A stretch of 27,513 nucleotides of DNA from a virus. The stretch spans positions 1 through 27,513 of IMG/VR virus record IMGVR_UViG_3300025781_000053, one strand, 5' to 3'. The position numbers were made by a program, and so were the translations under genes. The stretch's first letter is position 1; the number at the start of each line of letters is the position of its first letter. Shown here piece by piece: positions 1-27,513 of the stretch. The notes under the pieces were generated by a model. That model did not search any database and was not told the DNA's origin. It saw only the letters and a program-made list of their open reading frames with translations.

Positions 1-2
1 GA

Positions 3-584
3 GTTGGACCAGGAGGTCCAGGTGGATCGGGCGGACCGGGTGGCACTGGCGGCGGCGGTGGCGGTGGTGGTGGGCAGTCATATTTCACTAGCGATGACGC
101 CAACGCCGGTTACGGCGGCGGCGGTGGTGGCGGCGCCGGATCGCCGGTTGGCGCAGGAGGTCCATCTGGAACTGGTGGTGGCGATACATCGAGGCCTCCT
201 TCTGCCTCTGGTTCCCCCGGAACTGCTACAACAGGGGGTTTAGGAGGAACCGTTAACAGTATAGGTGGTAGATATAATTTTAATGGTTCTGCTGGTGGTA
301 ATTTGGGGTCTGTTGGTGGCACCAGTCCAACAGGTCTCTTTCCAGCCGCTAGTGGTGGTGCTGCTGGACCAGCAGGTTCCAAAGGCGCAACCGGCTCAGG
401 TGGATCTCCTTCATCTGGTCCGACAGGAGGTACAGGTACAACTGGATCACCTTCTAGCGGTCCTACAGGATCTCCCGGTGCAATAGGGTCAGGTGGGACA
501 CCCGGAAGTCAAGGTAATGCTATAACGGGTAATTCAAATATAACCTATGTTGCTACAGGTACAAGAACTGGGCCTATTTCATAA
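3..584 (+). CDS. C-terminal part of a glycine-rich, collagen-like tail fibre/adhesin protein (5' end outside window)
   Basis: The reading frame is open from the window edge and ends with TAA at 582-584, so only the last 193 residues are seen. The visible part starts with Gly-Pro-Gly-rich repeats, then two poly-glycine stretches (eight or more Gly in a row, and seven Gly), then irregular Gly-x-x repeats rich in Pro, Ser and Thr (GPAGSKGATGSGG, GPTGGTGTTGSP). It ends in a non-repetitive tip, ITGNSNITYVATGTRTGPIS. Collagen-like and polyglycine-rich segments are typical of phage tail fibres; T-even gp38-type adhesins carry glycine-rich motifs of this kind. The DNA of the first 200 bases is much richer in GC than its neighbours because of the Gly/Pro codons. 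A fibre or receptor-binding role is inferred from composition and from the downstream oxygenase genes. No catalytic motif is visible. Confidence 0.75.
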   Translation, partial: VGPGGPGGSGGPGGTGGGGGGGGGQSYFTSDDANAGYGGGGGGGAGSPVGAGGPSGTGGGDTSRPPSASGSPGTATTGGLGGTVNSIGGRYNFNGSAGGNLGSVGGTSPTGLFPAASGGAAGPAGSKGATGSGGSPSSGPTGGTGTTGSPSSGPTGSPGAIGSGGTPGSQGNAITGNSNITYVATGTRTGPIS

Positions 585-591
585 TAAATAT
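583..591 (+). promoter_or_regulatory. T4-late-like promoter box AATAAATAT
   Basis: AATAAATAT sits 25 bases before the start of the next gene and overlaps the stop of the fibre gene. The same nine bases occur on the minus strand before the holin (8538-8546) and before the beta-propeller virion protein (27376-27384). T4 late promoters consist of TATAAATA at -10 with no -35 element. The assignment rests on similarity and position only. Confidence 0.45.
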
Positions 592-615
592 CTTTCAGTT
601 AAAGGAGAATAAATT

Positions 616-978
616 ATGGATATACACTATAGAATATTAAGTGTTAATACTAAAGAACATTCTATAGAAGTCCGATATTGGACGGATGACATGAGTGAAT
701 GGGATCTATGCTGTTGTTTTAATGCTAACGGTAATCCAACTTTAACAGTTGATGGTTATCCAGAACGATGCAGAACTGATGTTAACATTACAATATATGA
801 TACACCTAGTCCAGATGAAGAACAACTTAAGAAAATCATTATTAACAATGCTCCGATTAATTGGTTCAGATTATTAGATGATGTTAAATCTAATTCAATT
901 GATACTAGTTTATCATCAGTTATTCCCAAATTAAAAAAGAAAGATAAATTTACAATAGACCTACCAACTCGATTATAA
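616..978 (+). CDS. Conserved hypothetical protein next to tail fibre gene
   Basis: A 120-residue protein with an ideal ribosome binding site (AAAGGAG, 601-607) nine bases before ATG. It begins MDIHYRILSVNTKEHSIEVRYWTD, a beta-strand-rich start; the middle contains GYPERCRTDVNITIYDTPSP and the end is charged and lysine-rich. No signal peptide or membrane segment is seen. Small proteins of this look lie beside fibre genes in many large marine phages, so a role in fibre assembly or a minor structural role is possible, but no function can be read from the sequence. It leads a run of closely packed plus-strand genes (6-base gap to the next one). Confidence 0.8.
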   Translation: MDIHYRILSVNTKEHSIEVRYWTDDMSEWDLCCCFNANGNPTLTVDGYPERCRTDVNITIYDTPSPDEEQLKKIIINNAPINWFRLLDDVKSNSIDTSLSSVIPKLKKKDKFTIDLPTRL

Positions 979-984
979 TATTGT

Positions 985-1620
985 ATGACCATTTACAATA
1001 TAACGAATGACCCATTTCAGAGAAGACGAGTTACATTCAGTAAGGCATGGTGGACAGAAGCATTTACAGCAGATGATCTAGATAACTTTGAAAATTATTG
1101 CAATAATTTTAACCTACAAACAGGTGCTGTTGTAGATAACAATAAAGACGAAACTGTTAATACACACAGAGAAAGTAAAATTTGTTTCATTGATAAAAAT
1201 GAAGAAAATACCTGGATTTTTGATAAGTTTAACTATGTTATCGATAGTTTAAATAATTCCTATTTTAATTTTAATCTATATGGTTATAAATCATTTCAAT
1301 ATACCGTTTATGATTCAGCGTCGTTTGGACATTATAATTGGCACATAGACACTATCTTAGATAATCAATTACCTGATAGTATGTTGTCAGAAAGTACTCG
1401 TAAATTAACAGTAATTATGTTGTTAAATGAACCAGGGGTAGATTTCACCGGCGGTGAATTTCAATTAAATACCAGTATGGAAGAAAAGGCCGAAACTTTG
1501 GAAATGCAGAGAGGTAAGATTTTTGTTTTTCCATCCTTCTTGATTCACAGAGTTAAGCCAGTTCTTACTGGTATTAGAAAGTCAATCGTAATTTGGGTCG
1601 AAGGTCCAAAATTTGTTTAA
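985..1620 (+). CDS. 2-oxoglutarate/Fe(II)-dependent oxygenase (prolyl-hydroxylase-like)
   Basis: A 211-residue protein with the iron facial triad and the 2-oxoglutarate arginine of the double-stranded beta-helix oxygenases: H120-x-D122 (YNWHIDT), distal H188 (FPSFLIHRVKP) and R198 (GIRKSIVIW). The stretch between them (FTGGEFQLN, then RGKIFVFPSF) matches the usual core of PKHD/prolyl-4-hydroxylase-type enzymes. Such enzymes hydroxylate an unactivated C-H bond, often on proline or lysine of a protein, using O2 and 2-oxoglutarate and releasing succinate and CO2. The gene follows a collagen-like fibre gene and precedes a second oxygenase, so a virion protein is a plausible substrate; that is inference. 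No strong Shine-Dalgarno is seen, and the 6-base gap to the gene upstream suggests coupling. Confidence 0.85.
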   Translation: MTIYNITNDPFQRRRVTFSKAWWTEAFTADDLDNFENYCNNFNLQTGAVVDNNKDETVNTHRESKICFIDKNEENTWIFDKFNYVIDSLNNSYFNFNLYGYKSFQYTVYDSASFGHYNWHIDTILDNQLPDSMLSESTRKLTVIMLLNEPGVDFTGGEFQLNTSMEEKAETLEMQRGKIFVFPSFLIHRVKPVLTGIRKSIVIWVEGPKFV

Positions 1621-1629
1621 GGAAGTTAA

Positions 1630-2250
1630 ATGCATACTATAAATGATTTCATAGGCGTCTTTCCGGATGCAATATCAAAAGAAAATTGTCAATTACTAAT
1701 TGAATACTTCGAAAATATGAACTCTGCATCACGGACTATAAACAGGCAAATGAACGGATACTCTACAATAGATAAGGAAACAGAAGTTTATTACTTTACT
1801 AAAGATATATATGATAAAGTTGAAGCCGTAGTCGACGATCCAGTTGTATTAGACAGTACTTTTAAATTGTGTAATTATTTTACTGTTCCATTATGGAATT
1901 GTTACAACTTATACGCTGAACGTTACGGAATTCTTTCTACCTGTTCCAGACACAAGGTAATTGATGTAAAGTTACAAAAAACAAGACCGAAACAGGGATA
2001 CCATGTTTGGCATTGCGAAAATGGTACACCTTTAACTAGTCGAAGACTACTTCTAGTAATCGGATATCTCAATGATGTAGAAGAAGGTGGAGAAACAGAA
2101 TTTTTATATCAAGGTGTGCGAATCAAACCTAAGCAAGGAACAATTATTATTTGTCCGGGTGCATTTACTCATACACACAGAGGTAATCCGCCACTAAGCG
2201 GAGACAAATATATAATTAATACTTGGATACAGTATATTGATGCCGAATAA
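1630..2250 (+). CDS. Second 2OG-Fe(II) oxygenase
   Basis: A 206-residue protein of a different oxygenase subgroup from the one upstream. The triad is H128-x-E130 (VWHCENG; the acidic ligand is Glu rather than the commoner Asp) and distal H183 in FTHTHRGNPP. K193 (GDKYIINTW) lies where the 2-oxoglutarate carboxylate is bound, a position held by Lys or Arg in this superfamily. YLNDVEEGGETEF and IKPKQGTIIICPG complete the jelly-roll core. GGAAG precedes the ATG by about six bases. The substrate is unknown. Its place between another oxygenase and a CxxCxxCC protein suggests a modification cassette. Confidence 0.85.
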   Translation: MHTINDFIGVFPDAISKENCQLLIEYFENMNSASRTINRQMNGYSTIDKETEVYYFTKDIYDKVEAVVDDPVVLDSTFKLCNYFTVPLWNCYNLYAERYGILSTCSRHKVIDVKLQKTRPKQGYHVWHCENGTPLTSRRLLLVIGYLNDVEEGGETEFLYQGVRIKPKQGTIIICPGAFTHTHRGNPPLSGDKYIINTWIQYIDAE

Positions 2251-2252
2251 TC

Positions 2253-2663
2253 ATGGACATATCAACAACCAGATCCTGTAACGGATGCACCAAATGCTGC
2301 GAAGGGTGGTTATTTGGCGAAGCACACGGAAACAAATTTTGGCCAGGACGACCTTGCCATTATAAAAGTTGCAACGGTTGTTCTGTGTATGAAAGTAGAC
2401 CTGAAGATCCTTGTAAAATATTTCAATGTGAGTGGCTGATTAACGATAAAATACCAGAATGGATGAAACCAGATCAGTCTAATGTCATTATATATAAACG
2501 AATGGAAAATGACATAGAATATTTAGAAGTAACAGAAGCAGGCGCAAGATTAGATACAGGAGTTCTGTCTTGGTTATTTATTGAATACGCTAATGGAAAT
2601 ATTGACAACGTCAAGTATCAGTTAGACAGCGGATGGAATTATATATGGAGAAACCATAAGTAG
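2253..2663 (+). CDS. YkgJ-like CxxCxxCC cluster protein
   Basis: A 136-residue cysteine-rich protein starting two bases after the previous stop. The first 60 residues hold CNGCTKCCEGW, then CHYKSCNGCSVYESRP and PCKIFQCEW. That is the pattern of the YkgJ / UPF0153 family, small proteins predicted to bind zinc or an iron-sulfur cluster through the CxxCxxCC motif. The molecular role of the family is not established; members are often found near oxygenase genes. Here the gene follows two Fe(II) oxygenases, so help with iron loading is one possible reading. The C-terminal half has no recognisable motif. Confidence 0.8.
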   Translation: MDISTTRSCNGCTKCCEGWLFGEAHGNKFWPGRPCHYKSCNGCSVYESRPEDPCKIFQCEWLINDKIPEWMKPDQSNVIIYKRMENDIEYLEVTEAGARLDTGVLSWLFIEYANGNIDNVKYQLDSGWNYIWRNHK

Positions 2664-2665
2664 AT

Positions 2666-3592
2666 ATGTTCAGACCAGAAAATCAAATTACTGTAAACTC
2701 AGAAAGTCACTTTCGAGAAATTATACGTACAGGAAATTGGAATCCTTATAATCTAGATGATAGAGAACTTATTTTTACAAATCATCGAGCAGATCTAAAA
2801 CCTCATATTACTCTAACTCCTATATTTTGGTTCAGATATCCAAAAGAGTATTTTATAGAATTATGCGAAGAATATAAAACCACTAATCTTACTACTCTTA
2901 TATTTCATGTATCACGCTGCGGAAGTACTTTATTAAGTAACTTATTAGATGCACCTGCGAATCAAATGTGTTTAAATGAACCACATTTATTTAATAATCT
3001 TATTCAACATCAGGATATACAACTTGAAATATATTCACGTCGTCTTGCAAACGCTAATTGTAATTTAATTGTTAAAACCAGTAGTTGGAATATTGCAAAA
3101 CAGGAGTGGTTACTGGAATTATTCCCAACGGCCAGAGTCATCTATGTGTATAGAGATCCTTTAGAAGTTTTAGCATCTTTTGAATCTGAAATAAACGGTT
3201 GGATAAATTATGAATCTATTTTGAGATTATTCAATGACGAATCAATAATTAATGAATCAGATTCATTGATTAGATTTGCACGTTGCTTGCTATATTTCTT
3301 GAAAAAAATACAATCAACTGATGCTATTAAAATAGAATATAACCAAATAAAGGAAGAAGTTTTATACGGTAGTTTACCAAACATTATTAAATATGACATG
3401 ACAACTGATTTGGAACAACAGATGAATTTGATTTTATCAATGAATAGCAAAAAGAAAAATGAGAATTTTGTTTCAGATTCTGAATTAAAACAAAAAAGAG
3501 CTATAAATATATCAAGTAAACTCCCACCACATCTACTAGATGAACTTATTCAATCTTATATTGATTTAAAAATGTTTAAGGAGTTATCATGA
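2666..3592 (+). CDS. Sulfotransferase-like protein
   Basis: A 308-residue protein. FHVSRCGSTLLSNLL (residues 80-94) matches the 5'-phosphosulfate-binding loop of PAPS-dependent sulfotransferases, and ARVIYVYRDPLEVLASF (156-172) matches the 3'-phosphate-binding segment (Arg-Asp-Pro after a beta strand). These enzymes move sulfate from PAPS to a hydroxyl or amine. The acceptor could be a tyrosine or sugar on a virion protein, or a host surface glycan; nothing in the sequence decides this. The gene starts two bases after the previous stop and overlaps the next start by ATGA, so it belongs to the same transcript as the oxygenases. Confidence 0.8.
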   Translation: MFRPENQITVNSESHFREIIRTGNWNPYNLDDRELIFTNHRADLKPHITLTPIFWFRYPKEYFIELCEEYKTTNLTTLIFHVSRCGSTLLSNLLDAPANQMCLNEPHLFNNLIQHQDIQLEIYSRRLANANCNLIVKTSSWNIAKQEWLLELFPTARVIYVYRDPLEVLASFESEINGWINYESILRLFNDESIINESDSLIRFARCLLYFLKKIQSTDAIKIEYNQIKEEVLYGSLPNIIKYDMTTDLEQQMNLILSMNSKKKNENFVSDSELKQKRAINISSKLPPHLLDELIQSYIDLKMFKELS

Positions 3593-3846
3593 CCAATCAA
3601 TTTTATACATTTTCAGATGGTACAGTTGTAAGACTTAGTAGCATAGATATGGTAGGCAAAGTGATGCTAGCTGCTGATTATTTTGGAAGCCCTAATCTAT
3701 TTTCTGCTGGTACATATTGTTATCGAATAATTACATTTGGTTTTTCAGGAGGAATGGGCTATATGCAGCCTACAATGCGGTATAATAGTGATAAAGATAC
3801 CCTAGAGGCTGAAAGATCTGACCTTATAGCTGCTATGACTGTTTAA
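3589..3846 (+). CDS. Small hypothetical protein, last gene of the modification cassette
   Basis: An 85-residue protein whose ATG overlaps the sulfotransferase stop (ATGA). GGAG lies five bases before the start, inside the end of the previous gene. It begins MTNQFYTFSDGTVVRLSSIDMVGKV and has a glycine-rich middle (FGFSGGMGYMQP). No signal peptide, membrane segment or catalytic motif is seen and the family is not recognised. Translational coupling suggests co-expression with the sulfotransferase. The transcript meets a convergent minus-strand gene 14 bases downstream, with no clear plus-strand terminator between them. Confidence 0.7.
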   Translation: MTNQFYTFSDGTVVRLSSIDMVGKVMLAADYFGSPNLFSAGTYCYRIITFGFSGGMGYMQPTMRYNSDKDTLEAERSDLIAAMTV

Positions 3847-3860
3847 GTCTTTAAGTTTGT

Positions 3861-4097
3861 TTAACCCCACATTAGACTAAACTGCAAGTGATCTTCTTGA
3901 CGTTTAAAATAAAAAGTACCGCCGTATTTAAAGGCGGTACCAGTTTCACAATTGTTATGTATCCAGTTTTCGGCAGCAATGACTCTTTGTAAATTACTGG
4001 TTGCACTTTCCTGCAAGGTACATAATCTGCACACATACCAATCGTCGTCATTTAGGAATTGTGTTTCTGGTTGACGACGATCAGTGCTCACGTGCAA
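3861..4097 (-). CDS. Small hypothetical phage protein, TTG start, downstream of sigma factor
   Basis: A 78-residue ORF starting with TTG one base after the sigma-factor stop; a GTG two codons later is an alternative start. AAAG lies a few bases upstream. The end, GGTFYFKRQEDHLQFSLMWG, resembles a C-terminal pattern seen in small proteins of large T4-like phages (aromatic FYF, acidic pair, then F-x-L-x-W-G). CRLC near the N-terminus is a lone CxxC. No function is known. A stem-loop with a T-tract lies inside the coding region (3906-3940). Confidence 0.55.
   Translation of the reverse strand: MHVSTDRRQPETQFLNDDDWYVCRLCTLQESATSNLQRVIAAENWIHNNCETGTAFKYGGTFYFKRQEDHLQFSLMWG
3906..3940 (-). terminator. 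Terminator-like stem-loop inside the 78-aa gene
   Basis: On the minus strand GTACCGCC pairs with GGCGGTAC (8 bp, 9-base loop) and is followed directly by TTTTTATTTT, the shape of a rho-independent terminator. It would end the phosphoesterase-sigma transcript but lies within the reading frame 3861-4097, where the T-tract encodes the FYF of GGTFYFK. Confidence 0.5.
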
Positions 4098-4098
4098 A

Positions 4099-5562
4099 TC
4101 AATCTTTAAGAACAGTAGCTAACTCTTTAGCACGAGCTGGACTCTTTAGTCGTTCAAGTGCTTTGCTTTCGATCTGACGTACACGCTCACGAGTCACATT
4201 GAACTTCTTACCAATTTCTTCCAACGTATATTCTTCGTTAACCCCAATACCAAATCGCATTCTGATGGTGCGCTCTTCTCTGGCACTGAGGTTACCTAAT
4301 ACATTGCTGACTACCTTGTTGACGTCGTCGTGACTTAATTTCTCAAATGCATTTTCACTTTCAATGTCTTCAATATAGTTGCCTAATTTTGCATCTTCCT
4401 CATCACCTACTGGTGTTTCAAGACTGATTGGATCACGAGCAACACGCTGAATACGTGCAATCTTGATCTCATCCATCTCTACCATTGCACTGAGTTCGCT
4501 CATACCGGGCTCACGACCATTTACTGCCACATAGTCTTTCACGGCCTTGTTGATTTTCTTGATGCTATCAATAACATGACTGGGAATACGTATGGTACGA
4601 TTTTGTTCTGCTGCTGCTTTAAAGATTGCTTGTCTAATCCACCAAGTGGCATATGTACTAAATCTATATCCAAGTTCCCACTTGAATTTTTCAACTGCTT
4701 TGATCAAGCCGATATTACCTTCTTGTATTAGATCCATCAAGCTATTGTTATTATTACCGGCATGATTATACTTTTTAGCAACACTAACAACCAATCGCAA
4801 GTTGGCATTTACCATGGTGTTGATAGCTGTTTCTTTGACTCGAGCGTGTCGCCCGAGATCTCGCACTGCTACTCTCAACTCACCAATACCAAGTCCCACA
4901 GTATTTGCCAAATTCTGTGCGTTTTGTTTGAAACGATCGATTTCTGTTGCATATTTGGTTGCAAACTGGGTCCAGTCTTTGGTTTTACAATCACTTAACC
5001 AATCCATATGCTCGTTATTAACATAGCGATTGACAAAGTCCTGGCGATTAACACCGCAACTCATTGCTAACTTTAGCATATCGCCATCCAACTTGTTTAT
5101 TTTGGCATTAATATCCTGAACTTGCTGCATGAGTATGCCAATACTAGTAGAGGTTAGCGGCAAGTCATTAAATGCTGCAACCAACTGATCTTTAATGGTT
5201 AAATCTTTGGTATTAGACAAATACTCGGCACATAGTCCCTGTACTGTTACCAATTGTTTAACAAACTCGGAACTGGGTGTATTATCAGAATCCAGATCTA
5301 TATCAAATATATCAGTTATAGGTTTGATATTAGCAGCAACATCTGCAATCCATGTGTTTACGGTTTTAACTGTTAATGGTATAGCAAATAAAATATCCAT
5401 AATAGCCTGCTTGCTGGCATTAATGGTTTTACTGAGATCAACTTCTTGTTCATGATTTAATAATGGATTCTTACTGACATCTCTTAGATATAAACGTATA
5501 GAATCGGATAGGTCACGTGACTGCATTTTTTCTCTAGTAGCCTTACCTGTTACCTTTGCCAT
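4099..5562 (-). CDS. rpoD: RpoD-type primary sigma-70 factor encoded by the phage
   Basis: A 487-residue sigma factor. ATG at 5562 is chosen because AAGGAG lies six bases upstream (5569-5574); an in-frame ATG further upstream has no such site. Region 1.2 ([20 protein letters not shown]) is at about residues 20-40. Region 2 runs from about 250 ([14 protein letters not shown]) through [17 protein letters not shown] to the -10 recognition helix [19 protein letters not shown]. Region 3 follows, then the group 1 signature [21 protein letters not shown]. Region 4.2 carries the helix-turn-helix YTLEEIGKK...[14 protein letters not shown] that reads the -35. About 190 residues of non-conserved sequence separate 1.2 and 2.1; region 1.1 is absent. 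T4-type late sigma factors are far smaller, so this looks like a captured host housekeeping sigma. It would direct host or phage RNA polymerase to TTGACA/TATAAT promoters, which are abundant here. Confidence 0.95.
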
Positions 5563-5599
5563 TTTGATCTCCTTGTGGACCTTTAATATAGTTTGTGTT

Positions 5600-6172
5600 C
5601 TATTCTGTGTCAATGGTTTTTGTGAGTTCTAGTATTTCTTCCAAATGAATTGGTGTATAATTGATATTTTCAACACACACATTGATATATCGTTTATCAA
5701 TTCCATTAGCATCCTTAACTCGATTACGATGCAAGTGTCCGTGCATATTGAAGCGAGTTTTGAATTCCAAACTTCCCGGATGGACAGGCACGTGAGTTAA
5801 GAGAATGTTGAATTCGGGAAACATTCTCCACATTAAAATCTTCTGGAAGTTGTTTAGCACCTCGGGATTTTTAGCAGTGTCATGATTACCTAAAATCAAT
5901 CGTTTACGTCCTTTTAGCCTAGGAAGTACCTGGTGACCCTGCCCAAAATAAACATCGCCGAGATGATACACAATATCGCATGTGGCGACAACTCGATTCC
6001 AGTTTTCAACCATTGTTTCATCCATATGCTCCACTGATTCAAACACACGGAGGGGATCTCCGTCTGCGGTTTTAAATTTGAGTATGTTGGCATGCCCCCA
6101 ATGTGTATCCGACACAAACCAAATATTTCGATTCGTGACGATAGCCGGACCAGCTACAGCATTTTCTTCCAC
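5600..6172 (-). CDS. Calcineurin-like metallophosphoesterase
   Basis: A 190-residue protein starting with GTG at 6172, supported by AAGGA about seven bases upstream. All metal-binding motifs of the calcineurin-like superfamily are present in order: [30 protein letters not shown] and MHGHLHRN. The short single-domain form resembles the small phosphoesterases common in phages, which act on phosphodiesters or nucleotides; the substrate cannot be read. First gene of the operon that includes the sigma factor, behind the promoter at 6202-6230. Confidence 0.88.
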
Positions 6173-6201
6173 TTTGTTTCCTTCGACTTATTGTTGTCTT
6201 G

Positions 6202-6230
6202 ATAGTATAATGAGATCGTAAGTGTGTCAA
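6202..6230 (-). promoter_or_regulatory. Sigma-70-type promoter for the phosphoesterase-sigma operon
   Basis: Minus strand: TTGACA (6225-6230), 17-base spacer, TACTAT (6202-6207). Transcription would start near 6195, giving a leader of about 20 bases with the AAGGA site. The -35 overlaps the stop codon of the small ORF 6227-6406. Confidence 0.8.
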
Positions 6231-6406
6231 CCGCCTCTGGGACCCGCACGTCTTATGAATGACTTTGTATTGTTACGTAAACTAGAATTTCTAGATCTAA
6301 AGTCATCTTTGGGAAAGCCTGTGGGATGCTTAAGCCCTTTTACTTTGATCTTGGATGTTTTTACCATTATGTTTGAACTTGTAGTTGATACGTTTACATT
6401 GCTCAT
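6227..6406 (-). CDS. Possible 59-aa basic protein
   Basis: A 59-codon ORF from ATG at 6406 to TGA at 6227, directly downstream of tRNA-Ala. The product (MSNVNVSTTSSNIMVKTSKI at the start, SFIRRAGPRGG at the end) is strongly basic, with 16 Lys/Arg and only two acidic residues, as expected of a small nucleic-acid-binding protein. There is no Shine-Dalgarno. The start lies 17 bases after the tRNA's encoded CCA, so it would be translated from the processed tRNA transcript. The 250-base region between 6180 and 6424 contains nothing else on either strand apart from the promoter at 6202-6230. No homology could be tested. Confidence 0.45.
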   Translation of the reverse strand: MSNVNVSTTSSNIMVKTSKIKVKGLKHPTGFPKDDFRSRNSSLRNNTKSFIRRAGPRGG

Positions 6407-6423
6407 AGTTATAGCTCATTTTT

Positions 6424-6498
6424 TGGTGGAGAGTAGCGGGGTCGAACCGCTGACTACAGAATGCAAATCTGTCGTGTTCCCAACTATACCAACCCCCC
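6424..6498 (-). tRNA. tRNA-Ala (anticodon TGC)
   Basis: A 75-nt cloverleaf with encoded CCA (6424-6426). Acceptor GGGGGGT pairs with ACTCTCC and gives a G3-U70 pair, the alanine identity element; the discriminator is A. The anticodon stem ACAGA/TCTGT encloses TTTGCAT, so the anticodon is TGC. The T stem AGCGG/CCGCT encloses TTCGACC. The D stem has one mismatch. Confidence 0.9.
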
Positions 6499-6521
6499 GC
6501 AATAGTTAAGTACTATGTTTA

Positions 6522-6529
6522 TTTATAAC
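6522..6529 (-). promoter_or_regulatory. TATAAATA-type -10 box upstream of tRNA-Ala
   Basis: The minus strand reads TGTTATAAATAAAC, a TGn-extended -10 / late-promoter-like box ending 24 bases before the tRNA 5' end. No good -35 is seen. Confidence 0.4.
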
Positions 6530-6583
6530 AAGTAAACTGTATGGTTAATAATAACTATTAGATTTGTGTAATTGTTAACTGAA

Positions 6584-6612
6584 TTGATTTTATAATAATG
6601 AAATTGTATAAT
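6584..6612 (+). promoter_or_regulatory. Sigma-70-type promoter for the third oxygenase
   Basis: TTGATT (6584-6589), 17-base spacer, TATAAT (6607-6612). Transcription would start near 6619, just before the AGAGGA site (6631-6636) of the gene at 6643. Confidence 0.7.
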
Positions 6613-6642
6613 AGATTTAACGTAGTTATAAGAGGAATACTG

Positions 6643-7242
6643 ATGGAAATAATTGAAAATTATGTATATGTAAAAAAATTAAACATAGATTTGTTCGAAA
6701 TGAAATTAGCTGTGGATGCAATGTACGATTTTATTAAAGATAGTTTTGTTCCCGGTAAAGATGATTACAGTGGTCAGTCAACTATGACAACACAATTATA
6801 TACTCAATATAATTTACTCATGTATCCATACGCTCCATTTCATGAGTTATATTTGGGTATTCGTGATACATTTCATTCGATGAACAAACTCAATACCAGT
6901 CATAATTTTTTACAATGTTGGTTGAATTACTATCGAGAAGGGGAGTTTATCGATTGGCATTATCATTGGCCTCCGGAAAATAAATCATGGCATGGATTTT
7001 ACTGTGTAGACTGTGAACCGTCACACACAACTTATAGGATACCGGGAACAAATAAAGAAGTTGATATAGAAAGTAAAAATAATAATTTGGTATTGAGTAA
7101 AAGCAACGGCGACATGCATAGATCGTGGCCATGGCCCTATAGTGATAGGCCTAGAATAACCGTAGCATTTGATATAGTTCCTGCTGATAGTCTCACAATA
7201 AATCAGAAATTTGGCAGCATAAACCATTGGGTACCAATTTGA
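6643..7242 (+). CDS. Third putative 2OG-Fe(II) oxygenase (HxH subgroup)
   Basis: A 199-residue protein. ATG at 6643 is chosen over an upstream ATG at 6598 because AGAGGA precedes it by six bases and the upstream start lies within the promoter. The core reads LNYYREGEFIDWHYHWPPEN, then HGFYCVD, then GDMHRSWPWPYSDRPRITVAFDIVP. Proposed ligands are H106 and H108 (HYH), distal H159, and R171 for 2-oxoglutarate. The HxH in place of HxD and the order 'hydrophilic HxHP - GVYYV-like strand - GD...H - R-ITVAF-I' resemble the putative oxygenase family PF13759 common in phages. The substrate is unknown. It is transcribed from its own promoter and converges on the HNH gene. Confidence 0.7.
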   Translation: MEIIENYVYVKKLNIDLFEMKLAVDAMYDFIKDSFVPGKDDYSGQSTMTTQLYTQYNLLMYPYAPFHELYLGIRDTFHSMNKLNTSHNFLQCWLNYYREGEFIDWHYHWPPENKSWHGFYCVDCEPSHTTYRIPGTNKEVDIESKNNNLVLSKSNGDMHRSWPWPYSDRPRITVAFDIVPADSLTINQKFGSINHWVPI

Positions 7243-7244
7243 GA

Positions 7245-7660
7245 TTAATAACTTTGATTGTTTACGTATCTATCTCTTCTATAATGTCTACTATTGGTTT
7301 TATTTTTATTCTTATATCTAGAACTTTGGCTATGACAATTAGGACAAATACATCTTAAGTTATTAACATTATTGTTGTATGGGTTACTGTCTATATGATC
7401 TAATTCAAGATCAATTGGTTTGACGTTGTAATCTACAATGCTGCACTCTGAACATTGATAGTTTTGTTTTTCTAATATATATTTTTTAACCCATCCGGAC
7501 GTTCCATACGTATTTCCCCCGGATCTGTTCCTGCTAAGCAATTGGAAACTTGTTGCTTATATTCGAACTCTCTTTGGCATATATTAGAACAATATTTGTT
7601 GATTTTTTGATGAGATGTTTTGCATACTTTGCCGCAGTTTAAACATTGGTAGGATGACAT
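7245..7660 (-). pseudogene. HNH endonuclease gene split by a -1 frameshift
   Basis: Two overlapping reading frames together encode one familiar HNH protein. The first (ATG 7660, stop at 7472) starts MSSYQCLNCGKVCKTSH and holds two CxxC-type zinc pairs. The second (read to 7245) continues with SGGNTYGTSGWVKKYILEKQNYQCSEC (written here only to show order), LELDHIDSNPYNN, and NLRCICPNCHSQSSRYKNKNK, i.e. the H-N-H core with its zinc knuckle. In phage relatives the linker NxLAG...GG...G is followed directly by the WVKKYILE-type helix, so a -1 shift near the GGGGG run at 7516-7520 (minus CCG GGG GAA) restores the whole protein. The cause may be a true inactivating indel, programmed slippage or a sequencing error. 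It lies 19 bases downstream of the interrupted tRNA-Thr and has no clear Shine-Dalgarno. Confidence 0.8.
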
Positions 7661-7679
7661 AAATGGAACTTTTCTAAGT

Positions 7680-7842
7680 TGGTGCCCGAAGACGGATTCG
7701 AACCGCCGACCTACTGATTACGGTTTGGTCCGCTAAGCTTTAGGCTTTTAGGACCCACAAACAACCGGGAACTTTAAGTTCCCGGTTGTAGCGTTACCCG
7801 CCACGGAAAAATCAGTTGCTCTACCAGCTGAGCTATTCGGGC
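7680..7842 (-). tRNA. tRNA-Thr interrupted in the anticodon loop by an 87-nt insert
   Basis: Both halves of a sound tRNA are present: acceptor GCCCGAA/TTCGGGC (7 of 7 pairs), D stem GCTC/GAGC, anticodon stem ACTGA/TCAGT, T stem GGCGG/CCGTC around TTCGAAT, discriminator A and encoded CCA (7680-7682). Between the anticodon stem strands lie 94 bases in place of 7. Joining after U34 (7809) to G35 (7721) leaves the loop TTTGTAA, anticodon TGT (Thr), and the G1-C72, C2-G71 pairs fit threonine identity. Other junctions are possible: after U33 gives CGT (Thr); ending the insert in G gives TTT (Lys). The insert (about 7722-7808) holds three hairpins. Confidence 0.8.
7722..7808 (-). other. 87-nt structured intervening sequence (possible novel intron) in tRNA-Thr
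   Basis: Minus strand, in order: stem GTGGCG/CGCTAC with a 5-base loop (7788-7804); a 12-bp stem ACAACCGGGAAC/GTTCCCGGTTGT with a 5-base loop (7761-7789, sharing its outer two pairs with the first); GGTCC/GGACC enclosing a smaller CTAA/UUAG hairpin (7727-7755). CCGT occurs just inside the 5' boundary and spans the 3' one. It is far shorter than known group I or II introns, and the group I P7 consensus is not seen. Boundaries are set only by restoring a 7-base loop. Confidence 0.6.
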
Positions 7843-7850
7843 ATTCTTAC

Positions 7851-7879
7851 AATGTACAACCTATTGAATTTCTTGTCAA
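7851..7879 (-). promoter_or_regulatory. Sigma-70-type promoter for tRNA-Thr
   Basis: Minus strand: TTGACA (7874-7879), 17-base spacer, TACATT (7851-7856). Transcription would start about two bases before the tRNA 5' end. The -35 overlaps the stop codon of the holin gene. Confidence 0.7.
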
Positions 7880-8514
7880 GAATCATTTAACACTTTATTA
7901 CCAACTATTTTAGTTCGTAATAAATCTGTTTGTCCTCTTGACCATGCAGCAACACCAAGAATGGCACCAAAACTAATATGCATCATTCCGCCGTTGCTCA
8001 ATGTAAGACTGGTCCAGGGATGAAACTCGGTATGAGTAAAGATTGGTACTAATTCAAACATTGTAGGGGCTATTACAAAATCAAATAAACAAATGATCAA
8101 ATATGCCCAACCGGCAGCAGCTCTCCAATATTTTCTCATCCAATGATCATATCCCTGTAAGTTGGTAAGATTGGTAATTCTTGCAGCTTCACTTTGTCTA
8201 AAACTTTCAGCACGATCTGCTAATTCCATTTCATGATCTGCTCTTAGCTCTTCTAGTCGCATTCTACGATTAGCTATGTCAATATCAGCTAATATCTTGG
8301 CTTTGACTATATCCTCTGACAATCCTGCTAGACTGCTGATAGAACTACATGACATTTTGTCAAGTTCACTGTGTGCTCGCAATTCTTCTAATCGCATCTT
8401 ACGATTGGCTATATCAATTTCGCTTTGTGCTTTTGCTAGTTCGATGTCATCATAATCTTCAGCATCAGCAAACTTAAATTGGTCGTTGGGATTTTCTGAA
8501 ATTGGATCTGTCAT
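7876..8514 (-). CDS. Holin of the 3-TM (GTA-holin) type with coiled-coil N-terminus
   Basis: A 212-residue protein. The last 90 residues hold WMRKYWRAAAGWAYLIICLF, DFVIAPTMFELVP and GGMMHISFGAILGVAAWSRGQ, the pattern of the phage 'holin of 3TMs' family (W-R-P/A-x-x-G, FDF-x-IAP, GAILGVAAW). The N-terminal 120 residues are highly charged and helical, with a near-duplicate segment: DIANRKMRLEELRAHSE (about 34-50) and DIANRRMRLEELRADHE (about 78-94). Holins open the inner membrane and set lysis time; the long coiled-coil may time or oligomerise the hole. No endolysin gene is visible in this window. AAGG lies eight bases before the ATG and an AATAAATAT box 24 bases upstream. Confidence 0.8.
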   Translation of the reverse strand: MTDPISENPNDQFKFADAEDYDDIELAKAQSEIDIANRKMRLEELRAHSELDKMSCSSISSLAGLSEDIVKAKILADIDIANRRMRLEELRADHEMELADRAESFRQSEAARITNLTNLQGYDHWMRKYWRAAAGWAYLIICLFDFVIAPTMFELVPIFTHTEFHPWTSLTLSNGGMMHISFGAILGVAAWSRGQTDLLRTKIVGNKVLNDS

Positions 8515-8537
8515 ATCTGAGCCTTAATAGTGACTCG

Positions 8538-8546
8538 ATATTTATT
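8538..8546 (-). promoter_or_regulatory. T4-late-like promoter box AATAAATAT before the holin
   Basis: The minus strand reads GAATAAATATCG, identical over nine bases to the boxes at 583 (+) and 27376 (-). Late timing would suit a lysis gene. Confidence 0.5.
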
Positions 8547-8552
8547 CAACCA

Positions 8553-8849
8553 TTAGAAATCATTCAAATCCTTGCACAGTTCAAAATATGTTTTCCAATA
8601 TGGAGTTTTAGACAAATCATAATATACCGACCAAAAATCACTGCAATCGCTGGTATTGTGGCCTTCCAAATACACTGAAAAATAACTACCAAACATCGAT
8701 TCCCTAACCTGTAGGTATGCTCTTTCATCCGGATGACCTGGCATAGGGTCTAGATCTATATGTAAGTCAGTGCGACCCGATTGCTGAATAGCCTCTTTAA
8801 CCAGATCGCGTTGATTATTTTTTAAATTGGTTAGATACCGTCTAGTCAC
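8553..8849 (-). CDS. Hypothetical protein coupled to SprT-like protease
   Basis: A 98-residue protein beginning with GTG at 8849, which overlaps the stop of the protease gene (GTGTGA: stop 8846-8848). No strong ribosome site is seen, so translation is probably coupled. The product is soluble and aromatic-rich, with HIDLDPMPGHPDERAYLQVRE in the middle and a tail of YWKTYFELCKDLNDF. The family is not recognised. The overlap points to co-expression with the protease, without showing function. Confidence 0.7.
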   Translation of the reverse strand: MTRRYLTNLKNNQRDLVKEAIQQSGRTDLHIDLDPMPGHPDERAYLQVRESMFGSYFSVYLEGHNTSDCSDFWSVYYDLSKTPYWKTYFELCKDLNDF

Positions 8850-9586
8850 ACCCTATCCCAATTATTTCTCACATAAGTTTTAGCAAGTGCCTTGCTCATG
8901 CCCAACACCCCGACAGCAAACCTAATTACCGTATCTTCATTATAACCGCAGCCCTTAGCAACAGCAATTTCTCTACGGATTTGATCTGCTTTGGTGCCAG
9001 TTGAGGCTTTGCGTTCAGTATTTGTTGCAGCGACGGGAGCAGCAATGGTTTCAGCAGCCGCAACATGGTGACTCCACCTACAGGTCTTGTTTAATAAACC
9101 GCCGCGGCGTAGTTCATAGACTACACCTTGTTGAATCTTGCGATGACGCTGCTGGCTAAGATTAACAGTAACACCGCCTGTGCTTATATAAGCATAGGTA
9201 TTACCCTTGGCATATACAACCGGTTGATTGTGACAGCGTTCGCCGGTCCCACCCAGTGCAACACAAACTCTCTTCCATCCTGGGCTGTGATCATTCCCAA
9301 GACTAGGATTCATATAGCAAACAATGTGAGCAATCTCATGTGGAATAGTTTCATTGTAAATGTGATCGAATCCACTACCTGCAATCATATCCACATTAAA
9401 TCGAACATAATGGTTGCTGGTAGCACCGCCCTGGGATCTCTTGCACCCAGCTTGTCCAGCTGAACGTCCACGCAGGTCGAGTCGCACATGAACCCGGCTC
9501 ATATCTAAGCCATATAACTGTTCTGCACGATATAAAATATCAGCAACTTTTCTACGCACCTGGGCTACACGATCCGTATACAGCAT
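8846..9586 (-). CDS. SprT-like zinc metalloprotease
   Basis: A 246-residue protein starting at ATG 9586 with AAGGAG about six bases upstream. NETIPHEIAHIVCYMNP gives the zincin HExxH motif (His-Glu-Ile-Ala-His), and NDHSPGWKRVCVALG gives the third histidine of SprT-like proteases (H..GW...M/C..LG). The following segment (NTYAYISTGG...RHRKIQQGVVYELRRGG) corresponds to the C-terminal part of the SprT domain, without a clear zinc ribbon. A separate tail of about 45 residues (RREIAVAKGCGYNEDTVIRF) follows. SprT-family proteins in eukaryotes (Spartan) digest DNA-protein crosslinks; bacterial and phage members are poorly studied. Its promoter is at 9612-9639. Confidence 0.85.
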   Translation of the reverse strand: MLYTDRVAQVRRKVADILYRAEQLYGLDMSRVHVRLDLRGRSAGQAGCKRSQGGATSNHYVRFNVDMIAGSGFDHIYNETIPHEIAHIVCYMNPSLGNDHSPGWKRVCVALGGTGERCHNQPVVYAKGNTYAYISTGGVTVNLSQQRHRKIQQGVVYELRRGGLLNKTCRWSHHVAAAETIAAPVAATNTERKASTGTKADQIRREIAVAKGCGYNEDTVIRFAVGVLGMSKALAKTYVRNNWDRV

Positions 9587-9611
9587 TGCTTGCTCCTTGC
9601 TCTATACCCAT

Positions 9612-9639
9612 ATAATAGCATGGATTAGAGGGCTGTCAA
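9612..9639 (-). promoter_or_regulatory. Sigma-70-type promoter for the SprT-like gene
   Basis: Minus strand: TTGACA (9634-9639), 16-base spacer, TATTAT (9612-9617). The block around the -35, TTTTGGTTGACAGCC, is repeated exactly at 10609-10623. Confidence 0.8.
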
Positions 9640-9693
9640 CCAAAAAGATTCAGAAATAAGCTGTTGATTTTCAGTGGGTTACAAATGTATACA

Positions 9694-9846
9694 TTAGGCA
9701 GCTTTGCGTAGCTGCTGATCTGCCCATTTATCCAGCAGATATACTGCATAATCGTATCGTTCCTGAGTTATTTTACCGTCCATAAGCTGGCGATCTAACC
9801 GATCCATATCATGCTCAACTTTAAGTTCAATTTGGTCCTCAGTCAT
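9694..9846 (-). CDS. 50-aa hypothetical protein
   Basis: A 50-codon gene: ATG 9846, TAA 9694. The product begins MTEDQIELKVEHDMDRLDRQ and ends WADQQLRKAA; it is charged and wholly helical, resembling a short two-helix protein. AAGGAG lies ten bases upstream (9857-9862). A second ATG seven bases upstream is out of frame and stops after four codons, so it may form a tiny leader overlapping the start. It has its own promoter at 9876-9903. The family is not recognised. Confidence 0.7.
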   Translation of the reverse strand: MTEDQIELKVEHDMDRLDRQLMDGKITQERYDYAVYLLDKWADQQLRKAA

Positions 9847-9875
9847 TACTCATTTACTCCTTGTTAACACTCAAG

Positions 9876-9903
9876 ATACTAGCACGTTTTTTGGATATGT
9901 CAA
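9876..9903 (-). promoter_or_regulatory. Sigma-70-type promoter for the 50-aa gene
   Basis: Minus strand: TTGACA (9898-9903), 16-base spacer, TAGTAT (9876-9881). The -35 overlaps the end of the gene upstream. Confidence 0.75.
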
Positions 9904-10127
9904 GCGTTGACGTGCAACCGCAAACAATTACAAGGCTTTGTCCTGATCAGCTTGGTTGTATAGCCGTGCTGCATCAGTAATCGCTGAGCCTCAACGTAGA
10001 ATGTTTCAGATGCATTCCAAACCTTAATGCTACGTCCAAAGGTAGTCTTATCGCTGAACATCTTGGTGCCCTGGCCAGTAACATTCATAAGCGAGCGGAC
10101 TAATTTAGCAGCAGAAAGCTTGGTCAT
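9900..10127 (-). CDS. 75-aa hypothetical protein
   Basis: The product begins MTKLSAAKLVRSLMNVTGQG and contains NASETFYVEAQRLLMQHGYTTKLIRTKP. It is small, basic and soluble, with a helix-strand pattern and no recognised motif. AGGGAG seven bases before ATG supports the start. Monocistronic behind the promoter at 10153-10180. Such short genes with individual promoters are typical of phage early or accessory regions. Confidence 0.7.
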   Translation of the reverse strand: MTKLSAAKLVRSLMNVTGQGTKMFSDKTTFGRSIKVWNASETFYVEAQRLLMQHGYTTKLIRTKPCNCLRLHVNA

Positions 10128-10152
10128 TTGTTAACTCCCTATTAAGGTCTGT

Positions 10153-10180
10153 ATAATAGCACAGATACGGATGCGGTCAA
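10153..10180 (-). promoter_or_regulatory. Sigma-70-type promoter for the 75-aa gene
   Basis: Minus strand: TTGACC (10175-10180), 16-base spacer, TATTAT (10153-10158). Confidence 0.75.
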
Positions 10181-10198
10181 CTGAAAATTTTTATTTGT

Positions 10199-10567
10199 TT
10201 ATTGATAACAAGTGGGAGTGTCGCCTGTGAAATTACCATAAGCATCATAAGTCGGACGAACACCCGGGTAATACCCATATGGACAAACAGTTCTGGGGGC
10301 GGGAGCAGCAATAGGAACAGCAGCTCTTTGACTTTCTGACACAATTGCGGCAGCAACACCAAGAGCAGTTACGGCACCAATTACCCCCGCAGCAGGTGCA
10401 CCGCCAAAAAATCCACCTGTGCTGGACCAAAGTCCGTGAACACCATTTACTGCATATCCACCTGCATAAGGCTGTCCATAATACCCGCCTCCAGCAAACC
10501 ATCCATTTGCACTAGCAGAACCAGAAGTCATTGCCAAAATTGCAAATATTACGGCAAATTTACGCAT
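10199..10567 (-). CDS. Exported glycine-rich small protein
   Basis: A 122-residue protein with a clear Sec signal peptide: MRKFAVIFAILAMTSGSASA, a two-residue positive end, hydrophobic core and SASA|NG cleavage site. The mature part is Gly/Tyr-rich (GWFAGGGYYGQPYAGGY), then a glycine-zipper-like hydrophobic stretch (GGFFGGAPAAGVIGAV and onward to AAAIVSES) that could span or insert into a membrane. It ends in a Pro/Tyr-rich tail with two cysteines (CPYGYYPG...PTCYQ) that could form a disulfide. Bacterial envelope proteins of this composition are common; a phage copy would act in the periplasm or outer membrane, for example in exclusion or lysis. That role is speculation. AAAGGAG lies six bases before the ATG. 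Confidence 0.75.
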   Translation of the reverse strand: MRKFAVIFAILAMTSGSASANGWFAGGGYYGQPYAGGYAVNGVHGLWSSTGGFFGGAPAAGVIGAVTALGVAAAIVSESQRAAVPIAAPAPRTVCPYGYYPGVRPTYDAYGNFTGDTPTCYQ

Positions 10568-10588
10568 GGTGTTCTCCTTTATATCAGT

Positions 10589-10616
10589 ATAATATAGCCA
10601 ATTTTAAGGCTGTCAA
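10589..10616 (-). promoter_or_regulatory. Sigma-70-type promoter for the exported protein
   Basis: Minus strand: TTGACA (10611-10616), 16-base spacer, TATTAT (10589-10594). Shares the block TTTTGGTTGACAGCC with the SprT promoter. Confidence 0.8.
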
Positions 10617-10622
10617 CCAAAA

Positions 10623-10868
10623 TTATATCTGATCCAAAACCAAATTGAGAACAGTTTGATATTGCTCATATGCTGCGGCTACAGACTCGTTTTCAGCTCT
10701 GGCTCGGGCTTCTCGATCCAATTTTGCCTTATAATCCTGTACCCATCGTAGGGTATCTACTATATTTGGATTTAGTCCAACATTAAATTGCATACCGCCA
10801 TATGTATCCGTTTTGGTAATGTAAACAAAGTCTGGATTATTACTTGTAATATTGATTAAATCTGCCAT
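10623..10868 (-). CDS. 81-aa hypothetical protein behind tRNA-Gln
   Basis: The start is taken as ATG 10868 (MADLINITSNNPDF), with AAAGG about nine bases upstream. An earlier in-frame ATG would place coding sequence inside the tRNA. The first half looks like beta structure (FVYITKTDTYGGMQFNVGLNP) and the second is a charged helix (DYKAKLDREARARAENESVAAAYEQYQ). No known family. It is probably co-transcribed with tRNA-Gln, which ends 24 bases upstream. Confidence 0.7.
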   Translation of the reverse strand: MADLINITSNNPDFVYITKTDTYGGMQFNVGLNPNIVDTLRWVQDYKAKLDREARARAENESVAAAYEQYQTVLNLVLDQI

Positions 10869-10891
10869 ATTGATAACCTTTATTAAAATTC

Positions 10892-10980
10892 TGGATCGGG
10901 AGGCAGGGATCGAACCTGCACCAAGCATTTTCTGTTTACGGAGTCAAAGTCCGTCGTTTTACCAATTAAACTACTCCCGA
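10892..10980 (-). tRNA. tRNA-Gln (anticodon TTG) with an 18-nt variable region
   Basis: An 89-nt cloverleaf with encoded CCA (10892-10894). Acceptor TCGGGAG/CTCCCGA (U1-A72, as in glutamine tRNAs), D stem GTTT/AAAC, anticodon stem ACGGA/TCCGT around CTTTGAC (anticodon TTG), T stem GCAGG/CCTGC around TTCGATC, discriminator T. The variable region AAACAGAAAATGCTTGGT has 18 bases, where glutamine tRNAs have about five, and forms no stable arm by eye. Confidence 0.85.
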
Positions 10981-10991
10981 ACAACTATTAC

Positions 10992-11020
10992 AATATAAAC
11001 TCTGACTTTTGGAAAGTCTA
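10992..11020 (-). promoter_or_regulatory. Probable promoter for tRNA-Gln
   Basis: Minus strand: TAGACT (11015-11020), 17-base spacer, TATATT (10992-10997), about five bases from the expected start of the tRNA leader. A small inverted repeat, GACTTTCCAAAAGTC (11004-11018), lies in the spacer. Confidence 0.5.
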
Positions 11021-11218
11021 GTCTACGGTCTTGGGACGAGCCTTACGCCACAGTGTTTGTTCAAAATCACTTCCGTGTTGCTTGATGATTCTTGAACTCA
11101 TTTCTACCAGGCCTTCTCGTTCAAGGCTTGCTAATATAGCATAATCTTCTGCCAACATACCAGCTGGTAGACGACCAAATTCAACTGGAGCAAACTTCAA
11201 CATTTCCACACGGTTCAT
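11018..11218 (-). CDS. 66-aa hypothetical protein
   Basis: The product begins MNRVEMLKFAPVEFGRLPAG and contains EDYAILASLEREGLVEMSSRIIKQHG, a helix-turn-helix-like pattern ending in a short basic tail (WRKARPKTVD). It could be a small DNA-binding protein, but the resemblance is weak. AAAGGA lies eight bases before the ATG. Upstream, TGTTACAAT (minus, 11247-11255) could be an extended -10 element. Confidence 0.65.
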   Translation of the reverse strand: MNRVEMLKFAPVEFGRLPAGMLAEDYAILASLEREGLVEMSSRIIKQHGSDFEQTLWRKARPKTVD

Positions 11219-11297
11219 TTCAAAATCCTTTTGTTGCTAGTTCACTATTGTAACATCAATAATTGCTGTTGTATAGACTGATATGAAGTTAACTATA

Positions 11298-11329
11298 TTG
11301 TTTTGCACTGCAACACATGTTATAAATAT
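11298..11329 (+). promoter_or_regulatory. Promoter of the plcP-agt-like operon with TATAAATAT box
   Basis: TTGTTT (11298-11303), 17-base spacer, and a TGn-extended -10 TGTTATAAATAT (11318-11329). Transcription would start near 11333, 16 bases before the AAAGGAAG site. The box also fits the WATAAATAT late-type set. No convincing Pho box was found upstream. Confidence 0.6.
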
Positions 11330-11359
11330 GCACGAGAACACAATCCGAAAGGAAGATTC

Positions 11360-12106
11360 TTGAAACATAAAGACCGCAAAAAATATCGTTCGATCTTTAT
11401 CTCAGATGTACATCTCGGATGTAGACATTCAAATGCAGAGCGATTACTAGAATTCTTAAAATCAACCGAAGCTGACAGATATTACCTAATAGGTGATATC
11501 ATTGATGGTTGGTTAATGCGCAAAAAAGTTTATTGGCCACAGGCCCATAATAATATTATACAGTTTTTTTTAAAACAGTCGAAAAAGAGTGTACAAGTAA
11601 TATATATCACAGGAAACCACGATGAATTTCTTAGAGAGTATACGGGAACTGTTTTGGGCAATATTCAGATTGTTGACCACTATATCCATATCGGTCATGA
11701 CAATCTTCGGTATTTGGTTATCCACGGTGACCAGTTCGATATGGTCACTATGAATGCAAAATGGTTGTCTATGCTTGGTGGCTGGGCATATGATGGTATG
11801 ATATCATTAAATGCCAAATTGCAATGGTTGTTTGCCAAAATGAACATACCGGGTTTTTCTCTATCTGCCTGGGCAAAAAATTCAGTTAAACAGGCTGTGC
11901 AGTTTATTGGAGATTATGAATCAGTTGTTTCAGAATATGCTGCTAAAAAATCCGTGCATGGTGTAATTTGCGGTCATATACATCATGCCAATATAATAGA
12001 CAACATGAACGGTATTAAATACATGAATACCGGTGACTGGGTAGAATCATGTACTGCTATTGTTGAACACCATGATGGTACATTTGAAATCATAAGGAAA
12101 TTATGA
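11360..12106 (+). CDS. plcP: PlcP-like phospholipase C (calcineurin-type metallophosphoesterase)
   Basis: A 248-residue protein starting with TTG at 11360, chosen because AAAGGAAG (11348-11355) precedes it and an earlier TTG at 11303 lies inside the promoter. Metal motifs run in order: ISDVHLG, LIGDIIDGW, ITGNHDEF, VIHGDQFD, CGHIHHAN. This form is usually annotated UDP-2,3-diacylglucosamine diphosphatase (LpxH-like), but the same family includes PlcP of alphaproteobacteria, a manganese-dependent enzyme that removes the phosphate head group from phospholipids during phosphate starvation. The next gene, overlapping by ATGA, is a GT4 glycosyltransferase, as in the plcP-agt operon of SAR11 and roseobacters; that context favours PlcP over LpxH. 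An acting site at the inner face of the cytoplasmic membrane is expected. Confidence 0.65.
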   Translation: MKHKDRKKYRSIFISDVHLGCRHSNAERLLEFLKSTEADRYYLIGDIIDGWLMRKKVYWPQAHNNIIQFFLKQSKKSVQVIYITGNHDEFLREYTGTVLGNIQIVDHYIHIGHDNLRYLVIHGDQFDMVTMNAKWLSMLGGWAYDGMISLNAKLQWLFAKMNIPGFSLSAWAKNSVKQAVQFIGDYESVVSEYAAKKSVHGVICGHIHHANIIDNMNGIKYMNTGDWVESCTAIVEHHDGTFEIIRKL

Positions 12107-13098
12107 AAAAGATAACCATATTTACAGATGCCTGGGATCCTCAGATAAATGGCGTGGTTACTACATTAAAAACCACAGTGGCACATTTAGAATCCCGAGG
12201 ATATGCTGTCAAGGTTATACATCCAGGACTTTATAAACTAACAGTTCCGCTTCAACCATCAACAGGCATATACATGCCACTCATGCCATTGGGCATAGTT
12301 GATGATGAGGTACAAGAAACTGATCACATACACATTGCAACGGAGGGCTCAATTGGACTCGCAGCAAGATACGCATGTAGTAAGAAAAAAAGAAAATATA
12401 CTACAAGCTTCCATACAAAATATCCAGAATACCTTTATGAACATGCTTATATACCACCAAGAGTTACTGGTAGGTATTTTCGTTGGTTCCATAGATCTTC
12501 TAATTCTGTTCTCGTAACTACACCGAGTATGGTTGACTACTGTAATAACCTTGGTATCAAAAATCTAAAAGTTTGGTCGAGAGGAGTTGATACTTCAATA
12601 TTCAAACCCCTCGATATCAAAAAACCAACTCGTGACACTATATCATCAGTGTATGTTGGACGTATATCAGCTGAAAAGAATCTGGAAGCATATCTCAGTA
12701 TCGCCAATCCCATGATTAAGAAAACACTGATAGGTGATGGTCCACAGTTACTCGACTATAAAAGTCGATACCCTGATGCTGTATTTCTGGGTAAAATGGA
12801 CAAATATCAAATAGCAGCTGAATTACCCAAGCATGACGTGTTTGCTTGGCCATCATTAACAGATACTTTTGGATTGGTTGTACTAGAAGCCATGGCTTGT
12901 GGATTACCTGTTGCTGGTTTTGATAATGATGTTAATCGTTACATAATCGAAGATGGTGTTTCTGGGTTCCTTGTTAAAAAACACTTGGAACTAGCAATCG
13001 AAGATGCTATCCACTTGACAAGAGAAGATGCTGTTGCTCGTGCCCAACAGTTCAGCTGGGAAGCAGCAACAGATCAATTTATCAACAGCTTGGTTTAA
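12103..13098 (+). CDS. agt: GT4 glycosyltransferase, Agt-like (diacylglycerol glycosyltransferase)
   Basis: A 331-residue retaining glycosyltransferase of the GT-B fold. The acceptor half begins ITIFTDAWDPQINGVVTTL, the glycine-containing first loop of GT4 enzymes, with SFHTKYPEYL and a basic, aromatic membrane-facing stretch. The donor half has YVGRISAEKNLEAYL and the EX7E-like site SLTDTFGLVVLEAMACGLPV (Asp in place of the first Glu, usual in this subgroup). Close bacterial types include MgtA mannosyltransferases and Agt, which adds glucose or glucuronate to diacylglycerol to make phosphorus-free lipids. Translational overlap with the PlcP-like gene supports the second. The start has GGAAATT upstream. 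The gene converges end to end with the minus-strand gene at 13099. Confidence 0.7.
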   Translation: MKKITIFTDAWDPQINGVVTTLKTTVAHLESRGYAVKVIHPGLYKLTVPLQPSTGIYMPLMPLGIVDDEVQETDHIHIATEGSIGLAARYACSKKKRKYTTSFHTKYPEYLYEHAYIPPRVTGRYFRWFHRSSNSVLVTTPSMVDYCNNLGIKNLKVWSRGVDTSIFKPLDIKKPTRDTISSVYVGRISAEKNLEAYLSIANPMIKKTLIGDGPQLLDYKSRYPDAVFLGKMDKYQIAAELPKHDVFAWPSLTDTFGLVVLEAMACGLPVAGFDNDVNRYIIEDGVSGFLVKKHLELAIEDAIHLTREDAVARAQQFSWEAATDQFINSLV

Positions 13099-13668
13099 TT
13101 AATCATCATATATGTCTTCAAAATGATCTTCAATATCCTCATCTGGTTCTGCATCATCAAGTAGATCATATCGCTTGTAATACACTTCGTTCTCTTGTAA
13201 CTCTCTAAAACTATTAGGGGGCATTGCCAGTTTAAGCATGACTAAGTCGTTGGGATTCTTAATATCACAAACATACCAAGGACCCGATCCACAAGAACCA
13301 TATATTTCTTTGAACTTGGTATGTGCAATACCCGCACTTTTGAGATAGTCTGGAACAGTCCTAATAGCATTGATCAGTATACGTGTATACTTTTGTGTTT
13401 TAAGGCGAGCTATGTCTTTGATAGTTAATGGTAAAAGTTCTGCATTATTGTCATTATCTATCTGGATCAACACTTTTTTGAATTTGATAGATCCTTTAGT
13501 ATGTGAAGAATCTATAGTTTCTTTAGTAGACCACGGTATATTAGCACTAACATGGTTAACGTAATAGGTCTTACCTCGAGTCTTGATAACCCACATAGGT
13601 GTTGTAGGATCTTCTAAAAACTTTTTATTAAAATGAAATACACATTCATTTGCAGCAATTTCTAACAT
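13099..13668 (-). CDS. Hypothetical acidic-tailed phage protein
   Basis: A 189-residue soluble protein starting at ATG 13668 with AAAGGAG seven bases upstream. It begins MLEIAANECVFHFNKKFLED and has a KTYYVNHVSANIPWSTKET segment, a basic middle (DIARLKTQKYTRILINAIRT) and a strongly acidic tail (DDAEPDEDIEDHFEDIYDD). No known motif. Acidic tails of this sort occur in DNA-mimic and chaperone-like phage proteins, but no function can be assigned. Its leader of over 100 bases contains a terminator-like hairpin (13697-13741). Confidence 0.7.
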   Translation of the reverse strand: MLEIAANECVFHFNKKFLEDPTTPMWVIKTRGKTYYVNHVSANIPWSTKETIDSSHTKGSIKFKKVLIQIDNDNNAELLPLTIKDIARLKTQKYTRILINAIRTVPDYLKSAGIAHTKFKEIYGSCGSGPWYVCDIKNPNDLVMLKLAMPPNSFRELQENEVYYKRYDLLDDAEPDEDIEDHFEDIYDD

Positions 13669-13696
13669 GACGATTCTCCTTTGTGTGATTGTGTAG

Positions 13697-13741
13697 CCAA
13701 AAGAAAACCCAGGACTGAGAATACGCTCAGTTTCCTGGGTT
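13697..13741 (-). terminator. Terminator-like hairpin in the leader of the 189-aa gene (possible attenuator)
   Basis: Minus strand: AACCCAGGA/TCCTGGGTT (9 bp), a two-base bulge, CTGAG/CTCAG (5 bp), loop CGTATT, then TTTTCTTTT with the first bases shared by the stem. It lies between the promoter (13792-13820) and the ribosome site of the gene, so it would stop transcripts after about 90 bases unless read through. Confidence 0.65.
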
Positions 13742-13791
13742 GTATAACAATGTGTGATTTGTTAGCGTGTAATCTATAAGCTCATATCACA

Positions 13792-13820
13792 TTTATAAAA
13801 CCAAACTACAGCAAAGTCAA
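13792..13820 (-). promoter_or_regulatory. Sigma-70-type promoter for the 189-aa gene / leader RNA
   Basis: Minus strand: TTGACT (13815-13820), 17-base spacer, TATAAA (13792-13797), giving a start near 13785 and a leader of about 117 bases. Confidence 0.7.
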
Positions 13821-13828
13821 CCAGTATA

Positions 13829-13840
13829 TGCTATAAATAT
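13829..13840 (+). promoter_or_regulatory. Extended -10 / late-type box for the 176-aa gene
   Basis: TGCTATAAATAT: a TGn-extended -10 that also fits the WATAAATAT late-type boxes. It is 26 bases before the ATG. No -35 is recognisable. It diverges from the minus-strand promoter at 13792-13820. Confidence 0.5.
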
Positions 13841-13865
13841 CACACTATTATTTCGGAGATGCGTG

Positions 13866-14396
13866 ATGAGATCAACTGACTTACTTAGAAAGTATATTGA
13901 TATACTTGCAGAATCAGAATCCACCGATATTAACTCAATAGCATCAACATTGGATTTTAAACCAACACATAAACAACCAAAGAAATATAAGTTTATAGAA
14001 GCAGGTAAGCCGGGCCAAATGCCACCGATGACCTATACACAGGCCAAGGAAACCCAGCGTGTGGTCACTGTAACAAGCGATGGCAAGGAAACAGAAAACA
14101 CAGCCAATCCTGGCGATATTATTATGAGCGGCCCTACCAAGGAAAATTATGTATTAAAGTTTGAAAAGTTTCAAAAACTTTATGACGGCGAGTTAGGTCA
14201 AACAGTAACACCAGAGCAATCACCGCGTATGGTAGCAGTATATCACGGTCCGGATACTGTTAAGTTCAAAGCCAGTTGGGGAGAAGATATGATTCTTAAG
14301 CCAGGTGACTACTTGGTAAAAGAACCGGACGATCGGGGTTATTACCGTATCGCCCGTCAAGAATATGAGGAAACTTATAATCCACCGGGGCATTAA
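13866..14396 (+). CDS. Hypothetical protein with two PGD repeats
   Basis: A 176-residue protein. ATG 13866 has GGAG seven bases upstream; a GTG one codon earlier is possible. After a helical N-terminus ([20 protein letters not shown]) there are two similar modules: [27 protein letters not shown] and [27 protein letters not shown]. The pattern 'PGD-[WIY]-hydrophobic ... Y-x-[hydrophobic] ... F/Y-x-x-x-Y' recurs in phage and bacterial proteins of unknown role. No catalytic residues are seen. The gene converges on ftsH, and both stop codons fall in the loop of a shared hairpin. Confidence 0.7.
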
Positions 14397-14402
14397 GCCC
14401 CG
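14386..14402. terminator. Bidirectional hairpin holding both convergent stop codons
   Basis: CGGGGC/GCCCCG with loop ATTAA: a six-base, all-GC stem between the 176-aa gene and ftsH. The TAA stops of both genes overlap within the loop. No T-tract follows on either strand, so terminator function is uncertain. Confidence 0.45.
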
Positions 14403-17371
14403 TTGTAACTCACTTCACCGTCTGCGACTAGTTCTTTACGATCATCGTCGGTTAGGTTGTGCTTGGGTTTGTCATCAACTACACCGTCACGCACCGGACG
14501 TTTGCCTTTTAGAAGATTTTTAATTTCTTCCCCTGTTAGTGTTTCAAACTCCAACAATGCTTTGGCCAGTGTCTCAAGATCATGACGCTTTTCAGTTAAG
14601 ATACGTTTTGCAGTATCATAACCTTCTTGAACCAATCTCTTGACTTCTGAGTCAATTATCTGCTGAGTTTCTTCACTTATGGTCTTTGGCTTGGCAAATG
14701 CATATGGGTCATTGCTTAAATCTGCATAAGCAACTGTGCCCAACTTGCTGCTAAATCCAAGTTGTGTAACCATTGCTCGAGCAATCTTTGTGCATTGCTG
14801 AATATCACTGGCAGCACCACTTGTGACTTTGCTTTCACCGAATACCAATTCTTCAGCAACACGACCACCCATGGCCATTGCCAACATTGATGTCATCTGC
14901 TCATAGGTCTGGCTGATTTCATCACGCTCTGGTAATGATTGAACCATGCCTAGTGCTCGCCCACGAGGAATAATAGTAGCCTTGTGGATGGGAGTAGAAG
15001 CAGGTGTATTAAGGCTCACAAGAGCATGACCACCTTCGTGATAAGCGGTAAGACTCTTTTCTTCTTCTGTCATGCTAAGTGTACGACGTTCAGCACCCAT
15101 GAGAATCTTATCACGAGCATCTTCAAACTCCTGCTTGGTAACAATACGCTTGCTGCGACGTGCTGCTAGTAGAGCTGCTTCATTAACCAGGTTCATGAGA
15201 TCTGCACCTGAGAAGCCGGGAGTACCCCTGGCAACCACTTTCAAGTCTACATCTGGAGCAAGTGGTACTTTACGAGAGTGTACCTTAAGGATCTTTTCAC
15301 GTCCTATAAAGTCTGGGTTTGGAACTTGAATCTGACGATCAAAGCGACCCGGACGTAATAGTGCAGGATCCAATACGTCTGCACGGTTAGTAGCAGCAAT
15401 AAGGATAATGCCCTCGTTGGGTTCAAACCCATCCATTTCAACCAGCAGTTGGTTTAGAGTTTGCTCACGCTCGTCATTACCGCCGCCTAGTCCTACTCCG
15501 CGATTTCTACCAACAGCGTCAATTTCGTCACAGAATATAATGCAGGGTGCATTCTTTTTGGCCTGTTCGAACATGTCACGTACGCGACTTGCACCGACAC
15601 CCACAAACATTTCCACAAAGTCTGAACCTGATATGCTAAAGAATGGTACGCCCGCTTCTCCAGCAATTGCACGAGCAAGTAGTGTATTGTGAGTTACCAC
15701 ATAATCATCTGTAACATATAAATGATCTGGATGGTCTATTAGTATACATTGTGCTGGTTTGAATCCAACACTTTGTATGTTAACTATTTCTCGCCCAAAA
15801 AAGTACTGATGACTTGATAATTTTGAAGCTAACCGTTTTTTTCTGGGTAATCTAAATAAGTCTGAATTATCTCCTAATCTTACCCACAAATTATACACAT
15901 CTTTACCTTGTTTTTGTACTCCTCGGTATGTATAAGTTTTCTTGGTCGGACCGTGTATTTTGCATTTTCCTCCTAAACTCCAAATCAAATTTCTTAAACC
16001 ATCTGCAAGTTCGTAACTTGTAGTACTAAAGAATGCCGAACCTGTTCTTTCAGCAGTGCCATCTGAATCCATTAATCCCTGTACTAACGCTAGTCTATCC
16101 TCTATAGCAGCATTAAAATATAGTTCAGGAATAAATTTTTCATCTGACTTTTTACCTAATAAACCTAAATCATAAATCACATTTGTATAATAATTTAGAT
16201 AATTACCATGCTCTCCATACCCTATTCGCATGGTTTTACGTAAATCGGGATTAATTTCAATTCTATGATCATAAAATTTAACATGATTTAACTCATAGCC
16301 TTCTTTTAACACCGATTGTATTTCATTTAAAATAAACTCGTCCTTGGTTGAAAATCCAATGGATCTGGTTGTAGACGTACCGTCACCGAGATATAATCCT
16401 AAAAGATACGGGTCTATAGGTAGATCAATTTTTGGATTGTCTAATGGCTTAACTAGTTTAATTTTTGGTTTATAATTTGTATTATTTTTCCATTCAATTA
16501 TCTCAGACAGCGACATAACTTTGGAACGATTAGGTAAATGTTTCCAATCCTTGCAATAAATTTCCCACAAATGTTCTTTACAACATTCTGTGTAGGAACC
16601 GTCATCAAATTCAATTTTGAAGATTTCTTTATCGCCTTGTGGAAATAATCCTATTACTTTTGCAGTTTTGTTGTCTGGGGTTGATACCATATCACCGAGT
16701 TTGATATCGCCCATTTTTACCCAGCCGCCTGGTACTTTAATTTTAGCATCAAGTGGTTGAGCTTTACCTGTACCTGGTGGCCCAACTAATAGAACACCTC
16801 TGGGAATTTTACCACCTAAACGTTCGAACTTGTGAGGATCCTTTAGGAAGTCAACAACTTCTTGTAGATCTTCTTTGGCTTCGTCAACACCTGCAACATC
16901 TTCAAATGTTATCTTGGTTTTCGATTCGTTTAGTAACTTGGCTTTTGATTTGCCAAATCCCATTGCACCGCCGGCGCCACCTCGGCCCATGCTGCGAGAA
17001 ACCCAAAACCAAACAGCAAAAAATAACAGTATAGGTAATACATTAACTAATACATTCATCCAAAAACTTGTTTCGCCTCTGGGCTTGACATTTATTTGAA
17101 CACTTTTTTCTTCTAGTTTTGGTACTAGATTTGGATCATCTGGTGTATAAGTTTCAAAAACTCTGTTGTTGTCTTTGAAATGTCCTTCCATTTCATTACC
17201 AGAAATAGTAACATCATGTATGTTACCAGCTGTTAATTGATTAAGAAAATCACTAAATGATATTTCTCTAATGTCTGGCTTACGGTCTTGTACTTGATAA
17301 ATGCTTAGTAGTGCTAGTGTTAAACCCACTAGCAAAAACCATGGTATAATTTTTTTCCAATTCATTTTCAT
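14393..17371 (-). CDS. ftsH: FtsH membrane AAA+ zinc protease precursor with intein in Walker A
   Basis: A 992-residue precursor that gives a 633-residue FtsH after splicing, close to the bacterial length. Domains: membrane segment about 8-25, periplasmic domain to about 103, second membrane segment about 105-125, then AAA+. Walker A is GPPGTGK|T, cut between K203 and T563 by the intein. After it come the pore FVG, Walker B IIFCDEID (611-618), the arginine-finger region [12 protein letters not shown], protease HEGGH (778-782) and third zinc ligand D856 (SGAASD). Wording such as [12 protein letters not shown] and [13 protein letters not shown] is alphaproteobacterial in style. AAGGAG lies six bases before the ATG. 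FtsH degrades membrane and regulatory proteins; a phage copy may act on host membrane proteins, lysis proteins or damaged photosystem or respiratory proteins. Ordinary phages use the host's FtsH, so this is unusual. Confidence 0.95.
15686..16762 (-). mobile_element. Class 3-type intein with LAGLIDADG endonuclease inside ftsH
   Basis: Residues 204-562 of the precursor (359 aa). It starts with Ala ([20 protein letters not shown]) and so lacks the nucleophile of class 1 inteins. Block B reads [11 protein letters not shown] with Trp two residues after the His (W269); block F has [14 protein letters not shown] with C542; the end is VVTHN (T560, H561, N562) followed by extein Thr. Trp, Cys and Thr at these places form the WCT set of class 3 inteins. 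Two LAGLIDADG helices, LLGLYLGDG (323-331) and [10 protein letters not shown] (429-438), mark a homing endonuclease. The DNA is more AT-rich than the flanking ftsH. Confidence 0.9.
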
Positions 17372-17469
17372 ATCGATCTCCTTAATACCCGACGAGTATT
17401 GGTAGCTAGTAATAACGTGTGTGATAGGTCTTAGGAAAAAGTTTATTATGCGTAGTCAAGTAAGTTAAA

Positions 17470-18762
17470 TTAGTTTCCTCTTGACTTTTTCTCATTTTCA
17501 TTCTCAATAGTTGCGCTTTTTTCAATTGCATTTAATTCCGGCCAATCTATTCCTGCACTTCTTAATGAATTGATAATTTTCAAAATCTCATTGTATCTAT
17601 TAGATTTGAACATCTCTAAGATTTTCTTTACTACTATATCTTTATCATCTAACGACTTCAAAGTCAACTTCATTTTGGCATAGCCGATTGGATCTAATAC
17701 TGCTTCCTGTCTTTTGAAACGGTCTGCTGGATTAGAACGATCAAACCAAACTGCTGCAATAGGCTTCAATTGATTGGTACCTGGATCAAATGCATAGGTT
17801 AAATCCAAACTGTCGTATACGCCTGGATCAGTACTGCGATATCTTGTTTCAAAAGTTTTACCATGTAATAATGCAATGGGATCTAATTTATCATATGATG
17901 AGGCAGTGAGATTATATGTAACTCCTGCAAATCTCACAGTCTTACCCGGCTCTTTCAAACTCATAGCAACAAAATCTTCGATTGTATCAACAGTGGGCTT
18001 TTTCATGTTTTTGAATCTAGCCAAGCGAGTTCTAAGATCAGCTACACCTGTTTCGATTTGTTTACTGTTATATCGTTTTAATCTTTTGCTTTCAGCGGCC
18101 GCATCACTTAATACCAGTTTAGCAGTAACAGGTTCTTTAACGGCTTTGCTGATTTCCATAACAGTTGTCATAACCTGTGCAAGTTCGCTGGTACTTAACA
18201 TACGGCCCTGATAACGAGTTGGTTTAGGAGCAGCTTTACCCTGACTTTCTGCATCTCGAACATCCCATTGACTTGGTTCTTTTTCTCTATATGTGGATAA
18301 TCTTGTGGGGTCTGGTCTAGCCCATGATGGTTTGGTAGCCTGTTTAGCAGCATCTAATTGTGCAATAGTATCTTTAAATGCACTTAAATCGTATGCTAGT
18401 TTACCTGTACGACTTGTACCTGCAAGTGTATGTCCTTCAAATACACCAAACATCACTGGCATTCCGCCAATATAAACAGCAAACGCTCGGGCACTTTCTT
18501 GATCTTTGTAGGCTTTGCGTAGACTCTTTAATCCATCTTTTAATTGACCAACATCTACAATTTCACTTGTGCTTCCGATATTATAAGTTTGAAACTTTTT
18601 GTCTACTGGACCAGCACTACCACTTCGACCGTTGCTAGGCTGCTTTAATACATTGATAAGAGGACCAATATTTAACTTAGCTAGATTACCTAGATTTTCC
18701 TGCAACACAGTTTCTTCAATGATTTCTTTTGCAGACTCAGTTTTAATATCAGTAAGTTTCAT
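17470..18762 (-). CDS. WPEL-repeat protein (single repeat) in WPEL/WCTA operon
   Basis: A 430-residue protein starting MKLTDIKTESAKEIIEETVL. The last 60 residues (VKKILEMFKSNRYNEILKII, then SLRSAGIDWPELNAIEKSA) are one copy of the repeat that makes up the large protein encoded just upstream, so the two are paralogous in part. The rest has no recognised domain. It has a globular middle region (AFAVYIGGMPVMFGVFEG; LDLTYAFDPGTNQLKPIAAVWFDRS) and a lysine/proline-rich linker at about 140-190. TAGGG lies about seven bases before the ATG. Third gene of the operon; 22 bases separate it from the 973-aa gene. Possible structural, internal or host-interacting protein; the function is unknown. Confidence 0.75.
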   Translation of the reverse strand: MKLTDIKTESAKEIIEETVLQENLGNLAKLNIGPLINVLKQPSNGRSGSAGPVDKKFQTYNIGSTSEIVDVGQLKDGLKSLRKAYKDQESARAFAVYIGGMPVMFGVFEGHTLAGTSRTGKLAYDLSAFKDTIAQLDAAKQATKPSWARPDPTRLSTYREKEPSQWDVRDAESQGKAAPKPTRYQGRMLSTSELAQVMTTVMEISKAVKEPVTAKLVLSDAAAESKRLKRYNSKQIETGVADLRTRLARFKNMKKPTVDTIEDFVAMSLKEPGKTVRFAGVTYNLTASSYDKLDPIALLHGKTFETRYRSTDPGVYDSLDLTYAFDPGTNQLKPIAAVWFDRSNPADRFKRQEAVLDPIGYAKMKLTLKSLDDKDIVVKKILEMFKSNRYNEILKIINSLRSAGIDWPELNAIEKSATIENENEKKSRGN

Positions 18763-18784
18763 TATGTAACCCTATATTTCTAAT

Positions 18785-21706
18785 TTATTTATTTGCTAAA
18801 TCAGCATCAGCACTGCGTAATATAATATCCAATTCTGGCCAATCGACTCCTGATCGTTTAAGGGCCATTACTTTTGTTTTAGTACTGGCTGGATTGGTAC
18901 GTTTATAATAACTTAATAAACCCTTTACAATTGTGTCTTTATTAGCTTCAAACATATTTGCAACTTCTGGCCACTTTAAACCGGCAGCAGTTATTATCTT
19001 ACCAACATCTAATGCAAGTATAAATTCAACCGCTTGTAAACGTTTTTCCATATAGGCTATAATCTTATTGCGATTCTTTTCTAACCCATCTCTTGCAAGA
19101 CGCATGTCACCATTATTTCTGATGTACAGTAATAACCAATGAATTGCTGGTCCCATTTCTCCGTTGCCGAGATACATCATTGCATCATCTAACATGCGTT
19201 TTGTAAACCAATCTGATTCTTCAGTTTCCGCAAGACGTTTTTGTATTTCATGTTCTAGACTTTTTGAAATGATATCTAGTTCTGGCCAATCTACACCGTT
19301 ATTTTTAAGATCTCTTAGAGTCGTTCTGAGCATCATCATTGACCCACCTTTAAACATTTCTAATAGATGTTTTACTGTTGGATCCTTATAGTTGTTTATG
19401 TCAAGTTCAGGCCATGTAATGCCAACTTTTTTAACGGTTTTAACTATGTTATTAAATATTGATATGTTGGCGTGTCCTGCGGCAATTTCAAGAGAGTTGA
19501 TCACAGTTGCTTTGCGTTTTTCTAATGCTTGATTGGCCTTTTCTACGCTGCCACCGTAACTTAGGTATTTGTTTAGATCACCCATGGCTAAACTGGTATG
19601 ACCTTCATCCATTTCATCTAAGAAATTATGCCACTCATTGAACAGTGCATCTTCAAGATCTTCATTTTCTCGTAGTTTCTTGTCAGCTCGCAAACTGCGA
19701 TAAATTGCATCCAACTCAGGCCACTTGACATCTACTTTCTTTAATGCACGTACAATTACTTTTGCTTCATCTTGGTCCCATGAATGTTGAGATTTTATAT
19801 TTCTAAGTATGCTGCGGACAATATCGTCCTTGACAAGATCAAAAAACCAACTGGCATTTGTTTGAGCCTTTTTGGTAATTTCTAATATCAAATCACTAAT
19901 AGATCGCCCGCCATCCAGGTATTCTCTCCAATATTCCAATGCACCTGCTTCGTTATGTTGATTGACAGCAGATATAGTATATATTGTATAGATTTCCCAT
20001 AGACTTTTACTACTGCTCTCTTCTACCCAATGTGCATCGCTTTTAGCTCTGTCTGATAATATGCTTTTTCTAATTATATCAAGTTCCGGCCAGTCTATGC
20101 CGATAGTATGCAGCAAATTTATTGTTTCAGCGGTATGAGGTAACAGGTCTTGTACCCGATTAATAAATTTAAGAATGCTTCTAATAATGTCTTCTTTATT
20201 ATCCTCAAATATTTTTTTAATTTCTGGTAACTGATTAAGAGTTACATCCCATTCGACCATTTTACGCATGACATAATTCAATGAATCAGATGTTGTACCT
20301 TTAAGGTCTCGCTTGATAATATATGTCATGTGTCGTACTGTTTCGGAGTCTAATTCTCTTACATCCTCTGTAACCCACGTGGCGGGATCCACATTTAACC
20401 AATTGTCAGCACGTAGACTACGTTTGATAATGTCCAACTCTGGCCAATCTACATCGGCCCGATCAAATACTTTTATCAAGGTATTCATTTCGGTTTTTTG
20501 ACCGTTTTTGATTTTGGTCAATGTGTATTTTACTATAGATGATTTAAATTGATTCAAGAATTTTCTAAAATCCGCTGCTTCGAGATTATAAGCCACTGAG
20601 TCTAATATATCACCAAATGTTCCGTATCTTCCTGAATGCAGAGCTTTTGGTAATATTGTTGCAACTGTGTTCCATCGTTCGCCTTTGATAGCATCAGTTA
20701 TGTCACGTATGTCATAAAACTCGTCGTCTAGTTTGAGTCCTTCATCCACTGTCTTTTCAGCTGAATGACTCTTGGCTATGATATCAAGTTCAGGCCAGGT
20801 AATACCTAACTCGTGCAGGTATTCAAGGTCTTTTATAACCGGGTTAACAGTCTGATGACGTTTAATAACTTCTAGTAATTTTTTGATAATATGATCCTTG
20901 TGATCCTCAACAAGAGTCATTAACTCAGGCCACGCAATACCTAACTTTTCGAGTAATTTATATGCAGATACGACTCTTGGTATGGTTACCCAGGTTAGTC
21001 CATGAATAAACCACTTTAGAATTTTCTTTTTATGTTCAAGTAGTAATGGTACTATGTTGTCTTGAAACCATGCTAAATTACCAGGATTGACCTTCAAATC
21101 TACCCTAATAACCTGTAATGCTGAGCCTATCTGATTTGTTTCCAAGCTGCGTTTAACATCTGCTTTTATGAATACTTCAAGACTGCGGAGGTCTTCTTTT
21201 ATGCCTCTTCTTTTTCGAGAATCTTTTTGAGCTGCTTGTATTGCCATTAGGCTTTTTCTAATAACAGCTAGCTCTGGCCATGTTACTTGACTTCGGTCTA
21301 ATCCTTCTAATGTTGCAGTAACACTGTCAAGATTGGTCTGATGTTTCATGTCGCCTAACATGTTTACTATGATATCTTTTTTATATTTTTTCAGTAGAGG
21401 CTGTACTTGTTTTGGTGTTGTATTATGCGATAAATCAGTTATTATTTCATCTATAGTATGTTCATTTTGAACAATTTCAAATGCATCTGAAGCGTCAATA
21501 TAATTACCGTCTTGAACTGCATTTATTAAATCTTCCATGGAATATGTGTATTCTTGAAAACCAAAATCATCGTCAAGCTCATCATCATCAAACTCATCTT
21601 CTAGTTCATCATCAAAATCTTCATCTTCTTTTAAAGTTTTGGCTTTATTGAGCAAGAGATTTGATATATTATCTAAGTTATCGTCGAATATGTCATCTAA
21701 TTTCAT
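18785..21706 (-). CDS. 973-aa helical repeat protein with ten WPEL motifs
   Basis: The start ATG lies two bases after the stop of the WCTA gene. Residues 1-55 are very acidic (DDELEDEFDDDELDDDFG). The rest is almost entirely helical and built on a motif of the form (I/V)-x(2)-LL-x(2)-IK ... L-x(2)-GIDWPELDII-x-KSL. WPEL (or WPEV) begins at residues 143, 259, 304, 421, 539, 662, 765, 807, 912 and 956. The spacing alternates between about 42-45 and about 103-123 residues; weak copies without WPEL (about 212 and 493) fall in several of the long gaps, suggesting an ancestral unit of about 45 residues. Many copies carry the downstream KSLRAD-like end. The pattern is not one I can match to TPR, HEAT, ankyrin or other named repeats. 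A scaffold, internal virion or host-binding role is possible. Confidence 0.8.
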   Translation of the reverse strand: MKLDDIFDDNLDNISNLLLNKAKTLKEDEDFDDELEDEFDDDELDDDFGFQEYTYSMEDLINAVQDGNYIDASDAFEIVQNEHTIDEIITDLSHNTTPKQVQPLLKKYKKDIIVNMLGDMKHQTNLDSVTATLEGLDRSQVTWPELAVIRKSLMAIQAAQKDSRKRRGIKEDLRSLEVFIKADVKRSLETNQIGSALQVIRVDLKVNPGNLAWFQDNIVPLLLEHKKKILKWFIHGLTWVTIPRVVSAYKLLEKLGIAWPELMTLVEDHKDHIIKKLLEVIKRHQTVNPVIKDLEYLHELGITWPELDIIAKSHSAEKTVDEGLKLDDEFYDIRDITDAIKGERWNTVATILPKALHSGRYGTFGDILDSVAYNLEAADFRKFLNQFKSSIVKYTLTKIKNGQKTEMNTLIKVFDRADVDWPELDIIKRSLRADNWLNVDPATWVTEDVRELDSETVRHMTYIIKRDLKGTTSDSLNYVMRKMVEWDVTLNQLPEIKKIFEDNKEDIIRSILKFINRVQDLLPHTAETINLLHTIGIDWPELDIIRKSILSDRAKSDAHWVEESSSKSLWEIYTIYTISAVNQHNEAGALEYWREYLDGGRSISDLILEITKKAQTNASWFFDLVKDDIVRSILRNIKSQHSWDQDEAKVIVRALKKVDVKWPELDAIYRSLRADKKLRENEDLEDALFNEWHNFLDEMDEGHTSLAMGDLNKYLSYGGSVEKANQALEKRKATVINSLEIAAGHANISIFNNIVKTVKKVGITWPELDINNYKDPTVKHLLEMFKGGSMMMLRTTLRDLKNNGVDWPELDIISKSLEHEIQKRLAETEESDWFTKRMLDDAMMYLGNGEMGPAIHWLLLYIRNNGDMRLARDGLEKNRNKIIAYMEKRLQAVEFILALDVGKIITAAGLKWPEVANMFEANKDTIVKGLLSYYKRTNPASTKTKVMALKRSGVDWPELDIILRSADADLANK

Positions 21707-21708
21707 AA

Positions 21709-22569
21709 TTATACCTGATATTTCTTCATTAGATCTAGTAAGGCCTCATGAGCAGTTCCTTTTGCTAGATTCTCATCGCTTATTGTGCTTAATCCTGTGA
21801 TCTGTTTAAAAGTTAACTGTGGGTTGTTTGTTTTATACCAATTGATAATAGGATCTCTCGCCCATTCTGGAACTGCATTAACACCCTTGTTACGATCATC
21901 CTCGCCTGCAAACTGTCCGCTGTCAATATGCAACTGACTGCGTGATTTAGTTGCTTTGTCATATACAACAAACATAACGTCACTTTTATTATAGAACTCA
22001 AACATGTTGCTCCTAATAGCTGCTGTACACCAACGAGTGTTCTGACCCAAGAATATCGCAGCTTCTTTGGTAGTTGGAATACGTATCCATCCTTCTGGAC
22101 CTGCATATACTGTTACAATTTGATCCTTAACTTTGGCTAACTTTTCAGCTTCTCGTTGCTTCTTCTTATCATCTGCTGTGAGCTTTTTTGGTTTTAGGAA
22201 TGGTGCAATAACATCAAATAAATCCTGGAATGATTTATATTGGTTGATATCTTTGTTTTGAATCTTTGCTTTATTGGCTTCAAACGCCTGCAAGTCCTGA
22301 CCTACTCGATCTAAATCTTCTGCACGATTTTCCTGTGGTTTGGTAATAGCTAGTCGTGCTAACCAGGTCATATAAATTCCTTTTGGACTCGGATCAATTT
22401 CTCCTAATTTTTCTATAAAAGCATCAATTTTGTCATATCCATGTAACCCGTGCCACTGCGGACCAAATTTATTTTTGATCCACTCGCCCCTCATGGCTTT
22501 TTGACCTTCAAGATCCTCATCTAATATGTATTCTAATAAATCTTCCAGTGTAGTTTCACGCCATTTCAT
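21709..22569 (-). CDS. Phage protein with GxxTxWCTA motif domain
   Basis: A 286-residue protein starting MKWRETTLEDLLEYILDEDL. The N-terminal half is helical and charged. The C-terminal half contains FLGQNTRWCTAAIRSNMFEFY, then MFVVYDKATKSRSQLHIDSG and QFAGEDDRN. The order 'G-x-x-T-x-W-C-T-A ... F-x-x-Y ... hydrophobic-DK ... QLH ... QF-x-x-x-D' recurs in proteins of large phages with no established function; the invariant Cys and His could be catalytic, but that is a guess. First gene of the three-gene operon and probably read from the tRNA-Val transcript or from a CATAAATAA box (22601-22609). GGAA lies very close to the ATG. Confidence 0.75.
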   Translation of the reverse strand: MKWRETTLEDLLEYILDEDLEGQKAMRGEWIKNKFGPQWHGLHGYDKIDAFIEKLGEIDPSPKGIYMTWLARLAITKPQENRAEDLDRVGQDLQAFEANKAKIQNKDINQYKSFQDLFDVIAPFLKPKKLTADDKKKQREAEKLAKVKDQIVTVYAGPEGWIRIPTTKEAAIFLGQNTRWCTAAIRSNMFEFYNKSDVMFVVYDKATKSRSQLHIDSGQFAGEDDRNKGVNAVPEWARDPIINWYKTNNPQLTFKQITGLSTISDENLAKGTAHEALLDLMKKYQV

Positions 22570-22619
22570 AATTCCGGGTCCCCGATGAATAGGTTATTCC
22601 TTATTTATGTGTGATTTAC

Positions 22620-22705
22620 AGGAAAGTGAAGCCTCGTGTGGGTACTGCCCCCACCTGTGCTAGGTTTAGAATCCTGCCGCCCATCTATCTGGACCAACGA
22701 AGCGT
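22620..22705 (-). other. GC-rich, possibly structured region between tRNA-Val and the WCTA gene
   Basis: The 140 bases between the tRNA and the next ORF contain no gene. About 85 of them are clearly richer in GC than the surroundings and hold the stem GTGGG/CCCAC with a 7-base loop (22658-22674) and the stem AACG/CGTT next to the tRNA. No tRNA, known ribozyme or riboswitch pattern could be fitted. Confidence 0.35.
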
Positions 22706-22709
22706 TAAT

Positions 22710-22785
22710 TGGTGGTCAGAGCCAGGCTCGAACTGACAACATCTACTGTGTAAAAGTAGCACTCTACCAATTGAGTTATCCGACC
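22710..22785 (-). tRNA. tRNA-Val (anticodon TAC)
   Basis: A 76-nt cloverleaf with encoded CCA (22710-22712). Acceptor GGTCGGA/TCTGACC (one G-T pair), D stem ACTC/GAGT, anticodon stem CTACT/AGTAG around TTTACAC, T stem GTCAG/CTGGC around TTCGAGC, discriminator A. Confidence 0.92.
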
Positions 22786-22793
22786 ATAATATA

Positions 22794-22821
22794 ATTATAA
22801 TTCATAACAAATGTTTGTCAA
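22794..22821 (-). promoter_or_regulatory. Consensus sigma-70 promoter for tRNA-Val
   Basis: Minus strand: TTGACA (22816-22821), 16-base spacer, TATAAT (22794-22799), both perfect. The start would be about two bases before the tRNA. The -35 overlaps an inverted repeat TTGTC-AATA-GACAA (22815-22828). Confidence 0.85.
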
Positions 22822-22834
22822 TAGACAAGAGTTG

Positions 22835-22863
22835 TTGACTTTTTGTGCAACTGCTAATAATAT
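22835..22863 (+). promoter_or_regulatory. Divergent sigma-70-type promoter for the 98-aa gene
   Basis: TTGACT (22835-22840), 17-base spacer, TAATAT (22858-22863), start near 22870. The two divergent -35 boxes lie 13 bases apart with the inverted repeat 22815-22828 beside them. Confidence 0.7.
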
Positions 22864-22885
22864 ATCTATATACGAGAGGCAGCAG

Positions 22886-23182
22886 ATGATCCATTTAGCA
22901 TTCATGTTACACAATCCATTTCCCTATAATGTTAGCAACAATACAACAACCTATGTAGAAAAAATTTGGCGAATAACCAAAAATAAACGTGTTGAATTTC
23001 AAGTATCTAGATGGAGTAGGTTTATTAATCTGATTGGATTTGAACTAGACATAAGGTTCAGAGGAATCAATCACGCAGGTTGTTATTTCAATTTTGATTT
23101 TTGGGGTTATACTGTGTTGCTGAATTGGTATGATCGTAGGCATTGGAATTATCAAGATGAAACCTGGGAGGAACATCCGTGA
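22886..23182 (+). CDS. 98-aa hypothetical protein
   Basis: ATG 22886 is chosen because GAGAGG lies six bases upstream and because an earlier in-frame ATG (22811) lies upstream of the promoter. The product begins MIHLAFMLHNPFPYNVSNNT and is very rich in aromatic and basic residues (FDFWGYTVLLNWYDRRHWNYQDETW), giving a beta-strand pattern. There is no signal peptide. The family is not recognised. The GTG of the next gene overlaps its stop. Confidence 0.65.
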   Translation: MIHLAFMLHNPFPYNVSNNTTTYVEKIWRITKNKRVEFQVSRWSRFINLIGFELDIRFRGINHAGCYFNFDFWGYTVLLNWYDRRHWNYQDETWEEHP

Positions 23183-23394
23183 CTTCAAATAAGTTACCTA
23201 TAACCTATTATGTATTAGAACCCAGGGAAGAACCCTGTTGTCAAGTTAATCCGCATTTATGGAGAGAATTTACAGCTATAAACCAACATTTGTTTGAAGA
23301 CAATCATGCTTATACTGAAGCATATTGTGTACAGTGGTTGGACATGTATTATTATGAGCATAGCCAGGATAAAACTGCTGCTATATTAGTTTAA
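23179..23394 (+). CDS. 71-aa hypothetical protein, GTG start
   Basis: The GTG overlaps the previous stop (GTGA), and GGGAGGA lies a few bases upstream inside the previous gene. The product begins MTSNKLPITYYVLEPREEPC and contains YTEAYCVQWLDMYYYEHSQD; it is small and acidic, and no function can be read. Co-expressed with the 98-aa gene. Confidence 0.65.
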   Translation: MTSNKLPITYYVLEPREEPCCQVNPHLWREFTAINQHLFEDNHAYTEAYCVQWLDMYYYEHSQDKTAAILV

Positions 23395-23406
23395 ACGACC
23401 AATTGA

Positions 23407-23415
23407 TGTAAATAT
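23407..23415 (+). promoter_or_regulatory. Variant late-type box TGTAAATAT
   Basis: It differs from the WATAAATAT boxes by one or two bases and lies 33 bases before the peptidase start. Confidence 0.3.
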
Positions 23416-23448
23416 GAGTGAGGCTTTCCAATGATGAAAGGAATCACC

Positions 23449-24213
23449 ATGGATACATCAACTACGCCCATTATTAGAAAATATGGCTGGATCAAAGACG
23501 CTCCGGACCCAAGAGATCATGTATTAAAATTACCACCAAATCGCAACATGGTCGGAAGCGATCTACGACCATTGATGCCACCTGTGTATGATCAGGGCCA
23601 GACCAGTTCTTGTACAGCTAATGCCATTGGTGCTGCAATAGAGTATGACAGAAAGTGTCAATCACTACCAGATTTTGTACCAAGTCGTTTGTTTATCTAT
23701 TATAATGAAAGAACCATGGAGGGTACTGTTGACCAGGATGCAGGGGCACAGATTCGTGATGGTATCAAAAGTGTTGCAACATTGGGTGCACCAGATGAGA
23801 ATCTTTGGCCATTTGTCCCTGAACAAATAACCGTAAAACCCGGTGATGCTGTTTATGCAGCCGCTCAAAAAGATCTAGTAATGAGTTATGCATTGGTACC
23901 GCAGAAACTTGATCACATGTTGAGTGTATTAACACATCGTGTTCCTATTGTGTTTGGTACCATGTTATTTCCTGAGTTTGAAGGTCAGGAAGTAGCACAA
24001 ACTGGTATAGTTCCAATGCCTGACATGAATAGTGAACCAATTGGTGGTCATGCTATATTAATAGTTGGTGCCGACGTTGACAATCAACAGTTTATTGTTC
24101 GTAACAGTTGGGGACCGTATTGGGGTGATCAGGGCTATTGCTACTTCCCATTTGATTATATATTAGACCCGCAGCTCACCAGTGATTTATGGTGTATATG
24201 GTCGGTTCACTAG
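23449..24213 (+). CDS. Papain-like (C1A) cysteine peptidase
   Basis: A 254-residue protein. ATG 23449 is chosen for AAAGGA six bases upstream; in-frame ATGs at 23431 and 23434 have no such site. The catalytic set of family C1 is complete: Gln49 and Cys55 in YDQGQTSSCTANAIGAAIE, His201 in GGHAILIVGAD and Asn219 in VRNSWGPYWGDQGYCYFP. The short N-terminal WIKDAPDPRDH segment is typical of the bacterial and phage branch. No signal peptide or prodomain is seen, so it acts in the infected cell, in the virion or after lysis. Substrates could be host proteins or phage structural precursors. A strong terminator follows. Confidence 0.9.
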   Translation: MDTSTTPIIRKYGWIKDAPDPRDHVLKLPPNRNMVGSDLRPLMPPVYDQGQTSSCTANAIGAAIEYDRKCQSLPDFVPSRLFIYYNERTMEGTVDQDAGAQIRDGIKSVATLGAPDENLWPFVPEQITVKPGDAVYAAAQKDLVMSYALVPQKLDHMLSVLTHRVPIVFGTMLFPEFEGQEVAQTGIVPMPDMNSEPIGGHAILIVGADVDNQQFIVRNSWGPYWGDQGYCYFPFDYILDPQLTSDLWCIWSVH

Positions 24214-24242
24214 TTGACATATAATACATTAGATAAAACAAT

Positions 24243-24276
24243 TACAGGGTAGATGAATAATCTACCCTGTATTTTT
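24243..24276 (+). terminator. Strong rho-independent terminator after the peptidase gene
   Basis: A perfect 12-bp stem TACAGGGTAGAT/ATCTACCCTGTA with a 5-base loop, followed by TTTTT. The next ATG is only 10 bases beyond the T-tract. Confidence 0.9.
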
Positions 24277-24286
24277 GGATATTCAA

Positions 24287-24541
24287 ATGAGTTATAAAAT
24301 AACTATTCCCAGCAATTTAATCAATTCGCGTGTTGATAGTGCAATTGATGAAGAAAATGATTATGCAGTTAGACTAGATGTTAAATTTAATTTTGTACCA
24401 GAATTAGAATCTTGGTTTGTTGATTATGTTGGAGAATTACCAGTTATTATGATCAGCAGGCGCGATTTTGAATTAAATGGATTCTGGGTAAACTTGTCAA
24501 CTTTAGAAGCTGTGTCTGCATTTAAATTAGCATGGTATTAG
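24287..24541 (+). CDS. 84-aa hypothetical protein just after a terminator
   Basis: The product begins MSYKITIPSNLINSRVDSAI and continues with EENDYAVRLDVKFNFVPELES; the strand-rich pattern suggests a small beta fold. There is no Shine-Dalgarno, and a strong terminator ends 10 bases upstream, so translation depends on read-through or on an unseen promoter. The composition and long open frame look genuine (AT-rich third positions as in neighbours). No known family. Confidence 0.55.
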   Translation: MSYKITIPSNLINSRVDSAIDEENDYAVRLDVKFNFVPELESWFVDYVGELPVIMISRRDFELNGFWVNLSTLEAVSAFKLAWY

Positions 24542-24550
24542 ATATAGTAC

Positions 24551-24580
24551 TTGACAAATTAAAACCAAATTAACTATAAT
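24551..24580 (+). promoter_or_regulatory. Promoter giving a probable leaderless mRNA
   Basis: TTGACA (24551-24556), 18-base spacer, TATAAT (24575-24580), both perfect. Only six bases separate the -10 from the ATG at 24587, so the start point should be at or next to the A of the ATG. Confidence 0.8.
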
Positions 24581-24586
24581 AGTATT

Positions 24587-24877
24587 ATGGATATAATCCT
24601 AACATGTAATGAGTGCGGTACTCCGCATTATGGTATATCGAGAGCCAAAGCCAAAGAATTGGTGAAATATGCTTTCAAAATGAGACTATATGAACCTGGA
24701 ATGAAGCCCAATATAGACAGTTATGAACACTGTTCATTTTGTGGGAATAATCATAAAAATTTCACATTATCAGATGACGAAGCACTATTTCCAGATTGTC
24801 AAATTATTTTTGAAGAGTGCATTCATTCCGTTTATCAGTCAACAGTTTCTTCAGATCCGCTGGCCACAGACTGTTAA
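24587..24877 (+). CDS. 96-aa zinc-ribbon-like protein, probably leaderless
   Basis: The product begins MDIILTCNECGTPHYGISRA and has CxxC at residues 7-10 and a second pair in HCSFCGNNHKNFTL, giving four cysteines in a zinc-ribbon arrangement around a short helix. Such proteins bind DNA, RNA or protein partners. There is no room for a ribosome site between its promoter and the ATG. The last 74 bases overlap the 3' end of the convergent nuclease gene. Confidence 0.65.
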   Translation: MDIILTCNECGTPHYGISRAKAKELVKYAFKMRLYEPGMKPNIDSYEHCSFCGNNHKNFTLSDDEALFPDCQIIFEECIHSVYQSTVSSDPLATDC

Positions 24878-25613
24878 CCACAGTTTTATCCCCGGGTGTA
24901 TTAAAAGTAACACCACTTTTTTGTTCTACTTCTGCAACTGACACAGCAAACGTATCAACATCTGTCTCTATACCGGGTTCATTGGGAAATATAAAAGCCA
25001 ATGTTTCTTTTGACGTGTTATCTACCACAATTTTATAAAAATAATCTGGTACAATCACATGGTCACCAATGGTTATACTATTTGAATTCCAAATGCCACC
25101 AATATAAATGCTCAGCGTTCTACCACTATTTGCCCATGCTCGTATTTTTGTCTCTAATAATTTCCAAACACCTCTGTTCAAGTTTGGCATTTGCGGACTT
25201 GTATTACTTAATATAAAGCTTTCATTTTGTACTACGGGATCCCAGCTCATGTCTGCTGCGTTGGCCATATGCCCTATATCATACCCAGTATGTGCATAAT
25301 CAGATGCTTTTGCTCTGTGATTGGGATCTAGACTTTGGTCAGCACTGAAGTTACCGTTTCTGGGATCACATCCCACAGCATGATCAGGTGTTAGTGTATA
25401 AGCTACCCATAGTGGTATTTTAGCTGCATTATCATGAGCAGTGATATAGGCTTTTCTGCATACTTCTGTTATGTCGTCTTTGGTATGAGCAGTGGGTAAT
25501 CCGTACGGTAATTTTTCTATGCATGTTTCAATTGGATATACTGTTTGATCAGCATGAACAACAGATGTGTCAAGTGTTAGCAGTAATGCTACTATGAAAA
25601 TGTGTTTTACCAT
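24804..25613 (-). CDS. Exported DNA/RNA non-specific endonuclease (NUC1/NucA family)
   Basis: A 269-residue protein with a signal peptide (MVKHIFIVALLLTLDTSVVHA, cut near residue 21). The active-site stretch is TGYDIGHMANAADMSWD: H115 is the general base of the family's D-R-G-H motif, here D-I-G-H with Arg replaced. SNTSPQMPNLNRGVWKLLE supplies the metal-binding Asn and the Glu. The fold is the beta-beta-alpha-metal type that cuts DNA and RNA without sequence preference. The signal peptide places it in the periplasm or outside, where it could block incoming DNA or supply nucleotides. The cysteines (31, 52, 82, 266) may form disulfides. GGAG precedes the ATG, next to a 12-bp hairpin. Confidence 0.88.
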   Translation of the reverse strand: MVKHIFIVALLLTLDTSVVHADQTVYPIETCIEKLPYGLPTAHTKDDITEVCRKAYITAHDNAAKIPLWVAYTLTPDHAVGCDPRNGNFSADQSLDPNHRAKASDYAHTGYDIGHMANAADMSWDPVVQNESFILSNTSPQMPNLNRGVWKLLETKIRAWANSGRTLSIYIGGIWNSNSITIGDHVIVPDYFYKIVVDNTSKETLAFIFPNEPGIETDVDTFAVSVAEVEQKSGVTFNTPGDKTVVNSLWPADLKKLLTDKRNECTLQK

Positions 25614-25626
25614 GAGATTTTCTCCG

Positions 25627-25653
25627 AGTAAACTGCACTTGGTGCAGTTTACT
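25627..25653. terminator. Perfect 12-bp hairpin before the nuclease gene
   Basis: AGTAAACTGCAC/GTGCAGTTTACT with a 3-base loop. On the minus strand it follows the beta-propeller gene and ends one base before the nuclease's GGAG. There is no T-tract, so it may be a processing or translation-control structure rather than a terminator. Confidence 0.55.
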
Positions 25654-25673
25654 TATATTCTTAATTGTTGATT

Positions 25674-27341
25674 TTATCCAAAGTTAGTAAAATCAAACTC
25701 GTATTCTAGGTCCTGCATAACCATAACGCCAGCTGAATCAGTTAATCCTAGGTTAGCAAACGTCATTGCTGTGGGACTAGCAACACATGTACCAGCATCA
25801 TTTATAAATGTGCTAGCAACATAGTCAAATACGCCATAAACACCAGTGTTTGATCCATCAGTTGGCAGTGTACCTATTAGTGCATGGTCATTGATTTGAG
25901 TTGTTTGAGTTTGACCGTGTCCTACAAATGATACCCTATTACCGTGTACAGTAACATCTCTGCCACCGTAAGTTTGATCGTAATTAATGTTTATATCAAC
26001 TGTGCTTGATAATATACGCTGCCAATTTAAATTACCATTTGGATCACGTGATGTTAAAGTTATTCCTCCTACTAAAACATTACTGTCATATCCCACGCCG
26101 CACACATACTGTGTACCATCTGCTGCGGTCTTAACTGCATAAGGATAATAATAATCACCAGATTGACCTCTAAGACTGCGATTCCACTGTAGTGTACCGT
26201 CGGGTGTAAACTTTAAAAAATCACCAGCGGCTACAAGCGTGTTATAATCAACCTCGCCAGTGTGTAGGTATAAATTACCAGTCGAATCAGAATCTATTGA
26301 TACCGACTGAGGGTACCAGTTACTGGATTGATAGTTATAGGAGTTACTCCAAGTTGGGGATCCGTTTGCATCAAAACTGGTAATGTTAATTCCGTATGTG
26401 GGGTAATATAAATCTTCATACGCAACTGTAACAGCAAGATGGTTATTGGTTGTAAAAGCTACACCGCCATATCCTGTGGAAACATTACCGCCATTACCTT
26501 CGATAGTTGTTTGCCAACTTAATGTACCGTTGCTGGTATATTTTGCTACGATACTACCACCGCCGTTAGCTCCTGATATAATAGCTACATTACCAGTAGA
26601 ATCCACAGCAATATCTTGACATTGACCAAACCCTGTTAGATCTCTTTGCCATACTATATTACCGTTGGGATCTAATTTAACCACAGTTGTTGTATTAAGA
26701 CCGTCATGTTTACTCATAGCTGCATATATGTTATTAGAACTGTCACACATAACCAGTTCGCCAGCTGGAGTACCATATCCGTCGGCCCAGGTAAATCCTT
26801 TTTGCCACAGTGTTTCCCCAGTCGGCGACATTTTGATTACATATGCTTGTTCCCAGTTAGTAGCATCAATACCACCTGTTGCGATTAAATTCCCGCCGCT
26901 ATCAGAAGTCACACCCTGAGCAAAATCTACATATGCATCATTTACAATGTCGCCGTAGCCTGCTACCCATGATGTACTCTCTGTTCTGGTACCGTATACC
27001 ACTTGTCCATTGACAGCTTCCCAATTTGGGTAATAATTGCTGTAATTCAAATCCCATACATAAACTTCTTTATCGGTCAGTTTTTTAGCATGTTGTATGT
27101 CCGGAGAAGCACCATTTAAAAGCACTTGTATAGTCATCTGTTCTGGTCCAGTTATGGTATCAACCAAATAACAATCGCCTTCACCAAAATTTGTCATGAC
27201 ATGATAACGTTCACTACCATTTTGTTTGATGATATAACCAACTCGTGATTGAGTATCGCCCCCTACCCAGGCTTCTACTGCTATTTGAGTTCCGCCCGGG
27301 GCTATTGGCCCGAAGTATTGTTTATTAAGTGGTCGTCCCAT
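25674..27341 (-). CDS. Virion structural protein with beta-propeller-like repeats
   Basis: A 555-residue protein starting MGRPLNKQYFGPIAPGG with AAAGGA about nine bases upstream. The first 105 residues (including VGYIIKQNGSERYHV and the LTDKEVYVWDL turn) form an N-terminal domain with a MGRPLNKxYFG opening that I recognise from structural proteins of marine T4-like phages. From about residue 130 there are at least six blade-like repeats with the form h-x-K-h-x-P-x-G-x-h-x-W: VIKMSPTGETLWQKGF, VVKLDPNGNIVWQRDL, VAKYTSNGTLSWQTTI, ITSFDANGSPTWSNSY, FLKFTPDGTLQWNRSL and LTSRDPNGNLNWQRIL. Each is preceded by a D-x-x-G-N-hydrophobic strand (DSSNNIYAA, DSTGNVAII, DSTGNLYLH). That suggests a six- or seven-bladed propeller, probably exposed on the particle. 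An AATAAATAT box lies 35 bases upstream. Confidence 0.8.
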   Translation of the reverse strand: MGRPLNKQYFGPIAPGGTQIAVEAWVGGDTQSRVGYIIKQNGSERYHVMTNFGEGDCYLVDTITGPEQMTIQVLLNGASPDIQHAKKLTDKEVYVWDLNYSNYYPNWEAVNGQVVYGTRTESTSWVAGYGDIVNDAYVDFAQGVTSDSGGNLIATGGIDATNWEQAYVIKMSPTGETLWQKGFTWADGYGTPAGELVMCDSSNNIYAAMSKHDGLNTTTVVKLDPNGNIVWQRDLTGFGQCQDIAVDSTGNVAIISGANGGGSIVAKYTSNGTLSWQTTIEGNGGNVSTGYGGVAFTTNNHLAVTVAYEDLYYPTYGINITSFDANGSPTWSNSYNYQSSNWYPQSVSIDSDSTGNLYLHTGEVDYNTLVAAGDFLKFTPDGTLQWNRSLRGQSGDYYYPYAVKTAADGTQYVCGVGYDSNVLVGGITLTSRDPNGNLNWQRILSSTVDININYDQTYGGRDVTVHGNRVSFVGHGQTQTTQINDHALIGTLPTDGSNTGVYGVFDYVASTFINDAGTCVASPTAMTFANLGLTDSAGVMVMQDLEYEFDFTNFG

Positions 27342-27375
27342 ATTGGTAATCCTTTCGAACTTGATGCATATGATA

Positions 27376-27384
27376 ATATTTATT
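27376..27384 (-). promoter_or_regulatory. T4-late-like promoter box AATAAATAT before the propeller gene
   Basis: The minus strand reads GAATAAATATTATC, between the stop of the partial gene (27394) and the ribosome site of the propeller gene. It is identical to boxes at 583 and 8538. Confidence 0.5.
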
Positions 27385-27393
27385 CAAGCATGT

Positions 27394-27513
27394 TTACTTG
27401 ATTTTGATCCCATTGCCTACTACCAGTGCATCTAGTTCTGTGGTGTTGTATAACTCATTTGCATTTTCTATATAACCAGCAATGGGTTTTCCGTCAACAT
27501 TGAGACTGGTATT
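27394..27513 (-). CDS. C-terminal end of an unidentified protein (5' end outside window)
   Basis: The frame is open to the window edge and stops with TAA at 27394-27396. The 39 visible residues (NTSLNVDGKPIAGYIENANE and onward to VVGNGIKIK) resemble the end of a phage structural protein, but too little is present to identify it. Same direction as the propeller gene, with 52 bases between them. Confidence 0.6.
   Translation of the reverse strand, partial: NTSLNVDGKPIAGYIENANELYNTTELDALVVGNGIKIK

Follow-up and report, generated by a model that had tools for sequence, protein, structure and literature searches.

We report a phage tRNA-Thr(UGU) gene whose anticodon loop is interrupted by an 87-nt insert and which is probably spliced, a reading that is well supported by comparative evidence. 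The gene lies on the minus strand (7842..7680) of a 27,513-nt stretch of viral DNA, the IMG/VR record IMGVR_UViG_3300025781_000053, the whole of which we call the window. The best explanation of the sequences compared here is that the insert belongs to a small, structurally conserved family of tRNA introns outside the group I, group II and bulge-helix-bulge classes. As to its removal, without which the tRNA could not work, we favor a cut-and-seal route in which this small non-group-I intron would be cut by a nuclease (or would cut itself) and the exons sealed by phage RNA-repair enzymes, and we give this reading a probability of roughly 0.48.

The interrupted gene is a complete tRNA-Thr, with all four arms and an encoded CCA. 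As the original prediction held, the arms pair well: the acceptor stem reads GCCCGAA/UUCGGGC, the D-stem GCUC/GAGC, the anticodon stem ACUGA/UCAGU and the T-stem GGCGG/CCGUC, and ARAGORN in its intron mode returns the same tRNA-Thr, c[7680,7842], with an intron of 87 bases. It had also been predicted that 94 bases stand in place of the normal seven-base anticodon loop; the loop is indeed of that size, with the correction that the insert itself makes up 87 nt of it. Both ARAGORN by default and Rfam at its gathering score miss the gene while finding three other tRNAs in the window. We note separately that the tRNA-Gln(UUG) at 10892-10980 (minus strand, 89 nt) has a variable region that exceeds the normal length for its isoacceptor by about 15 nt.

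The borders of the insert are fixed by an allele that lacks it. A 95-kb phage (IMG/VR contig 3300025410_000010, G003), the contig of which is otherwise unrelated to the window in the part compared, carries an intact tRNA-Thr(UGU), L006, that equals the joined window exons at 76/76 bases. The 5' exon (7809..7842; tRNA positions 1-34, ending ...ACUGAUUU) is identical to L006:620-653 and the 3' exon (7680..7721; tRNA positions 35-76, GUAAUCAGU...CCA) to L006:654-695. The insert (7722..7808), which ARAGORN also delimits and which has homologues in loci L017, L098 and L089, therefore sits between U34 and G35, with UUU before it and GUAA after it, and the joined exons read ...ACTGATTTGTAATCAGT... 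across the junction. But for the L006 allele a join giving CGU would be equally legal; with it the anticodon is UGU, as had been expected from a join after U34, and among the Thr codons of the window ACA is used most often. Judged against the same allele, there is no target duplication at the insert junction. A promoter had been placed ahead of the gene, and one of the sigma-70-like form TTGACA-17-TACATT (7851..7879, minus strand; 10/12 matches) does end 8 nt before the first tRNA base; the promoter scan of this region found two against 0.8 expected.

An assembly error was considered and rejected, since a second contig, 3300025399_000010, is 100% identical to the window throughout the 8.6 and 11 kb compared, though both contigs may share one site of origin. 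Tandem tRNAs were a further source of artefact: 10 of the 11 matches to the first exon pattern proved to be two adjacent normal tRNAs and were discarded, the window locus being different.

The insert folds, as predicted, into three successive hairpins, with an MFE of -38.4 as compared to -24.0 +/- 3.4 for dinucleotide shuffles (z -4.2); for the whole split gene the fold z is -5.35. The splice point falls inside or beside a predicted UUU:AAA pairing, and the hairpins follow in a row on the minus strand: H1 (7788..7804), GUGGCG-GGUAA-CGCUAC, with a conserved loop containing UAA; H2 (7763..7787), a perfect 11-bp stem of variable sequence in which the pairing is always kept; a linker, GUUUGUG (7756..7762), with 6/7 bases common to L017; and H3 (7727..7755), GGUCC...GGACC, with an inner AAGC-CUAAA-GCUU. 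A tail, AAACC (7722..7726), completes the insert before the 3' splice point. The cloverleaf stays available with the insert present, at a cost of 1.1 kcal/mol (-69.2 vs -70.3 kcal/mol). A match to a palindromic repeat family scattered at random, the objection raised with the original prediction, was rejected; the insert is single-copy both in the window and in a 310-kb phage that carries a relative of it.

Three relatives of the insert were found in other phages, all of them at the 34/35 site of a tRNA-Thr gene. Locus L017, in the 310-kb phage (G001), was found by an IMG/VR scan for a D-arm followed by the loop bases TTTTCCG, and three further contigs are 100% identical there. L098 and L089 came from a scan in which CCAAANNNNAA had to precede a tRNA 3' half, and lie on incomplete contigs of 82 and 33 kb, respectively, the latter being 3300025020_000007, in which TnpB-like genes or fragments (L089:1035-1361 and 7700-8788) lie at distances of about 0.75 kb and 5 kb from the split gene. 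The inserts measure 87 nt in the window and in L017, 73 nt in L098 and 78 nt in L089. All four phages have an intact cloverleaf around three hairpins in a row, and the insert ends with CCAAAnn before a G in all four, although the conservation of CCAAA in L089 and L098 is partly built in, these letters having stood in the pattern by which the two were found. The search of other phages for covarying stems that had been proposed thus yielded both relatives and covariation: with helices taken from each sequence's own fold, H2 has 6-9 of its 11 pairs changed on both sides in every comparison among the four sequences, H1 up to 4 of 6 and the base of H3 up to 2, and no helix has a broken pair.

The window and L017 exons differ at 14/76 sites, and in the corresponding inserts 25/31 unpaired bases are conserved as compared to 23/44 paired ones (p 0.015), a pattern as in functional RNA. 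The bases conserved between these two are mostly unpaired ones (UUCC, the loop UAA, the UUUGUG linker, CUAAA and AAA). The inserts form two distinct lineages, window/L017 and L098/L089, linked by site, host gene, hairpin order and a motif, GGAUAAUG, common to L017, L098 and L089; a covariance model of one lineage finds the other weakly, at E 0.5, this being among the matches listed the sole non-self locus in 746 kb. No homologue of the insert was found by blastn among INPHARED phages or PLSDB plasmids, a pattern scan of GTDB genomes gave two matches, both chance ones in coding sequence, and looser core patterns in IMG/VR likewise matched coding DNA by chance. A tRNA half in Rhodobacter phage RcXuper was rejected as a relative: this unannotated 5' half (L165:1500-1540, RcXuper 3725-3754) lies beside a tmRNA-like gene with no 3' half within 500 nt, and is not of the three-hairpin tRNA-Thr insert family. 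The same phage has a tRNA-Leu-like gene with a 40-nt insert (L165:148-281). We found no description of the three-hairpin tRNA-Thr insert family in the open-licence literature.

That the exons are undecayed, as first supposed, is borne out by their intact arms and by the comparison of L098 with L089, in which the exons differ by 1/75 substitutions while the inserts differ by 18/73 together with five gap columns (p 1e-5). This indicates that the exons have been constrained while split, unless the exons alone were converted. No tRNA-Thr other than the split gene is among the tRNAs found in the 310-kb phage. In the 82-kb L098 record, on the other hand, the split tRNA-Thr(UGU) is followed 8 nt downstream by an intact tRNA-Thr(UGU) that differs from it in sequence (L143:1279-1508), the pair being set within an array of about 20 tRNA genes, and the split copy need therefore not be essential in that phage.

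The insert has been compared with each of the known classes of tRNA intron. Group I introns of bacterial tRNA genes, for instance in tRNA-Leu(UAA), are alike in site, the place after U34 of the anticodon loop being the classic group I position, and the smallest of them are usually about 200 nt, more than twice the size of the inserts of the window family. The original prediction that the insert is too small for group I and lacks its core is in keeping with Rfam, which gives no group I, group II or ribozyme match in the window even at E<=10 and no group I or II match in the relatives at E<=5 (a weak Twister-P5 line falls on an adjoining tRNA); the P3-P8 core with its P7 motif is not recognised by covariance model up to E 5-10. 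At the insert ends, the U34 that group I would have is in place, yet the window insert ends in C; its three relatives end in G. With respect to group II, of which a GUGYG 5' end and domain V are characteristic, the inserts start with UUCCG, UUCGG or UCCAG and have no Rfam match. Archaeal and eukaryal tRNA introns are cut by the endonuclease EndA at bulge-helix-bulge motifs (PMC4090602), and their excision by a protein enzyme followed by ligation is analogous in its logic to the route favored here. Their usual site, however, is one base 3' of the anticodon, and by inspection of the folds no motif of two 3-nt bulges and a 4-bp helix could be drawn at the splice points of the 34/35 inserts. EndA (PF01974) was absent from the seven phage records searched; the control was positive in four archaea.

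The closest parallel is with the tRNA introns of the Lak megaphages, first reported there and called "enigmatic" (Devoto et al. 2019, PMC6784885); a 2026 survey describes tRNA introns in alternative-code jumbo phages (n = 262) that could encode another tRNA (PMC13037316). The window insert is of this kind in that it interrupts the anticodon loop of a phage tRNA but leaves the exons intact, has an insert-free allele and falls into no Rfam class, and the Lak introns too include tRNA-Thr(UGU) among their hosts. In Lak-A1 (MK250015) the inserts of tRNA-Thr (L136:12337-12523, minus strand) and tRNA-Ser (L137:3-167, minus strand) share one plan, in which a leader with a small hairpin is followed by a tRNA-like domain that directly adjoins the 3' exon, and the tRNA-Thr insert lies at a site other than 34/35. 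The three-hairpin inserts are a variant distinct from these, being smaller (73-87 nt), located in all four phages at 34/35 of tRNA-Thr and without a tRNA-like acceptor/T-arm domain. Another tRNA of the 310-kb phage, tRNA-Arg(CCU) (L056:125-248, phage position 40125-40248), has a 47-nt insert in its anticodon loop that folds as an acceptor/T-arm minihelix, CGGUCCC...CAAGGUUCGAAUCCUUG GGGACCG, a tRNA-like domain inside a tRNA. How phage tRNA introns are removed is stated in no paper that we found in the open-licence literature.

With regard to removal, the original prediction had allowed for a host or phage enzyme, and the RNA-repair genes of one relative offer circumstantial support for a phage one. 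Among the genes of the 310-kb phage are those for an Rnl1-like ligase bearing a T4_Rnl1_C domain, an Rnl2-like ligase and a kinase-metallophosphatase, the last of which has a further match, to the N-terminal part of a phage RNA-ligase profile of 737 residues. The link is circumstantial because repair genes are not peculiar to phages with the intron: an Rnl1-like ligase and a kinase are likewise encoded by the 95-kb phage, whose tRNA-Thr(UGU) is intact. No RNA ligase was seen in the incomplete L098 and L089 contigs, and the window record spans only 27.5 kb; RtcB is absent from the 310-kb and 95-kb phages and from the Lak, L098 and L089 records. Lak phages have ATP-dependent RNA ligases, and four of them (MK250015, MK250019, MK250029 and MK250020) have an unusual number, four to seven Rnl2-type matches (PF09414) each, with no match to RtcB or Rnl1. 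In the pathway we envisage, the precursor would be transcribed from the promoter just ahead of the gene and would fold as a cloverleaf with a three-hairpin domain. An endonuclease of phage or host might recognise this domain through its conserved H1 loop, linker and CCAAA tail, cutting between U34 and the U that follows and between the last n and G35, and a phage repair pathway like that of the 310-kb relative, with Rnl1/Rnl2-type ligases and a kinase-phosphatase, would then heal the tRNA halves and seal them into a UGU tRNA-Thr. In T4-type tRNA repair, Pnkp and Rnl1 seal breaks in the anticodon loop, and the 310-kb relative encodes a like set; T4, however, repairs damage done by the host PrrC, whereas here the break would be a programmed step in intron removal.

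Alternatively, the insert might never be removed, and the gene might yield a long RNA serving as a decoy or regulator, or be a dead gene kept by chance, with the insert a selfish structured insertion. The intact tRNA-Thr(UGU) next door in the L098 phage and the HNH gene beside the window tRNA, which is already broken, are consistent with this, but the low exon divergence in the face of diverging inserts, the cloverleaf kept in all four phages, the precise junction, the gene's own promoter and the 310-kb phage with no other tRNA-Thr found all argue against it, and we consider it unlikely. A new small self-splicing RNA, or one that is self-cleaving and then ligated, with the 73-87-nt three-hairpin domain as catalyst, is a little more doubtful. 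The conserved unpaired bases adjoining both splice points, in the H1 and H3 loops and in the linker, beside helices that covary freely, are ribozyme-like, and no dedicated splicing endonuclease of the EndA type was found in the phages searched. There is, however, no Rfam ribozyme or intron match up to E 5-10 and, in the window copy, no terminal G such as group I would need, and 73 nt is, to our knowledge, far below any known self-splicing intron.

Two further possibilities would derive the insert from known elements. It might come from a nested tRNA-like element excised by RNase P and a 3' endonuclease and then ligated, a scheme that could apply to such introns of Lak and the 310-kb phage as have tRNA-like domains: the inserts of Lak tRNA-Thr and tRNA-Ser and of tRNA-Arg in the 310-kb phage do have tRNA-like acceptor/T-arm domains, and Devoto et al. 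(PMC6784885) note such a domain for the Lak tRNA-Thr. In the window insert H3 sits, by inspection, directly against the UUU:AAA pairing, much as a T-arm abuts an acceptor stem, but the window family has neither a T-loop consensus nor a 7-bp acceptor stem, and its 34/35 site differs from that of Lak tRNA-Thr (36/37 by inspection), all of which makes this origin improbable for the three-hairpin inserts. Decay of a group I or group II intron, with loss of the core, would accord with the insertion after U34. The Rfam group I and II models find nothing, however, the terminal G is not conserved, and a size of 73-87 nt kept in four phages argues against random decay, so that we find this origin hardly credible. 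Cut-and-seal accordingly remains, as we read the sequences, the favored reading for the tRNA-Thr insert. The broader proposal that there is a further way of removing introns, outside group I, group II and bulge-helix-bulge, in which an RNA of 73-87 nt is either self-spliced or cut by a phage or bacterial endonuclease and sealed by Rnl/Pnkp, we put forward tentatively, at slightly less than even odds.

The surroundings of the gene suggest how such an insert may have spread. An HNH endonuclease gene (7245..7660, minus strand; phrog_10822, 9e-21), frameshifted over two frames, lies 19 nt downstream of the tRNA in the window and has the same sequence in the second assembly. In L098 the last few bases of an HNH gene of its family overlap the start of the split tRNA, and the family also adjoins tRNA genes in other phages, among them intact tRNA-Thr(UGU) genes in Xanthomonas phage XbC2 and Synechococcus phage DSL-LC03; no HNH gene was recognised beside L017 or L089. 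For group I introns the tie between mobility and homing endonucleases is known (PMC3984707). In the present case, given a tRNA-linked HNH gene beside the split tRNA in both the window and L098, we infer that the HNH protein is likely a freestanding homing endonuclease that targets the tRNA gene, with the insert hiding its target, so that the tRNA gene is probably shielded by the intron against such enzymes as well; the insert has probably spread at the DNA level. Elsewhere in the window are genes for a primary-type phage sigma-70 factor (4099-5613, minus strand; phrog_351), to which a gene of the 310-kb phage is similar, and for a phage FtsH of 992 aa (14393-17371, minus strand), with an intein-like insertion within its Walker A motif. 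Several other window genes have homologues in the 310-kb phage, and the two phages may therefore be distant kin.

This family makes the removal of phage tRNA introns testable, in that the insert is of minimal size, its exact borders are given by the intact allele, four natural variants with covarying stems indicate which of its bases matter, and the 310-kb genome supplies a full set of candidate sealing enzymes. If the tRNA is spliced, a route of tRNA splicing would be added to those of bacteria, and phage RNA-repair enzymes would gain a role beyond the repair of damage; if it is self-splicing, the tRNA-Thr insert would be by far the smallest such RNA. Should either the cut-and-seal or the ribozyme reading prove true, a bacterial virus would be running a dedicated tRNA splicing pathway.
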